64,000 nt of DNA from an uncultured Roseobacter sp. (lineage in GTDB: Bacteria > Pseudomonadota > Alphaproteobacteria > Rhodobacterales > Rhodobacteraceae): the NCBI RefSeq assembly GCF_947493125.1, contig NZ_CANLQB010000001.1, forward strand, positions 310,001 through 374,000, written 5' to 3'. The number at the start of each line of letters is the position of its first letter. The stretch's first letter is position 1. Position numbers and translations under genes: made by a program. Of this stretch, positions 1 through 64,000 are shown piece by piece. The notes beneath the pieces were generated by a model, which did not search any database, had not been told where the DNA came from, and worked only from the letters and a program-made list of their open reading frames with translations.

Positions 1-135
1 CGCCGAGAGAAACTCGCGGCCATAGAAGGGCGGGCGCAAAATGTGGCTGACCGCGTCGAAGGCAAAGAGCGCGATGCGGCCGATCATAGCCAGGGCGGCC
101 AGAACGGCGCGGCCAAGGAGGGCGAGGGGTTTCAT
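1..135 (-). CDS. MlaE-type ABC transporter permease, N-terminal fragment
   Basis: Only the first 45 codons are inside the window; the gene continues past base 1. The start overlaps the alr stop (TGATG), so the two are translationally coupled. The fragment has a hydrophobic segment (about residues 5-25) followed by the sequence ILRPPFYGREF. That arrangement is typical of the amino terminus of MlaE/YrbE permeases, the inner-membrane subunit that moves phospholipids between the inner and outer membranes. The assignment rests on this short motif and on the usual position of such a gene after alr in related genomes, so it is tentative. Confidence 0.55.
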   Translation of the reverse strand, partial: MKPLALLGRAVLAALAMIGRIALFAFDAVSHILRPPFYGREFLSA

Positions 136-1166
136 CAGACGTAGATCCGCTTGTAACGCGCCCCCAGTGAGGTCAGGATTTCGTACCCGATAGTCTCGGC
201 GAAGCCCGCGACAGTGTCCACCGATTGGTGCGCGCCGATGAGCTCCAGCGTCTCGGGCTCTTCCGCGAGGCCGGTCACGTCGACGCCGATCATATCCATG
301 GAGATGCGCCCCACCACCGGCACGGCGGAGGAGCCGGTGTGCAGATGCGCGTTCGGGCCCATGCCGCGCAGGATGCCATCGGCGTAGCCTGCGGAGATGG
401 TGGCGATGCGCGAGGGGCTGCGGGCGACCCAGGCGTTGCCGTAGCCCACGCTCTCGCCCACGGCGACATCGCGGATCTGGATCACGGGGATGTGCAATTC
501 GACCACGGGGCGGGCATCGACATAAGGCATGCCGCCGTAGAGGCCGATGCCGGGGCGCACCATGTCGAAGTGATAATCGGGCCCCAGCAGGATGCCTCCG
601 GTGGCGGCCAGCGAGCGTGGCGCGTCGATGCCCTCCGTCATCTCGTGGAAGACCTGCAGCTGGCGCGCGTTCATGGCGTGATCGGCCTCATCGGCGCAGG
701 CGAGATGCGACATGATCAGCGCGGGGGTCTGGCCGAGTGCCACTTCGCGTAGGGCGGACCATTCGGCCTCTTCCATGCCGAGACGGTTCATGCCGGTGTC
801 GAGCTGGAGGCCGAAGGGGTGGCCGGGCAGGGCTTCCACATGCCGCAGCATCTGGTCGACGGAGTTCAGCATCGGCGTGAGCTGCGCGTCGCGGATGAGC
901 TCGGTATCGCCCTGCATATGGCCGGAAAAGACGTTGATCTGCGGGCCCTCGCCGAGGATCTCGCGCAAGCTCGCCCCCTCCTCGGCGACCGCCACGAAGA
1001 AGTTGCGGGCACCGGCGCGGGACAGCGCGCGGGCCACGGGCTGCACCCCGAGACCATAGGCATCGGCCTTGACAACGGCGCCGGCCTCGCACCGGGCCAT
1101 GGCGCTGAGGCTGCGCCAGTTCTCGACCAGCGCGGCGATGTCGATGGAAAGGATCGCAGTTGCCAT
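135..1166 (-). CDS. alr: Alanine racemase
   Basis: This cytoplasmic PLP enzyme interconverts L- and D-alanine for peptidoglycan synthesis. At 343 residues it is close to the normal family length. The PLP-binding lysine is Lys33 in [11 protein letters not shown], and the second catalytic tyrosine is Tyr261 in the GYADG motif, so both catalytic bases are present. The ATG start is followed by a typical beta-strand opening ([14 protein letters not shown]). The gene overlaps the downstream permease by one base. It reads away from the puc operon. Confidence 0.95.
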
Positions 1167-1237
1167 TCTCGCGTTTTGACAGGGATCACCGGAGCGTCAA
1201 GTGGAAACTGGGCGCTGGGCAGGGGGTTGCGCGCAGG

Positions 1238-2026
1238 TCAGGGAATATCGAAGTAGGCGCGGTTCTGTTCCCACATCTTTTCGCCGATGAGGCAGTCATA
1301 CGCCACGGGTGGTGTAAATTGCACAGGCTGGATCTGCGGGGTGACGCCCGCGATTTCGAGCACCAGCTTGCGCTTGACCGCATTGGCGAACTGGTCCCAG
1401 TCGAGCACGGGGATGACAAAGGCGCCCGGCCCGCCGATGACGCAGTGCTGATAGTAGATGTCGAGGTCGGGGATGCCCCAGATCTGGCTCAGCGCGTCGG
1501 TTGTCATCAGCGGCAGCCCGTTGATGATGAAGCCGGCCTCCAGCGCGGCATCGCGGGCGCGGGTCACGGGGCGGCCCTGGTTGTTCGGCCCGTCGCCCGA
1601 GACGTCGATCACCCGGCGCAGCCCGTGAAAGCCGTTGTGCTCGAAATCGCCCGCGGCATAGAGCAGCGCGCCCGAGATCGAGGTGCGGCGCAGGCCCGCG
1701 TCGAAGCGCGCGGTGATCTGATGTGCGACGGCGCGCGCCTCTTCCCGGGTGCTCAGCAGGGTCCAGGGCACGATCACCCGCTGGGAGTATTCGCCCGCCC
1801 ATTCCACATAGGTGACGGCAATGCGGCCCAGAAGCCCGTGCGCGATGGCATCGAGCACCTGCGGGCTGGTGATCGCCTCGGCATAGCCGCGGCGCTGGAT
1901 TTCCAGCTCGGCGGGCGACATGGAGCGGGAGACATCCACGGCGAGGAAGAGCTCGACGTCGACTTCCAGATCCTCGGCACGGAGCAGGTTTGGCAGGATC
2001 AGCAGGCAGAGAAGGAGGCAGCGCAT
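1238..2026 (-). CDS. Secreted DUF1194 (VWA-like) protein
   Basis: The chosen ATG gives a clean signal peptide (MRCLLLCLLILPNLLRA). A longer in-frame start at 2062 would put 12 residues in front of it and is less likely. The mature protein carries a von Willebrand A-like fold with the metal-site motif DVSRSMS near its start and a second motif, DVSGDGPNNQGRPV, in the middle, as in DUF1194 proteins. The family is secreted or periplasmic and its function is unknown. The gene is divergent from the puc operon, and the 295-bp gap between them holds the puc promoter. Confidence 0.8.
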   Translation of the reverse strand: MRCLLLCLLILPNLLRAEDLEVDVELFLAVDVSRSMSPAELEIQRRGYAEAITSPQVLDAIAHGLLGRIAVTYVEWAGEYSQRVIVPWTLLSTREEARAVAHQITARFDAGLRRTSISGALLYAAGDFEHNGFHGLRRVIDVSGDGPNNQGRPVTRARDAALEAGFIINGLPLMTTDALSQIWGIPDLDIYYQHCVIGGPGAFVIPVLDWDQFANAVKRKLVLEIAGVTPQIQPVQFTPPVAYDCLIGEKMWEQNRAYFDIP

Positions 2027-2190
2027 GGCCCCATAGCGCCAGAGATTTGCGGGCCTGTCCAATCACAAATGGTGTGGACCGCGGGGGCGGGCAGCGGTGG
2101 TCCGGCGTCGGGGGTGCCGGGCTGCTGCGCGCGCCGGGATTTTTTGCCTGTGGGGGCCGTTCCGGGCCACGGGGGCGGGGGTCTTTCGGC

Positions 2191-2234
2191 TGTCAATTAA
2201 TATTTACACTTGTTAATGTCTATTTACTGTGACA
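2191..2234 (+). promoter_or_regulatory. Tandem PpsR/CrtJ operator upstream of pucB
   Basis: Two exact TGT-N12-ACA palindromes are present, at 2191-2208 and 2217-2234, separated by 8 bp. The TGT-N12-ACA sequence and the 8-bp spacing are the published recognition pattern of PpsR/CrtJ, the redox- and light-responsive repressor of photosynthesis genes in Rhodobacter. The pair lies about 90 bp upstream of the pucB start, inside the only AT-rich stretch of this gap. Repression of LH2 synthesis under oxygen is inferred from this. Confidence 0.8.
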
Positions 2235-2321
2235 CATTTTTGGGACGGTGCGCGTTTTGAAGGCGGTCAGACAGGGCTTGGGTCTGGCCTCAATCGCTTA
2301 CGTCGAAACGGAGGACCAACT

Positions 2322-2477
2322 ATGGCGGACAGTGAGGATAAGGTTTGGCCAACAGGGCTGACCCTGGAGGAGGCTGAGGAAGTCCACAGCTACCTCATCG
2401 ATGGAACGCGCGTCTTCGGTTTGATTGCGCTTCTGGCCCACATCCTGGTCGCGGTCGCGACCCCCTGGCTTGGATAA
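2322..2477 (+). CDS. pucB: Light-harvesting complex 2 (LH2) beta subunit
   Basis: This 51-residue antenna polypeptide binds bacteriochlorophyll and carotenoid in the peripheral LH2 ring of the photosynthetic membrane. An acidic amino terminus (ADSEDKVWP) is followed by the conserved block [15 protein letters not shown] with His22. One membrane helix then carries His40 in ALLAHILVA, the expected B850 ligand, and the protein ends in TPWLG. The ATG at 2322 is preceded by a good ribosome site (GGAGG at 2310-2314). An upstream in-frame start would add a non-conserved extension and is rejected. pucA follows 12 bp downstream. Confidence 0.95.
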
Positions 2478-2489
2478 GGGAGAGACGTC

Positions 2490-2840
2490 ATGAACAATGC
2501 GAAAATGTGGCTGGTCGTGAAACCGACCGTGGGTGTGCCGCTCTTCCTGAGTGCTGTGGCAATCGGATCGTTTGCCGTGCATGTGGCGGTGCTGAGCAAT
2601 ACCACCTGGGTGGCGGATTTCCTGTCCGGCAATGAATTGGGCTCGGGCGCGGAGAGCGCCTCGGCCACGATGCTGCAGCAGGGCGACACGGCCAAGGTGT
2701 CCTATGCGGCGCCCGCGGCGGATGGCACCCAGGCGGTGACCATCATCCTGTCGGACGGCACGCCGGTGAAGGCTATTCTACAGCCACCGGAGGTGCATGC
2801 GGCGTCAAGCCCCGGGGATCGGACGATCCTCAGGCAATAG
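2490..2840 (+). CDS. pucA: LH2 alpha subunit with long C-terminal extension
   Basis: The first 48 residues are a standard LH2 alpha chain: [17 protein letters not shown], one membrane helix with bacteriochlorophyll ligand His31 in FAVHVAVL, then NTTWVADFL. Typical alpha chains stop at roughly 50-60 residues. This one runs to 116, with a polar, Ala/Ser/Thr-rich tail containing a repeated-looking segment ([14 protein letters not shown]) and no second membrane helix. By analogy the tail would face the periplasm. The ribosome site GGGAGAG lies just before the ATG. A strong hairpin follows the stop. Confidence 0.93.
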
Positions 2841-2849
2841 CGCTTTGGG

Positions 2850-2871
2850 CCCGCTGCCGCGATGCAGCGGG
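2850..2871 (+). terminator. Hairpin between pucA and pucC
   Basis: A perfect 8-bp stem (CCCGCTGC at 2850-2857, GCAGCGGG at 2864-2871) with a 6-base loop is followed by TCTTT. It starts 9 bp after the pucA stop. A stem-loop at this place in Rhodobacter puc operons partially terminates transcription and stabilises the pucBA message, so antenna polypeptides are made in excess over PucC. The same role is inferred here. The T-run is poor, so read-through into pucC is expected. Confidence 0.65.
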
Positions 2872-2924
2872 TCTTTCCGTATCTGCCCGCGGTAACGGGC
2901 AGGCCGTCTGAGGCGGACCAGAAG

Positions 2925-4361
2925 ATGTTTGACTATCGTGCCTTTGCGATGCGCAGGCTGGCGGCCCTGGGGCCCCGGTATCTGCCCTTTGCGGATGTGG
3001 CGACCGAGGAGGTGCCGCTGCGACGCCTGCTGCGGCTGTCGCTGTTTCAGGTGACCGTGGGCATGGCGCTGGTGCTGATCGTGGGCACGCTCAATCGTGT
3101 GATGATCGTGGAACTCAGCGTGCCGGCGACACTGGTGGCCGGGATGCTGGCCTTGCCGCTGATCTTTGCGCCGCTGCGCACGCTCATCGGGTTCAAATCC
3201 GACGTGCATGTCTCGGCGCTGGGGCTGCGGCGCGCGCCCTATATCTGGAAGGGCACGCTCTATCAGTTTGGCGGTTTTGCGATCATGCCGTTCGCGCTGC
3301 TGGTGCTGTCTGGCTATGGCGAGGCGATCGACGCGCCGCGCTGGATTGGCTACAGCTCGGCCGCGCTGTCCTTCCTGCTGGTGGGGGCGGGCGTGCATAT
3401 GGTGCAGACCGTGGGCCTGGCGCTGGCGACCGATCTGGTCGCCGAGGAGGACCAGCCCAAGGTGGTGGGGCTGATGTATGTCATGTTGCTGCTGGGCATG
3501 GTGGTGAGCGCGCTGGTCTTCGGTGCGCTGTTGGAGACTTACACGCCCGGGCGGCTCATTCAGGTGATTCAGGGTGCGGCGGTTGTGACCGTGGCGCTGA
3601 ACCTCGCGGCGCTCTGGCAGCAGGAAGCCCGCAGCCGCGCCCGGGCGCAGGCGATGAAGGCCGCGCCACGGGTGCGCTTTGCCGACGCCTGGAGCACGCT
3701 GATGGCACGGCCGGGGATGCTGCGCCTGCTGGTGGTGATCGGCCTCGGGACCTTTGGCTTCGGCATGGCCGATGTGCTGATGGAGCCTTACGGCGGGCAG
3801 GTGCTGGGCCTGTCGGTGGCGAGTACGACGAAGCTGACGGCGCTGCTGGCGGCAGGCACGCTGGCGGGGTTTGCGCTGGCTGCGCGGGGCCTGAGCCGGG
3901 GCGGTGCGCCGGCGCGCTATGCGGTGATCGGCGCCGGGATCGGCCTGCCGGGCTTCGCCGCGATCATCCTGTCGTCCTTCGGGGTTGGCGTGCCCGTGTT
4001 CCTGGCGGGGGTCTTTGCGACCGGTCTGGGGGCCGGGCTCTTTGGCCATGCGACGCTGACCGCGACGATCCGGGCCGCACCCAGCGACCGCGTCGGCCTG
4101 TCCTTAGGTGCCTGGGGCGCGGTGCAGGCGACGGCGGCGGGCCTTGGCATTGCAGCGGCGGGCATCGTGCGCGATCTGGTCGTTGGGCTGACGCCCGCTG
4201 GAAATGCGCCGCAGACGCCCTATAATACGGTCTTCCTGATCGAAATTCTGTTTCTGGCCCTGGCCATCGTGGTGGTCTGGCCGATCCTGAGACGCTCCGC
4301 GCGCACGCGTCTTGTCAACAACCCGTCTCAGTCAGACGGACGTCCGGTGGAGGTATCATGA
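2925..4361 (+). CDS. pucC: LH2 assembly protein PucC (BCH1/PucC MFS family)
   Basis: This is a polytopic membrane protein needed for LH2 assembly, belonging to the BCH1/PucC branch of the major facilitator fold. The chosen start MFDYRAFAMRRLAALGPRYL at 2925 matches the usual PucC opening and gives 478 residues. An upstream ATG at 2862 lies inside the pucA-pucC hairpin and would add 21 unlikely residues. About twelve hydrophobic segments are visible. The conserved first loop (LNRVMIVELSVPATLVAGML) and GFKSDVHVSALGLRRAPYIW are present. The stop overlaps the next gene by ATGA. Confidence 0.92.
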   Translation: MFDYRAFAMRRLAALGPRYLPFADVATEEVPLRRLLRLSLFQVTVGMALVLIVGTLNRVMIVELSVPATLVAGMLALPLIFAPLRTLIGFKSDVHVSALGLRRAPYIWKGTLYQFGGFAIMPFALLVLSGYGEAIDAPRWIGYSSAALSFLLVGAGVHMVQTVGLALATDLVAEEDQPKVVGLMYVMLLLGMVVSALVFGALLETYTPGRLIQVIQGAAVVTVALNLAALWQQEARSRARAQAMKAAPRVRFADAWSTLMARPGMLRLLVVIGLGTFGFGMADVLMEPYGGQVLGLSVASTTKLTALLAAGTLAGFALAARGLSRGGAPARYAVIGAGIGLPGFAAIILSSFGVGVPVFLAGVFATGLGAGLFGHATLTATIRAAPSDRVGLSLGAWGAVQATAAGLGIAAAGIVRDLVVGLTPAGNAPQTPYNTVFLIEILFLALAIVVVWPILRRSARTRLVNNPSQSDGRPVEVS

Positions 4362-5047
4362 CCAATATTATCACACGCTTGTTCGAAGACGACGAAAAGG
4401 CCCGCTATGTGAAGGAGCGTGCGGTGTTCATGGGCGTTCCGAGCCGCGATATGTCGGTGATCGGCAAAGGCGGCGCTGATGACGCCGAGCTGACCGAAAA
4501 GATGCAATCTGCAGGCGTGGATGACAGCGCATTGGAGACTTACCTCAAGCACATCAAGAAGGGGCACGCGGTGTTCGTGGTGCGCGCGACCTACAAACCG
4601 CTGATGGCCGCGACCAAGATGCGCGAGCTGCTGGCCAAGCACGAGCCGCTGGATGCGGGGGACGTTGTCGAGGACCGCTTTGTGCCCGATGGGCCGCAGA
4701 AGGCGCCGAGCATCCTGACCGAGCATCCGCATTTCCTGACCGTGCGCATGGATCGCACCGGGTATGAGGGCGGTCCGGTGACCGCCGGTCTGGGCTGGCC
4801 GATGCTGCGCGCGCGCAAACCCAGCGATTCGGTGATGAAGGGCGGTAAATTCATGTCGCGGTCGTTCTGGCCGATGCCGCTCCTGTCCGACAAGCCGCGC
4901 AAGAAGTCGGTGATCGAAGGCGGCAAGCATATGTCGAAGGCCTTCTGGCCGATGCCGCTGATCTCCAAGACAGAGCGAAAGAACTCGGTGATCCGCGGCG
5001 GCGATCTGCCGCTGTCGCGCGCGCTGGGCTGGCCGCCGGTGAGCTGA
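4358..5047 (+). CDS. PucE-like protein with C-terminal WPM repeats
   Basis: This 229-residue soluble protein is translationally coupled to pucC (ATGA overlap). Residues 1-110 form an alpha/beta domain (IITRLFEDDEKARYVKERAVFMGVPSRD) that resembles general YflT/PucE-type modules; this is a resemblance by eye only. Residues 134-229 contain four units with a period of about 26 residues, each with a GG pair followed eight residues later by WPM or WPP (SVMKGGKFMSRSFWPMPL, SVIEGGKHMSKAFWPMPL and two more degenerate units). The operon position suggests an LH2-associated accessory or gamma-like subunit. The function is unproven. Confidence 0.6.
   Translation: MTNIITRLFEDDEKARYVKERAVFMGVPSRDMSVIGKGGADDAELTEKMQSAGVDDSALETYLKHIKKGHAVFVVRATYKPLMAATKMRELLAKHEPLDAGDVVEDRFVPDGPQKAPSILTEHPHFLTVRMDRTGYEGGPVTAGLGWPMLRARKPSDSVMKGGKFMSRSFWPMPLLSDKPRKKSVIEGGKHMSKAFWPMPLISKTERKNSVIRGGDLPLSRALGWPPVS
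4760..5044 (+). repeat. Four tandem ~26-codon repeats inside the fourth puc gene
   Basis: The repeat units cover about residues 134-157, 158-183, 184-209 and 210-229 of the encoded protein. Units 2 and 3 are close copies at protein level, with consensus SV-[MI]-x-GG-K-x-MS-[RK]-x-FWPMPL-[LI]-S and a basic linker. Units 1 and 4 keep the GG and the W-P positions but read GLGWPML and ALGWPPV. The pattern looks like an old intragenic duplication. The exposed tryptophans could anchor the protein at the membrane surface; that is inference. Confidence 0.7.
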
Positions 5048-5260
5048 CGCTTTCCGGGCGTTGCCGTAGACGTTTGCGGTGCATGGTCGACGCGGGGCAT
5101 CTCCTGAGAGACGTCAGGTACTGCTGGCTGGATGCAGCAAGCAGATCCCTTATTGATCCGCTCATCTGCGCGGTAGACCATCAAAGCGGTCGGGGGCACA
5201 ACAGTGCCTGTGGCGCGGATATCCAATCAGAGCAGGGGCGCGGGTGGCGCGACGACGTTT
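5048..5260. other. Gap between the puc operon and dnaB
   Basis: This 213-bp gap separates two convergent transcripts. It holds an imperfect stem (TGCTGGCTG at 5122-5130, CAGCAAGCA at 5135-5143, one mismatch) without a T-run, and a short GATC-bounded inverted repeat at about 5144-5158. These are weak terminator candidates at best. No credible gene is seen on either strand. Confidence 0.4.
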
Positions 5261-6748
5261 CTAAAACTCGCGCTCGCCGCCCTGCTGCCAGGGCTGCACG
5301 AGGTTGCCGAAACGGGTGAAACGGCCCTCGAAGCTGAGATCCACGGTGCCGATTGGGCCGTGGCGCTGCTTGCCGATGATCACCTCGGCGCGGCCGTGCA
5401 GACGCTCCATCTCCTCTTGCCATTTGGCCATGGCTTCGAGATCGTGATCGCCCGGCTTTTCCCGCTCCTTGTAGTACTCCTCGCGGAAGACGAACATGAC
5501 CACATCGGCGTCCTGCTCGATGGAGCCGGATTCGCGCAGGTCACTGAGTTGCGGGCGTTTGTCCTCACGGTTCTCGACCTGCCGGGAGAGCTGCGACAGG
5601 CCGATGACGGGGATGTCGAGCTCTTTGGCGATGGCTTTTAGCCCCATGGAGATCTCGCCGATTTCCTGCACCCGGTTGTCGGAGGTGCCGCGGGCGAGCT
5701 GGATGTAATCGACGATCAGCAGATCGAGCCCGTGGGTCCGTTTCAGCCGGCGCGCGCGGGCGGCGAGCTGCGCGATGGGGATCGAGGGCGTGTCGTCGAT
5801 GTAGAGCGGGCAGGCCTCGAGCGCCTTGGCGGCCTCGACGAAGCGGCGGAATTCGCCTTCGGTCATATCGCCGCGACGGATCTGTTCGCTGGGCACTTCT
5901 GCTGCCTCTGACAGAATCCGCGCGGCGAGCTGCTCGGCACTCATCTCGAGAGAAAAGAAGCCCACGACACCGCCGTTGACGGCGCCTTCGGTGCCGTCGT
6001 GGCGCACACCCTTCTTGTAGGCCTTGGCGATGTTGAAGGCGATGTTGGTGGCCAGCGACGTCTTGCCCATGGACGGGCGGCCCGCAAGGATCAGCAGGTC
6101 AGACCGGTGCAGACCGCCGAGCTTCTTGTCCATATCTACAAGCCCGGTGGAGACGCCGGCGAGGCCGCCATCGCGTTGATAGGCCGCGTTAGCGACATTA
6201 ACAGCGTCCGTTACCGCCTTGAGAAAGCTTTGAAATCCTCCTTCTGTATTGCCTTGCTCGGCGAGATTGTAGAGCGCCTGTTCGGCCTCGACGATCTGCT
6301 CTTTCGGTTCGGAGGCGACATCGACCTTGGCGGCCTTGTCGGAGATTTCGCGGCCGAGCTGGATGAGGTCCCGGCGCACGGAAAGATCGTAGATCATCTG
6401 CGCGTAGTCGCGGACGGCGAAGGCGGAGATGGCCGCCCCCGCGAGGCGCACCAGATAGGCCGGGCCGCCGAGCTCCTTCAGCCCCTCGTCGTCTTCCATG
6501 AAGGCCTTGAGCGTGACGGGGGAGGCCAGGTTGTTCTTGGCAATGCGCGCCGAGGCAATCTCGAAGATGCGCGCGTGCACGGGGTCATAAAAGTGTTTCG
6601 CGTTGATGATAGACGTGACCCGGTCATAGACGTCGTTGTTGGTCAGGATCGCGCCCAGAAGCTGCTGTTCGGCCTCGATGGAATGCGGCATCGTCTCGGG
6701 CGCCTGCACGTCCACGCCGGTTGGATTGAATGCCGTGATTTCGTTCAT
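5261..6748 (-). CDS. dnaB: Replicative DNA helicase DnaB
   Basis: This is the hexameric 5'-3' helicase of the replication fork, loaded by DnaA/DnaC-type factors and bound by DnaG primase. The amino-terminal domain opens with [15 protein letters not shown]. The RecA-like motor has Walker [10 protein letters not shown] (about residues 223-231), Walker [12 protein letters not shown], and the arginine-finger region [23 protein letters not shown], with [10 protein letters not shown] after it. The ATG at 6748 has a ribosome site (AAGGTGG) 8 bp upstream. The in-frame GTG four codons earlier overlaps that site and is rejected. No intein is present. Confidence 0.95.
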
Positions 6749-6832
6749 GCCCGTGCCCACCTTGTCCCGTCGACGGTCTTACCCGTGCCGGTCTGTGACA
6801 TGCAATCGGGATAAGACGGTATAACGTGTGGA

Positions 6833-6855
6833 TATGTTTTTATCTGAAAAACATA
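6833..6855. promoter_or_regulatory. AT-rich perfect inverted repeat upstream of dnaB
   Basis: Arms TATGTTTTT (6833-6841) and AAAAACATA (6847-6855) are perfectly complementary around a 5-base loop. The repeat lies about 85 bp upstream of the dnaB start and downstream of pyrE, in an AT-rich patch of an otherwise GC-rich region. It could be an operator or a weak terminator for pyrE. The sequence alone does not decide. Confidence 0.4.
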
Positions 6856-6903
6856 CCTGATCTGGTGGTGCATTGCACGTGAAATACAAGGGAAGGTGCG
6901 CGC

Positions 6904-7584
6904 TTAGTCGCTTTTTCGGGCCGCCTGCCAGGCGCGGGGATCGTTGAGGAAGGTCTCGACCTCCGTCAGGGTAGCGGCGTCGAAGGCGCCTTCCACGCGG
7001 GCCTCAGCCAGCACATCCCACCAGGTGCACAAGGAGTGCAGGGCAACCCCATGATCGCCAAGGGTCTTTTCCGTCTCCGGGAAAATCCCGTAGTAGAAGA
7101 TGACCGCGGTGTGCCCGCAGACAGCACCTGTTTCGCGAATCGCGTCGACGAAGCTGAGCTTGGAGCCGCCGTCGGTGGTGAGGTCCTCGACCAGGAGCAC
7201 ACGCTGGCCCTCCGCCATGTCGCCTTCGATGCGCGCGCCCTTGCCGTAGCCTTTGGGTTTCTTGCGGACGTAGGTCATGGGCAGGCCCATGCGCTCGGCC
7301 ACCATGGCGGCGAAGGGGATGCCCGCGGTCTCGCCACCGGCGATGTTGTCGAAGGCCTCGAAGCCTGCGTTGCGCATTACGGTCACAGTGAGGAAGTCCA
7401 TCAGAGTGGAGCGGATGCGCGGGTGGCTGATCAGTTTGCGGCAATCGATGTAGGTAGGGCTGGGCAGGCCGGAGGCGAGGACGAAGGGGGTGTCTGCGTT
7501 GAAGTGCACCGCCTTGATTTCCAGCAGCATGCGCGCGGTGAGACGGGCGATCTCGGTCGGGTCGGGGTAGCTGCTGGGGATCAT
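6904..7584 (-). CDS. pyrE: Orotate phosphoribosyltransferase
   Basis: PyrE transfers phosphoribose from PRPP to orotate, giving OMP, in pyrimidine synthesis. The PRPP-binding signature [14 protein letters not shown] is intact, and [20 protein letters not shown] and [15 protein letters not shown] match the family. At 226 residues the length is normal. It lies just downstream of pyrC on the same strand, 63 bp apart, so the two pyrimidine genes probably share a transcript that may run towards dnaB. Confidence 0.95.
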
Positions 7585-7605
7585 CTGGTGGTCCTTTGTG
7601 GCGGA

Positions 7606-7646
7606 GGGCGGGTGCCTCCGGCGGGAGTATTTCAGGAAGAATGAAG
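7606..7646. repeat. GTGCCTCCGGCGGGAGTATTT-type intergenic element
   Basis: The short gap between pyrC and pyrE contains GGGTGCCTCCGGCGGGAG, then a TATTT run and AGGAAGAATGAAG. I recognise this as the kind of short intergenic motif found repeatedly between genes in Rhodobacteraceae genomes. The CCTCCGGCGGGAG core can fold into a small stem. Only one copy is obvious in this window, so the repeat status is from memory of related genomes and not shown here. Confidence 0.4.
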
Positions 7647-7647
7647 C

Positions 7648-8682
7648 CTAGGTCACCGCCCAGTCGAGGGGGAAGCCGGGGTCGAAGACGGTGACGGGGC
7701 CGTCGTCGGTGATGATATGGTCGGGGTAGCTGGCGCCGGTTTTGGCGAGGGTCAGGGTGTCGTCGTTGGGTGGCAGGCCGTAGAAGGCGGGGCCGTTCAG
7801 CGAGGTGAAGGCTTCGAGGCGGTCGAGCGCGCCCTCCTCCTCGAAGATCTGGGCGAGGATCGAGAGCGTATTGGGCGCGGTGAAGCAGCCCGCGCAGCCG
7901 CGGGGCAGGAGCTTGTTGGCATCGGTGTGCGGAGCTGAGTCGGTGCCGAGGAAGAAGCGGGCCGCGCCGGAGGTGGCGGCCTCGCGCAGGGCGAGGCGGT
8001 GCTCCTCGCGTTTGGCGACGGGCAGGCAGTAGTAATGCGGTTTGATGCCGCCTGCGAGGATGTGGTTGCGGTTGATCACCAGGTGGTGCGTGGTGATCGT
8101 GGCGCCCAGGGTGTCGTCCTGGTCGCGGGCGTAGTCGACCGCGTTGGAGGTGGTGATGTGTTCCATCACCACGCGCAGGCCGGGGGTCGCGCGGCGGATC
8201 GGGTCGAGCACGCGGTCGATGAAGACGGCCTCGCGGTCGAAGATGTCGATGTCGGCGTCAGTGACCTCGCCGTGCACGCAGAGCGGCAGGCCGATCTCGG
8301 CCATCTTCTCGAGCACCGGGCGGACTTTGTCGAAGTCTTTGACACCACTGGCGGAATTCGTGGTGGCGCCTGCGGGGTAGAGTTTGACCGCATGCACGAG
8401 GCCGGAGGCTTGGGCGGCGGCCACATCGGCAGGGTCGGTGTCTTCGGTGAGGTAGAGCGTCATCAGCGGGGTGAAGGTGGCACCTGTCGGCAGGGCGGCG
8501 AGAATGCGGTCGCGGTAGGCGCGGGCGTCCGCAGCAGTGACCACGGGCGGCACGAGGTTCGGCATGATGATCGCGCGGGCGAAATGGCGGGTGGTTTCGG
8601 GCAGGACCGCGCGCAGCATGGCGCCATCGCGCAGGTGCAGGTGCCAATCGTCGGGGCGGCGGAGGGTCAGGGTCTGGCTCAT
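7648..8682 (-). CDS. pyrC: Dihydroorotase (class II)
   Basis: PyrC closes carbamoyl-aspartate to dihydroorotate, the third step of pyrimidine synthesis. The metal-binding HxH motif is in [13 protein letters not shown] near the amino terminus. The carboxylated lysine lies in [14 protein letters not shown], and later ligands are in VMEHITT and [11 protein letters not shown]. At 344 residues it has the size of the short homodimeric class II enzymes. It leads the pyrC-pyrE run on the minus strand. Confidence 0.95.
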
Positions 8683-8720
8683 GATCCTGCGCTAGCACAG
8701 CTGCGCGGGCAGGGCCAGCA

Positions 8721-9650
8721 TCAGACGGCCGGGGCGCCGCGCACCTGTTCCAGCCGGTGGGCGAAGCGGGGCGCGGTGTGGCGCCGGAGCACCGCGCGGC
8801 AGAGCAGTTCGACCCGGCGCGGGTGGGTGCCGGGGTTCAGGCGGGTCAGCAGGCGGCGCAGGTAGGGCATGTGATCGCGCCGCGCGCGCAACAGCTGTCC
8901 GACGCGCTGTGGCGTGAGCCTGTCGCCCGCGGCGGCGGAGAGCAGTTCGGCCAGACAGCCCATGTGCAAAAGATCGCTCTGCAGCATGCCGCCCATTCCG
9001 CGCGCCCGCAGCAGCGTCACATGGGGGCGGGCGCAAAGGGCCGCGTGCATGGCGTCTTCCCTCTGGTCGGGGTCGAAGAGGATGAAGGCGTCCCGGGCGG
9101 CGTCGAGCATATCGGGGGCATAGCCGTAGCGGTCGGTGAAGCTGGTGCGGCGCATCCCGACAAAGCGCCTGTCCCAGGCGGCGAGGCCGGGATCGAGCGT
9201 GGCCTGCGGCTGGAGCGCGACGACCGTGGCGCCAGGGGCGGCCACCGAGAAAGCGGCAGCGGCATAGCCACAGGGGCCGGCGCCGTAGAACAGCACCCGG
9301 TCAAAGCCGTCGAAGACGCCATCGTCCACAAGCGCGTCCATATGGGCAAAGACCGCCGCATCGCGGAACCAGGTGTCGCCGTCGCTGATCAGGCCCAGGT
9401 GCGACCAGTCAAAGCGGTGCGCCGCATCCCAGCCCAGCGGATAGCCGTGCGGCGAGAGCGCCTGGATCGCCCGATGGTTTTCGAAGGAGACCAGAAGGGT
9501 CGGGCCGCTCTTGACATAGACGGCGCCGTGGCGCGGGCCGAGCCGGGTCAGGGACCCGCGGGCGCTGACCAGAGCGGACACGCCCGACAGCCAGCCCTGC
9601 CAGGGCAGCTCCCCAAGCGACTGCTCGAAATCCACGGCTGTTTGCGGCAT
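8721..9650 (-). CDS. Conserved protein of unknown function
   Basis: This 309-residue soluble protein has no signal peptide or membrane helix. A central glycine-rich turn after a hydrophobic strand (RVLFYGAGPCGYAAAAFSVAA, near residue 120-140) looks like a Rossmann-type nucleotide or cofactor site. Proteins like this in roseobacters are often labelled phosphoadenosine phosphosulfate reductase, but I see no PAPS-reductase motif and would not keep that name. It lies 24 bp downstream of the glycosyltransferase gene on the same strand, so the two may act together. Confidence 0.7.
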   Translation of the reverse strand: MPQTAVDFEQSLGELPWQGWLSGVSALVSARGSLTRLGPRHGAVYVKSGPTLLVSFENHRAIQALSPHGYPLGWDAAHRFDWSHLGLISDGDTWFRDAAVFAHMDALVDDGVFDGFDRVLFYGAGPCGYAAAAFSVAAPGATVVALQPQATLDPGLAAWDRRFVGMRRTSFTDRYGYAPDMLDAARDAFILFDPDQREDAMHAALCARPHVTLLRARGMGGMLQSDLLHMGCLAELLSAAAGDRLTPQRVGQLLRARRDHMPYLRRLLTRLNPGTHPRRVELLCRAVLRRHTAPRFAHRLEQVRGAPAV

Positions 9651-9674
9651 GGCGCGCGTCTCCCCCCTTTGCGG

Positions 9675-10784
9675 TCATACGTCGGGGGGGCTGCGTTTGT
9701 AAACCGGAGGAGGGGATCGCTCGCTGTTGATGTTCTGGCCGTCCTGCAGCGCGAAGTGGGTCAGGTGCTGTGCCGCCTCGCGCGAGATCGGGTGCGACGG
9801 TGGCGCCATGAGCAGGCGCGCATAGAGGGCGCGAAACGTCTCCTGCCGCATCAGCGCTTCGAAGCGGGCCTTGCGCCAGGCCACCGCTTCGGCGTGCAGG
9901 CGGGCCAGGGTGGCGTCGGCCATCAGGTCGGCCCGCAGCGCATCGCGTCCGGGTTTCAGGGCGTCGATGGAGGTATCCTCTTCGGTGGTAAAGTTGCGCT
10001 CCACCCAGTAGTCGAGCGCCAGAGGCACATCCGCATGCACCGCGCGCCCGCGATCCGCCTTGAGCACGAAGCTTTCCATGTCGCCCAGCGGATAGTGATT
10101 GAGTTGCACCAGACCATAGTTCGGCTGGCCGTAGTCGGAAAACACGCGGCGGGTTTTGAAGGGGCCGCCGAGGGTGCGGCCCTCGCCGTCCATCCAGCGG
10201 GCGTTGTCGAGCCGGTCGCGGTTGGGCGCCTTGGGGCGGTGCACGCCGAGTTTTCCGTAGATGCCGTCGTTGCGGTAGAGCGTCTTGAACATGACCGCGC
10301 GCCAGGGCCAGAAGATCACCTCGGGCGCGCAGCGGGTGAAGCGCTCGGTCACGGGGATGTCGTCGTAGCGGGCGTGGCCTGCGTTGCCGAAGAGCCGCCA
10401 GGTGAGGGTGATCGCTGTGGCGTCGGGCAAAGTTTCGAGCAGCGCGGGCAGGGTGTTGTCGCCGGTCTTCACGTTCACGAATTCGTCGATGTCCAGCGGC
10501 AGGAGCCAGTGGGCGTTTGTGACAAGCGGGTGTTTGTCGGCCAGTTTCAGCGCGGTGAACTGGATGCCGCGGTTGCCGTAAGGCCCCTCATTGCGCAGAT
10601 GCGCGAGCCAGCCCATCTCGGCCAGGCGGTCGAGCATGGCATCGGTGCCATCGTCGCAGGCGTTGGAGCAGACGACAAAATCGGTGACACCCGCCGCGCG
10701 GTGATGCGCGAGCCAGTCCAGCAGGAAGGCAGCCTCGTTGCGCACGGTCAGGACGGCGGTGATCTTGGGTGCTGGCTCAGCCAT
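9675..10784 (-). CDS. Glycosyltransferase family 2-type protein
   Basis: The protein starts with the classical GT-A opening KITAVLTVRNEAAFLLDWLAHH. It then has VCSNACDDGTDAMLDRL and a metal-binding DxD-like site in LLPLDIDEFVNV, the layout of the Glyco_tranf_2_4 group. It is cytoplasmic, with no membrane segment. The start chosen (MAEPAPKITAV) is the closest to the domain; in-frame ATGs at 10799 and 10808 are possible. The acceptor is unknown. It pairs with the unknown gene at 8721-9650. Confidence 0.8.
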   Translation of the reverse strand: MAEPAPKITAVLTVRNEAAFLLDWLAHHRAAGVTDFVVCSNACDDGTDAMLDRLAEMGWLAHLRNEGPYGNRGIQFTALKLADKHPLVTNAHWLLPLDIDEFVNVKTGDNTLPALLETLPDATAITLTWRLFGNAGHARYDDIPVTERFTRCAPEVIFWPWRAVMFKTLYRNDGIYGKLGVHRPKAPNRDRLDNARWMDGEGRTLGGPFKTRRVFSDYGQPNYGLVQLNHYPLGDMESFVLKADRGRAVHADVPLALDYWVERNFTTEEDTSIDALKPGRDALRADLMADATLARLHAEAVAWRKARFEALMRQETFRALYARLLMAPPSHPISREAAQHLTHFALQDGQNINSERSPPPVYKRSPPDV

Positions 10785-10954
10785 GGGCGGGGCGGGCATG
10801 CAGGGCACTCATGGGGGACCCGGTCCTCGTTTGGCAGCGTGTCGGTGACCATGGCAGGCGCGACGCGCGCCGTCAACGTAGACCAAAAGCCCCCCTCTGC
10901 GTGCTTGACCCGCCAGGCGTGGGATGCAGGTATCAAAGTCAAAGAGGAGGACCC

Positions 10955-11863
10955 ATGGCCGGAGTTGAGACGATTGATGCCGTGCAGGAGATGCTGGCAG
11001 CAGAGGGCTATGTCTGTGATCGGGCGCTGGGCACCGTGGTGTTTCTGGCGCTGCGGCTGGGGCGCCCGCTGTTTCTGGAGGGCGAGGCGGGGGTCGGCAA
11101 GACCGAGATCGCCAAGGCGCTGGCGGCGGGGTTGAACCGGCGGCTCATTCGGTTGCAGTGCTATGAGGGGCTGGACGCGGCGACCGCTGTTTACGAGTGG
11201 AATTTTCCGGCGCAGATGGTGGCCATTCGCACGGCGGAGGCGGCGGGTGGCGCCGAGCGGGCGGAACTGCAGGCGGAGTTGTTCAGCGATGAATATCTGA
11301 TCGAGCGGCCTTTGCTAGAGGCGATGCGGCCCGATGAGAACGGCGCGCCGGTGCTGCTCATCGACGAGCTGGACCGCACCGATGAGCCTTTCGAGGCATT
11401 TCTGCTGGAGGCGCTGAGCGATTTTCAGGTGACGATCCCGGAGCTGGGGACGATCAAGGCGCCGGAGCCGCCTGTTGTGATCCTCACCTCGAACCGGACG
11501 CGCGAGGTGCATGACGCGCTGAAGCGGCGGTGTCTCTATCATTGGGTGGATTATCCGGATTTCGACCGCGAGATGGAGATCCTCGCCGCGCGGGCACCCG
11601 AGGCGGCGGAGGCGTTGAGCCGCGAGGTTGTGGCCTTCGTGCAGCAGCTGCGCACGGAGGATCTGTTTAAGAAGCCGGGCGTGGCCGAGACCATCGATTG
11701 GGCGAAATGCCTGCTGGCGCTGGATGTGATCAATCTGAGCCCCGAGGTCATTGCCGATACGCTGGGGGCGATCCTGAAGTATCAGGACGACATCCAGAAG
11801 CTGCAGGGCTCGGAAGCCAAGCGCATCCTGGAAGAGGTCAAGAGCAGCCTGATGCCTGCGTGA
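10955..11863 (+). CDS. MoxR-family AAA+ ATPase
   Basis: MoxR ATPases are AAA+ chaperones that remodel partners, usually together with a VWA protein. Here Walker A is GEAGVGKTE (residues 43-51), Walker B is VLLIDELDR, and sensor 1 is VVILTSNRTRE, all intact in 302 residues. The ATG at 10955 follows a strong ribosome site (AGAGGAGG at 10943-10950). The sequence is of the CoxD-like type, and a CoxE-like VWA gene follows at 12612 with one extra gene between. The pair probably matures a metalloenzyme or membrane complex; the target is unknown. Confidence 0.88.
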   Translation: MAGVETIDAVQEMLAAEGYVCDRALGTVVFLALRLGRPLFLEGEAGVGKTEIAKALAAGLNRRLIRLQCYEGLDAATAVYEWNFPAQMVAIRTAEAAGGAERAELQAELFSDEYLIERPLLEAMRPDENGAPVLLIDELDRTDEPFEAFLLEALSDFQVTIPELGTIKAPEPPVVILTSNRTREVHDALKRRCLYHWVDYPDFDREMEILAARAPEAAEALSREVVAFVQQLRTEDLFKKPGVAETIDWAKCLLALDVINLSPEVIADTLGAILKYQDDIQKLQGSEAKRILEEVKSSLMPA

Positions 11864-11907
11864 CAGGTCGCCGGGGTGTGTTAACGTGACACCGGGGGAT
11901 TTGATCT

Positions 11908-12603
11908 ATGGAGTTTGAACCAATCAGTTCGGCGCGCATGTTGGCCTTGATGGCGGCCGGCGGGCTCTTTGCCGCGGCAGGGCTCTACATGATGCTGCGG
12001 CCCAAGCCGCAAGGCGTTGCAAAACTTGAGCTTTTTGGACTGAAGTTCGAAAGCTCCTCGGCGGGTCTGCTTGTCTTCATCATTGGGGCTGCGTTTCTTG
12101 CGGTGACCTTGTTTGTCCCCGAAAAAAGCGAAACCGCCCAGCCGGACCAGCCCGTCGCGCCCGCACCGACGGAGAATGTGGCAGTCGGACAGCAGCCCCG
12201 GCCAAGCGCTCCGGGGGACAGTGATCTGTCGCTTGTGGCCTTGCCCGCGGGAGAAGTCGTGAAAGAGGTCGAAGCCAATGACACGGTGCAGACGCCGAAT
12301 ATTCTGGCCATCGGACAGAGGGTCACCGGCGCCTTCGACAGTTCCGACACGGACTGGTTCGCGCTGCGCACACCCGAAGACGGGTTTGCCGGACACGAGA
12401 TCATGCTGCGCCACATCAGCGGGAGTTACACCCGTGTGGATGTGTTCAACGCCCGGGAAGAATACAAGGGGTACGTCGAGACCAGAAATGGTGCGGAGTA
12501 CCTGACGATTTCCTCCGACTTTCCCGTTTGGCTTTATCTGAAGGTGTACCAGCGTCATGTGGGTGGCGGGGAATACGAACTGGCCGTGTTGCCGCCGAAA
12601 TAG
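11908..12603 (+). CDS. Membrane-anchored protein with PPC-like domain
   Basis: The 231 residues start with two hydrophobic segments (about 9-28 and 50-70), followed by a Pro/Ala/Gln-rich linker. The rest is a beta-rich domain, EVEANDTVQTPNILAIGQRV, with SDTDWFALRTPEDG and VWLYLKVY. The ExEpNDt...G.....dsDwF pattern is characteristic of bacterial pre-peptidase C-terminal (PPC) domains, which are usually extracytoplasmic. It sits between the MoxR and VWA genes with short gaps on both sides (44 and 8 bp), so co-transcription is likely. Confidence 0.65.
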   Translation: MEFEPISSARMLALMAAGGLFAAAGLYMMLRPKPQGVAKLELFGLKFESSSAGLLVFIIGAAFLAVTLFVPEKSETAQPDQPVAPAPTENVAVGQQPRPSAPGDSDLSLVALPAGEVVKEVEANDTVQTPNILAIGQRVTGAFDSSDTDWFALRTPEDGFAGHEIMLRHISGSYTRVDVFNAREEYKGYVETRNGAEYLTISSDFPVWLYLKVYQRHVGGGEYELAVLPPK

Positions 12604-12611
12604 GGGACCAG

Positions 12612-13874
12612 ATGCCTGAATACGCACCGCTTGAGCTGCCGGAAAACCCACGGCTGGCTGGTAATATCACGCATTTTGCGCGCGCGTTGCGGCGCGCCGG
12701 GCTGCCGATTGGGCCGGGGCGGGTGATTGATGCGATCCGGGCGGTGGAGGCGGCGGGGTTTACCGACAAGCGTGATTTCTACTGGACGCTGCATGCCTGT
12801 TTCGTGAACCGGCCCGAGCATCGGTTGGTGTTTGGTCAGATCTTTCGGCTCTACTGGCGCGATCCGCGGTATCTGGAGCATATGATGTCCTACATGATCC
12901 CGGCGGTGCGGGGCGTGCAGGAGGATCGGCGCGCGCAGTCGGCGGAGAAACGGGCGGCGGAGGCGCTGCTTGACGGCGCCGAGGCGCCGGATTTTGGCGA
13001 CGGCGCAGAGGAGGACACAGGCGAGACGGAGATCGAGATCGACGCGAGCCTGACGATGTCCTCCGAGGAGCGACTGCGCAGCCTGGATTTCGAACAGATG
13101 AGCACGGGCGAAATGGCGGCGGCGAAGCGGATGCTGGCCAAGCTGAACCTGCCGGTGCCGCCGATCCTGTCGCGCCGGGCACAGGCGGACCCGCTGGGGC
13201 GCCGGGTCGATGCGGCGCGGACCTTGCGCGGGGCGATGCGGCAGGGGGGCGAGCTTTACCGGATCGCGCGCCGGGCGCCACGTCCGCGCTGGCCGAACCT
13301 GGTGGTGCTCTGTGATATTTCCGGGTCCATGAGCCAGTATTCGCGGGTGGTGCTGCATTTTTTGCATGCGGTGGCCAATGCGAAGGGGGCAGGCTGGGCC
13401 AAGGTGCATGCCTTCACCTTTGGCACCCGACTGACGAACATCACCCGGCATCTGAAGCATCGCGACGTGGATGCGGCGCTGGCTGCCGCCGGGGCCGAGG
13501 CGCAGGACTGGGAGGGTGGGACGCGGATCGGCGACTGTCTGACCGCGTTCAACCGCGACTGGTCGCGGCGGGTGATGGGGCAGGGCGCGGTGGTTTTGTT
13601 GATCACCGATGGGCTGGATCGCGATGATCCGGAGGCTTTGGAACGGCAGATGGAGCGGTTGCATCTCTCGGCGCGCCGGTTGATCTGGTTGAACCCCTTG
13701 TTGCGCTGGGAGGGGTTTGCGCCGAAAGCGCGCGGGATTGCGGCGATGCTGCCGCATGTGGACAGCTTTCGCGCCGGGCATTCGATTGCCTCGCTGGAGG
13801 ATCTGGCGGTGTCGCTGTCGCGGCCCGACGACATGGGTGAGAAGGCGCGGCTGATGCGGGCTTTGGTGTCTTAG
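12612..13874 (+). CDS. CoxE-like VWA domain protein
   Basis: This 420-residue protein has an alpha-helical amino-terminal half and a carboxy-terminal von Willebrand A domain with an intact metal site (CDISGSMSQYS, then GGTRIGDCL and ITDGLDRDD). This layout is that of CoxE-like partners of MoxR/CoxD ATPases, where ATPase and VWA protein together insert cofactors or assemble complexes. An acidic low-complexity stretch (GDGAEEDTGETEIEID) separates the halves. The ATG at 12612 was chosen; an upstream start would overlap the preceding gene. Confidence 0.85.
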   Translation: MPEYAPLELPENPRLAGNITHFARALRRAGLPIGPGRVIDAIRAVEAAGFTDKRDFYWTLHACFVNRPEHRLVFGQIFRLYWRDPRYLEHMMSYMIPAVRGVQEDRRAQSAEKRAAEALLDGAEAPDFGDGAEEDTGETEIEIDASLTMSSEERLRSLDFEQMSTGEMAAAKRMLAKLNLPVPPILSRRAQADPLGRRVDAARTLRGAMRQGGELYRIARRAPRPRWPNLVVLCDISGSMSQYSRVVLHFLHAVANAKGAGWAKVHAFTFGTRLTNITRHLKHRDVDAALAAAGAEAQDWEGGTRIGDCLTAFNRDWSRRVMGQGAVVLLITDGLDRDDPEALERQMERLHLSARRLIWLNPLLRWEGFAPKARGIAAMLPHVDSFRAGHSIASLEDLAVSLSRPDDMGEKARLMRALVS

Positions 13875-13947
13875 GACTGTGAAGCGGAGCGCGCTGGCGC
13901 GCGCATTTCATGTTTTATTTGGCGCTTCGGGCTCACCGTCCCAGATG

Positions 13948-14105
13948 GGTCCGGAGCCGCCCGCGCATTTGGGTCCTTGCCTGACGGGCGCGCCGCGTCG
14001 GTCAAGCGCAATGGCGGTTTCCGCTGCGCGGAGCCTCCGCAATTCCGCTTGACCGCCCCGCCTTGCCCCCGTCCGACCGGCCCCATGCGAGGGCGGCTCC
14101 GGACC
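13948..14105. repeat. Nested long inverted repeat between convergent genes
   Basis: The outer arms at 13948-13968 and 14085-14105 are complementary at 20 of 21 positions. Inside them a second pair, 14000-14017 and 14037-14054, matches at 16 of 18. The whole 158 bp fills the 236-bp gap between the VWA gene and purL, which converge on it. It could act as a bidirectional terminator, or be a mobile repeat (REP/BIME-like). No T-run is present, so intrinsic termination in the simple sense is unlikely. Confidence 0.6.
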
Positions 14106-14110
14106 AGAGG

Positions 14111-16270
14111 TCAGGCAACGGCTTTGGCGAAGCTCTGGTGGTACAGGACGGAGAGCTCCGCGAGCGGGGCGCTTTGCGTGCCGAAGGTGAGCGTGTCGCC
14201 ACCGAAACTGCCGACTTGGGTGAGAGGGACGCCCGCCTTGGTGGCGGCTGTCGTGAGTTCTGCGGCCTGCTCTGGCGTGGCGACGATCAGGTAGCGGGCC
14301 TGATCTTCGGCGAAGAGTTGGGCGGTGTCATCGGTGTCGAGCGTGACGCCGAGGCCCGCAGCCTCGGCCAGCTCGAAGGCGGCCAGCGCGAGGCCGCCGT
14401 CGGAGAGGTCGGTGCAGGCGGCGATTTTTGCGCGGTTGGCGCGGATGAAGTCGCCGTGGGCTTTCTCCTGCGCGAGATCGACTGTGGGGGCATCGCCATC
14501 GCTGCGGCCCAGATGCTCGGCGAGCAGAGCGGATTGGCCGAGGTGGCCTTTGGTTTCGCCCAGGAGCAGGGCCAGGTGGCCGGCGCGGACGTCCATGCTG
14601 ATGACGTCGTCGGTATGGGCGATCAGGCCGACGGCACCAATGGTCGGGGTGGGCAGGATCGCCGCGCCATCGGTCTCGTTGTAGAGCGAGACATTGCCTG
14701 AGACGATGGGCATGTGGAGGGCGGCGACGGCTTCGCCGATGCCTTTGATGGCGCCCACGAATTGCCCCATGATGCGGGGTTTTTCGGGGTTGCCGAAGTT
14801 CATGTTGTCGGTGGTGGCGAGCGGTGTGGCCCCCACGGCGGTGAGATTGCGATAGGCCTCGGCCACCGCCTGTTTGCCGCCTTCGACCGGATTGGCTTGC
14901 ACGTAGCGCGGGGTCACATCAGAGGTGAAGGCGAGCGCCTTGTCGGTGCCGTGCACGCGGATGATGCCCGCGCCCAGGCCGGGCGTACGCACAGTGTCGG
15001 CCATGACCATCGTGTCGTATTGCTCGTAGACCCAGTGCTTGGAGGCGTAATTGGGGCTGGAGAGCAGGGATTTCAGGCCCGCGATAGGGTCGACCTGCGG
15101 CACGTCGGTGAGTGGGGTCGGGCTGGGCGTCTCTTCCCACGGGCGGTCGTATTCGGGGGCAGTGGAGGCGAGTTTCGACAGCGGCAGGTCGGCCTTCACC
15201 TCGCCGTCCAGCATGATCAGGAAGCGGTCTTCCGCGATGGTTTCGCCGACGATGGCGAAATCGAGGTCCCATTTGTCGAAGACGGCTTTCGCTTCGGCTT
15301 CCAGTTCGGGGCGCAGGACCATGAGCATGCGCTCCTGGGATTCCGACAGCATCATCTCGTAGGCGGTCATGGCCTCTTCGCGCACGGGCACGTTTTCGAG
15401 GTCGAGCCGCACGCCGAGGCCGCCCTTGTCGCCCATCTCGACCGCGGAGCAGGTGAGGCCCGCAGCGCCCATGTCCTGGATGGAGATCACGGCACCGGTC
15501 TGCATCAGTTCGAGGGTGGCTTCCATCAGGCGTTTCTCGGTGAAGGGGTCGCCGACCTGCACGGTGGGGCGCTTTTCCTCGATGCTGTCGTCGAACTCAG
15601 CCGACGCCATGGTGGCGCCGCCGACACCATCGCGGCCCGTTTTGGCGCCCAAATAGACCACGGGCATGCCGACACCGGAGGCGGCAGAGTAGAAGATCTT
15701 GTCGGCATCCGCGAGCCCGGCGGCGAAGGCGTTCACGAGGCAGTTGCCGTTGTAGGCCGGGTCGAAGCGGACTTCACCGCCCACCGTTGGCACGCCGAAG
15801 GCATTGCCATAGCCGCCGATGCCTTCCACCACGCCGTTCACCAACTGCCGAGTTTTGGGGTGGGAGGGCGCGCCAAAGCTGAGGCTGTTCATTGCCGCAA
15901 TTGGCCGTGCGCCCATGGTGAAGACATCGCGCAGGATGCCGCCGACGCCGGTGGCCGCACCCTGGTAGGGTTCGATATAGCTGGGGTGGTTGTGGCTTTC
16001 CATCTTGAAGACCACGGCCTGACCGTCGCCGATGTCCACGACGCCCGCGTTCTCGCCGGGGCCGCAGATGACCTGGGGGCCGGTCGTGGGCAGGGTGCGC
16101 AGCCATTTCTTGGAGGATTTGTACGAGCAATGCTCGTTCCACATCGCCGAGAAAATGCCAAGCTCGGTGAAGCTGGGCTCGCGGCCTACGATCTCGAGAA
16201 TGCGGTCGTATTCGTCGGGGCTGAGCCCGTGGCTTGCGATCAGATCCGGTGTGATGGCAGGTTCAGTCAT
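14111..16270 (-). CDS. purL: Phosphoribosylformylglycinamidine synthase II
   Basis: PurL is the ATP-dependent synthetase subunit that converts FGAR to FGAM in purine synthesis, working with PurQ and PurS. At 719 residues it is the small alphaproteobacterial and Gram-positive type. Characteristic segments are [51 protein letters not shown] and the second half ATP-grasp-like repeat [17 protein letters not shown]. purQ and purS are not in the window. Confidence 0.95.
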
Positions 16271-16377
16271 CGCGCAAAACGCCCCCCGTGGCAGATGTTG
16301 CGGGTGTCTTTAGAGGAAGGGCGGGGCGGGGAAAAGGGCAAAGGCCATGCAGGCCGGATGCGTCCGCGCGGGCCTGC
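16271..16377. other. purL upstream region
   Basis: This stretch contains a 7-bp stem (GCAGGCC at about 16348-16354 and GGCCTGC at 16371-16377) with an inner GGA/TCC pair. It abuts the terminator of the small RNA predicted at 16378-16462. It must contain the purL promoter on the minus strand, but I cannot point to a convincing -35/-10 pair. Confidence 0.3.
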
Positions 16378-16462
16378 AAAAAAAAGGCCGAGCACGAAGC
16401 TCGGCCAAGTCCAACAGGGAGGTATGAAGGCAGATGCAGTGCATCCGCTCCTTCATGAGTTC
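16378..16462 (-). ncRNA. Predicted trans-acting small RNA with CCUCCC motif
   Basis: On the minus strand there is a candidate promoter (TTGATC at 16490-16485, 17-bp spacer, TATTTG at 16467-16462). It is followed by a hairpin (arms 16456-16450 and 16430-16424, inner GATGCA/TGCATC), an unpaired ACCTCCCTGTTGG, and a textbook intrinsic terminator (8-bp stem at 16406-16386, then eight T at 16385-16378). The predicted RNA is about 80-85 nt. An exposed CCUCCC, complementary to ribosome-binding sites, is a common targeting motif in alphaproteobacterial small RNAs. The terminator alone could instead end the LysR transcript. Confidence 0.55.
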
Positions 16463-16551
16463 AAATAAGAGGCAGTCTGCACACGATCAAGGCTGATTCA
16501 GAATTGTTTCAGCATGTCTGATATGCGGTTTTTGCATGGCTGACCGTTTGG

Positions 16552-17457
16552 TCAAATTTTCTGCTTTTCTCTCAGCTGTTTGCGGTAGGCGATGATCTCC
16601 TCCTGCACGAAGTCCTTGAAGGCGGCGACCCGCTGAGAATGACGCAGCTCTTCCGGGTAGGCGAGGAAGACGGGCACATCGGCCGACTCAACATCCGGGA
16701 TCACGCGCACGAGGTCGGGAAAATCCTCGGTCACGTAGTCGGGCAGCACGCCGATGCCGAGGTTGTTCAGCACGCCCTGCAGCACGCCGAAGTAGTTGTT
16801 GACGGTGAGCGTGGAGCGAATGTCATAGGTCATCAGGTGCTGCACGAGGTTGCGGCCCGCGCCGACCTGGTCGCTGTTGGTGTTCTGGCAGATCAGGCGG
16901 TGGCTTTCGATCTCTTCGATTTCGTTGGGGGTGCCGTACTCCGCCAGGTAATCGGGCGTCGCAAAGAGGCACATGCGGATCATCATCAGTTTCTTGCGGA
17001 TGAGATCGGCCTGGCTCGGCTCCTTCATGCGGATGGCGACATCGGCCTCGCGCATGGGCAGGTCGAGCACGCGTTCTTCGAGCATCAGGTCGACCTTAAG
17101 GTCCGGGTATTGCTCGTAAAGCTTGGGCAGGCGCGGGGCCAGCCAGAGCGTGCCGAAACCGGTGGTGGTGGTCACGCGCAGCTCGCCAAAGACCTCCTCC
17201 TCGCTGTCGCGGATGCGCGCGGAGGCGGTGTCGAGCCGCTTGCTCATCGCGGAGGTGGCGTCGAACAGAAGCTCGCCCTGTTCGGTCAGGATGAGCCCGC
17301 GCGCGTGGCGGTGAAAGAGCGTGGTGTTGAGCATCTCTTCCAGCCCGCGCACCTGTCGGCTCACGGCGGATTGTGACAAATTGAGCTTGTCACCGGCATG
17401 GGTGAGCGAGCCCGCATCGGCCACCGCGTGAAATATTCGAAGCTTATCCCAATCCAT
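16552..17457 (-). CDS. LysR-family transcriptional regulator
   Basis: The helix-turn-helix is at the amino terminus (FHAVADAGSLTHAGDKLNLSQSAVSRQVRGLEE), and a periplasmic-binding-like effector domain follows (LRVTTTTGFGTLWLAPRLP). The ATG at 17457 (MDWDKLRIF) gives 301 residues, the normal size; an upstream start would add 30 residues of poor quality. It is transcribed away from the indolepyruvate ferredoxin oxidoreductase gene with 170 bp between them, the classical arrangement for a LysR regulator of its neighbour. The effector is unknown. Confidence 0.88.
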   Translation of the reverse strand: MDWDKLRIFHAVADAGSLTHAGDKLNLSQSAVSRQVRGLEEMLNTTLFHRHARGLILTEQGELLFDATSAMSKRLDTASARIRDSEEEVFGELRVTTTTGFGTLWLAPRLPKLYEQYPDLKVDLMLEERVLDLPMREADVAIRMKEPSQADLIRKKLMMIRMCLFATPDYLAEYGTPNEIEEIESHRLICQNTNSDQVGAGRNLVQHLMTYDIRSTLTVNNYFGVLQGVLNNLGIGVLPDYVTEDFPDLVRVIPDVESADVPVFLAYPEELRHSQRVAAFKDFVQEEIIAYRKQLREKQKI

Positions 17458-17497
17458 GAAACACCCTGTACCAACCTTCGCGCCTTCCCTAGCGACA

Positions 17498-17512
17498 TAT
17501 TGTTTCGAAATA
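17498..17512. promoter_or_regulatory. Candidate LysR operator in the divergent promoter
   Basis: The AT-rich sequence TATTGTTTCGAAATA contains the palindrome TTTCGAAA (17503-17510). It lies about 40 bp upstream of the LysR gene and 115 bp upstream of the divergent oxidoreductase gene. LysR proteins bind partly symmetrical T-N11-A sites in this position. This is a weak, position-based assignment. Confidence 0.3.
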
Positions 17513-17627
17513 CAGGCAAGGCGGCACCGATCACGCCGAAAAGGCAAAAATTCCCTATGCAGGTCAGCTTTTGTGACCTATTATTGGGTCAAATCTGTGC
17601 AAATCTAGGAAGCTGGGGAGGCGACCA

Positions 17628-20600
17628 ATGAGCACTCAGAAGATTTCGCTGAACGACCGTTACGATCTGGAGAAAAGCCCGGTGCTGCTGAACGGCACGC
17701 AGGCGCTGGTCCGGCTGATGCTGATGCAGAAGGCGCGTGACCGAGCGGCGGGGCTGAACACCGCGGGGCTGGTAACGGGTTATCGCGGCTCGCCGCTGGG
17801 CGCGGTGGACCTGCAGATGCAGCGGGCTGAGAAACGGCTCCGCGAGCAGGACATCACCTTTCAGGCGGGGCTGAACGAAGATCTGGCCGCGACCGCGCTC
17901 TGGGGCAGCCAGCAGGCTGAGTTGCGCGGTGAGGGCAAATTCGACGGTGTCTTCGGGCTCTGGTACGGCAAGGGGCCGGGGGTGGACCGGTCCGGTGATG
18001 TGATGCGGCACGCGAATATGGCGGGCTCGTCGGCCCATGGCGGCGTGCTGATGGCGATGGGCGATGACCATACGGGCGAGAGCTCCACCGTGCTGCACCA
18101 ATCCGAATGGGCGATGGTCGATGCCTATATGCCGGTGGTGAGCCCGGCAGGCGTGCAGGAAATCCTCGACTACGGGCTTTATGGCTTTGCCTTGTCTCGG
18201 TTTTCCGGGCTTTGGGTGGGCCTGAAGACGATGAAAGACACGGTGGAGGCGACCTCGGTTGTCGATGCCGATTTGTCCCGCGCCGGGTTTGTGGTGCCTG
18301 CGTTTGACATGCCCGAAGGCGGTTTGAACATCCGGCTGATCGACACGCCGCACGCGCAGGAGGCGCGGATGATCGACCACAAACGCTTTGCGGCCGAGGC
18401 GTTTTCCCATGCGAATGGAATGGACCAAAGGGTGTGGGGGAAGGCGGGCGCCAAGATCGGGCTGGTTGCCGCGGGCAAGAACTGGCTGGACCTGGAGCAT
18501 GCGCTGACGCTGCTCAACATCGACGCGGGTGAGGCGGAGCGGCTTGGCATTACCACGTACAAGGTGGGGCAGACCTTCCCGCTGGATATGAAGGGCTTTC
18601 ACGACTGGGCCGAGGGGCTCGACCTGATCGTGGTGGTGGAGGAAAAGCGCAAGCTGATCGAAGTGCAGATCAAGGAGGCCATCTTTGACGACCGGCGTGG
18701 GCGGCGGGTCTATGGGTGGCACAAGGGCGGTGGCGCGGGCTCGATGCATGGGGAGGAGCTGTTCCCCACGCGCGGGGCGCTCGATCCGATCATGATCGCC
18801 GAGAAGCTGGGCGGCATCCTGATCGAGGAGGGCCGCGAGACCGACGGGGTGCGCGCCGGTCTCCAGCTGCTGGAAGACGCGCGGCGCAATGACAATGCAG
18901 AGGATATCGCGGCCCGGCTGCCCTATTTCTGCTCGGGCTGTCCGCATAACTCGTCCACCAAGCTGCCCGAAGGGTCGCGCGCCTATGCAGGCATCGGCTG
19001 TCATTACATGGTGCAGTGGATGGATCGGGAGACCACCGGCTTCACCCATATGGGCGGCGAGGGCGCGAACTGGATCGGCGAGGCGCCGTTTTCGACCCGC
19101 GATCACGTGTTTCAGAACCTGGGCGACGGCACCTACAACCACTCGGGCGTGCAGGCGATCCGTGCGGCGCTGAACGCAGGGACGAACATCACCTACAAGA
19201 TCCTTTACAACGATGCCGTCGCGATGACCGGCGGCCAGCAGAATGAGGGTGACCTCGATGCGCCACGCATTGTGAAAGAGCTGCAGGCGATGGGGGTGCC
19301 ACATATCGCGGTGGTCTATGATGAGAAAGAAGACGTTGACCTGAAAGCGTTTTCGGGCGTCGAGTTGCATGAGCGCGCAAATTTGCAAACTGTTCAGGAG
19401 AAGTTTGCAAAGTTGTCGGGCGTCTCTGCCATCGTCTATATCCAGACCTGCGCGGCAGAGAAGCGGCGGCGGCGCAAGCGCGGGCTGTTCCCCGATCCGG
19501 ACAAGCGGGTGTTCATCAACTCGGATGTCTGTGAAGGCTGTGGTGATTGTGGCGTACAGTCGAATTGCGTGTCGATCGTGCCGAAGGAGACGGAACTGGG
19601 GCGCAAGCGGGCGATTGATCAATCCTCCTGCAACAAGGATTTCAGCTGTTTGAAAGGATTCTGCCCGTCGTTTGTGACGCTGGAAGGCGCGCAGATGCGC
19701 AAAGAGGCGACGACCGAGCTGTCTCTGCCGGACCTGCCGGAGCCTGAGCTGCCCCGCATCCAGGGAACCTGGAATGTGGTAATCACGGGGGTTGGCGGCA
19801 CGGGCGTCGTGACCATCGGTGCCGTGATGGCCCAGGCGGCGCATATCGACGGCAAGGGGGCTGGCATGATGGAGATGGCCGGGCTCGCCCAGAAGGGCGG
19901 TGCGGTGCATATTCATTGCCGATTGGCCGAAAATCCGAGCGATATCAGTGCGATCCGTGTGGCGACCGGAGAAGCCGATGCGCTGATCGGTGGCGATCTG
20001 GTGGTCTCGGCCGGAGCGAAGACGCTGGGGCTGACGCGGGCCGGACGGACCGGGGCTGTGGTCAACAGCCACGAGATCATCACCGGCGATTTCACCCGCG
20101 ACACCGAGTTTCAACTGCCGAGCGAGCGGCTGGCGCTGGCGCTGGAGGCGCGGCTGCAGGAGCGGGTCGATCTGTTTGACGCGTCGGAACTGGCCAAGGC
20201 GACGCTGGGCGACTCGATCTTTTCGAACATGATGATCTTTGGCGCGGCCTGGCAACGCGGCTTGGTGCCCTTGTCGCTGGAGGCGATTTCGGACGCGATC
20301 CGGCTGAATGGTGCTGCGGTGGAGCGAAACCTGCGGGCCTTTGAGATCGGACGCTGGGCGGTGCTGCACCCGGCGGACGCGGAAGCGCTGGTGCAGCCGA
20401 AGGTGATTCAGCTGCCGAAGACGATGGACGAGCAGATTGCCTTCCGCGCGGAGCATCTGACCGCCTATCAGGGCGCGCGGCTGGCCAAGCGCTACCAAAA
20501 ATTCCTGGAGCAGATTACCGACAAAGAGGTGCGGGAAGCGACTTTAAAAGGCTATCATAAGCTCCTGTCCTACAAGGATGAATATGAGGTTGCGCGCTTG

Positions 20601-21047
20601 CTTCTGACCAGCCGCGAAAAGGCGGCGGCGGAGTTCGATGGCGACTTCAAGATGACCTTCCATCTGGCGCCGCCCATGCTGTCGAAGACGGGGCCGGACG
20701 GGCGCCCGATGAAGCGGACCTTCGGGCCCTCGCTCGAGCGGCCGCTGCGGATGCTGGCGCGGCTGAAGCTGTTGCGCGGCACACCGTTCGACCCCTTCGG
20801 CTACACCGCGGAGCGGCGCATGGAGCGGGCGCTGATCAAGCAATATGAGCGCGACATGACAGAGGTGCTCGGACGGCTGAATGACGCCACGCGACCCGCG
20901 ATTGTGGCACTTGCGGCCCTGCCGCTCGACATTCGCGGGTTCGGGCCGGTCAAGCAGCAGAACGAAGCCAAGGCCGCCAAGCGCCGGGAGGAGCTGCTGG
21001 CCGTGATCCGCGCCGGTGGGACCGAAACCGCACAGGCCGCCGAGTAG
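17628..21047 (+). CDS. Indolepyruvate ferredoxin oxidoreductase, fused
   Basis: This 1139-residue cytoplasmic enzyme oxidatively decarboxylates arylpyruvates from aromatic amino acid breakdown to aryl-acetyl-CoA, passing electrons to ferredoxin. The amino-terminal part is the alpha-type domain (GLVTGYRGSPLGAVDLQMQ), followed by a TPP-binding region (CSGCPHNSSTKLPEG, NDAVAMTGGQ). An iron-sulfur segment CEGCGDCGVQSNC near residue 628 comes next, then the gamma-type domain (VVITGVGGTGVVTIGAVMAQAAH). Such one-chain fusions are common in proteobacteria. The ribosome site GGGGAGG precedes the ATG. A LysR gene is divergent. Confidence 0.92.
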   Translation: MSTQKISLNDRYDLEKSPVLLNGTQALVRLMLMQKARDRAAGLNTAGLVTGYRGSPLGAVDLQMQRAEKRLREQDITFQAGLNEDLAATALWGSQQAELRGEGKFDGVFGLWYGKGPGVDRSGDVMRHANMAGSSAHGGVLMAMGDDHTGESSTVLHQSEWAMVDAYMPVVSPAGVQEILDYGLYGFALSRFSGLWVGLKTMKDTVEATSVVDADLSRAGFVVPAFDMPEGGLNIRLIDTPHAQEARMIDHKRFAAEAFSHANGMDQRVWGKAGAKIGLVAAGKNWLDLEHALTLLNIDAGEAERLGITTYKVGQTFPLDMKGFHDWAEGLDLIVVVEEKRKLIEVQIKEAIFDDRRGRRVYGWHKGGGAGSMHGEELFPTRGALDPIMIAEKLGGILIEEGRETDGVRAGLQLLEDARRNDNAEDIAARLPYFCSGCPHNSSTKLPEGSRAYAGIGCHYMVQWMDRETTGFTHMGGEGANWIGEAPFSTRDHVFQNLGDGTYNHSGVQAIRAALNAGTNITYKILYNDAVAMTGGQQNEGDLDAPRIVKELQAMGVPHIAVVYDEKEDVDLKAFSGVELHERANLQTVQEKFAKLSGVSAIVYIQTCAAEKRRRRKRGLFPDPDKRVFINSDVCEGCGDCGVQSNCVSIVPKETELGRKRAIDQSSCNKDFSCLKGFCPSFVTLEGAQMRKEATTELSLPDLPEPELPRIQGTWNVVITGVGGTGVVTIGAVMAQAAHIDGKGAGMMEMAGLAQKGGAVHIHCRLAENPSDISAIRVATGEADALIGGDLVVSAGAKTLGLTRAGRTGAVVNSHEIITGDFTRDTEFQLPSERLALALEARLQERVDLFDASELAKATLGDSIFSNMMIFGAAWQRGLVPLSLEAISDAIRLNGAAVERNLRAFEIGRWAVLHPADAEALVQPKVIQLPKTMDEQIAFRAEHLTAYQGARLAKRYQKFLEQITDKEVREATLKGYHKLLSYKDEYEVARLLLTSREKAAAEFDGDFKMTFHLAPPMLSKTGPDGRPMKRTFGPSLERPLRMLARLKLLRGTPFDPFGYTAERRMERALIKQYERDMTEVLGRLNDATRPAIVALAALPLDIRGFGPVKQQNEAKAAKRREELLAVIRAGGTETAQAAE

Positions 21048-21130
21048 CTTTACAGATCTGACATATTCTCTGGGCATAGTCCGTTGCCAAAGCTAAAGTT
21101 GCGCCGCAACGGCCAGAGGACACCCCGAGC

Positions 21131-22006
21131 ATGGGACGCGCCAATATCACGCGGGATATCAGCTATTCCTATTCGGCGCAGTCCAAGGGCGGGCGCGCGC
21201 TGATCCGAGTGATGGAGAACAGCACGGGGCGTTTGCGTCTGATCCAGCGCGCGCGGGGCTACGAGGATGAGGTTGCGGCGGGCCGCGGGTTCTTCGATGT
21301 CATGGTCGAGCGCTATGGGCTCTCGCTGGAGGTGGTCGCCGGATCGCTGGAGAGCATCCCCAAGGAGGGCCCGCTGATCCTGATCGCGAACCACCCGTAT
21401 GGCATTCTCGATGGTCTGATGATGGGGCATATTCTGGCGCAGACCCGGGGCGAGTTCCGGATTCTGGCGAATTCGGTGTTTCGCAAGGCGCAGGATCTGA
21501 ACCGGTTTATCCTGCCGATCAGCTTTGACGAAACAAAGCAGGCGCTGGCGCTGAACATCGCGACGCGGAAAACGGCGCTGGAGTATCTGAGCGACGGCGG
21601 TGCCATTGGCATCTTTCCCGGCGGTACGGTCAGCACGGCAGCGCGGCCGTTCTCGCATCCGATGGATCCCGGATGGCGCAGCTTCACCGCGCGGATGATC
21701 GCGAAATCGCGGGCGCAGGTGCTGCCGATTTACTTCGACGGGCACACCAGTCGGCTGTTTCAGATCGCCAGCCACATGCATTCGACCCTGCGCATGGGGC
21801 TGCTGATCAAGGAGTTCAAAAAGCGCGTCGATACGCCGGTGCGCATCGCTGTGGGCCAGCCGATTGGCCGCGCCGCGCTCGACCCGCTGGCAAAAGACAG
21901 CAAAGCGATGATGGATTTCCTCCGAAAAGCAACGTATGAGCTGTCAACACACCCGGAGAAGCGGTTTGATCTGGGGTATGAATTCGAGGAACGGCACCGG
22001 TCCTGA
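21131..22006 (+). CDS. Lysophospholipid acyltransferase family protein
   Basis: The protein carries the PlsC-type acyltransferase motifs in the variant found in hemolysin-like acyltransferases: NHPYGILDG (His88, Asp94), then NSVFRKAQDLNRFILPI, and FPGGTVST. It probably acylates a lyso-lipid or an ornithine or glycerol lipid at the inner face of the membrane; the substrate is not shown. At 291 residues it is complete. It begins 83 bp after the oxidoreductase stop and may share its transcript. Confidence 0.8.
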   Translation: MGRANITRDISYSYSAQSKGGRALIRVMENSTGRLRLIQRARGYEDEVAAGRGFFDVMVERYGLSLEVVAGSLESIPKEGPLILIANHPYGILDGLMMGHILAQTRGEFRILANSVFRKAQDLNRFILPISFDETKQALALNIATRKTALEYLSDGGAIGIFPGGTVSTAARPFSHPMDPGWRSFTARMIAKSRAQVLPIYFDGHTSRLFQIASHMHSTLRMGLLIKEFKKRVDTPVRIAVGQPIGRAALDPLAKDSKAMMDFLRKATYELSTHPEKRFDLGYEFEERHRS

Positions 22007-22033
22007 GCGGGTGCCCGGCAGAGGCACCAGGCA

Positions 22034-22843
22034 ATGGCGGTTGGGATTTTTGACAGCGGATTGGGCGGGTTGACCGTCCTGCAGGCTGCGGAAGCGCGGC
22101 TGCCCGAGGTGCCGTTTGTGTATCTGGCCGACAGTGCGCATGCGCCTTATGGCGTGCGAACGGCGGATGACATCTTCGATCTCACCTGCACGGCGGTCAC
22201 GCGGCTCTTCGAGGCGGGCTGCAACCTGGTGATTCTGGCGTGCAATACGGCCTCGGCGGCGGCGCTGCGGCGGATGCAGGAAAGCTGGGTGCCTGCGGAC
22301 AAGCGGGTGCTGGGCGTGTTCGTGCCGCTGATCGAAGCGCTGACCGAGCGGCAGTGGGGTGACAACTCTCCCCCGCGCGAGGTGGACGTCAAGCATGTGG
22401 CGCTCTTTGCAACGCCTGCGACGGTGGCGAGCCGGGCGTTTCAGCGCGAGTTGGCGTTTCGCGCGATCGGTGTCGATGTGGAGGCGCAGGCCTGCGGCGG
22501 CGTTGTCGATGCCATCGAGGATGGCGATATGATCCTGGCCGAAGCGCTGGTGCGCAGCCATGTGGAGGCGCTGCAGCGCAAGATGCCGGAGCCGGATGCG
22601 GCGATCCTCGGCTGCACGCATTACCCGCTGATGCAAACGAGCTTTCAGAATGCCTTGGGAGAGAATGTGCGCGTCTTCAGCCAGGCCTCGCTGGTGGCGG
22701 ACAGTCTCGCCGATTACCTCGACCGGCACCCCGATATGCGAGGCACGGGCGCGCGCGATTTCCTGACCACGGGTGATCCGCGCCGTGTCAGCGACCGGGC
22801 GACGCAGTTCTTGCGACGACAGATCACCTTTCAATCTGCCTGA
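22034..22843 (+). CDS. murI: Glutamate racemase
   Basis: MurI makes D-glutamate for peptidoglycan by a cofactor-independent two-base mechanism. The two catalytic cysteines are Cys70 in LACNTASA and Cys194 in GCTHYPL. The amino terminus [13 protein letters not shown] is the family signature. At 269 residues the length is normal. The ATG follows an AGAGG ribosome site, 27 bp after the acyltransferase gene. With alr it is the second racemase for cell-wall precursors in the window. Confidence 0.95.
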
Positions 22844-22875
22844 GCTTTTTCCAACTTCTTCTAGACGGACACGTC

Positions 22876-23904
22876 ATGACCTATTCCATCGCCATTCTCG
22901 GCGCCTCCGGTTACACCGGAGCCGAGTTGATCCGGCTGATCGCCGGCCACCCAGACCTGAAAATCGCCGCCCTTGGGGCCAATTCCAAGGCGGGGCAGAG
23001 CATCGCACAGGTGTTCCCGCATCTGCGCCATTTGCAGCTGCCGACACTTTTGCAAATAGATCAGATCGACTTTGCAAACATCGATCTGTGCTTTTGTGCC
23101 CTGCCGCACAAAACCAGCCAGGAGGTGATTGCGCGCCTGCCGAGCGATCTGAAGATCGTCGATCTGAGCGCGGACTTCCGGCTGCGCGACCCGGAGGCCT
23201 ATCAGCATTGGTATGGCAATCCGCATGCGGCGGTGGCGCAGCAGGAAGAGGCCGTCTATGGGCTCACCGAGTTCTACCGCGCCGAGATCGCGCAGGCCCG
23301 GTTGGTGGCCGGCACCGGCTGTAACGCGGCGACGGGGCAATACATGCTGCGGCCGCTGATTTCCGCAGGCGTGATTGATCTGGATGAGATCATCCTCGAT
23401 CTGAAATGCGCCGTCTCGGGGGCCGGGCGCAGTCTCAAGGAAAACCTGCTGCACGCAGAGCTCTCCGAGGGATATCACGGCTATGCGGTGGGCGGCACCC
23501 ACCGGCACCTCGGTGAATTCGATCAGGAATTCAGTGCCCTGGCAGGGCGAGATATCAAAATACAGTTCACACCGCATTTGGTTCCAGCGAACCGGGGTAT
23601 CCTGGCCACCGGCTATGTCAAGGGAGATGCCGAGGCGGTGCATGAGTCCCTGCGCGCGGCTTATGCCGGGGAGGTCTTTATCGAGGTATTGCCCTTCGGC
23701 GAGACGCCCAGCACGCGGCATGTGCGGGGCTCGAATTTTTGCCACATCGGGGTGGTGGCTGACCGGTTGCCGGGGCGGACACTCCTCATCGGGGCTCTTG
23801 ATAATCTGACAAAAGGTAGCAGTGGCCAAGCGTTGCAAAACGCCAACCTGATGTTAGATATTGAAGAGACTGCGGGGCTCATGATTGCCCCCGTTTTTCC
23901 GTGA
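22876..23904 (+). CDS. argC: N-acetyl-gamma-glutamyl-phosphate reductase
   Basis: ArgC reduces N-acetylglutamyl phosphate with NADPH in arginine synthesis. The NADP-binding loop is [16 protein letters not shown]. The catalytic cysteine is Cys149 in [12 protein letters not shown]. The conserved GTHRHLGE and [12 protein letters not shown] segments are present. At 342 residues it is the long (type 1) form. ccmE follows 6 bp after the stop, so arginine synthesis and cytochrome maturation genes are co-transcribed here. Confidence 0.95.
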
Positions 23905-23910
23905 GGCCAG

Positions 23911-24354
23911 ATGAAAAGCCTGAAGAAACAGCGCCGGATACAGGTCATCGCCGTGGCGGCGGTGGCCTTGGTGTTGTCGACGGCGCTGATCGGCTATGCG
24001 ATGCGCGACGGGATCAATTTCTTCCGCGCGCCGAGCCAGATCCTGGCTGAACCGCCGGAGCCGACGGAGGTATTTCGTATCGGCGGGCTGGTGGAGGAAG
24101 GCTCGATCGTGCGCGGTCAGGGCGAGACCATCCGCTTCAGCGTGACCGATGGCGGGGCGGTGGTGCCGGTGACCTACACTGGCGTTCTGCCGGATCTGTT
24201 TGAAGAGAACCAGGGCATGGTCGGCACGGGACGTTACATTAACGGCGTCTTTGAAGCTTCTGAAATTCTTGCAAAACATGATGAGACCTACATGCCTGCC
24301 GAGGTGGTCGACGCGTTGAAGGAACAGGGCGTCTACAAACCGTCCGACAGCTGA
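23911..24354 (+). CDS. ccmE: Cytochrome c maturation heme chaperone CcmE
   Basis: CcmE binds heme covalently in the periplasm and passes it to the CcmF/CcmH ligase. A basic amino terminus and one membrane anchor (about residues 11-30) precede the OB-fold domain. The heme-binding His123 is in the HDETYMP motif, with Tyr127 as axial ligand. At 147 residues it is complete. ccmF and ccmH lie downstream at 25681-28097, but two lysis-type genes are inserted between. Confidence 0.95.
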   Translation: MKSLKKQRRIQVIAVAAVALVLSTALIGYAMRDGINFFRAPSQILAEPPEPTEVFRIGGLVEEGSIVRGQGETIRFSVTDGGAVVPVTYTGVLPDLFEENQGMVGTGRYINGVFEASEILAKHDETYMPAEVVDALKEQGVYKPSDS

Positions 24355-24379
24355 GACCGTACGCTCTCCTCAGTCTGAA

Positions 24380-24394
24380 TTAACCATTCCTTGT
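24380..24394 (+). promoter_or_regulatory. Weak CtrA-like half site before the endolysin gene
   Basis: The sequence TTAA-N7-TTGT (24380-24394) differs from the full CtrA consensus TTAA-N7-TTAA at two of eight fixed positions. It lies 40 bp before the endolysin start. In Rhodobacter capsulatus, GTA production and lysis genes depend on CtrA and GafA. This is a low-information match and is offered only because of that context. Confidence 0.25.
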
Positions 24395-24434
24395 CCATTT
24401 TCCCGGCCACGACGGCTGGACAAAGGGGACAGGC

Positions 24435-25046
24435 ATGCAGACGGTCAGAGAGATCGCTACGGAGATCGTGGCACGGGAGGGGGGCTTCGTGAACGACCCG
24501 GATGATCCGGGTGGTGCAACAAAATACGGTGTCACGATACACACGATGCGGGCGCTTGGGATCGACCTTGACCGCGATGGGGCGGTCACCATCTCAGATG
24601 TACGGGCTCTGACAAAGGAGCATGCCATTGAAATCTTTGAGAAACACTATTTCGAGAAGCCGCTGATCGCGCTCTTGCCGCAGGTGTTGCATGCCACCGT
24701 CTTCGATATGTATGTCAACGCCGGCAGCAATGCGGTGAAGATCTTGCAGCGGCTGTTGCGCGAGATGGGGCATAAGATCGCCGTCGATGGCATCCTGGGG
24801 CCGCAGAGCATAGCCGCGGCACAGGCGGCCTATCTTGAGGCTCCGGAGTTTTTGGCGGATGCTTACGGGATCGCCCGCCGCAACTATTATTTCCGTATTG
24901 CAGACCGCCGCAAGGCAAGCCGAAAGTACGCGCGGACCCGCGCTGGCGGCAAGGGCGGCTGGATTAAGCGCGCCGAGGAGTTCATCTCGCCGCGCTATCA
25001 CCTTTCACGGGAGCAGTTTCGGCAGAGGGTTGCGGCATGGGCTTGA
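24435..25046 (+). CDS. N-acetylmuramidase-type endolysin (GTA release)
   Basis: The amino terminus REIATEIVAREGGFVNDPDD contains the EGGF signature of glycoside hydrolase family 108 muramidases, with catalytic Glu15. The carboxy-terminal half (about residues 100-200) resembles the peptidoglycan-binding domain often paired with it. There is no signal peptide, so it needs a holin, and a holin gene overlaps its end by 10 bp. The same endolysin-holin pair releases gene transfer agent particles in Rhodobacter capsulatus. It sits inside the ccm gene run. Confidence 0.85.
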   Translation: MQTVREIATEIVAREGGFVNDPDDPGGATKYGVTIHTMRALGIDLDRDGAVTISDVRALTKEHAIEIFEKHYFEKPLIALLPQVLHATVFDMYVNAGSNAVKILQRLLREMGHKIAVDGILGPQSIAAAQAAYLEAPEFLADAYGIARRNYYFRIADRRKASRKYARTRAGGKGGWIKRAEEFISPRYHLSREQFRQRVAAWA

Positions 25047-25621
25047 TATCAGGACTTCTCAACATCATTTTTGGCAATGATCGCAATGTGATCGCGCAGA
25101 CAGCTGAAGTGTTTCGTGAAAATACCGAGGAAGGCGCTGCGCGGGCACAGCAGCTGCGTCTGGGGGCCATGGCGCAGTTCGGCAAGGAGTTCGAACAGGC
25201 GCGGCAGGGCTGGTTTGACCGGATGATGGATGGCGTCAACCGGGTCCCGCGCCCGGCGCTGGCGCTGGGGACACTGGGGCTGTTTCTGGCAGCCATGATC
25301 GACCCGGTGTGGTTCGCCGCCCGCATGCAGGGGATCGCCTTGGTGCCCGAGCCGCTGTGGTGGTTGCTGGGGGTGATCGTGTCCTTCTACTTCGGCGCAC
25401 GCCATCAGGTGAAAAGCCAGCAGTTCCAGAAGTCGATTGCGAAGACCATGTCTTTCGCGCCGCAGGTCGTTGACAACATCTCCGCGCTGGGGGCGTTGAA
25501 GGCGACGTCCCCGGGGGTGGCGGATGCGGGTCATGACGCTCAGCTTTCCACGCTGTCGGTGGCGCCGGACGACAACGGCGCGCTTCAGGAGTGGAAGGCG
25601 CAGAAGACCGCGACAAAGTGA
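25037..25621 (+). CDS. Holin, 3-TM type for gene transfer agent release
   Basis: The 194-residue protein begins with a short amphipathic segment (MGLISGLLNIIFGNDRNVI), followed by a charged helix rich in Gln/Glu/Arg. Two clear hydrophobic helices follow (about residues 72-95 and 102-122), and the tail is charged and flexible. This is the layout of the Holin_3TMs family, named for gene-transfer release. Its start overlaps the endolysin gene, so the two are made together. It would form inner-membrane lesions that let the endolysin reach the wall. Confidence 0.8.
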   Translation: MGLISGLLNIIFGNDRNVIAQTAEVFRENTEEGAARAQQLRLGAMAQFGKEFEQARQGWFDRMMDGVNRVPRPALALGTLGLFLAAMIDPVWFAARMQGIALVPEPLWWLLGVIVSFYFGARHQVKSQQFQKSIAKTMSFAPQVVDNISALGALKATSPGVADAGHDAQLSTLSVAPDDNGALQEWKAQKTATK

Positions 25622-25680
25622 ACCGCTGACTGGCGCGTTTGTCATTGGACGCGCCAGTGCCGCAGCTTATACTGCGGTGT

Positions 25681-27648
25681 ATGATCACAGAATTCGGACA
25701 TTTCGCGCTCATCCTCGCCTTCCTCGTGGCGATTGTTCAGACCATTGTGTCGTTGATCGGTGCGCACAAACGGTGGCCGGCCTGGATGGCGGTGGCGGAG
25801 CCTGCGGCCTCGGCACAGTTCCTGCTGACGGCGTTCTCCTTTGCGGCGCTGATGTATGCCTTCATCATCTCGGATTTCAGCCTGCGGCTGGTGACGCTGA
25901 ACAGCCATTCTGCCAAGCCGATGATCTACAAGATCAGCGGGACCTGGGGGAACCACGAGGGCTCCATGCTGCTCTGGGTGCTGATTGTGACGCTCTTTGG
26001 GGCGATGGCCGCGTGGTTCGGGGGCAACCTGCCGCCGACCTTGCGGGCGCGGGTGTTGGCGGTACAGGCGGCCATCGGCGTGGCTTTTTTCGCTTTCATT
26101 CTATTCACGTCCAATCCGTTCTTAAGGTTGGCGGTGCCGCCCTTTGATGGGCAGGATCTCAACCCGCTCTTGCAGGACCCTGGCCTCGCCTTCCATCCGC
26201 CGTTTCTCTATCTCGGCTACGTGGGCCTGAGCATGGCGTTCAGCTTTGCGGTTGCGGCGCTGATCGAAGGGCGCGTGGATGCGGCCTGGGGGCGCTGGGT
26301 GCGGCCCTGGACGCTGGCGGCCTGGGTGTTCCTGACCATCGGCATCGCGCTGGGGTCCTGGTGGGCCTATTACGAGCTCGGCTGGGGTGGCTTCTGGTTC
26401 TGGGACCCGGTGGAGAACGCGTCGTTTATGCCATGGTTGCTGGCCGCAGCGCTGCTGCATTCCGCCATCGTGGTGGAGAAGCGCGAGGCGCTGAAGAGCT
26501 GGACGATCCTGCTCGCCATCCTTGCCTTCGGCTTTTCGCTCATTGGCACGTTCATCGTGCGCTCGGGGCTGCTGACCTCCGTGCATGCGTTTGCGAATGA
26601 TCCGGAGCGCGGCGTCTTCATCCTGATGATCATGGGCTTCTTTATGGGTGGCGCGCTCATCCTCTTCGCGCTGCGGGCCAGCGCAATGGAAGCCAAGGGC
26701 GTCTTCGGCATTGTCAGCCGGGAGAGCGCATTGGTCGCGAACAACCTGCTGCTCGCGGTCAGCTGCTTTGTCGTCTTCGTGGGCACCATGTGGCCATTGG
26801 TGGCCGAGATGTTCTTTGACCGCCGTCTCAGTGTCGGCCCGCCCTTCTTCAACATGGCGTTTTCGCCCTTCATGCTGGCGCTGGGGCTGATCCTGCCCAT
26901 CGGCTCGGCGATGCCCTGGAAACGGGCGCGGATCGTGCGGGCGATGCGGCCGCTGCGCTATGTCTTTGTGCTGGCCATTGCGATTGGCGGGCTGGCTTAT
27001 GCCATGCAGACCGGGCGCAGCCTGCTGGGGCCGATTGGCCTCTTTCTCGCAGCTTGGGTGATCATGGGCACGCTGGTCGATTTTGCGCAGCGCACGGGCC
27101 GCGGGTCCGGGCGGGTGGGACGGCTGATGCGCCTGCCGCGCGCCGATTGGGGCAAGATGGTCGCGCACAGCGGGCTCGGCGTCACGATCATGGGTGTCTG
27201 CGGGTTGATGGCCTGGCAGCAGGAAGACATCCGCGTTGCGCAATTCGGCGAGCCGTATGAGGTGGGTGGCTATACCATCACGCTGGATGATGTGGTGAAT
27301 AAGGAAGGCCCGAATTTCATCTCGACGATGGGGTACATCACGCTTTCGCAGGATGGGCGCGAGATCGCGCAGCTGCGGCCCGAGAAGCGGGTCTATCCGG
27401 TGGCGCAGATGCCGACGACGGAGGCCGCGATCGATTATGACCTCGCGCGCGACGTCTATGTGGTGATCGGGGATCGGCAGGCCGACGGCGGCTGGGCGGT
27501 GCGCACCTACATCAAGCCCTTCACCAACTGGATCTGGATCGGGTCAGGGCTTATGGCGCTCGGCGGGCTGCTGAGCCTGTCGGACCGGCGTTTCCGCGTG
27601 GCAGCAGGCGCCCGCAAGACATCGCATCAGGCGGTGCCTGCGGAATGA
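25681..27648 (+). CDS. ccmF: Cytochrome c-type biogenesis protein CcmF
   Basis: CcmF is the polytopic core of the heme ligase that attaches heme to apocytochrome c. The WWD heme-handling motif is visible in WGGFWFWDPVENASFMPW, with flanking conserved histidines in PPFLYLGYVG and LHSAIVVEKREALKSW. The ATG at 25681 (MITEFGHFALIL) opens directly into the first membrane helix; a start 42 bp upstream adds 14 non-conserved residues. The stop overlaps the ccmH start by 4 bp. Confidence 0.95.
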   Translation: MITEFGHFALILAFLVAIVQTIVSLIGAHKRWPAWMAVAEPAASAQFLLTAFSFAALMYAFIISDFSLRLVTLNSHSAKPMIYKISGTWGNHEGSMLLWVLIVTLFGAMAAWFGGNLPPTLRARVLAVQAAIGVAFFAFILFTSNPFLRLAVPPFDGQDLNPLLQDPGLAFHPPFLYLGYVGLSMAFSFAVAALIEGRVDAAWGRWVRPWTLAAWVFLTIGIALGSWWAYYELGWGGFWFWDPVENASFMPWLLAAALLHSAIVVEKREALKSWTILLAILAFGFSLIGTFIVRSGLLTSVHAFANDPERGVFILMIMGFFMGGALILFALRASAMEAKGVFGIVSRESALVANNLLLAVSCFVVFVGTMWPLVAEMFFDRRLSVGPPFFNMAFSPFMLALGLILPIGSAMPWKRARIVRAMRPLRYVFVLAIAIGGLAYAMQTGRSLLGPIGLFLAAWVIMGTLVDFAQRTGRGSGRVGRLMRLPRADWGKMVAHSGLGVTIMGVCGLMAWQQEDIRVAQFGEPYEVGGYTITLDDVVNKEGPNFISTMGYITLSQDGREIAQLRPEKRVYPVAQMPTTEAAIDYDLARDVYVVIGDRQADGGWAVRTYIKPFTNWIWIGSGLMALGGLLSLSDRRFRVAAGARKTSHQAVPAE

Positions 27649-28097
27649 AGCGGCTGGCGCTCATCCTGCTGTTTCTGGCCAGCCCGCTCTGGGCGCTGGA
27701 CCCGTCCGAGATGCTGGACGATCCGGCGCTGGAGGCCCGCGCGCGGGCGCTGGATCACGAGTTGCGCTGCGTAGTCTGCCAGTCGGAATCGGTGGCTTCC
27801 TCCAATGCCAACTGGGCCGAAGACGCCCGCCGCACCGTGCGCGAGCTGATTGCCGATGGTGCCAGCGATGACGCGGTGATGGATTTCTTCGTGGCGCGCT
27901 ATGGCGAGTTCGTGCTGATGTCGCCGCGCGCCAGCGGCTCCACCTGGCTGCTCTGGGCGGCGGGGCCTGCGATGCTGCTGCTGGCGATGGGGCTGGGCTA
28001 TGGCTACTTGCGCGGTCGGTCGCGGTCGGTCGCGCCGCAGGAGGCGGCCCTTTCGGAGGCCGAGGCCGCGCGGCTCAAGGAAATCCTGAAGGACTGA
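27645..28097 (+). CDS. ccmH: Cytochrome c-type biogenesis protein CcmH
   Basis: CcmH/CycL is a thiol-disulfide protein that keeps apocytochrome cysteines reduced and delivers them to CcmF. It has a signal peptide (MKRLALILLFLASPLWA) and the active site RCVVCQ with Cys42 and Cys45. A carboxy-terminal membrane anchor covers about residues 103-123. At 150 residues it is the short form without the TPR (CcmI) part. It overlaps ccmF by 4 bp. Confidence 0.93.
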   Translation: MKRLALILLFLASPLWALDPSEMLDDPALEARARALDHELRCVVCQSESVASSNANWAEDARRTVRELIADGASDDAVMDFFVARYGEFVLMSPRASGSTWLLWAAGPAMLLLAMGLGYGYLRGRSRSVAPQEAALSEAEAARLKEILKD

Positions 28098-28167
28098 CGC
28101 CGAGTTTCCCTTTTCTGAACCGGTCAGTTTGATATGACGGGACAAGACACGCGGAAAGGGACGCTTC

Positions 28168-28944
28168 ATGGAATATCACACGCTCATGGTCACGCTGCAC
28201 GACGGCGTGGCCACCATCACTCTGAACCGGCCCGAGAAGATGAACGCGCTCAGCACGCAGATGCGGGCCGAAATCGCCTATGCGGTCTCCGAAGCCGGAA
28301 AGACGGCGCGGGTCGTCGTGATCACCGGCGCGGGTAAGGCGTTCTGCTCGGGGCAGGATCTGGGTGACCGGGTGAGTGCCGCGAACCTCGATCTGGAACG
28401 CACGCTGCGCGATGAGTACCAGCCGATGCTGCACGCGATTGTGGAATGCCCGGTGCCGACAATTGCCGCGGTGAACGGCCCGGCAGCGGGGGCGGGGGCG
28501 AACCTCGCGCTGGCGGCGGATGTTGTGATTGCGGCGGAGAGCGCCTATTTCCTGCAGGCTTTTGCGCGCATTGGTCTCATCCCCGACGCCGGCGGCACCT
28601 ATGTGCTGCCGCGCACCATGGGCACGGCCAAGGCGATGGGGGCCGCGCTTTTTGCCGACAAGATCACCGCACGGCAGGCGGACGACTGGGGCATGATCTG
28701 GGAAGCGGTGCCGGATGCGGAGTTCGAGGCCCATTGGCAGGCACGCGCGGCGCATCTGGCGCAGGGCCCCACGGCGGCCTATGCGGCGATCAAGAAGGTG
28801 ATCCGCGGCAGCTGGGACAACTCCATGGAGGAGCAGCTGACGCTGGAGGCCAAACAGCAGGGGCAGTGCGGTAAGTCGCGCGATTTCAAGGAAGGTGTGC
28901 TGGCCTTCACCGAAAAGCGGCCCGCTGAATTCGAAGGGCGCTGA
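28168..28944 (+). CDS. Enoyl-CoA hydratase/isomerase, PaaG type
   Basis: This is a crotonase-fold enzyme of 258 residues. The oxyanion-hole segments are AFCSGQDLG and AVNGPAAGAGANLALAADVV. SGQDLG, EYQPML and AFARIGLIPDAGGTYVLPR are typical of PaaG, the 1,2-epoxyphenylacetyl-CoA isomerase of phenylacetate breakdown. No other paa gene is in the window, so a general enoyl-CoA hydratase role cannot be excluded. It starts 70 bp after ccmH. Confidence 0.85.
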   Translation: MEYHTLMVTLHDGVATITLNRPEKMNALSTQMRAEIAYAVSEAGKTARVVVITGAGKAFCSGQDLGDRVSAANLDLERTLRDEYQPMLHAIVECPVPTIAAVNGPAAGAGANLALAADVVIAAESAYFLQAFARIGLIPDAGGTYVLPRTMGTAKAMGAALFADKITARQADDWGMIWEAVPDAEFEAHWQARAAHLAQGPTAAYAAIKKVIRGSWDNSMEEQLTLEAKQQGQCGKSRDFKEGVLAFTEKRPAEFEGR

Positions 28945-28948
28945 GGCC

Positions 28949-29254
28949 TCAGGCGGTCACGAAGCGTTCCACCAGCAGGACGTCATTTTCGGTGAGTTTC
29001 GGGCCGCCGGCGCAGGCCACGATGGCCACCGCGACCCCGTCGGCATGTACGGTCTGGATGCCCTCGGACACAGCGGTGATGGTGATCTTAGGGGGTGCCG
29101 CGCCGTGATCATACACAACGGCAATAGTGTCATCCTCCGCGCAGGCATCGGGGATGAGGGCGCCTTCGGGCCCGCGGCAGGACATCCGGGCCACGGGCAG
29201 CCGCGCAGCGCACGTTCTGCTGTCGTCCCAAAAACCGCCGATCTGACGTGCCAT
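28949..29254 (-). CDS. Small protein of unknown function
   Basis: The 101-residue product (MARQIGGFWDDSRTCAARLP at its start) has no membrane helix or signal peptide. The sequence alternates hydrophobic and charged residues like a small beta-rich domain (AVVYDHGAAPPKITITAVS). It converges on the enoyl-CoA hydratase gene with a 4-bp gap. I do not recognise the family. The composition looks coding, and no overlapping frame competes convincingly, but the evidence is modest. Confidence 0.5.
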   Translation of the reverse strand: MARQIGGFWDDSRTCAARLPVARMSCRGPEGALIPDACAEDDTIAVVYDHGAAPPKITITAVSEGIQTVHADGVAVAIVACAGGPKLTENDVLLVERFVTA

Positions 29255-29524
29255 ATGCGCCCCACGCGATGTCTGATCCGATCCGGGCGCGGCCCGGACG
29301 GGATGTGATGAGAGCGGGAGCATCGACGATCTGCGCGCGCCCGAGGCTTTCAGCTAAGGCGGTGCGGAGAAACGCGTCAAGAAATTGGGCTCATTATGCC
29401 GGGCTGCGAAACAATGAGACAGATCTGACCGCTGTCGCCGGGCGGGTTGGCGACAGTACGGCCCCTTTGTGGCTCGCGATTCGGGACGGTCGCGCCCCGG
29501 TTTTTGGGGCGCGGGGCCGGGGGC
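29255..29524. other. Gap downstream of gltA with two hairpins
   Basis: No gene is seen here. There is a perfect 8-bp stem at 29432-29456 (CTGTCGCC/GGCGACAG, 9-base loop). A second perfect 8-bp stem at 29491-29513 (CGCGCCCC/GGGGCGCG) starts 12 bp after the gltA stop on the minus strand and is the better gltA terminator candidate, although neither has a good T-run. Confidence 0.5.
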
Positions 29525-30820
29525 TTACCGGTTCTCGATGTCCACATAGTCGCGCGCCGTATCGCCGAGGTAGAGCTGGCGCGGGCGGCCGATCTTGTTC
29601 TGCGGATCGGCGATCATCTCTTTCCACTGCGAGATCCAGCCCACCGTCCTGCTGAGCGCGAAGATGGGCGTGAACATCGAGGTGGGGAAGCCCATCGCCT
29701 CGAGGATGATGCCCGAGTAGAAATCCACGTTCGGGAACAGCTTCTTCTCGGCGAAGTAAGGGTCTTCGAGCGCCTGTTTCTCCAGCTCCATCGCGACCTG
29801 CAACAGCGGGTTGTCCTCGACGCCCAGAAGGTCGAGGACCTCGTCCGCGGATTGCTTCATCACGGTCGCGCGGGGGTCGAAGTTCTTGTAGACCCGGTGG
29901 CCGAAACCCATCAGGCGGTAGCTGTCGTTCTTGTCCTTGGCGCGCGCGATGAACTCGGGGATCCGGTCCACGGTGCCGATCTCCTTGAGCATCTCCAGAC
30001 AGGCCTGGTTGGCGCCACCGTGGGCGGGGCCCCAGAGGCAGGCAATGCCCGCGGCGATGCAGGCGAAGGGGTTGGCGCCGGACGACGAGGCCAGTCGGAC
30101 CGTGGACGTGGAGGCGTTCTGTTCGTGGTCTGCATGCAGCGTAAAGATGCGGTCCATCGCGCGGGAGAGGATCGGGTTGACCTCATACTCCTCGGCCGGG
30201 ACGGAGAAGCACATGCGCAGGAAGTTCGACGCATAGTCCAGATCGTTGCGCGGATAGACGAAGGGCTGGCCGATGGAATATTTGTAGGCCCAGGCGGCAA
30301 TCGTCGGCATCTTGGCGATCAGGCGGTGGCTTGCGATCTCGCGCTGGCGCTCGTCGGTGATGTCGGTGCTGTCGTGATAGAAGGCGGACATCGCACCAAC
30401 CACGCCGACCATGATCGCCATCGGGTGCGCGTCGCGCCGGAACCCGCGGAAGAAGTTCACCATCTGCTCGTGCAGCATGGTGTGATGGGTGATGTTCAGC
30501 TCGAATTTTTCGAGCTGCGCGGCGGAGGGCAGCTCGCCGTAAAGCAGCAGATAGCAAACCTCGAGGTAATGCGACATGCTCGCCAGCTGGTCGATGGGAT
30601 AGCCTCGGTGCAACAGCTCGCCCTTGTCGCCATCAATGAAGGTGATGGTGCTGTCGCAGCTGGCCGTCGAGGTGAAGCCCGGGTCATAGGTGAAGACCCC
30701 GGCCTGGCCGTAGAGCTTGCGGATGTCGACCACGTCCGGACCCGCGGTGGGGGAGAAGATCGGCAACTCATAATCGTTCCCGTCAATGCTCAGCGTTGCG
30801 GATTTTGTGCTTTCAGCCAT
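29525..30820 (-). CDS. gltA: Citrate synthase (type II)
   Basis: GltA condenses oxaloacetate and acetyl-CoA in the TCA cycle. The 431 residues have the long amino-terminal domain of NADH-sensitive hexameric enzymes. Catalytic segments are [30 protein letters not shown] and [14 protein letters not shown]. The ATG at 30820 has a strong ribosome site (AGGAAGGACC) and gives the usual [14 protein letters not shown] opening; an earlier in-frame start is rejected. gltX lies directly upstream on the same strand. Confidence 0.95.
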
Positions 30821-30907
30821 CAGAGGTCCTTCCTGTCTTGCTTGCGGGCGCACCCGCCGTCCGGCGCTTGACGCAAGGCGCGTCAGACCGATGGTTTGCG
30901 CGTGGGC

Positions 30908-32317
30908 TCACCCCGCGTCCTCAGCTGCATCCGTCAATCGGGCGAGGGTTTCATCTTGGCCCAGAACCAGCATCATGTCGAATACCGAAGGTGTGACCGC
31001 CCGCCCGGCGAGCGCAGCCCGCAGCGGGCCAGCCAGTTTCCCAAACTTGGTCTCTTTGCTTTCCGCGAAACGGTTCAGGAGGTCCTCCAGATGTTCTCTG
31101 CTCCAGCTATCAGTTTGCAGCTGCGGCGTCAATTCTCTCAGTATACCACGGGATACCGAGTCGAGCGCCTTGGCCGCCTTCTCGTCCGGCTGTATCGGGC
31201 GAGAGGCGAGCACAAAGTGCGCTTTTTCAAGGAGTTCCGGCAGGGTCTTCGCGCGCTCTTTCACATGAGGCATCGCGGCGGCCAGCCCCGTTTGCTGCGC
31301 ATTTGTCAGGTCAGGCAGACCAGCGGCGGCCAGATAATCAATGATTTCGCGCTGCAGTGCGGCATCATCGGATTGCGCGATATGCTGGCCCGAGAGATTC
31401 TCGAGCTTCTTCAGATCGAACCGCGCCGGGCTCTTGCCGATGCCATCCAGATCGAACCACTCCCGCGCTTGGGCGTCGGTGAAGAATTCGTCGTCGCCAT
31501 GGCTCCACCCCAACCGGGCGAGGTAGTTGCGCATGCCCGCCGCCGGATAGCCCATCACCTGATATTCCTGGGCGCCAAGCGCCCCGTGCCGCTTGCTCAG
31601 CTTCTTGCCATCGGGCCCGTGGATCAGCGGGATATGCGCCCAGACGGGCACCTCCCAGCCCATGGCCTCATAGATCATCATCTGCCGTGCGGCGTTGTTG
31701 AGGTGGTCATCCCCCCGGATCACATGGCTCACGCCCATGTCGTGGTCATCGACAACAACCGCCAGCATATAGACGGGCGTGCCATCGGAACGTAACAGAA
31801 CCATGTCGTCCAGCTGGTCGTTGCGGATGGTGACATCGCCCTGCACCTGGTCGCGGATCACGGTCTCGCCCGACTGTGGGGCCTTGATGCGGATGACATA
31901 AGGCGCATCGGGGTGGGTGCTCGGGTCCGCATCGCGCCAGGGCGAGCGGTAGAGCGTGCTTTTGCCCGCCGCGCGCGCCGCGTCGCGGAAGGCGGTGATC
32001 TCCTCTTGCGTGGCAAAGCACTTGTAGGCCTTGCCTGCAGCGAGCAGCTCTTGGGCCACCGCCGCATGGCGGGGGGCGTTTTCGAATTGGCTGACGATGT
32101 CGCCGTCATGATCAAGCCCCAACCAGGCCATGCCTTGCAGGATGGCTTCGGTCGCTTCCGGGGTCGAGCGCGCGCGGTCGGTGTCCTCGATGCGCAGCAG
32201 GAAGCGGCCACCACGTCCGCGCGCGTAAAGCCAGTTGAACAGCGCCGTGCGTGCCCCGCCGATGTGCAGAAAGCCCGTGGGCGAGGGGGCAAAACGGGTG
32301 ACGACGGGAGCAGACAT
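30908..32317 (-). CDS. gltX: Glutamyl-tRNA synthetase
   Basis: This class I aminoacyl-tRNA synthetase of 469 residues charges tRNA-Glu (and in many alphaproteobacteria tRNA-Gln, later amidated). The HIGH-like motif is in [20 protein letters not shown] and the KMSKS-like loop is [11 protein letters not shown]. Many alphaproteobacteria have two gltX copies; which one this is cannot be told here. It is divergent from comEC with an 89-bp shared promoter gap. Confidence 0.94.
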
Positions 32318-32406
32318 GCGCGTGTTTACCTTTCCGTAACCATGACGGGCCTAGACCTAGACCGCCTGTCTATCCAGTGCGGGGAACGGGGGCAAGGAGG
32401 TGCCAG

Positions 32407-34452
32407 GTGAGACGCTTGCGCTCCATTCTGTTGGAGCAGCGCGGGTCGCTCTTTGAATGGGTGCCGGTGTGCATGGCTATTGGCATCGGCGTCTATTTTC
32501 TGTTGCGGTTCGAACCTTCGGAAACGCAGTTGTGGGCCGTGGCAGGGGCTGCCATCGGCTTGCTTTTTTGCGCGCGCTGGCTGGGAGAGGCGTTTCGTCC
32601 GCTGATAATCGCGGTCGTGATCGTGGCGTCGGGTTTTCTGCTGGCGGCGCACCGCGCCCATGATGTGGCGAGCCCGGTGATGAGCTGGCGCTATTACGGG
32701 CCCGTCGAAGGCCGCGTCGTCAATCTCGACCGCAGCAGTTCCGATGCGCTGCGGGTGACGCTAGATCAGGTGGTGCTGGAGCGCGTGCCGCCGCATCGCA
32801 CGCCCGAGCGGGTGCGGATTTCGCTGCATGGGGATCAGAGTTTCAGCGTGGCCCCCGCGCCCGGGCTGCGGGTGATGACGACGGCGCATATCTCGCCGCC
32901 CGGTGGGCCGGTGGAGCCCGGCGGGTTTGATTTCCAGCGCCACGCCTGGTTCGGCCAGTTGGGCGGTGTGGGCTATTCGCGTGTGCCGCTGCTGGCCATT
33001 GCCCCGGCGGAGGAGGACCGATGGGAGCTTGCGATCTTTCGGATCCGCATGGCCATCGGCGCCCGGATGCTGGAGGTGCTGCCGGGCGATGTGGGGGGCT
33101 TTGCGGTGGCCGTGACCACGGGGGCACGCTCCGCCATCAGTCAGGAGGCGCTGGACGATCTGCGGGCCAGCAACCTTGCGCATTTGCTGGCCATCTCTGG
33201 GCTGCATATGGGCTTGCTGACCGGGTTTGTCTTTGCCCTGCTGCGCGTGAGCATCGCATTGATCCCGCCTCTGGCATTGCGTGTTCCGGGGCGCAAGGTT
33301 GCTGCGGGCGGTGCGTTGATTGTGGCCTCCGGGTATCTCGCCTTGTCGGGTGGCAATGTGGCGACCGAGCGGGCCTTCATTATGGTGGCCGTGGCGCTCA
33401 CAGCGGTCCTGCTGAATCGCCGTGCGATCTCGTTGCGGGCGGTGGCGATTGCGGCGGTGATCGTCCTGCTGCTGCGTCCGGAGGCGTTGCTGGGCCCCGG
33501 CTTCCAGATGTCCTTTGCCGCGACCACCGCGCTGGTCGCCGTCTTCGGCTATATGCGGGATCACCGGATTGGCATGGGGCCGAACTGGGCCAAGCCGGTG
33601 GTGGCGGTGCTGATCTCATCCGGCGTTGCGGGGCTGGCCACCTCTCCCATCGGCGCGGCCCATTTCAACGCGATCTCGCATTATGGGCTGATTGCGAACC
33701 TCACATCGGTCCCGATGATGGGCACCGTCGTGATCCCTGCCGCGGTGCTTGCGCTGATCCTGGCGCCCCTCGGCCTGGATTGGATTGGTCTGTGGATCAT
33801 GGGTGTGGGCCTACGCTGGATCCTGGAAGTGGGCAGCTTCGTGGCGGGTCTTGATGGGGCGCGGTCGTTCGTGCACGGGCCGGGCGTCGCGGTGCTGCCA
33901 ATGATCGCGCTGGGGTTCCTCTGGCTGTGCTTGTGGCAGGGCCGGACGCGACTTGTCGGGGTTGTTCCGGTGCTGGCGGCGTTCTGGCTCTGGGTCATAG
34001 CGGATCGGCCTGTGGGCCTGATCGCGGAAAACGGCACGCTGGTGGGGGTGATGACAGCGGAGGGCCGCGCGCTCAGCAAAGCGCGGGGGGCGGGCTTTAT
34101 CGCGCGCAACTGGCTGGAAAACGACGGCGAGATGACGGACCAGCCCACCGCCGCCGCGCGTTGGCCAGAGACGCGGAGCGCTGCGCTCCCGGGCGGCGTG
34201 CAGCTCACGCATCTCTCCGGGAAAAAGGCCGTCTCTTCCTTTGTCGGATGCCGTGCCGGTCAGATCATTGTCGCCAATCAACCGCTGCCCTCGGGTGCGG
34301 CCGACTGCATCCTGCTGGATCCCGACCGGTTGGAACGCATGGGCGCTGTGGCCATTCACGAACGGCAGGGGGCGGTGCATCTGGTCTCCACACGCGATCG
34401 CACCGGCGACCGGCTCTGGACCCCGTGGTACCGGCAGGCGCAGCGTCAGTAG
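32407..34452 (+). CDS. ComEC/Rec2-family DNA uptake channel protein
   Basis: This is a polytopic inner-membrane protein of 681 residues. The amino-terminal part has two or three membrane helices and an OB-like segment (DUF4131 type). The central part holds the competence domain ([20 protein letters not shown], then many helices). The carboxy-terminal metallo-beta-lactamase domain of long ComEC proteins is missing, as is common in alphaproteobacteria. The GTG start at 32407 has an excellent ribosome site (AAGGAGG, 6 bp spacing). It converges on lexA, overlapping its end by 7 bp. ComEC is needed for uptake of GTA DNA in Rhodobacter, which fits the lysis genes nearby. Confidence 0.87.
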
Positions 34453-35147
34453 GTCCGGATCAGCCCGACGAGCTTGCCCTGCACCTTCACCTGATCTTCG
34501 TTGAAGATCCGGGTTTCATAAGCCGGGTTCGCCGCTTCCAGCGCGATGGCGCTGCCCTTGCGGATATAGCGTTTGAGCGTGGCCTCATGATCCTCGACCA
34601 GCGCCACGACGATATCGCCATTGTCGGCCACATTGGTTTCGCGGATCACGACCACATCGCCATCATTGATACCTGCATCGACCATAGAGTCGCCACGCAC
34701 CTCCAGCGCATAGTGTTCGCCCGAGCCCGAGAGCATCTGCCCCGGCACCGCCACGCTGTGCGAGTGCTGGTTGATTGCCTCGATGGGGACACCGGCGGCA
34801 ATCCGGCCCATGACCGGCAGTTCCGTCGCGAAGGCCGTGCTGACCGGCTGCGCATTGGCCGGCATCGGCGCGTCGGGCTTGTTGCCTTCGATCACACGTG
34901 GAGAAAAGCCAGTGGTCGGCTCGCCGCCGAGACTTTCGGGCAGCTTCACGATTTCAATCGCGCGGGCCCGGTGCGCGAGGCGCCGGATGAAGCCACGCTC
35001 CTCCAATGCCGTGATCAGGCGGTGGATGCCCGATTTGGAGCGCAGATCCAGCGCCTCTTTCATTTCGTCAAAACTCGGCGGGACACCATCGCGCTGCAGG
35101 CGCTTGTGAATGAAATCCAGCAAATCCAACTGCTTCTTGGTGAGCAT
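34446..35147 (-). CDS. lexA: LexA repressor, SOS regulator
   Basis: LexA represses DNA-damage genes and cleaves itself when RecA is active. The winged helix is at residues 1-65 ([32 protein letters not shown]). The self-cleavage bond is Ala118-Gly119, and the catalytic pair is Ser154 (RGDSMVDAG) and Lys192 (TLKRY). A linker of about 45 residues makes it longer (233) than enterobacterial LexA, as usual in alphaproteobacteria. A LexA box lies 33 bp upstream of the start, showing autoregulation. Confidence 0.96.
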
Positions 35148-35179
35148 CTCTTGGTCCTCCGACGCCTGTAGATGCTTAT

Positions 35180-35194
35180 GTTCTAGTGATGTTC
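35180..35194 (-). promoter_or_regulatory. LexA box (GTTC-N7-GTTC) upstream of lexA
   Basis: The + strand reads GTTC TAGTGAT GTTC, an exact match to the GTTC-N7-GTTC direct repeat bound by LexA in Rhodobacter and other alphaproteobacteria. It is 33 bp upstream of the lexA start, between moeA and lexA, consistent with an internal autoregulated lexA promoter in the cluster. Confidence 0.85.
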
Positions 35195-35213
35195 CCGTTT
35201 TGTGTCAACGGTT

Positions 35214-36386
35214 TCAGAGCGGCAGGTAGCGGACCGACGCGCCAACGCTCAGGCCGGGGTCGTGCGGAGGGCGCACAAGAAGGGCGTTGGACTGCGACAG
35301 GATCCCGAGCAGGGAGCTGTCCTGGTTGTCGAACGCCCGCAGGCCGTCCGCGTCCAAAATGGCGCGCATATAATGCTCGCGCGGGCCATTGGGTGGCAAG
35401 GGGGCCGCAAGCGTCGCCGTAAGCGGGCGCGCGGGTTCAGCCCCCAGACCCAGAAGCGCGCGGACCACAGGGACAACGAAGATTTTGCCGCAAACCATGG
35501 CCGAGACTGGGTTTCCGGGCAGGCCAATCATCGCAGCTTCCCCCATGCGCCCCGCCATCAGGGGTTTACCGGGCCGCATCGCCACCTTGTAGAAGGACTG
35601 CTGCATCCCGAGCTCGGTCGCGACGGGCGCCACCAGATCGTGATCGCCCACGGACGCGCCGCCGATCGTGAGGATCAGGTCCGATCCTTCGGCCAGTTGA
35701 AAGGCGGTCTTGAGCGATGGGGTGTTGTCCCGTGCGATGGGCAGCATCCGCGTCTCGGCGCCCTCTGCCTCCAGCAAAGCGGCCAGGCCGAAGCTGTTCG
35801 AGGCGATGATCTGGTCGGGGCGCGGCGTCTCGCCGGGCATGACCAGTTCGTCGCCGGTCGCGATGATCGAGACCACGGGCCGCCGCGTCACAGGTACCTC
35901 GGCAAGGTTCATCGAGGCCAACAGCGCGACATCGGTCGGGGTCAGGCGTCGAGGGGCCTGCATCAGGTCACCGGCCACGAAATCGCCGCCGGCGGGGCGC
36001 ACGTTGTCCTTGCCATCCATGTCGCGGTTCAGGGTGATGAGATCGCCGCGGCGGGTCACATCCTCCTGGATCACAACGAAGTCCAGATCATCGGGCACAG
36101 GTGCGCCGGTGAAGATGCGCACGCATTGGCCGGGGCCGACCGTGCCGGTGAAGGCATGGCCCGCTGCCGCTTCGCCGACGAGTTTGAACATCGCGTCCGG
36201 TTCCACCTCGGTGCGGCGCAAGGCATAGCCGTCCATGGATGAGGCATCAAATGGGGGCTGTGTCCGGGTTGCGGCCACATTGCGCGCCAGAACGCGACCA
36301 GCAGCGGAGCGGAGCGGCACAGTTTCGACCTCCAGCGGGCTGACCAATGCAAAGAGGTGCTGCAGCGCCTCGGCAACTGAAATCAT
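35214..36386 (-). CDS. moeA: Molybdopterin molybdenumtransferase MoeA
   Basis: MoeA inserts molybdate into adenylylated molybdopterin. Family segments are [30 protein letters not shown], the MPT-binding [10 protein letters not shown] and [11 protein letters not shown], and [13 protein letters not shown]. At 390 residues it has the normal four-domain size. It overlaps moaC by 4 bp, so molybdenum cofactor genes are translated in sequence. Confidence 0.95.
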
Positions 36387-36862
36387 GGCGCCTCGAACCG
36401 GCCGGATTTGCCGCCGTCTTTCAGCACGACGCGCAACTCGCTGATCTGCATGGATTTATCAACGGCCTTGGTCATGTCGTAAACCGTCAAGGCGGTGACC
36501 GAGGCCGCCGTGAGCGCCTCCATCTCCACCCCCGTCTGACCGGTGGTCTTGACGGTTGCCTCGATGTGGTAGCCCGGCAGATCTGCATCCGCCTCGAACT
36601 CAACGGAGACCTTGGTGATCGGCAGCGGATGGCACAGCGGGATCAGGTCGGAGGTGCGTTTTGCCGCCATGATGCCGGCGATCCGCGCCACGCCCAGAAC
36701 ATCGCCCTTCTTGGCGCTGCCTTCCGCGATAATCCGAAAGGTCTCGGGCTGCATCTTGATCTGGCAGCGCGCCGTGGCGATCCGGTCGGTGACCGCCTTG
36801 GCGCCCACATCGACCATATGCGCATCGCCCTTGGCGTCGAAATGCGTGAGGCCATCCGACAT
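36383..36862 (-). CDS. moaC: Cyclic pyranopterin monophosphate synthase MoaC
   Basis: MoaC makes cyclic pyranopterin monophosphate from the MoaA product, the first committed step of molybdenum cofactor synthesis. Signature segments are [35 protein letters not shown] and [20 protein letters not shown]. At 159 residues it is complete. It is separated from trpC by 1 bp and overlaps moeA, in the order trpC-moaC-moeA. Confidence 0.95.
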
Positions 36863-36863
36863 C

Positions 36864-37676
36864 TCACATGCCCCCGGGCATCATCGGGTTGGCCAGCAGT
36901 TTGCGCGTGGCCGCCTCCACATCGTCCTGCCGCATCAGGCTCTCGCCGATCAGGAAAATCCGCGCGCCATAGCGGGCCATATCGGCGAGATCCTCCGGCG
37001 TGCTCAGCCCGGATTCCGCGACGATCAGACGGTCTTCGGGGACGTCACGCGACAGCTCGCGTGTGGTGTCGAGCGTGGTCTCGAAGGTCTTGAGGTTGCG
37101 GTTGTTGATGCCCACGAGGCGGCTCTTGAGCTGACTGGCGCGGGCCAGTTCCTCCGCGTCATGCACTTCGAGCAGCGCATCCATGCCCCATTCCGCCGCC
37201 GCCTCTTCGAGGTCCTGCGCCTGGTCGTCACTGACCGAGGCCATGATGATCAGGATGCAATCTGCGCCCATCGCGCGCGCCTCGGCGACCTGGTACGTGT
37301 CATACATGAAATCCTTGCGCAGCACCGGCAGATCGCAGGCGTTGCGCGCCGCGCGCAGGTACGACTTATCACCCTGAAAGCTCGGCGTGTCGGTGAGAAC
37401 GGAGAGACAGGTGGCGCCGCCTTCGGCATAGGCTTCGGCCAGTGCAGCGGGCTCAAAGTCGGCGCGGATCAGCCCTTTCGAGGGGCTGGCCTTCTTGATC
37501 TCGGCGATCAGCCCGTAGCCCTGGATCGTCGCCTGATGCAGCGCGTCTGCAAAGGGGCGCACCGGCGGCGCGTCGCGCGCCTCGGCCTCGACATCCGCGA
37601 GCGGTTTGGCCTCCTTGTCGGCGGCAATCTCCTCCAGCTTGTAGGCCTTGATCTTGTCGAGAATGGTATCGGTCAT
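36864..37676 (-). CDS. trpC: Indole-3-glycerol phosphate synthase
   Basis: TrpC closes the indole ring in tryptophan synthesis. The TIM-barrel signature [15 protein letters not shown] with the catalytic lysine is present, as are [12 protein letters not shown] and [10 protein letters not shown]. The 270 residues form a single-function enzyme (no TrpF fusion). It overlaps the ung gene start region by 4 bp, and moaC follows 1 bp later. Confidence 0.96.
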
Positions 37677-38335
37677 GTCGTCTCCGCCGGCTCAGCCCAG
37701 TTTATGGCGCGCTGACCCCGGGCCTGCAACCACGCATTGGTGCGGCTGAACGGGCGCGAGCCGAAAAACCCGCGCCGCGCCGACAGCGGAGAGGGGTGGG
37801 CCGTTTCGATCTTGAGGTTGGTGGCGGGGTCAATCGCGGCGGCGGCCCTTTGCGCATGCGCGCCCCAGAGCAGGTAGGCGCGCGGGTGGTCAGCCAAAAG
37901 GCAGAGCACCTGATCGGTCAGCGCCTGCCAGCCGATCTTGTCATGGCCCTTGGCCTCTCCGGCGGGCACGGTCAAGACGGTGTTGAGCAGCAGCACCCCT
38001 TGATCGGCCCAAAAGCTGAGATCGGCGTTGCGCGGGGCCGCCCCGATATCCACCTGCATTTCCTTGAAAATGTTGCCAAGCGACCGGGGCAGCGGGCGCA
38101 CGTCGGCATCCGCGGAGAAGGCGAGCCCATGGGCATGCCCGGGCGTGGGGTAGGGGTCCTGACCGAGGATCACCACCCGGGTCGCATCGGGTTGGACACG
38201 TTCCAGCGCACGAAAGATCTGGTGCGCGGGCGGCAGGATCTGTCGCAGCTCCGCTGCCAGCCTGCCTTGCACGGCGGGCCAGTCAGTCTCGAAAAACGGC
38301 AGGCGCGCCCAGGCGCCCAGATCCAGCAGGCTCAC
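37673..38335 (-). CDS. ung: Uracil-DNA glycosylase (family 1)
   Basis: Ung removes uracil from DNA to start base excision repair. The water-activating loop [13 protein letters not shown] (Asp60) and the leucine-intercalation loop [10 protein letters not shown] (His180) are both intact. The 220 residues are the normal size. It lies between trpD and trpC with 4-bp overlaps on both sides, so a DNA repair gene is translated inside the tryptophan cluster. The cluster ends in lexA. Confidence 0.93.
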
Positions 38336-39351
38336 GCTGCCTGGGTGATCTTGGCGACCGCCTCGATCTTGGCGCGGGCCGCGCCGCTGTCGATGGCGTC
38401 GGCGGCGCGGGTTACACCCTCCTTCAGATCGCTCACCGCATCGGCCACCACAAGTGCGGCGGCAGCGTTGAGCAACACCGCGTCGCGATAGGCCGAGGGC
38501 GCGCCTTCCAGCAGGGCCTTGAAATCGCGTGCGTTGTCTTCCGGCGTGCCGCCGACGATGGCCTCGAAGGGATGCACCGGCAGGCCTGCGTCTTCGGGGT
38601 GCACCTCGATGTCCGTGACGCTGCCATCGGGGGCCAGAGCGCTGATCCAGGAGATGCCGGTGATCGTCAGCTCATCCGTGCCGTCCGAGCCATGCACCAG
38701 CCACGCCTTCTCCGACCCCAGCGCGCTCAGCGTCTCCGCCATGGGGCGGATGAGATCGCGCGAAAAGGCCCCGGTGAGCTGGCGCTTCACACCGGCGGGG
38801 TTGGTGAGCGGCCCGAGGATGTTGAAGATCGTGCGCGTGCCAAGTTCCGCCCGCGTGGGCATCACATGGGCAATCGCCGGGTGGTGCATGGGCGCCATCA
38901 TGAAGCCGATGCCCGCCTCGGCGAGCGCCTGCTCGACGACCTTTGGCCCAACCATGACATTCAGCCCCATCTGCGTGAGCGCGTCCGCCGCACCTGACTT
39001 CGAGCTCAGATTGCGGTTGCCGTGTTTGGCGACCACCACGCCCGCACCTGCCACGACGAACGCGGTCGCGGTGGAGATGTTCAGCGTGCCCTTGCCATCG
39101 CCGCCGGTGCCGACGATGTCCATTGCGCCGTCCGGCGCCTGTACCGCGTTGCACTTGGCGCGCATCACGGCAGCAGCAGCAGCGTATTCATCGACCGTCT
39201 CGCCGCGGGTGCGCAAGGCCATCAGAAGCCCGCCGATCTGGCTGGGCGTGGCTTCGCCTTCGAAGAGGATCGTGAACGCCTCCTCGGCCTGCGCCTTGGT
39301 CAGAGGGCCATCGGCGGCCGCACCGATCAGCAGCTTCAGCGCCTCACTCAT
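38332..39351 (-). CDS. trpD: Anthranilate phosphoribosyltransferase
   Basis: TrpD joins anthranilate and PRPP. The PRPP loop is [15 protein letters not shown], and further family segments are [15 protein letters not shown] and [15 protein letters not shown]. The 339 residues are a complete single-domain enzyme. It overlaps trpG by 4 bp upstream and ung by 4 bp downstream. Confidence 0.96.
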
Positions 39352-39929
39352 GCCGGAACCTTCATCTCATCGACGAAGTTCTGCAGCAACGCGTGCCCGT
39401 GTTCCGAGCGGATGGATTCGGGATGAAACTGCACGCCGTGGATCGGCAGGTCGCGGTGCTGCAGGCCCATGATGGTGCCATCGTCAAGCTCCGCCGTGAT
39501 CTCCAGATCGTCCGGCAACGTCTCCCGGTCGACCACCAGCGAGTGATAGCGCGTTGCCGCAAAGGGCGCAGGCAGACCGGCAAACACGCCGACCTGGTTG
39601 TGCGAGATCTGACCCAGCTTGCCGTGCACGATGTCCTGGGCCTGCACCACATTCCCGCCAAAGACCTGCCCGATGGTCTGGTGACCGAGGCAGACGCCCA
39701 TCAGCGGCGTGCCGGTTTCCGCCGCCGCGAGGGTCAGGCTGAGGCAGATTCCCGCCTGATCCGGCGTGCCCGGACCGGGCGACAGAAGGATGCCCGCGGG
39801 CTTCAGCGCCATCGCCTCCTGCACGTTCAGTGCATCATTGCGGTGCACAACCACATCCACACCGAGGCTGCCGACGTAGTGCAGCAGGTTGTAGGTAAAA
39901 CTGTCGTAATTGTCGATGAGCAGCAGCAT
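39348..39929 (-). CDS. trpG: Anthranilate synthase glutamine amidotransferase
   Basis: This class I amidotransferase supplies ammonia to TrpE (and possibly to aminodeoxychorismate synthase as PabA). The nucleophile is Cys80 in MGVCLGHQ, with the His-Glu pair in HGVQFHPES. The ATG at 39929 gives the standard opening [14 protein letters not shown]; a TTG two codons upstream is less likely. It leads the trpG-trpD-ung-trpC-moaC-moeA cluster. trpE is 5 kb away in another transcript. Confidence 0.94.
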
Positions 39930-40117
39930 GTCCAAAACTTTGAATTCAGGGCTGGAGACCGAGGCCCCGAGCGCGGTATAGGTGTGGCTACATGTTCAGG
40001 CTTGCGGGCGTGCGTCAAGGGGCGCAGGGTTGCCGTAGAAAGGACACGACACGTGAGGGGCCGGACCTCCGACGCAGCAGCGGAGCGGGCCCCGGGACGA
40101 GATGAGGTGAGCGCAGC

Positions 40118-41824
40118 GTGGCACGCGGATTTCTCAGAGGAGCACTATGGGGCGGGGTGACGAGCCTCGGCACCGTCGCGGTCTTGTCCGTGCTGGCCGG
40201 GGCGCCGCCGCCGCCCGACGTGCGGGCCTCTGCGCCCGAGACGGACCGCGCGCCCGAACCGGCTGTCACCGACGCCACGAAGCCACGGGGTGACCGGGTG
40301 CCTGTCACCGGTCAGGAAGCTCCGAAGGCGCCGGCACCTCAGCCCGATACACTTGCCGGGGTGAGCGATGAAACGCTGCGCTCGGCGACACAGCCGCAGA
40401 CCGGGGCGGCGCCGGGCCTGACCCAACCGGGCCCCTCAACCGACAGCAGTGGGGTCGACAGCGGCACCGCCGAAACACGGGAGGTGGCGCGCCCGCAGGC
40501 GCTCGGGCTCACCGCGCCGGTTGTCGAACCCCGGGTGGCGGTGTCGACCGAACCGGCGTCGCCGCCGCGCGAGGCGCCCGCCGAAGAGACGCTGGCCCTG
40601 ACCGAAGATCCACAACAGCCGAACGCACCGGTGCCGGATGCGCAAGGCTCGGCGTTTGCGGATCCTGCGCCGCAGCCACCCGTGACCGAGGCGCCCGAAG
40701 GCTCGATCTCGCAGGACCCCGAGCAGCCACCACTGCCCGACGTGCCGACCGAAACCCAGGCATTTGCGCCGGATGTGCCTCCAGAGAGCGAAACGCCGTC
40801 GGAGGCCGAGCCGCCGCTGCCTGCGGAAGAGGCCGCCACGCCACAGCTCGCTGAACTCAGCCCGGCCCTGACGCCGCCTGCAGGAGCGACGCGCGCGCCG
40901 GAGCCCGGGGCGACGCAGCCCTTGCCCGAAAGCCTGCCCTCCGCGACTGCCGAGGTGCCTGAGCTGGCTTCGGAGGATGTGCTGGCCGGGGTCGGTGCGC
41001 CTGTGGGCACGGTGGGAAACCTTGCGCCCGATGTTCAGATCAACCGCCTGCCCAGCCTGCGCGACGAAGAGCCCGCGGTTTTCGGGCTGCAGGAGGAGCC
41101 TGACGCTGCCGAGAGTGAGGACACAGCTGTGGGTCCGGAGCGTCCGGTGGAGCGTTTTGCGGCGCCCGCCGAGAATCCCGATGGCAAGCCGATGATGGCG
41201 ATAGTGCTGATGGATCAGGGAGTTGACCTGTCTGCTGGCAGCATCGGCTTGCCGGCACTGCGCAGCTTTCCCTATCCGATCAGCTTTGCCGTCGAGAGCA
41301 CGCTTCCGGATGCGGCCGCGCGCATGGCCGCCTACCGGGCCGAAGGGTTCGAGGTTCTGGCCATGGTCGATCTGCCCGAAGGGGCCGCGGCGCAGGATGC
41401 GGAGACGTCACTGTCGGTGGCGCTGGATGCGGTGCCCGAAGCGGTCGGTGTGCTGGAAGGCGTCGGCGCGGGCCTGCAAGGGTCGCGGGATGCGGCGCTT
41501 CAGGTGGCGGATATTCTCGCGGAGACCGGGCATGGGTTTGTGACGCAGAACAAGGGGCTGAACACAGTCCAGAAGCTTGCAGCCCGCGCGGGCGTGCCCT
41601 CAACGGTGGTGTTTCGCGACTTCGACAGCGCGGACCAGTCGCCCACGGTGATCCGCCGGTTCCTCGATCAGGCCGCGTTCCGGGCCGGGCGCGACGGCAC
41701 AGTGGTCATGCTGGGGCGGCTGCGGGAAGAGACCATATCGGCGCTGCTGATCTGGGGCTTGCAGGACCGGGCCGAGCGGATCGCACTTGTGCCGGTGTCG
41801 GCCACGCTGACAACACAGCCCTGA
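40118..41824 (+). CDS. YibQ-type divergent polysaccharide deacetylase
   Basis: The 568 residues begin with a membrane anchor or signal segment (about 8-28). A linker of some 300 residues rich in Pro, Ala, Glu and Thr follows. The carboxy-terminal domain (about 345-568, MMAIVLMDQGVDLSAGSIGL, SFAVESTLPDAAARMA) is of the divergent polysaccharide deacetylase (DUF610/YibQ) family. The linker is much longer than usual and probably spans the periplasm. The GTG start has a GAGGTGA ribosome site. It is divergent from trpG. Confidence 0.8.
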   Translation: MARGFLRGALWGGVTSLGTVAVLSVLAGAPPPPDVRASAPETDRAPEPAVTDATKPRGDRVPVTGQEAPKAPAPQPDTLAGVSDETLRSATQPQTGAAPGLTQPGPSTDSSGVDSGTAETREVARPQALGLTAPVVEPRVAVSTEPASPPREAPAEETLALTEDPQQPNAPVPDAQGSAFADPAPQPPVTEAPEGSISQDPEQPPLPDVPTETQAFAPDVPPESETPSEAEPPLPAEEAATPQLAELSPALTPPAGATRAPEPGATQPLPESLPSATAEVPELASEDVLAGVGAPVGTVGNLAPDVQINRLPSLRDEEPAVFGLQEEPDAAESEDTAVGPERPVERFAAPAENPDGKPMMAIVLMDQGVDLSAGSIGLPALRSFPYPISFAVESTLPDAAARMAAYRAEGFEVLAMVDLPEGAAAQDAETSLSVALDAVPEAVGVLEGVGAGLQGSRDAALQVADILAETGHGFVTQNKGLNTVQKLAARAGVPSTVVFRDFDSADQSPTVIRRFLDQAAFRAGRDGTVVMLGRLREETISALLIWGLQDRAERIALVPVSATLTTQP

Positions 41825-41833
41825 GACCGCGGG

Positions 41834-43900
41834 TTAGGCGCGACGTTCGTCCGGCAGGGCGAAGCTGTCGTACCAGCCGGCCACATCGTCGATGCTCATG
41901 GGATGGCTGATCAGGAACCCCTGAACGACGTCACAGCCGAGATCCTTGACCCGGGCGAACTGCTCCGGTGTTTCAACGCCCTCCGCCACAATCCGCATAT
42001 CCAGGCTGCGGGACAGGGCGACGAGTGCTGCGACGATGCTCTCGGCCCGCGCGTTGGGCATGGGCGCGACAAGCGAGCGGTCGAGCTTGATGCCGTCGAT
42101 CTGCAACCGGGAGAGGTTCGACATCGAGGCGTAGCCCGTGCCGAAGTCGTCCAGCACGACCGAGAAGCCTGTTTTGGTCAGCTGTTGCACGCTGCGGATC
42201 GCATAATCGTCTTCGCTTTGGATCAGTGTGTTTTCCAGGATTTCGACGGTGAGATCGCGCGGCGACAAGCCCCGTGAGAGAACCTCTTGCAGGAGCCGAT
42301 CAGACAGGTTGGGATCCCGAAGGGTGGCAGCAGAGGCGTTGACCGAAATGGATGGGATGTCGTAGCCGAGGCTGCGCAGGCGTTCGAGCGCGTTGAGGCC
42401 CTTTTCCACCATCATCAGGTCGATCTGACGAATGAGGCCCGCATCCTCGGCCGCGGCGATGAAGGTCGCGGGCGCGATGATGCCCCGCTCGGGATGACGC
42501 CAGCGCGCCAGCACTTCGCAGCCGAACAGCTTGCCGGTCTCCATGCAAATCTGCGGCTGGAAATGCGGCTCGAACTGGTCCTCGGCCAGAGCTGCATCAA
42601 TCTGCGCAAAGAGAACGCGGCGCCGTTCGAACTCCGCGCTCAGATCCCCGGAATAAGCAAACACCTGGCCGCGCCCGTTGCGCTTGGCCTTGTAGAGCGC
42701 AAGATCCGCTTCGATGAGCAGCTGGTCCGGGGTCGTTTCGGCAGAGGTCGCCATGGTGAAGCCCACGCTTGCGCCGATCTCGCAGGAGGTGCCCTCGATC
42801 ATCATCGGCTGGCTGATCGCCACAACCAGCCGGTGACCGAGCTGCTCCACATCTTCCACCGATCTCGGTGACTTGACCACGATCACGAACTCATCGCCGC
42901 CGATGCGGGCCACCAGATCGCTGGTCCGCGCATGCCGCAACAGCAGTCGCGCCACCTCGACCAGCACGTCGTCTCCGGCCTTGTGCCCGAGGCTGTCGTT
43001 GATTGCCTTGAAGCGGTCGAGGTCGAGCTTCATGACGCTCACCTCCACCTCGGCGCCCGTGCCGCTTTCTAGTGCAGAGAGACAGTCATAGAGCGCCCGG
43101 CGGTTCAGCAGACCGGTGAGCGCATCGTGGTTGGCTGCATGATCGAGATTGTTGCGGGCCGCGGTCAGCTCCAGATTGCGCTGCCGCAACACATTGAAGG
43201 AGGACGCAAGCTGCTTGCTGCGCCGCTCCAGCCGCCGGATGGTGCGCGTAACCGAGACCTGGGCGGGCAGAAAAATGAAGAGCGCCTCCAGCAGCAGAAC
43301 AAGGATCGCGCCGGCCAGCGCGATGGCCTCCAGCCGATGCAGCCAGCGGTTCTGGTCATAGGCGCGGGCCTGATGCAGGCGCGCGGCCATGCTGAGAGCG
43401 GAGAGCAGATCCTCCTGTCCCAGGGCGACAAGCTGGTTCTGCATGTTGGTCTTCACCTGCCCGCTGGCCTCCAGGGTGTAGCGGGCTGTCTCGACAAATC
43501 GGCGTGAGAAGTGATCCAGCGGAAACTCCGGATCGTTGAAATAGACATAGCGCAGCTCTGGCGAGAGATCCGCCCGATCCAGCAGCCATTTGTGTGATTC
43601 CTCAAAGAGCTGGATCGCCGAGAGCAGGCGCGCATCGGCCTCATCCGCATCCGTGCGCTCGCTTTCGCGCATCAGAAACAGGATGCGCTGGCTCAGCATC
43701 ACCTGGCGCGAGCTGATCTCGCTGGCCTTGGCATCGGCTTCCGCACCGTTGATCGCGACGATGGAGAAGTAATGTGCCGCCGAAATCGTCAGGCACACGA
43801 TCGCCAGCCCAAGCGCATACCGTTTCCAGAGCGACTGTGGCTTGGTGATGCAAACGAAGCGGATCGCGCGACGTCTGAAATTCTTCACGATTCCGAACAC
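41834..43900 (-). CDS. Membrane GGDEF/EAL c-di-GMP enzyme
   Basis: Two membrane helices (about 28-50 and 191-213) flank a periplasmic helical region with SSRQVMLSQRILFLM, resembling PilJ-type sensor domains. The GGDEF domain is intact (RIGGDEF, 334-338) and keeps the inhibitory I-site RTSD at 325-328. The EAL domain has the signature as EVLAR (462-466) and keeps DDFGTGYAS and EGVET, so it is probably active. Both synthesis and breakdown of c-di-GMP are possible. The start codon is GTG. It converges on the YibQ-type gene. Confidence 0.9.
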   Translation of the reverse strand: MFGIVKNFRRRAIRFVCITKPQSLWKRYALGLAIVCLTISAAHYFSIVAINGAEADAKASEISSRQVMLSQRILFLMRESERTDADEADARLLSAIQLFEESHKWLLDRADLSPELRYVYFNDPEFPLDHFSRRFVETARYTLEASGQVKTNMQNQLVALGQEDLLSALSMAARLHQARAYDQNRWLHRLEAIALAGAILVLLLEALFIFLPAQVSVTRTIRRLERRSKQLASSFNVLRQRNLELTAARNNLDHAANHDALTGLLNRRALYDCLSALESGTGAEVEVSVMKLDLDRFKAINDSLGHKAGDDVLVEVARLLLRHARTSDLVARIGGDEFVIVVKSPRSVEDVEQLGHRLVVAISQPMMIEGTSCEIGASVGFTMATSAETTPDQLLIEADLALYKAKRNGRGQVFAYSGDLSAEFERRRVLFAQIDAALAEDQFEPHFQPQICMETGKLFGCEVLARWRHPERGIIAPATFIAAAEDAGLIRQIDLMMVEKGLNALERLRSLGYDIPSISVNASAATLRDPNLSDRLLQEVLSRGLSPRDLTVEILENTLIQSEDDYAIRSVQQLTKTGFSVVLDDFGTGYASMSNLSRLQIDGIKLDRSLVAPMPNARAESIVAALVALSRSLDMRIVAEGVETPEQFARVKDLGCDVVQGFLISHPMSIDDVAGWYDSFALPDERRA

Positions 43901-44097
43901 GCCGGTTTCCGTCCTCCTGTCCTCTGGCCCGGCCTGATACGCAGCGTTCCGGGGGCGCGGGGCGGCGCACGCGCGGGAGAAACCTGTCAGAACACGGTTT
44001 CGATAGTCTCAAGAGAGTGGTCAGAAGTGCCTGAATCGCCGGGGTTTTTAGGCAGAAGTTTCATCGAATTTGGCGACAATTCGATTGATCCGCGGGA

Positions 44098-45135
44098 TCA
44101 GATGATCTCGTCCTCGTCAAAGAGCGGGTCTCGTTCGAGCTGTGTGGCGAGGTCTTCCACGGTGTCGTCCGCCGCGCGCGGGCTCAGAGCGGCGAGGTGA
44201 AAGACCGCATCTCCCTCATTCACCACCGGAAGGATCGCACGGCCGATCAGGATGCCCGGCGCCGGCGCCTCAAGGTCGGTCTCGACCTCGCCGAAGGGGT
44301 CCGACACGGTGGCCAGCACATCCCCCGCCTCGACCCGTTCGCCTTCGGCCCGAAAGGTGCGCAGAAGACCGCCCGCGGGCGCCCGCAGCCAGGTCGAGCT
44401 CTTGCAGACATGTGGTTGCGCCTTGGCCGGTGCGATGCCCTTGCCCGCAAGCATCGACAGGCTCCGCATGACCCGCAGAATACCGGCGACGCCCGCCCGG
44501 ACGGCCATCTCGTCAAACCGCAGGCCTTCGCCCGCTTCATAGAGCAGCACAGGCGTGCCGCGCGCCGCGGCTTCCGCGCGCAGAGAGCCGTCGCGGAGCG
44601 GCGAGCTGAGCACCACCGGCGCCCCGAAGGCCATCGCCATGTCGCGTGTTTTGCTGTCATCCGGCGAGACGCGGATCTGCGGCAGGTTTGTGCGATGAAT
44701 GGCAGCGGAATGCAGGTCGATGCCCACATCGCAGCGCAGCACCACCTCGTTGAGAAAGATATGCGCCAGCCGCGCCCCGAGCGAGCCCGAGCGATGCCCC
44801 GGAAAACAGCGGTTCAGGTCGCGCCGGTCCGGCAGATATCGGGAGCGGTTCAGGAAGCCGAAGCTGTTGACCACGGGCACCACCAGCAGCGTGCCGCGCA
44901 GCGTCCGGAGCTGGGGCGCGCGCAGCAGGCGCCGCACGATCTCGACCCCGATCACCTCGTCCCCGTGCACCGCCGCGGAGACGAACATCACCGGGCCGTC
45001 GCGTCGCCCGTGATGCACCTGGACAGAGAGGGTCACAGGGGTGTGGTCGGGCAGGGCGGAGACGGGAAGGTGAACGGTCTCGACAGTGCCCGGCTTGATG
45101 CTTTGTTCCGCGATATCAAAGGGCTGGCGCGGCAT
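44098..45135 (-). CDS. Succinylglutamate desuccinylase/aspartoacylase family protein
   Basis: This is a zinc hydrolase of the M14-like AstE/AspA group, with the zinc ligands in AAVHGDE (His57, Glu60) and DLHSAA (His142) and the substrate motif DLNRCFPG. The carboxy-terminal part resembles a small barrel or biotinyl-like domain (APAGGLLRTFRAEGERVEAG). The substrate is an N-acyl amino acid or peptide but cannot be named. The gene lies 3 bp after trpE. Confidence 0.82.
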   Translation of the reverse strand: MPRQPFDIAEQSIKPGTVETVHLPVSALPDHTPVTLSVQVHHGRRDGPVMFVSAAVHGDEVIGVEIVRRLLRAPQLRTLRGTLLVVPVVNSFGFLNRSRYLPDRRDLNRCFPGHRSGSLGARLAHIFLNEVVLRCDVGIDLHSAAIHRTNLPQIRVSPDDSKTRDMAMAFGAPVVLSSPLRDGSLRAEAAARGTPVLLYEAGEGLRFDEMAVRAGVAGILRVMRSLSMLAGKGIAPAKAQPHVCKSSTWLRAPAGGLLRTFRAEGERVEAGDVLATVSDPFGEVETDLEAPAPGILIGRAILPVVNEGDAVFHLAALSPRAADDTVEDLATQLERDPLFDEDEII

Positions 45136-45138
45136 GGA

Positions 45139-46650
45139 TCAGGTGTTGCCTTGCCCCGAGAAGCGCGCCGCATCCGCTGCCGCCCGCCGGATCGCGTTGG
45201 ATTTGTGCACCGTCTCCTGATACTCAAGCTCCGGGTCGCTGTCATAGACCACACCGCCCCCCGCCTGGATATAGAGCGTCTGATCCTGCACCACAGCTGT
45301 GCGCAGCGCGATGCACATGTCCATGTCCCCTCCCGCGCTGAAATAGCCCACGCCGCCCCCGTAGACGCCGCGCTTTTCGGGCTCCAGCTCGTCGATGATC
45401 TCCATCGCCCGCACTTTGGGCGCTCCTGACACGGTGCCCGCCGGCATCCCCGCAAAGAAGGCATCAAGCGCGTCCTTATCACTCTGCAACTCGCCCACGA
45501 CGTTGGAGACGATGTGCATCACGTGGCTGTAGCGCTCGACGATGAACTCCTCGGTCGGGCGTACGGTGCCGATCTTGGCCACGCGGCCCACGTCGTTGCG
45601 GCCCAGATCGAGCAGCATCAGATGCTCGGCCAGCTCCTTCTTGTCGGCCAGCAAGTCAGCCTCCAAGGCGCGATCTTCTTCCGGTGTGGCCCCTCGGGGC
45701 CGGGTGCCTGCGATGGGACGGATGGTCACTTCATTGCCGAAAACCCGCACGAGGATCTCGGGGCTGGCGCCGATCACCTGGAAGCCGCCGAAGTTGAAAT
45801 AGAACATGAAGGGCGAAGGATTGGTGCGCCGCAGCGAGCGATAGAGCGCGAAGGGCTCCTGTCTGAAGTCCTGTGACCAGCGCTGTGCGGGCACCACCTG
45901 AAAGATATCGCCCTTGCGAATGTAGTCCTTCGCCGTCTCGACCGCCTGCTTGTAGCCCTCATGCGTGAAGTTGCTGACGGGGTCGCCGGGCGGTTCCGCA
46001 TCGCCCAGATCACGGGTCGCCATGGGCATGGCGCGCTCCAGATCGCGCACCGCGTCCATCACGCGCTCGGCAGCCTGCGCGTAGGCCGCGCGGGCCGATT
46101 GTCCGTCGCTGACCCAGGCGGGGGAAACCACGGTGACCTCACCCTTTACCCCGTCCAGCACCGCCACCACCGAGGGGCGCAGCATCACCGCGTCGGGCAG
46201 GCCCAGCGGGTCAGGGTTGATGTCGGGCAGATGCTCGACCAGCCGCACCATGTCATAGCCGAGATACCCGAACAGCCCCGCCGCTGCCTGCGGCAGATCA
46301 TCGGGCAGGTCGATCCGGCTTTCGGCGAGCAAGGCGCGCAGGGTGTCGAGCGGATTGCCCTCCTGCGGCTCGAAGGCCTCCGTGTCATAGCGGGCCGCGC
46401 GGTTGATCTCGCTCTCCGTGCCCCGGCAGCGCCAGATCAGATCAGGTTTCATCCCGATGATCGAATAGCGCCCGCGCACTTCGCCGCCGGTGACGGACTC
46501 CAGCACGAAAGCGTCCTTCTGGGCGCCCGTGAGCTTCAGCATCAGAGAGACCGGCGTGTCCAGATCCGCTGCCAGCCGCGTATAGACGATCTGGTTGCGC
46601 CCCTGCGCATACGCCGTCTCGAAGGCGTCGAAGTCCGGGGTCAGGGCCAT
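45139..46650 (-). CDS. trpE: Anthranilate synthase component I
   Basis: TrpE converts chorismate and ammonia to anthranilate. Conserved chorismate-site segments are VIGASPEILVRV, RPIAGTRPRGATPEEDRALE, LVDL-type LMLLDLGRNDVGRVAK, and GTVSGAPKVRAMEII. The 503 residues are single-chain and not fused to TrpG. It lies 2 bp after a PpiD-like gene, so no separate tryptophan leader peptide fits upstream; regulation must come from further upstream. Confidence 0.96.
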   Translation of the reverse strand: MALTPDFDAFETAYAQGRNQIVYTRLAADLDTPVSLMLKLTGAQKDAFVLESVTGGEVRGRYSIIGMKPDLIWRCRGTESEINRAARYDTEAFEPQEGNPLDTLRALLAESRIDLPDDLPQAAAGLFGYLGYDMVRLVEHLPDINPDPLGLPDAVMLRPSVVAVLDGVKGEVTVVSPAWVSDGQSARAAYAQAAERVMDAVRDLERAMPMATRDLGDAEPPGDPVSNFTHEGYKQAVETAKDYIRKGDIFQVVPAQRWSQDFRQEPFALYRSLRRTNPSPFMFYFNFGGFQVIGASPEILVRVFGNEVTIRPIAGTRPRGATPEEDRALEADLLADKKELAEHLMLLDLGRNDVGRVAKIGTVRPTEEFIVERYSHVMHIVSNVVGELQSDKDALDAFFAGMPAGTVSGAPKVRAMEIIDELEPEKRGVYGGGVGYFSAGGDMDMCIALRTAVVQDQTLYIQAGGGVVYDSDPELEYQETVHKSNAIRRAAADAARFSGQGNT

Positions 46651-46652
46651 GC

Positions 46653-48494
46653 TCAGGGGCCGCTCATCCGAATGGCTTGCAGGGTCTGCACATCGACTTG
46701 CGGGTTGGCGCGCAGGGTCACGTCGGAATTGTAGATCTCGAAGATATCCTGCGATAGCGCCTGATTGGCCTGCGCGGACAGCTGGTCGCGCAACGCCGTG
46801 GTTTCCTCATCAGGCTGCGGATCCTGCACCGCGTCAAGCCGCACGACCACGATGGCCCCTTCGTCAGGCTGAATGGTGACATCGCCGACCTCCATGTCGA
46901 AGACCTCCTGCATGAAACCCGCAGGTGTCCCCCCGACGAAATCGCTGCGCAGCAGGCCATCCTCGCGGATGGCATCCATGCCGAGTTCGGCAAAGCTGGT
47001 GCCTTCGGAGAGTTGTTGCAACTGCTGTTCGGCCTGCGCCGTCAGCCGCGCCTCCGTCTCTGCCGCGCGCCAATGCTCCAGAACCGCATCGCGGACCTCC
47101 GCAAAGGGGGCCGGACGCGGGGGCAGAACGGCGTCGAGACGCAGGGCAAAGAGCCCTCCATCCTCCAGCTGGCCGATCTCCGGGAAGTCTTCGACCGTGA
47201 CCGCGCGGGCGGCGCGCCGGAATGCTTCGTAGGCCGCAATGTCTTCCGTGCTCTCGGCGTTCCAGTCGATCTGCGCCAGCGTCATATCGGTATCCGCAGC
47301 CAGTTCTTCCAGCGTGGCACCGCCGGCCAGAAGGTCATCCAGGTTCTCGGCCTGGGCTTCCACAAGACGGCGAGCGCGGTCGGCGGCCACTTCGGGGCGC
47401 AGCAGCGGTTGGGCCTCTTCAAAGGACACGAACTGTGCCGGAAGAACCGCGTTCACCCGAAAGAGCGCGGGCCCCAGCGAGCTTGGCAAGGGGCCCACCA
47501 CATCGCCCACATCGGCGGCAAAGACCCCTGCGCCGGCCTCTCCGAGGTTCGCCTCGGTCACATCGCCCAGGTCGATATCGGCCAGATCCAGACCGCGTTC
47601 GGAGACCAGCGCCTCGAACTCCGCTCCCTCGTCCAGACGCGCGGCCGCCGCGGCTGCGCTCGCCTCATCGAGATAGGCCAACCGCTCGACTAGGCGCCGC
47701 TCCGGCTGATTGAACTCCGCCTCGCGCAGCTGGTAGGCCTCGCGCAGATCATCCTCGGAGATCTCGACCTGATCCACCATCGCATCCGGGCTCAGCAGCG
47801 CATAGGTGATCTGTTTGGTCTCCGGCAGGGTGAATTCGGAGATATTCTCTTCGTAATGCGCCCGCAGTGTGGCCTCGTCGGGTGTCTCGAGGGGGGCCTC
47901 GAGGTTGCTCTCATCCAGCCGGGCCCAGGTGAAATCGCGCCGTTCGGCCACGAAGTTCACAAGGGTTTCAGCATAGGCGTCGGGCATGACCACACCGCTC
48001 AGGATCGCCCCCTGCAGCAACGTGCGCGAGACCTCCTCGCGCAACTGGGTCTCGAATTCCGCTTCGGACAGCCCGCTGCTTTCCAGGGCAAAGCGATAGC
48101 CCTCACGATCAAACTCGCCGTCGATCCCCCGGAAGGCTCCGATTTCGAGAATACGGTCGCGCAGGTTGGCGTCGCCGATTGACAGACCGATCTGTGCCGC
48201 CTCGTGATCAAGCGCGCGTTGCGCCACAAGGCGCTGCAAAACGGCGCGGTCGAGCCCGATCTCCTCCGCCTGGGCAAAGGTGAGCGCCCGTCCGGTCTGC
48301 TGCTGTACGGCGGCCATTTCCTGGCGCATTTCCCGCCCGTAGCGCTCTACCGAAATCGGCAGATCGCCCACCGTCGCCACGGTGCGCAGGTTGCCCGACA
48401 GATTGGTGGCGCCGAAGCCGCCAAGGGCGATGATCAGCAGCCCCAGCAGGATCCAGACGGCAGTTCTTGAAATGCTTGATGAGCCCTTGGCCAT
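46653..48494 (-). CDS. PpiD/SurA-like periplasmic folding factor
   Basis: A single membrane anchor near the amino terminus (about residues 12-31, AVWILLGLLIIALGGFGA) is followed by a SurA-N-like chaperone domain (VATVGDLPISVERYGREM). A parvulin-like region and a long acidic helical tail come next. At 613 residues it matches PpiD-type proteins, which sit on the periplasmic side of the inner membrane and help outer-membrane proteins fold. Peptidyl-prolyl isomerase activity is not certain. It is co-transcribed with trpE. Confidence 0.85.
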   Translation of the reverse strand: MAKGSSSISRTAVWILLGLLIIALGGFGATNLSGNLRTVATVGDLPISVERYGREMRQEMAAVQQQTGRALTFAQAEEIGLDRAVLQRLVAQRALDHEAAQIGLSIGDANLRDRILEIGAFRGIDGEFDREGYRFALESSGLSEAEFETQLREEVSRTLLQGAILSGVVMPDAYAETLVNFVAERRDFTWARLDESNLEAPLETPDEATLRAHYEENISEFTLPETKQITYALLSPDAMVDQVEISEDDLREAYQLREAEFNQPERRLVERLAYLDEASAAAAAARLDEGAEFEALVSERGLDLADIDLGDVTEANLGEAGAGVFAADVGDVVGPLPSSLGPALFRVNAVLPAQFVSFEEAQPLLRPEVAADRARRLVEAQAENLDDLLAGGATLEELAADTDMTLAQIDWNAESTEDIAAYEAFRRAARAVTVEDFPEIGQLEDGGLFALRLDAVLPPRPAPFAEVRDAVLEHWRAAETEARLTAQAEQQLQQLSEGTSFAELGMDAIREDGLLRSDFVGGTPAGFMQEVFDMEVGDVTIQPDEGAIVVVRLDAVQDPQPDEETTALRDQLSAQANQALSQDIFEIYNSDVTLRANPQVDVQTLQAIRMSGP

Positions 48495-48569
48495 GTCACT
48501 CCCTTACGCTGTCGCGCGTCACGTTTTGCCGCTCTGTCTATGCGCAGCAGGCCCAAGGGGCAAGGGGCC

Positions 48570-49751
48570 TCACAGGCTGTTGTCCAGCGCCTGAAGCCGG
48601 TCGAAAAGCACGCGGATCCCGGCGCGGTCGAGGTTGGCGAAGGCGATGCGCAGCTGGCGCGCGCCGCTGGTGTCCTCCTCGGGGCAGAACATGGTGCCGG
48701 GCAGGCAGAGAATGCTCTGCGCCTGCACCAGATGACGGGCAAGCTCATCGGAGGCCATGTCGAACGGATGCTGCAAGTAAGCGAAGTAAGCGCCGAGCCC
48801 GAGCAGGCGCCAGCCCTTGGCGTCCAGAGCGGCAAAACCCTCCGCAATCGAGGCCCGGCGCGCAAGGATTTCGTCGCGCTCGCCTGCGAGCCATTGGCGC
48901 AGGTTCTGCATGCCCCAGAGGGCCGCGTGCTGGCCAATCTGACCGGGGCAGATCGCCACGGTATCAAGGAACTTCTCCACCTCCGCCAGACGCATTTCAC
49001 CCGTGGCCATCGCGCCGACGCGATGACCGGTCAGACGGTAGGCCTTGGAGAAGGAATAGAGGTGGATCAGGGTCTTGGACCACGCTGGATCTTGGAACAG
49101 ATCATGCGGCGCGCCGTCCTGCGCGTGAAAATCGCGGTAGGTCTCATCAAGGATCAGCGCGATGCCGCGCCGCTGCGCGAGCGCAAAAAAGGCGCGGATC
49201 AGCTCCGCGGGATATTCGACCCCGGCGGGATTGTTGGGCGAGACCAGCGCAATCGCCCGGGTGCGGGGCGTGATCAAGGCCTCGGCGGCCTCCGGGTCTG
49301 GCAGCAGCGCATCATCGGCCTTCAGCGGCACGCTGCGCACGCCGGACATATCGAGCCACATCTTGTGATTGAAGTACCAGGGCGTCGGCAGGATGATCTC
49401 GTCACCTTCCGCGCAAAGGGTGGCGATGGCCGCGGCAAAAGCCTGGTTGCAGCCCGAGGTGATCGCGATCTGATCGCCCGTAACCTCGCCACCATAAATC
49501 CGCATGGTCTCTGCCGCGAGCCCGTCCCGCAGCTCTGAAAGCCCGAGCACCGGCCCGTAGAGATGCGCGTCATCCCGGCTCAGCGCCACATCGGCCATGG
49601 CCTGGCGTAGGGCATCGGGGGGCGGGTCAACCGGGGCGGCCTGGCTCACGTTGATCAGCGGGCGGTCGGCCGGGAAGGTGACACCGTCCAACCAGCGGCG
49701 GGCCTCCATCACGGGCGGGGCAAAGGTGGCGGCGGTGCGCGTCATGCTCAT
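48570..49751 (-). CDS. Class I/II aminotransferase
   Basis: This is a PLP-dependent fold type I aminotransferase of 393 residues. The PLP lysine lies in HLYSFSKAYRLTGHRVG, with conserved SPNNPAGVEYP and LILDETYRDF. The substrate cannot be fixed from sequence; aromatic or aspartate-type 2-oxo acids are likely. A second ATG (MTRTAATF) two codons in is possible. It follows the phosphoribosyltransferase gene by 61 bp on the same strand. Confidence 0.85.
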   Translation of the reverse strand: MSMTRTAATFAPPVMEARRWLDGVTFPADRPLINVSQAAPVDPPPDALRQAMADVALSRDDAHLYGPVLGLSELRDGLAAETMRIYGGEVTGDQIAITSGCNQAFAAAIATLCAEGDEIILPTPWYFNHKMWLDMSGVRSVPLKADDALLPDPEAAEALITPRTRAIALVSPNNPAGVEYPAELIRAFFALAQRRGIALILDETYRDFHAQDGAPHDLFQDPAWSKTLIHLYSFSKAYRLTGHRVGAMATGEMRLAEVEKFLDTVAICPGQIGQHAALWGMQNLRQWLAGERDEILARRASIAEGFAALDAKGWRLLGLGAYFAYLQHPFDMASDELARHLVQAQSILCLPGTMFCPEEDTSGARQLRIAFANLDRAGIRVLFDRLQALDNSL

Positions 49752-49812
49752 CGGTCAGGTCCTGTCGAGGGGTGGCGGGGGCACCGCCGGGTCAGCCAAT
49801 GTGGGCTGGAGA

Positions 49813-50340
49813 TCAATCGGTGCCGCGATAGGGCTCCACATATTGCAGCGCCATGTCCCAGGGGAAGAAAATCCACGTGTCCTGACTGACACCGGTGATG
49901 AAGGTGTCGACCTGCGGCTCGCCCGACGGTTTGGCGTAGACCGTCGCGAAATGGGCCTTGGGGTAGAGGCTGCGCACCAATTCCAGCGTTTTGCCGCTGT
50001 CGACCAGGTCGTCGATGATCAGAATGCCGGTGCCATCCCCCATCATCTCCTTGTTTGGCGCTTTCAGCACCTCGGCGTCGCGGCGTTGGTCTGCCTTGCC
50101 GCCGCCTGAATGATACGACTTGACGCTGATCGTATCGACGGTGCGAATGTCCAACTCGCGGGCGACGATCATCGCAGGCGCCATGCCGCCCCGGGTGATG
50201 GCCACAACGGCGCGCCACCCGCCATCATCCGGACCTTGGCCATCCAGCCGCCAGGCCAGCGCGCGGCTATCGCGGTGCATCTGGTCCCAGCTGACGTGAA
50301 AGCCCTTCTCATGAGGCAGGCGGCTTGGGTCTTTGTTCAT
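49813..50340 (-). CDS. gpt: Xanthine phosphoribosyltransferase
   Basis: This purine salvage enzyme uses PRPP to make XMP or GMP. The PRPP motif is [17 protein letters not shown], and the amino terminus [15 protein letters not shown] and [11 protein letters not shown] match the Gpt/XGPRT group. At 175 residues it is full length. Two LysE-type exporter genes lie upstream on the same strand, 4 bp away. Confidence 0.9.
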
Positions 50341-50344
50341 CGTC

Positions 50345-50947
50345 TTACCTTCCAGTCAGCAGCCGTATCCCCAACGCGCCGAGCAGCGTGGCGGCAATAC
50401 GGTCGAGTATGGGCTTGGCGCTCATGTAGCCGCGCCGGGCAGGCGGGCTCGACAGGAACAGCGCGATCAGCCCGTAGAACAGCACCTCCAGCACGAAGTG
50501 ATTGACCACGATCACCGCGATGTCCCGCGCCGCCAGGCCTTGCGGGAAGACCACGACAATCACCGCCGCGGCAAAGAGCATCGACTTGGGGTTGCCCGCG
50601 TTGATCAGGAGGCCGGAGAGGAAGGCGCGACCCGTGGGGCGTTCGGTCTCGCCCACCGGGTCGCGCGCGTGGCGCCAGGTCTGGATCGCGATCCAGATGA
50701 GATAAAGCGCACCGCCCACCTTCAGGATCGTGTAGGTCCAGGGAAAGAGCCGAAACAGCCCTTCAAGGCCGAGCAGCGCCGCCAGGGTCCAGCAGGCCGC
50801 CATGAAGCCCAGGCCGACGCCCGTGGCGATGCCTGCCGCGCGGCCCGCGGCAACGGTGGTCTTGATGGCATAAAGCAGGGCCGCGCCGGGGCTCGCGAGT
50901 GCGGCGAGCAGGACAAGATTGAAGGCAATGAGAGAGTCGATGGTCAT
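50345..50947 (-). CDS. LysE/RhtB-family exporter
   Basis: This 200-residue inner-membrane protein has about six hydrophobic helices. The family pattern [21 protein letters not shown] near the amino terminus and [18 protein letters not shown] in the middle identify it. Such proteins export amino acids or related small molecules. It lies 3 bp after a second LysE-type gene; the two are about the same size, with different sequences. Confidence 0.88.
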
Positions 50948-50950
50948 CCG

Positions 50951-51562
50951 TTACCCCGCTGCAATACGCGCCCCGAATATGCCAAGCACGGCGCCGAACC
51001 AGCGTTCGGCCGCCATCTTGATCCGTCCGTAGACCCGGCGCGGCCCGCTGCGCGAAAAGACGAGTGCGACACAGGCGTACCACGCGGTTTCGACCAGGAA
51101 GATCACGGCGAGGATTGTGGCCCCATCCCACCAGGTCATGGTGGCCGGGATGATTCCGGTAAAGACGGCCGCGAAATAGGCCAGAGCCTTCGGGTTCGCC
51201 AGATTGGTCCAGAGCCCGAGCCAGACCGCGCCGCGCGCACTGCGTGGCGGTCGGGCGCCGGCGTCGGGCAGGGGCTCTGCCGCGTGACGCCATAGGGAAA
51301 TCCCGATCCAGATCAGAAACAGACCACCCGCGACCCGCAGGCCGGTCTGCACCCAGGGCATCAACTCGAAGACCAGCGACAGCCCCGCAAGCGCCGCCAT
51401 CGCCCAAAGCAGCACGCCACAGGCCAGCCCGAGGCTGAGCCACAGCGCGGGCCGGGCGCCTTCGCTGGCCGCTGTTTGGATGGTCAACACCGCCGCAGGC
51501 CCCGGGCTCATCGCGATCATGAGCTGCACCAGCGCCAGACCTGCGAGGGCTGCGAGTGTCAT
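50951..51562 (-). CDS. LysE/RhtB-family exporter
   Basis: This 203-residue protein has the same fold as its neighbour: SPGPAAVLTIQTAASEGARPA at the amino terminus and GLWTNLANPKALAYFAAVF in the middle, with about six helices. It overlaps the end of fabI by 3 bp (ATGA-type coupling). Substrates are unknown. The pair may have arisen by duplication or form a hetero-exporter. Confidence 0.88.
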   Translation of the reverse strand: MTLAALAGLALVQLMIAMSPGPAAVLTIQTAASEGARPALWLSLGLACGVLLWAMAALAGLSLVFELMPWVQTGLRVAGGLFLIWIGISLWRHAAEPLPDAGARPPRSARGAVWLGLWTNLANPKALAYFAAVFTGIIPATMTWWDGATILAVIFLVETAWYACVALVFSRSGPRRVYGRIKMAAERWFGAVLGIFGARIAAG

Positions 51563-52365
51563 TCCTTGGCCATATCCGGTGCGTCCACCGCCTTCATGCC
51601 GACCACGTGATAGCCTGCATCCACATGCAGGTTCTCGCCGGTGGTGCCGGAACCCAGATCCGAGAGCAGGAAGAGCGCTGCCTTGCCCACATCCTCGGTG
51701 GTCACATTGCGGCGGAGGGGCGAGTTATATTCATTCCACTTCATGATGTAGCGGAAGTCGCCGATGCCCGAGGCGGCGAGCGTCTTGATCGGCCCGGCAG
51801 AGATCGCGTTCACGCGGATGCCGTCCTTGCCCAGATCCTCGGCCAGATATTGCACCGAAGCCTCCAAAGCGGCCTTGGCCACGCCCATCACATTATAATG
51901 CGGCATGACCTTCTCGGCACCGTAATAAGTGAGCGTCAGGCACGACCCGCCATTGGTCATCAGCTTCTCGGCCCGCTGCACCACTGCCGTGAAAGAGTAG
52001 ACCGAGATATCCATCGACAGCGCGAAATTGGCGCGGCTGGTATCCACATAGCGCCCCCGCAGCTCGTTCTTGTCGGAGAACCCGATCGCATGCACGATGA
52101 AATCCAGGCTGCCCCAGCGGTCCTTGAGCGCGTCGAACAGCGCGTCAATCGAGGCCTCGTCCCCCACATCACACGGCAGCACGATATCGCTGCCCAGCTG
52201 GCCGGCCAGCGGCTCCACCCGCTTCTTCAACGCATCGCCCTGATAGGAAAACGCCAGCTCAGCGCCGGCCTCGGCACAGGTTTTCGCGATCCCCCAGGCG
52301 ATGGATTTGTCATTCGCGAGCCCCATGATAAGGCCGCGCTTGCCCGCCAGAAGATCGTTTCCCAT
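51559..52365 (-). CDS. fabI: Enoyl-[acyl-carrier-protein] reductase, NADH
   Basis: FabI reduces the enoyl-ACP double bond in the last step of each fatty acid elongation cycle. The short-chain dehydrogenase fold has the cofactor segment GLANDKSIAWGIAK and the catalytic Tyr/Lys in AEKVMPHYNVMGVAKAALEA. At 268 residues it is the normal size. The start codon of a LysE gene overlaps its stop. It is divergent from pdxH across 147 bp. Confidence 0.95.
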   Translation of the reverse strand: MGNDLLAGKRGLIMGLANDKSIAWGIAKTCAEAGAELAFSYQGDALKKRVEPLAGQLGSDIVLPCDVGDEASIDALFDALKDRWGSLDFIVHAIGFSDKNELRGRYVDTSRANFALSMDISVYSFTAVVQRAEKLMTNGGSCLTLTYYGAEKVMPHYNVMGVAKAALEASVQYLAEDLGKDGIRVNAISAGPIKTLAASGIGDFRYIMKWNEYNSPLRRNVTTEDVGKAALFLLSDLGSGTTGENLHVDAGYHVVGMKAVDAPDMAKE

Positions 52366-52512
52366 GGAAATCCCTCGGTTGTCGTATGATCGTCAGAGAC
52401 GTTTAGGCGATTGCGCGGGGACCATCAAGGCGGGTTCATGATGCGGCAGGATGCCCCTTGACCTTTCGGTGCATTCGTCCACTTGCTGCACCGGACGGTG
52501 AAAGAGGACGAG

Positions 52513-53118
52513 ATGGACAGCAGAAGCGGAAAGTTTGAAGGCGACGACCCGTTCGTGATCGCGCAGCGCTGGCTGAACGAGGCGGAGAAAACGGAGCCGA
52601 ACGATCCCAACGCCATAGCGCTCAGCACCGTCGATGCCGACGGGCTGCCCAATGCGCGCATGGTGCTGCTGAAGGAGATCGAGGCCGGGGCCTTCGTCTT
52701 CTACACCAACTATGAAAGCGCCAAGGCGAGCGAGCTGCAAAGCGCCGGCAAGGCGGCCTTCGTGATGCACTGGAAAAGCCTGCGCCGCCAGATCCGCGTG
52801 CGCGGCATTGTGGAGAAGGAAGACGGGCCTCAGGCCGACGCCTACTTCGCCACGCGCTCGCTCAAGAGCCGCCTGGGCGCCTGGGCGTCGAAACAGTCGC
52901 AACCGCTCTCAAGCCGCGCCGCTCTGATGGCCGAGGTCGCCAAGGCGACCGCGACCAAGGGGCCAAACCCGCCGCGGCCGCCCTTCTGGGGCGGCTTCCG
53001 GATCAAGCCGCTCGAGATCGAATTCTGGGCGGACGGGGAGTTCCGTCTTCACGATCGGTTCGTCTGGCGCCGCGTGGCGCTGGAGGCCGAGTGGTCGGTG
53101 ACGCGCCTCAACCCGTGA
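52513..53118 (+). CDS. pdxH: Pyridoxamine 5'-phosphate oxidase
   Basis: PdxH makes PLP from PNP or PMP using FMN. FMN/PLP site segments are [37 protein letters not shown] and the carboxy-terminal [16 protein letters not shown]. The ATG at 52513 with an AGAGG ribosome site gives 201 residues; a TTG start ten codons earlier is not needed. PLP made here serves Alr, the aminotransferase and other enzymes in the window. Confidence 0.94.
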
Positions 53119-53333
53119 GTCCAAAAAAAGCGCAGTCTCAATAATTCACCGTTTGTCAGCGCACAGGAATATGTGCATAGATCGGATGTGCCTTGCATTT
53201 TCAGGCATTTAGGAGTGGCAATTCAACCGTAGCTAGAATGTCCGCAGAAATCGGCGCTGCGCGGCGCTTGTGCCGGAGCGAATTCGGCGATAGGCGGGAA
53301 ATTCAGCCAATATTTCTTGTTTCAACTTGAAAC
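53119..53333 (+). promoter_or_regulatory. Upstream region of the cold-shock gene with 17-bp palindrome
   Basis: The 215-bp gap holds no gene. It ends in the perfect palindrome TGTTTCAACTTGAAACA (53318-53334), which runs into the first ATG of the cold-shock gene. A GC-rich hairpin-prone stretch lies at about 53252-53266. Long structured leaders are common for cold-shock genes, where they act as RNA thermosensors; whether that applies here is inference. The palindrome could equally be an operator. Confidence 0.45.
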
Positions 53334-53930
53334 ATGAAAGTTAATTCGCGCAAGACTGTGCTAGAAGGCGGTACGACGACTGAAAGTAGACGAGTGAGTG
53401 AAAGCGAAGACATATCTTCCCCGGTGACGGGTTTGGTTAAGTGGTTCGATCCGGTAAAGGGGTTTGGCTTCGTGGTGTCGGACGCGGGCGGTCCCGATAT
53501 TCTGTTGCATGTGAACGTCTTGCGCAACTTTGGGCAGAGTTCGGTAGCGGATGGCGCGCGCGTTGAGCTGCAGGTGCAGAAGACCGAGCGCGGCGTGCAG
53601 GCCACGCAGGTGCTGGCGCTGATGCCGCCGCAGGCTGGTGAGTCGGTGGGGCTCTCTGATATTGCATCTCTCGATCCGGCTGTGGTGGCCGCGGCCCCGC
53701 TGGAGCCTGCGCGCGTGAAGTGGTTCGACAAGGGCAAGGGCTTCGGCTTTGCCAATGTCTTTGGTCGCCGTGAGGATATTTTCCTGCATATGGAAGTGCT
53801 GCGCCGATCTGGCCTGTCGGACCTCGCGCCCGGCGAGGCGCTGGCGCTGCGCGTGATCGAGGGCAAGCGCGGGCATATGGCCGCCGAGGTCTTCGCCTGG
53901 GAAGCCGCCCTCGACGCTCCGGGCGCATGA
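53334..53930 (+). CDS. Two-domain cold-shock protein
   Basis: Two cold-shock (OB-fold) domains occur in one 198-residue chain. The first has VKWFDPVKGFGFVVSD (RNP1 at 42-47) and ILLHV as RNP2, and the second has VKWFDKGKGFGFANVF (RNP1 at 135-140) and IFLHM. Tandem-CSD proteins of this size are typical of Rhodobacterales and bind single-stranded RNA or DNA. The true start may be the GTG at 53394 rather than the ATG at 53334, because the palindrome overlaps the ATG and no ribosome site is seen. The stop overlaps the DUF192 gene by ATGA. Confidence 0.85.
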   Translation: MKVNSRKTVLEGGTTTESRRVSESEDISSPVTGLVKWFDPVKGFGFVVSDAGGPDILLHVNVLRNFGQSSVADGARVELQVQKTERGVQATQVLALMPPQAGESVGLSDIASLDPAVVAAAPLEPARVKWFDKGKGFGFANVFGRREDIFLHMEVLRRSGLSDLAPGEALALRVIEGKRGHMAAEVFAWEAALDAPGA

Positions 53931-54391
53931 TCCTTCGGGCCGTTGCCTGTCTTTTCCTGCTTGCCTCTGCGGTTGCGGCGCAGGACTGCCGCGAGGATAC
54001 GGTCCATCTGAAAGGCCATTGGGGTGAGGCGCGCTTTGCCGTGGAGATTGCCGATGACGATGCGGAGCGGGCGCAGGGCCTGATGCACCGCGAGCATCTG
54101 CCGTCGTCCGCCGGCATGCTGTTTGTCTATGACCGGCCCCAGCGCCTGTCGTTCTGGATGCGCAATACGCTTATTCCGCTCGATCTGATCTTCATCGACC
54201 AGACCGGCACCGTGAAAACCGTACATCACTCTGCGCAACCGCTTGATGAAACACCCATCCCCGGCGGGCCCGATCCGCTCACCCATGTGCTGGAGATCAA
54301 CGGCGGTTTGGCCAAGGCCATGGGCATCGCCCCGGGCACCCTCGTGCGCCATCCGACATTTCCGGCATCTACCGCAGAATGGCCCTGTTAG
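53927..54391 (+). CDS. DUF192 family secreted protein
   Basis: A signal peptide (MILRAVACLFLLASAVAAQ) is followed by the DUF192 signature [48 protein letters not shown] and VLEINGG. The family is small, secreted or periplasmic, and without known function. It is coupled to the cold-shock gene by a 4-bp overlap. tRNA-Pro lies 42 bp downstream. Confidence 0.88.
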   Translation: MILRAVACLFLLASAVAAQDCREDTVHLKGHWGEARFAVEIADDDAERAQGLMHREHLPSSAGMLFVYDRPQRLSFWMRNTLIPLDLIFIDQTGTVKTVHHSAQPLDETPIPGGPDPLTHVLEINGGLAKAMGIAPGTLVRHPTFPASTAEWPC

Positions 54392-54432
54392 GGCTTTTCA
54401 AAGCCGCGCACCCCGTCTAAAGAGAGCGGCGT

Positions 54433-54509
54433 CGGAGCGTGGCGCAGCCTGGTAGCGCACCTGTTTTGGGTACAGGGGGTCGGAGGTTCGAATCCTCTCG
54501 CTCCGACCA
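54433..54509 (+). tRNA. tRNA-Pro (anticodon UGG)
   Basis: The 77-nt sequence folds as a full cloverleaf. The acceptor stem is CGGAGCG/CGCTCCG, the D-arm has AGCCTGGTAG, and the anticodon stem is CCTGT/ACAGG with loop TTTGGGT, so the anticodon is TGG. The T-arm is GGAGG TTCGAAT CCTCT. The CCA end is encoded (54507-54509). It reads in the same direction as the cold-shock and DUF192 genes. Confidence 0.97.
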
Positions 54510-54578
54510 TCACATCGAACCTGAGCGGCGTGGACCTGTGTCAGCGGGTCAACGGGGACGTGCCAGCGGTTGCGCGCA

Positions 54579-55007
54579 TCACTCCACCTCGCAGCGGGCC
54601 AAAAAGGGGGCCTCGCCGAACACCCGGTAGCTGCGGCGCGGGGCCAGCAGGGCCGGATCGTCTCCCGCAAGATCAATATAGAGCGTGAAGCCGCAGGCCT
54701 GCTCGTTCGCCGGTCCTAGTTTCAACGCGCCGTCCTCCTCGACCGCCTCGAGGTGAAGCGGGTCCTGTCGCAACGGCGTGTCGCACTGCGCAGGCAGGGG
54801 CCAGGCCGCGCTCAGCTGCAAACCGCCGAGCTGCGCTGAAAGGCCTGTGCTGTCCCGCGCGATGGTGATCTTGGCGGAGAAGCGTCTCTGCTCCGCTGCG
54901 CCGGGCGGATGGCTGCACGCGAAGGTCTGGGACAGCGCCGCTGGTGTCAGAGCACCAACGAGAAGCAGAGCAGCGCTCGCTGATGGTTTAAGGACACTGC
55001 GCATCAT
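54579..55007 (-). CDS. Small secreted protein of unknown function
   Basis: The 142 residues start with a signal peptide (MMRSVLKPSASAALLLVGAL, then TPAALSQ). The mature part has four cysteines (in FACSHPP, AQCDTPL, ACGFTLY and ARCEVE) that may form two disulfides in the periplasm. No family is recognised. It converges on the tRNA gene. Confidence 0.65.
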   Translation of the reverse strand: MMRSVLKPSASAALLLVGALTPAALSQTFACSHPPGAAEQRRFSAKITIARDSTGLSAQLGGLQLSAAWPLPAQCDTPLRQDPLHLEAVEEDGALKLGPANEQACGFTLYIDLAGDDPALLAPRRSYRVFGEAPFLARCEVE

Positions 55008-55080
55008 GGACGGGCCTCCTGTGGTCTTTCGGCGCTACGTCGGCGTCGGCTCAGACGCCTGAAATCTTCGGCGCATGGCC

Positions 55081-55626
55081 TCATGCCCGCTCCAGAAGTG
55101 TTCTAGCCTTGCGCAACCTGACGGCGACAGCACCGCTGTGTCCGCGGGCGCTGGCCGTGTCCAGCAGGGCCTGAGCCGCGGGGCGGTGGTCCGGGTGCTG
55201 CACCGCCAGTTGCGCGGCGGCGTAGAGCGACCAGGCGCAAACGAGCTTCCTTTCGGATGTCGCAGCGCGGGTCAGGAAGTCCATCACGGTGTCGGCGGCC
55301 TCCGGCGGGATCGACAGATGATCGACGCATTGGAGGATGTGCAACTGGGCCGCCCAATCGGTGAAGCCCGGCAGCAGCGCGTAGAGCGTAGCCACCATCT
55401 GCGGCGGCAGCGGCGCCTTGCTCTGCTCACAATGGTGCTTGATCAGCCAGGTCGCCGCGCCCTCCGTCTCCGGGGGTCTGCAGGCCTCCAGAAGAGACAG
55501 CAGAAACTCCGGCTCGCCGCTGTGGTTGCAATAGATCTCCGCAAGGGCGCTCGCAGATGCACCATCCCAATCGCCCAGGGCGGTCGCAAGATCGGAGTGT
55601 GGCTGCATGGATGCACCGCGCTTCAT
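55081..55626 (-). CDS. HEAT-like helical protein of unknown function
   Basis: The product is made of repeated pairs of helices with Ala/Leu-rich faces (MDFLTRAATSERKLVCAWSL, YAAAQLAVQHPDHRPAAQALL), suggesting an alpha-solenoid such as HEAT repeats. Starting at the ATG at 55626 gives 181 residues. A longer in-frame start at 55746 adds a poorly structured, basic segment; another ATG at 55608 is possible. No signal peptide or catalytic motif is seen. Confidence 0.55.
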   Translation of the reverse strand: MKRGASMQPHSDLATALGDWDGASASALAEIYCNHSGEPEFLLSLLEACRPPETEGAATWLIKHHCEQSKAPLPPQMVATLYALLPGFTDWAAQLHILQCVDHLSIPPEAADTVMDFLTRAATSERKLVCAWSLYAAAQLAVQHPDHRPAAQALLDTASARGHSGAVAVRLRKARTLLERA

Positions 55627-55737
55627 GTCTTCTTCAGGCTTCAGTGTCGCGGGTCCTGCGGGCCTCTGCAAATGGGAATCGGCGCAGAGATCGCCCGAAT
55701 GTGACGGTTTGATCCGCAAGATGTGCCATGTGCGTCG

Positions 55738-55795
55738 CCACCACATATAGTGGGATTCTGCGGCAGCAAAGGCATCATCTCGCTATATATGGGGA
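55738..55795. promoter_or_regulatory. Candidate NrdR box pair, 42-bp spacing
   Basis: CCACCACATATAGTGG (55738-55753) matches the 16-bp NrdR consensus ACACwATATATwGTGT at 12 of 16 positions, and TCGCTATATATGGGGA (55780-55795) matches at about 10. Centre-to-centre distance is 42 bp, four helical turns, as for cooperative NrdR pairs. They are 590-645 bp upstream of nrdJ and 110-170 bp upstream of the minus-strand gene at 55626, so the regulated gene is uncertain. Confidence 0.4.
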
Positions 55796-56140
55796 GGCCC
55801 AAGCGCATCGAGGCCCGCGTGCGACGCAAAAACGTAACACTTCGTGAGCGGCCGACCAGGCCTGTCGGGTTTTCTGCAAGACCGGTGCCCGGCGAAAGGT
55901 TAACACAGCTCGGCTTGTGGACAATTTCAAGTCCTGCATCAGGCTGGAAGGCTAACCCAGCCATTCCATTCGGAAAATGCACAGATACCTTGCGGGGCGC
56001 GAACGGCGGGCCGTTGTGGATATTAACCGGCTGTTAAGATGTTGAATCATGCAAGCCCGTCGGCTGACCAGAATTCGGCTTCCGTCAAGTCAGGAAACTT
56101 CAAAAATTCCGAAAAATTATCGTTGACCCAATAGGGCAAG
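55796..56140. other. nrdJ upstream region, distal part
   Basis: No convincing gene is seen. There are two near-consensus DnaA boxes (TGTGGACAA at 55916-55924, TGTGGATAT at 56014-56022) and a CtrA-type site next to the second. A TTGACC hexamer at 56123-56128 could be the -35 box of the nrdJ promoter, but a matching -10 is not obvious. No cobalamin riboswitch core could be recognised. Confidence 0.4.
56014..56036 (+). promoter_or_regulatory. Abutting DnaA box and CtrA site upstream of nrdJ
   Basis: TGTGGATAT (8 of 9 bases of the DnaA box, read on this strand) is directly followed by TTAA-CCGGCTG-TTAA (56022-56036), an exact TTAA-N7-TTAA CtrA consensus. The two overlap by one base. Both proteins are alphaproteobacterial cell-cycle regulators, and ribonucleotide reductase genes are known DnaA or CtrA targets in some bacteria. 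Function is inferred. Confidence 0.45.
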
Positions 56141-56187
56141 ATACGTCAGTTTGTGGGAGCCGACGATGACGCTACAACATATAGTGG
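56141..56187. promoter_or_regulatory. Candidate NrdR box pair near nrdJ, 31-bp spacing
   Basis: CTACAACATATAGTGG (56172-56187) matches the NrdR consensus at 12 of 16 positions. A weaker partner, ATACGTCAGTTTGTGG (56141-56156), matches at 9. The centres are 31 bp apart, three helical turns, the standard spacing of NrdR tandem sites before ribonucleotide reductase genes. The pair lies about 200 bp before the nrdJ start. Confidence 0.5.
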
Positions 56188-56382
56188 TCAACACGCAGGG
56201 GCGGATCGACGGGACAGGGGCTGCAGACGACACATGAAGATGTGATCCCATGGCGGTGCAGGCGTTCGGCGCGGCACAGCACAGGGCAGTCGTGCCTCTG
56301 ATCCACGGCAAAGGGCTGGAGCGGTGCCGCAATGACGGCGCTGATCTGAAAACAAACATGCTGAATATGAGGCAGCGATAAA

Positions 56383-59300
56383 ATGAAGATCGAACGGAAA
56401 TTCACCAAGGCCGGGCAGGACGCATACGCTGAGCTCGATTTCGTGACCACCTCCTCCGAAATCCGCAACCCGGACGGCACCGTAGTGTTCCGGCTCGACC
56501 AGGTCGAAGTGCCCGGCTCCTGGAGCCAGGTTGCGAGCGACGTCATCGCCCAGAAGTATTTCCGCAAGGCGGGCGTTCCTTCGAAAACCCGCAAGGTGAA
56601 AGAAAAGGGCGTGCCCGACTTCCTCTGGCGTTCGGTGCCTGTGGAGGGCGCAGACATGGGAGGCGAAACTTCCTCCAAACAGGTGTTTGACCGCTTGGCA
56701 GGCGCCTGGGCCTACTGGGGCTGGAAGGGGGGCTACTTCACCTCCGAAGACGACGCGCGCGCCTATTTCGACGAAATGCGCCACATGCTCGCCTCCCAGC
56801 GTGCCGCCCCCAACAGCCCGCAGTGGTTCAACACCGGCCTGCACTGGGCCTACGGCATCGACGGCCCCGCCCAGGGCCACCACTACGTGGATTACAAAAC
56901 CGGCAAGCTCACGAAATCCAAATCCTCCTACGAGCACCCGCAACCGCACGCCTGTTTCATCCAGTCCGTCGAAGACGATCTGGTGAACGACGGCGGCATC
57001 ATGGACCTCTGGGTCCGCGAGGCGCGGCTCTTCAAATACGGCTCCGGCACCGGTACCAACTTCTCCAGCCTGCGAGCTGCGGGCGAGAGCCTCTCGGGGG
57101 GTGGCCGGTCCTCGGGTCTCATGGGCTTTCTGAAAATCGGCGACCGGGCCGCGGGCGCCATCAAATCAGGCGGGACAACCCGTCGAGCAGCGAAAATGGT
57201 GATCGTCGATGCGGACCATCCCGACATCGAGGATTTCATCAACTGGAAGGTCATCGAAGAGCAGAAAGTGGCGAGCATCGTCGCAGGCTCCAAGATGCAC
57301 GAGCAAAAGCTCAACGGTCTCTTCGAGGCGATCAAGACATGGGATGGGGCGGAGGCCGACGCCTATGATCCCGTCAAGAATGACGCGCTAAAAACAGCGA
57401 TCCGCGCGGCGAAAAAGGTCTCCATCCCAGAGACTTACGTCAAGCGCGTGCTCGACTATGCCAAGCAGGGCCATACGTCCATCGAGTTCCCGACATACGA
57501 CACCGACTGGGATTCCGAAGCCTACAACTCGGTCTCCGGCCAGAACTCGAACAACTCCATCCGGGTGACCAACGCTTTCCTGACGGCCGTCGAAAAGGAC
57601 GCCGATTGGGAGCTGATCAACCGCGTCAATGGCGAAGTCAGCAAGACCGTGAAGGCGCGTGCGCTTTGGGAGCAGATCGGCCACGCCGCCTGGGCCTGTG
57701 CCGATCCCGGCATCCAGTACCACGACACGGTCAACGACTGGCACACTTGCCCCGAAGACGGCGCCATCCGCGGCTCCAACCCCTGCTCGGAGTATATGTT
57801 CCTCGACGATACGGCCTGCAACCTGGCGTCGATGAACCTGCTAACCTTCCTCAAGGACGGCACGTTCCAGGTCGAAGACTACATGCACGCCACGCGCCTC
57901 TGGACCGTGACGCTCGAAATTTCGGTCATGATGGCGCAGTTCCCGTCGAAGGAAATCGCGCAGCGCTCCTACGACTTCCGGACACTGGGTCTGGGCTATG
58001 CCAACATCGGCGGTCTGCTGATGAACATGGGCTACTCCTATGACAGCGACGAGGGCCGCAGCCTCTGCGGGGCGCTGACTGCCATCATGACCGGCGTGAG
58101 CTATGCGACCTCCGCCGAAATGGCGGGCGAGTTGGGGCCCTTCCCGGGCTATGCAAAGAACGCGCCGCACATGCTGCGGGTCATCCGCAACCACCGCACC
58201 GCGGCGAACGGCAAAGTTGGTGGCTACGAAGACCTCTCGGTCACGCCGGTGCCGCTCGATTACAAGAACTGCCCCGATGACCGGCTGATCGAAGTCGCCC
58301 GCGGCGCCTGGGATCAGGCCTTGGAGCTGGGCGAAAAACACGGCTACCGCAACGCGCAAGTCTCGGTGATCGCACCCACCGGCACCATCGGGCTGGTGAT
58401 GGATTGCGACACCACGGGGATCGAGCCGGACTTTGCGCTCGTAAAATTCAAGAAGCTCGCCGGCGGCGGTTACTTCAAGATCATCAACCAGTCGGTGCCG
58501 GCCGCCCTCGAAAAGCTCGGCTACGGCTCGGCACAGATCGAGGAGATCGTCTCCTACGCGGTTGGTCACGGCACCATCGGCAACGCGCCGGGCATCAACC
58601 ACACCTCGCTGGCAGGCCATGGCTTCGGCCCGAACGAGCTGGCCAAGGTGGATGGCGCACTGGCCTCGGCCTTTGACATCCGCTTTGTCTTCAACCAGTG
58701 GACGCTGGGCGAGAACTTCTGCACCCAAGTGCTTGGTATTCCTGCCGAAAAGCTGAATGATCCGACGTTCGATCTGCTCCGGCACCTGGGCTTCTCGAAA
58801 GCGGACATCGACGCGGCGAACGACCATGTCTGCGGGACCATGACGCTCGAAGGCGCGCCCTTCCTCAAGGACGAGCATCTGCCGATCTTCGACTGCGCCA
58901 ACCCCTGCGGCAAGAAGGGCAAGCGCTTCCTGTCGGTCAACAGCCACATCACGATGATGGCGGCAGCGCAGAGCTTCATTTCCGGGGCGATCTCCAAGAC
59001 GATCAACATGCCGAATGATGCGACCATCGAGGACTGCCAGAAGGCCTATGAGCTCAGCTGGTCGCTGGGGGTGAAGGCCAACGCGCTCTACCGCGATGGC
59101 TCGAAACTCTCGCAACCGCTGGCGGCAGCTTTGGTCGAGGATGACGACGACGCGCAGGAGGTTCTGGAGAGCGGGTCGGCCCAGGAAAAAGCCACGGTGC
59201 TCGCCGAAAAGATCGTCGAGAAGGTGATCGTCAAGGAAATCGTCAAATCGCATCGCGAGAAAATGCCGCAACGCCGCAAGGGCTACACGCAAAAGGCCAT

Positions 59301-60036
59301 CGTCGGCGGGCACAAGGTGTATCTGCGCACCGGCGAATATGAAGACGGCAACCTCGGCGAGATTTTCATCGACATGCACAAGGAAGGCGCGGGCTTCCGG
59401 GCGATGATGAACAACTTCGCCATCGCGGTCTCGGTTGGTCTGCAATACGGGGTGCCGCTGGAGGAATTCGTCGACGCCTTCACCTTCACCAAATTCGAGC
59501 CCGCGGGCATGGTGCAGGGCAACGAGACCATCAAGAACGCGACGTCGATCCTCGATTACGTGTTCCGGGAACTCGCCGTCAGCTACCTCGACCGCACCGA
59601 TCTGGCGCATGTTCAGCCCGAGGGCCACACCTTTGACGACCTCGGTCGCGGGGAAGAGGAGGGGGTGAGCAATGTCTCCGAACTCTCCGAGACCGCGGCG
59701 ACCAAGTCCCTGGAAGTGCTGAAGCAAATCAGCTCGACGGGGTACCTGCGCAAGCGCCTGCCGCAGGAACTCGTGGTGCTGCAGGGCGGCGCCCAGGGTT
59801 TCGCGGATGAGGCGGTCGCCTTCGACGGGCTCGCCCCGGTTTCCGAAGGCAGCGTGGCGGTCGCCATGGCCACCACGGCGGTCAGCACCGGCACGGTCGA
59901 GATGGACGCGCGCACCAAGGCCAAGATGCAGGGCTACGAGGGCGAAGCCTGCGGCGAATGCGGCAACTACACACTGGTGCGCAACGGCACTTGCATGAAG
60001 TGCAACACCTGCGGCGGAACGTCTGGGTGTAGCTGA
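56383..60036 (+). CDS. nrdJ: Vitamin B12-dependent ribonucleotide reductase, class II
   Basis: NrdJ reduces ribonucleotides to deoxyribonucleotides with adenosylcobalamin and works with or without oxygen. At 1217 residues it is the long monomer-type form. Active-site segments are [42 protein letters not shown] (catalytic Cys/Glu region), [16 protein letters not shown] and [10 protein letters not shown]. The carboxy-terminal end is a cysteine-rich zinc-like tail (CGECGN, then CMKCNTCGG). No intein or intron interrupts it. The GIY-YIG gene begins 11 bp downstream. Confidence 0.96.
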
Positions 60037-60047
60037 GGAGAGTGCTG

Positions 60048-60446
60048 ATGATACTGAGAAATACAAACGCACTATCCGAGAATTACGGAAAGTGCACGTG
60101 GACAAACTCAGCGGGTAGACAGTTTGTGTTCTCGGAGTATCCGATAGACTACAAGCCGGAGGGCGATCGTGACATCTACCTCTTTTGCGCTTGCGGGATT
60201 TTCGGCTACAGCCCGATCTACATAGGCAAGGCAACCGACTTGAACAACCGTCTGAGCGGTCATGAGCGCCGTGGCGAAGCCAAGAGACATGGCGCTACGA
60301 CGCTGCTCGTCTACTCTCCACGAGGCCTGCTGGCTGAACTGCTAGAAGACACCGAAAAGCAATTGATCCAAGAGTTTCGCCCGCCGCTTAACACCCAGCA
60401 CGCCATGGGTGGGATCTTTGGGACGAACGCGTTGGGTTGCTATTGA
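60048..60446 (+). CDS. Free-standing GIY-YIG nuclease
   Basis: This 132-residue protein consists almost only of a GIY-YIG domain: DIYLFCACG near residue 42-50, PIYIGKATDLNNRLSGH with YIG at 58-60 and Arg68, and the catalytic Glu103 in EDTEKQLIQEFRPPLN with Asn115. The ATG at 60048 has a GAGGAG ribosome site 7 bp upstream; a GTG at 60042 is less likely. It is co-transcribed with nrdJ. Base composition is visibly less GC-rich than nrdJ, which suggests transfer. It could be a repair-type nuclease or the relic of a homing endonuclease. Confidence 0.82.
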   Translation: MILRNTNALSENYGKCTWTNSAGRQFVFSEYPIDYKPEGDRDIYLFCACGIFGYSPIYIGKATDLNNRLSGHERRGEAKRHGATTLLVYSPRGLLAELLEDTEKQLIQEFRPPLNTQHAMGGIFGTNALGCY

Positions 60447-60448
60447 AA

Positions 60449-60834
60449 ACGCGTCCCTGGGGGACGTGTAGGGGTCGCGGTTCTGCCTGCGGGCAGGCCG
60501 CACCCCGACGAACACCGGGAGCGGGCGGCGATGCGGTTGCTCTTGGGACAATCGGAGCCGGACTCCGCAGAAAACGAAGTCGTTTTCAGCTCTGTCCGGT
60601 GACGCAGGAAACCTCGCGGTTTCCCACTGAATTAGAGCGGGGCAGGGTGGGACCTTGGCCTCTCTGATACCAGCCGGGCGGGAGTCCGCAGGTTTTCTTC
60701 GAAAACCCACTCTCTCCCGCTCGGTGAGACATCGAAAGATGTCTCACCGGACAAGGGGCGGGTGCGCTCGCCCCCGACGACGTTCAGGCCGCAGGCAGAA
60801 CAATACCGAGCGGTTAACATATTGAGCCTGAACG
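60449..60834 (+). ncRNA. Multi-hairpin non-coding region downstream of the GIY-YIG gene
   Basis: At least seven inverted repeats follow one another: 60449-60469, 60471-60506, 60558-60599, 60607-60624, 60678-60720, 60722-60749 (12 bp perfect with a GAAA loop) and 60781-60834 (9-bp closing stem). Two of them, at 60558 and 60678, share one design: an outer stem, an internal loop TCCGCA opposite AGCTCT or CACTCT, and an inner hairpin. The stems differ completely in sequence while the loop is kept. No reading frame runs through. A strong terminator ends the unit at 60872. It is probably transcribed with nrdJ as a structured 3' region or as a separate RNA. Confidence 0.5.
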
Positions 60835-60846
60835 GCGACACTCAAA

Positions 60847-60872
60847 GGGGCCTCCGCGGCCCCTTTTTTTTT
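60847..60872 (+). terminator. Intrinsic terminator of the nrdJ transcript
   Basis: The perfect stem GGGGCC/GGCCCC (60847-60852, 60858-60863) with loop TCCGC is followed directly by nine T (60864-60872). It is the clearest rho-independent terminator on the + strand in the window and closes the nrdJ, GIY-YIG and hairpin-array unit. Confidence 0.92.
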
Positions 60873-61036
60873 GCCCGTCAAGCGCGAGCGGCGCGGTGTC
60901 CAACGAACTCGCCCTGACGGGTCGGCGGAAGCCGAGATCGGTCTTTCTGGACAGAAATGTCAGACGCATGCGGGCCATCCTGCCGCTGGGTCTCGGGGCG
61001 TCTCGTTTCGAGATTTCACCCATACGCCGAACACTC

Positions 61037-61468
61037 ACGATCAAGAAGAGCATACTTGCACCGGGTCTGGCCACCGCCGTCGCCCTGACCTCTCAAGCCG
61101 CGCGGCGGGCAATCAACTGGCCCTTGCGATCAGTGGATACGACACCCGGTCCGATCATGACGGCACGCCGCTTCAGGGCGACAGCGGTTCAACCATTTCT
61201 GCAACGGCGCCATCTGGTATTTCAGCACCGAAGAAAACCGCGACAAAGTCGCCGCTGACCCCGCGGCCTTTGCTCCGGACTATGACGGCGCTGTTCCTGC
61301 GCGGCGAGCCAGGGCGACACGGCGCCGGGCGCCCCTGCGGGCTGGCAGGGTGTGGACGGTACGCTCTACGTCCAGGTCCCCCCGCGCGCGCAGACGCTGT
61401 GGCAGCAGGACATCCCCACCTACATCGCCTCACGCGACGAGAACCGGCCGCGCCTCCGCCCGTTCTGA
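61037..61468 (+). pseudogene. Decayed YHS-domain protein gene
   Basis: Four pieces of one protein lie in order in shifting frames. They are a signal peptide (TIKKSILAPGLATAVALTSQ, its first codon ACG where an ATG would be expected), then LALAISGYD with DGTPLQGDS, then CNGAIWYFSTEENRDKVAAD with PAAFAPDYDGA, and finally TAPGAPAGWQGVDGTLYVQV up to DIPTYIASRDENRPRLRPF and a stop at 61466. Three frameshifts are needed. The order and motifs are those of secreted YHS-domain proteins. The gene is clearly inactivated unless the sequence has errors. Confidence 0.75.
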
Positions 61469-61508
61469 AACACGAAGAGGCGAGGGGCGATACCGCTCCC
61501 CGCACCCC

Positions 61509-62021
61509 CTAAAGCAGTTCGGAGACATCGGACTTGCCCTCCAGGCCCATCTCCGTGCGCAGCCGCGCCCGCGCCCGTGCCAGCCGCGACATCACGGTGC
61601 CCGGCGGCACATTGGTCAGAACCGCCAGCGTCGCCGGGCTGGTCTCCCCCTCCATCACCAGCCGCATCAGATCGGCCTGGGCATCCGGCAACCGCTCGAT
61701 GGCCGCGGCCAGATCGGCGCAGGCCATGCGCGCCGGTGCCGTCGGGGGCACCGCCGCACTCTCCTCCTCCAGCGGGTCCGTCGGACGGTCGGACCGCCAC
61801 CGCTGGCGCGCCAGATTGCGCAGGATCGTCATCGCATAGCGGTCGATATCTTCGACCTCGACCCCCTTGCGCAAGGCCGCCCAGAGCTTCAGCGCCGTCT
61901 CCTGGGCGAGGTCGTCGGCATCGCAAGCACTGTCGCTCAGCCGCCGGGCCCGCGCGGCCAACCGCGGCAGCAAGGCGTCCAGATCGTCGGGTATGTCGGG
62001 TATATCGTGTATCGAAGACAT
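61509..62021 (-). CDS. ECF-type RNA polymerase sigma factor
   Basis: The 170-residue protein has sigma region 2 (CDADDLAQETALKLWAALRK, DRYAMTILRNLARQRWR) and region 4 (RLPDAQADLMRLVMEGETSP, NVPPGTVMSRLARARARLR), with no region 1 or 3, so it is an ECF sigma factor. No anti-sigma gene is adjacent. An EF-hand gene is divergent, 263 bp away, and could be its target or partner; that is inference. Confidence 0.9.
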   Translation of the reverse strand: MSSIHDIPDIPDDLDALLPRLAARARRLSDSACDADDLAQETALKLWAALRKGVEVEDIDRYAMTILRNLARQRWRSDRPTDPLEEESAAVPPTAPARMACADLAAAIERLPDAQADLMRLVMEGETSPATLAVLTNVPPGTVMSRLARARARLRTEMGLEGKSDVSELL

Positions 62022-62284
62022 CTCAGCCTCCTTTCCATGAGAACCGTGACCAGCATCGCAGGTCTATATGGGGGCGCCAGACGGGGGCTTTTTGCCGATT
62101 GGCCTGCGTCGGCCTTTTTCGGCGAGCAGCCGCCACCGGCCCATGTCCCAATCGGCGGGGATTGGCGCGATTGGCCCGTGCTGCGCTGCAACAGGGACGA
62201 AAGCGGGCTTTGGTGCATCTACCCTTGTGAGGCGCAGAGCAGCGCCTTGGACACTTACGTTCAAACTTAAATGGGAGTACCCAA
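62022..62284. other. Divergent gap between sigma factor and EF-hand gene
   Basis: The 263-bp gap should contain both promoters. An open frame on the + strand (62038-62270) would encode a 77-residue product but has no ribosome site and starts in the ribosome site of the sigma gene on the other strand. I see no confident -35/-10 pair. GGGAGT at 62272-62277 is the ribosome site of the EF-hand gene. Confidence 0.35.
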
Positions 62285-62521
62285 ATGAAACTGATCACCA
62301 AAACCACAGTCGCAGCCATTGCCCTGATGTCCGCTTCGGCGGCCTTCGCTCAACTGGCAGCGGATGCGAATGGCGATGGCGTTCTGACAATCGATGAGGT
62401 TCAGGCAGCATACCCGGACATCACCGCCGAGTCCTTCAGCACGATGGACCTGAACGCGGACGGCGCGCTGGATGAAGCCGAAGTGCAATCCGCACAGGAA
62501 GCTGGCCTGATGCCGGCCTAA
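62285..62521 (+). CDS. Secreted EF-hand calcium-binding protein
   Basis: The 78-residue protein has a signal peptide (about residues 1-22, ending ASAAFAQ) and two EF-hand loops, DANGDGVLTIDE (27-38) and DLNADGALDEAE (55-66), each with the five expected oxygen ligands and the final Glu. It probably binds calcium in the periplasm. It is followed by its own terminator. Confidence 0.85.
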   Translation: MKLITKTTVAAIALMSASAAFAQLAADANGDGVLTIDEVQAAYPDITAESFSTMDLNADGALDEAEVQSAQEAGLMPA

Positions 62522-62579
62522 CAGCCAGCCGGCCTGAGCAGAGCCGGATTATATTTTAGTCACAGGCGCTCAGGCTGCG

Positions 62580-62620
62580 GATGCCCGGTTTCTCCCCCAA
62601 GAGCCGGGCATCCTCTTATT
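62580..62620 (+). terminator. Terminator between EF-hand gene and the MttB gene
   Basis: A perfect 9-bp stem GATGCCCGG/CCGGGCATC (62580-62588, 62604-62612) with a 15-base loop is followed by CTCTTATT. It sits between two convergent genes and probably ends the EF-hand transcript. Confidence 0.6.
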
Positions 62621-62633
62621 CAGCGGCACCCTC

Positions 62634-64000
62634 TTACGCCGGCAGATGAATCCTGAACCGGGCCCGGATCGCGGCATCAGTTGCGGGGTCAAGCCGCGCC
62701 GCCGCCCGCTGCCCGAGGATTTCATGTTTGCGCGCTGTGGCCTTCGCCACCAGGTCGGGCTTGCCCCGTTCGTCCCACTCCTTGGGCGAGGTCCGGTCCC
62801 CGAACGCCGGATAGACGTGGTCTTGCTGCATGCGCCCCAGCGTCTGCTCGGTGCCCAGATAGTGCCCGGGGCCCCCCAGACACACCTCGCGGATCTGGTC
62901 GACCGCCAGCGTCTCTTCCGTCACCTCGATGCCGCGCACGCAACGCAGCGCCTGGCCGATGAGATCGTCGCCCAGGATCAGCGACTCGTGACAAAACCCC
63001 AGAAGCGAGGCATGCATGCCCGCCGCCTCATAGACCATGTTGAGCCCCGCAAGCCCCGCCATCACGTTGGAGCACATCTGCTCCCAGCCCGCCTGCATGT
63101 CGGGCAGCTTTGCATCCGCAATGCCTGCAGCGGCCCCACCGGGCAGGTCGTAGTATTTGTGCATCTGCGCGCAGCCCGCCGTCAGCAAGGCCTGCTCGCC
63201 CGACCCGCCCGTCATGGCGCCCGTCCGCAGGTCCAACCCGAAGGGCCAGGTGCCGAACACCGCCGGATGCCCGGGCTGCACGGCGTTGACATAGACCAGC
63301 CCGGCGAGGCACTCCGCCACCGCCTGCACGATGGCTCCGGCGACCGTGGAGGGGGCCGTCGCGCCCGCCATGCCCGCCGAGAGCAGCAGCACCGGCATCC
63401 CGCCGCAGATACAGGCCTCCATCACCTCGCAGGATTCCGTGGCGAATTTCATCGGCGGGACGACAAAGCAATTGGTGTTGCTGACAAAGGGCCGCGCGCG
63501 CCAGGCCTGTTCACCTCCCGCGATCATGTGCAAAAGCTCCAGCCCCTGCGCGACAAAGCTCGGATCGGTGAAGGAGGTGCCGATATGCTTGGTGGTGCCC
63601 GCGCAGCAGGCGTAGATGGAGTTGAGATCCATCTCCAGATTGTCAGCGATGTCACGGCACACCATCGGGCGCTGCAGGAAGTGGATGTTGTCGAGCGTGT
63701 CGGCAATCCGCGCGGCGTCATGCAGGTCCTGCACGCCGCATTCGCGATAGCTGCGCCCGTCCACCTCGACCAGATGCACGGCGGCCCCGGCGGTGCCATA
63801 GTGCACCCGCGCTCCGGAGAGCTCCATATCATGCGCCGGGTCGCGCCCCATCAGGGTGACGGTGCGGTTGGCGCGGGCGATGGTGTCCTCCACCAGGGCC
63901 CGGGGAAAGCGGATGCGTCCGTCTTCGCCCCGGACGGCCCCCGCGCCGGTCAGATACGCGATGCCGGAGGCCGGGGCATCGGCCAGGCCGATCTCCTCCA
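62634..64000 (-). CDS. Trimethylamine methyltransferase (MttB) family protein, partial
   Basis: The gene runs off the right edge; the frame stays open to base 64000, where it reads EEIGLADAPASGIAYLTGAG and then GEDGRIRFPRALVEDTIARA. MttB enzymes move methyl groups from methylamines or betaines to a corrinoid protein. Family segments visible include MVCRDIADNLEMDLNSIYAC, CICGGMPVLLLSAGMAGATA and GLAGLNMVYEAAGMHASLLG. No in-frame stop is seen, so this is a non-pyrrolysine homologue, probably acting on a quaternary amine. The corrinoid partner gene is outside the window. Confidence 0.85.
   Translation of the reverse strand, partial: EEIGLADAPASGIAYLTGAGAVRGEDGRIRFPRALVEDTIARANRTVTLMGRDPAHDMELSGARVHYGTAGAAVHLVEVDGRSYRECGVQDLHDAARIADTLDNIHFLQRPMVCRDIADNLEMDLNSIYACCAGTTKHIGTSFTDPSFVAQGLELLHMIAGGEQAWRARPFVSNTNCFVVPPMKFATESCEVMEACICGGMPVLLLSAGMAGATAPSTVAGAIVQAVAECLAGLVYVNAVQPGHPAVFGTWPFGLDLRTGAMTGGSGEQALLTAGCAQMHKYYDLPGGAAAGIADAKLPDMQAGWEQMCSNVMAGLAGLNMVYEAAGMHASLLGFCHESLILGDDLIGQALRCVRGIEVTEETLAVDQIREVCLGGPGHYLGTEQTLGRMQQDHVYPAFGDRTSPKEWDERGKPDLVAKATARKHEILGQRAAARLDPATDAAIRARFRIHLPA

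Follow-up and report, generated by a model that had tools for sequence, protein, structure and literature searches.

We consider it likely that the 3′ untranslated region of nrdJ is the site of a Rhodobacteraceae RNA that is not catalogued in Rfam, carries optional hairpin modules and probably exists as a stable RNA ending at its own terminator. The conserved core of this RNA corresponds to the last ~120 nt of a hairpin array and is made up of a hairpin, P1, a long stem, P2, whose internal segment is invariant, and finally an intrinsic terminator; our data show its conservation, its position behind nrdJ, its structure and strand, and the terminator. We infer that the RNA is transcribed, that it may be released or processed, and that it would have a function of its own. 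The nrdJ gene supplies DNA precursors via a B12-dependent enzyme, and a structured RNA that adjoins it on the 3′ side in roughly four fifths of the family's sampled species is a candidate for post-transcriptional control that lies outside Rfam. A second unexplained pattern is a double hairpin found at the ends of unrelated genes, a long stem of which contains the stop codon.

The array occupies positions 60449-60872 of the window, the whole stretch of 64,000 nucleotides of Roseobacter DNA that was analysed. Its parts and the two upstream genes, all on the plus strand, are the following.

56383..60036 (+), nrdJ, vitamin B12-dependent (class II) ribonucleotide reductase, host gene of the RNA (NCBIfam NF005736, 2217.9 bits; Pfam PF08471/PF02867)
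60042..60446 (+), GIY-YIG-like ORF of 134 aa, a variable insert between nrdJ and the RNA (Pfam PF20815, 24.2 bits, cut-off 22.4)
60449..60469 (+), hairpin H1, start of the RNA (fold)
60471..60506 (+), hairpin H2 (GGGGU...ACCCC), then a GACGAA linker (fold)
60515..60546 (+), variable hairpin (fold)
60558..60599 (+), hairpin A copy 1, internal loop UCCGCA / AGCUCU (fold; match to covariance model R3 at G000:C1:370556-370602, this copy being in the model)
60607..60624 (+), hairpin B copy 1, perfect, after A (fold)
60627..60673 (+), hairpin with GGGCAGGGUGGGACCUUGGCCUCUC (fold)
60674..60724 (+), hairpin A copy 2, internal loop UCCGCA / CACUCU (fold; R3 match at G000:C1:370677-370722, this copy likewise in the model)
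60722..60749 (+), hairpin B copy 2, 12 bp, perfect, 4-nt loop (fold)
60755..60774 (+), core hairpin P1 with invariant UGCG loop (alignment A1, pair counts)
60778..60837 (+), long core stem P2 around the invariant segment CGCAGGC, and a possible short helix P3 (alignment, pair counts)
60844..60872 (+), intrinsic terminator and T run, with a stem that covaries in relatives (terminator call, pair counts)

An earlier note on this DNA had described a chain of hairpins of ~420 bp at this place, and the chain is real: 60449-60872 folds with −221.9 kcal/mol compared to −174.3 ± 6.4 kcal/mol for 100 dinucleotide shuffles (z −7.49), none of which reached as low a value. The strong intrinsic terminator that was thought to end the array is confirmed at 60844-60866, followed by the T run. 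The array had been placed downstream of a nuclease gene, which holds in a literal sense, but the array forms the 3′ region of nrdJ, with the nuclease ORF as an insert between the two rather than the host gene. That no named RNA family has this layout agrees with our search of Rfam 15, where no family attains its gathering score in 60449-60872 and the nine matches at E ≤ 10 are all far below theirs (the best has 22 bits against 39). OLE, ROOL, GOLLD and HEARO are large bacterial non-coding RNAs with many hairpins and an uncertain function. The array is similarly long and rich in hairpins, but differs from them in lacking a match at gathering score and in having a core of only ~120 nt.

The core was aligned in 47 sequences (alignment A1), from 19 congeners and the 28 best-scoring loci of the family. 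These cores are 112-122 nt long and 97.3% of the alignment cells are paired, with changes on both sides in 14 of 29 pairs (4 in P1, 3 in P2, 7 in the terminator) compared to 6.4 ± 1.4 in shuffles. G-U pairs clearly exceed A-C oppositions, 60:1 in P1, 12:0 in P2 and 33:7 in the terminator; 45 of the 60 G-U pairs in P1 come from one column where G-U is the rule, and the pooled ratio for P1 and P2 is accordingly 72:1 with this column and 27:1 without it. This excess identifies the nrdJ strand as the functional one, acting as RNA. Within the core, 38 of the 129 alignment columns are invariant, among them those of CGCAGGC and of the UGCG loop. No variation is seen in the CGCAGGC segment or in the P3 pairs, and pairing there is therefore neither supported nor refuted. 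A protein-coding region was rejected both on the reading frame and on the length of the cores. The conserved frame that the earlier note had named as counter-evidence is not present, since none of the frames stays open through the first 90 nt of every one of the 47 cores; the best ones are open in 37 and 39 of them on the minus strand and in 30 on the plus strand.

The invariant columns also bear on a possible, though less probable, interpretation in which the 3′ end acts purely in cis, the hairpin chain and the terminator serving to end nrdJ transcription and to shield the mRNA from 3′ exonucleases, with nothing being released or acting in trans. The nearly constant location 3′ of nrdJ, the terminator and the freely varying number and sequence of the hairpins would all suit such a role; a shield, however, needs no invariant sequence, which the core does have.

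The array upstream of the core is not a fixed design and varies between lineages, because five of the 28 family loci (L043, L057, L058, L065 and L066) contain a minimal form made of core and terminator alone, with the core located 6-17 nt past the aligned nrdJ end. In all 28 loci the RNA is on the nrdJ strand, 6-712 nt past this end, and what they retain of it is the final ~120 nt. One locus has a second, partial copy of the core (L015:1787-1842, 84% over 56 nt) that starts ~84 nt after the first core and terminator.

In the reading that we favour, the RNA would be transcribed together with nrdJ through to its own terminator, and individual lineages would each have added a variable chain of hairpins upstream of the core, including H1, H2, GGGUGGGG hairpins and A-B pairs. 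Chain and core would persist as a stable 3′-end RNA that might either stay on the nrdJ mRNA as a protection or be cut free by RNase E-type processing, as known for Rhodobacter 3′-UTR sRNAs, and act as a small RNA, in which case the invariant P2 segment of the released RNA might contact a protein or a target RNA. The A-B pairs would be copies of a separate, dispersed gene-end module, present in the nrdJ RNA of some lineages only and non-essential to it.

Matches to the array DNA were found in all 19 genomes of the genus, its own included, at E ≤ 1 and in 187 of 295 family genomes at E ≤ 0.01, many of the latter being weak or partial. A covariance model of the core (R1) has matches in 96 of 121 sampled species of the order, all those listed being Rhodobacteraceae, while nrdJ (PF08471) is present in 120 of the same 121 species. 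Ninety-seven of the 99 R1 matches (95 of the 96 genomes) lie on the nrdJ strand, 3.2-4.3 kb past the N-terminal domain of nrdJ, and two are far from the gene. Under the strict filters used, 25 species have no match and 24 of these possess nrdJ, so that either nrdJ does not need the RNA or the RNA has become too divergent to be detected. In a class-wide sample, again with strict filters, R1 matched 8 of 289 genomes: four are family members, and the other four matches are weak (29-35 bits) and have no nrdJ alignment alongside.

This tight linkage has to be weighed against the idea of an independent gene for a trans-acting sRNA, which would have its own promoter inside the end of nrdJ and merely be its neighbour. 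The RNA does have a terminator of its own, and one of the two distant R1 matches is 115 kb away from nrdJ. In addition, conservation at fourfold sites near the nrdJ end is 0.85 (8 sites) compared to 0.40-0.74 in six upstream 20-codon windows (1-5 sites each), a difference that would be compatible with a promoter inside nrdJ; the raised third-position conservation could alternatively result from codon usage in the conserved cysteine-rich tail of the protein. We nevertheless find an independent gene unlikely: a scan for sigma-70-like promoters, the one type covered, gave no site in 59000-62500, and the association with nrdJ seen in nearly all R1 matches is kept within the genus even where ORFs have been inserted between the two.

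The gap between nrdJ and the RNA is a slot for differing single small ORFs. All 19 congeneric loci that were read contain nrdJ, and in seven of them the RNA starts 6-7 nt past the nrdJ stop codon, counted from its first base. In seven others (L012-L015, L017, L018 and L027) another ORF of at least 50 aa occupies the slot, with its end 2-83 nt upstream of the RNA; these ORFs were called mechanically, and of the six checked by Pfam one is above the cut-off (DUF3892, in L017). The slot ORF of L018 has a beta-helix match under the cut-off, and inspection by eye suggested ImmA-like ORFs in L044 and L045 and a DUF2188-like one in L042. The motif used did not locate the RNA start in L020 and L021 (where the sequence of the latter reads N); L022 has a single ORF, which overlaps the RNA start. 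Relatives of the GIY-YIG ORF of the window, which scores 20.2 bits against PF01541, under the cut-off of 22.6, were detected by tblastn in just three of the 19 loci including its own. For this reason we rejected a nuclease-associated RNA: the RNA is present in 19 of 19 loci, and the fixed pairing of nuclease and RNA that characterizes the HEARO/IscB type is not seen. No relative of the ORF was confirmed in viral contigs, and a plasmid origin was rejected for the array, which has no similar DNA in the plasmid collection.

The location 3′ of a coding gene, on the same strand and with an intrinsic terminator, is that of 3′-UTR-derived sRNAs. SorX, UdsB, UdsC, UdsD and UdsH of Rhodobacter sphaeroides, a member of the same family, are likewise encoded 3′ of coding genes, and several of the R. 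sphaeroides 3′-UTR sRNAs are reported to arise by RNase E cleavage, with terminators at their 3′ ends (PMC8625941, PMC6238624). They appear to be the closest experimental parallels of the nrdJ RNA. The host genes of SorX, UdsB and UdsC are different, however (ompR-1; RSP_1771, annotated as a citrate lyase subunit; RSP_7527), the main texts of both papers do not contain the word nrdJ, and none of the RNAs was found described there as a variable hairpin array (PMC8625941, PMC6238624). Neither "ribonucleo" nor "nrd" occurs in the main text of the sRNA list of Paracoccus denitrificans (PMC5107571), and neither "ribonucleo" nor nrdJ in that of Ruegeria pomeroyi (PMC4809877); positions and names in both could not be mapped, and a match in either list is possible. 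Our literature search, of partial coverage and thus no proof of absence from print, listed no paper whose title concerns an RNA 3′ of nrdJ or the hairpin module. Elsewhere in the window, SorX, a known 3′-UTR sRNA of Rhodobacter, has an Rfam match at 16380-16461 (−) with 58.8 bits, and PYLIS_3 has one at 63023-63122 (−), inside a trimethylamine methyltransferase-like ORF (NCBIfam 309.5 bits with a cut-off of 525).

The two hairpins with a shared internal loop that the earlier note had singled out are both present as described, and they belong to one class, hairpin A, in which the internal loop is constant and the stems vary yet stay paired. Copy 1 reads CCGGAC TCCGCA ... AGCTCT GTCCGG (60558-60599), and in copy 2 (60674-60724) the loop segments are TCCGCA at 60685-60690 and CACTCT at 60708-60713. 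The statement that every stem base pair differs proved too strong: the stems do vary, but the pairs adjoining the loop (GAC/GTC, G-C and C-G) are almost constant across copies. A loop pattern demanding no stem, GACTCCGC-N9..38-CTCTGTC, has 22 matches in the 19 genus genomes compared to 8 for the reversed control, and an inner stem of at least 5 pairs is found in 21 of the 22 (17 of 18 distinct ones) where 2.6 are expected from shuffled interiors. A shorter loop pattern gave no excess in the genome of the window (6 matches, 7 in the control). By a geometric scan, 21 distinct A hairpins were recovered in 74 loci, 27 of which had been fetched by such patterns, and none when the same loci were read backwards. 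In an alignment of 23 A copies (A2), the stems are paired in 97.5% of cells (70.7% in shuffles), and both partners have changed in 8 of 12 pairs (6.3 ± 0.6 in shuffles); the unselected count given above is the fairer measure because most A2 copies were picked by a scan that demanded paired stems. Compensatory changes in relatives, which the earlier note had suggested looking for, are thus found both in the core and in the shared-loop hairpins, and they support its view that structure is under selection.

A search of family genomes with a covariance model of these hairpins, as had been proposed, was done with R3. At E ≤ 0.1 it matches 15 of 19 genus genomes, a count that is in part built in, since most of its training copies came from this genus; with stricter filters it matches 19 of 248 family genomes. 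In the stem parse, which read 34 of 56 copies, a perfect hairpin B of at least 8 uninterrupted pairs occurs downstream of A in 22 copies and upstream in 4. Among 39 distinct copies (55 were taken, less 14 unparsed and 2 duplicates) the ratio of G-U to A-C is 8:7, with 4:4 in nrdJ RNAs and 4:3 elsewhere. Unlike the core, hairpin A therefore has no wobble bias, and selection on either strand or on the DNA is possible. The copies in nrdJ RNAs have the sense of nrdJ wherever the strand can be compared, opposite to most dispersed copies; they may share one founding event, which makes their common orientation weak evidence.

Copies of A are also present at other genes, among them dnaX, rpsO, rplP, glnA, ybaB and ABC permeases, mostly reversed with respect to the gene. 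In 22 of 27 elements outside the nrdJ loci, the gene that follows the A-B pair on its right lies on the opposite strand, so the mRNAs of these genes would read B′ and then A′. Of 21 elements with such a gene within 260 nt, 13 have its stop codon inside B, always with at least 9 pairs (9-17). As a control, 196 other gene stops in the fetched loci were examined in windows anchored on the stop rather than on A; the stop lies within the best hairpin in 45 cases, 16 of them with at least 9 pairs. The counts of 22 and 13 include orthologous sites, the latter representing ~8 distinct genes, and the stop-codon count considered 24 elements, three of which have no gene in reach, with L151, L152, L163 and L164 left out. 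Genes around the dispersed hairpins were called by a GC3-based ORF heuristic; Pfam identified ten of the proteins, and the gene at L161 is without identification. A stop codon in a hairpin followed by A′ in the sense of the gene is seen at L140, L121, L130, L134, L138, L143, L147, L154, L161, L162, L165, L166 and L003, in each case at the element close to the centre of the locus.

REP/BIME elements are intergenic imperfect palindromes that occur in pairs, often 3′ of genes, and the A-B pairs resemble them in all these respects. One might suspect that the A-B hairpins are REP-like mobile palindromes spread by a transposase and that the array is partly a pile-up of insertions. The same class of hairpin is indeed present elsewhere in the genome, its wobble pairs show no strand preference, and at the glnA site B is missing from the congeners G001 and G007, where a shorter A-like hairpin is all that is present. 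We had nonetheless come to disfavour this explanation and hold it to be very improbable. REP elements have many near-identical copies, but R3 has only 8 matches at E ≤ 0.1 in the genome of the window, with different stems (at E ≤ 0.001 there are 6 A copies, two of these in the nrdJ RNA), and at many sites the stop codon lies in the second hairpin of the pair. The Y1 (RAYT) transposase associated with REP elements (PF01797) is absent from this genome (G000) despite its six A copies, and also from G007, G008 and G011; it is present in 4 of 19 congeners (G001, G003, G005 and G018), and G001 has several A copies. At one permease site the stems differ across three genera and are still paired, with loop and layout persisting, unlike what fresh copies would look like. 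Finally, the core is no repeat.

A bolder idea, to which we give very little credence, is that the nrdJ RNA might be a trans-acting regulator whose A hairpins carry the reverse complement of the gene-end module on other mRNAs and pair with A′. The module in these mRNAs would consist of the stop-codon hairpin B′ followed by A′ with its AGAGCG / UGCGGA loop, and the A loop segments GACUCCGCA and CGCUCUGUC could pair, over 9 nt each, with UGCGGAGUC and GACAGAGCG of A′, close to where the genes dnaX, rpsO, rplP, glnA and those of transporters have their stop codons. Such pairing would account for a constant A loop with drifting stems, and would tie dNTP synthesis to replication and translation genes.

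A further suggestion of the earlier note was that the array might refold, given an exact complement between 60594-60602 and 60744-60752. The complement is exact and in fact extends to 10 nt (60593-60602 / 60744-60753); refolding is not supported. Long-range complements of at least 10 nt arise in 17 of 200 shuffles, and this one is missing in the sole other congener with two such hairpins. The window also has a 13-nt complement (60480-60492 / 60789-60801), a length attained in none of the 200 shuffles, but the corresponding complement is 0-8 nt in the other 16 congeners examined, and refolding by long-range pairing was rejected as non-conserved even though this complement exceeds all shuffles.

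One minor observation concerns two loci (L151 and L152, at ~1500-1600) in which an A-B pair is situated directly upstream of a cobH-like gene for precorrin-8X methylmutase (Pfam, on L151). There hairpin B adjoins the start codon, a link to B12 synthesis for a module that also occurs beside the B12-dependent nrdJ.
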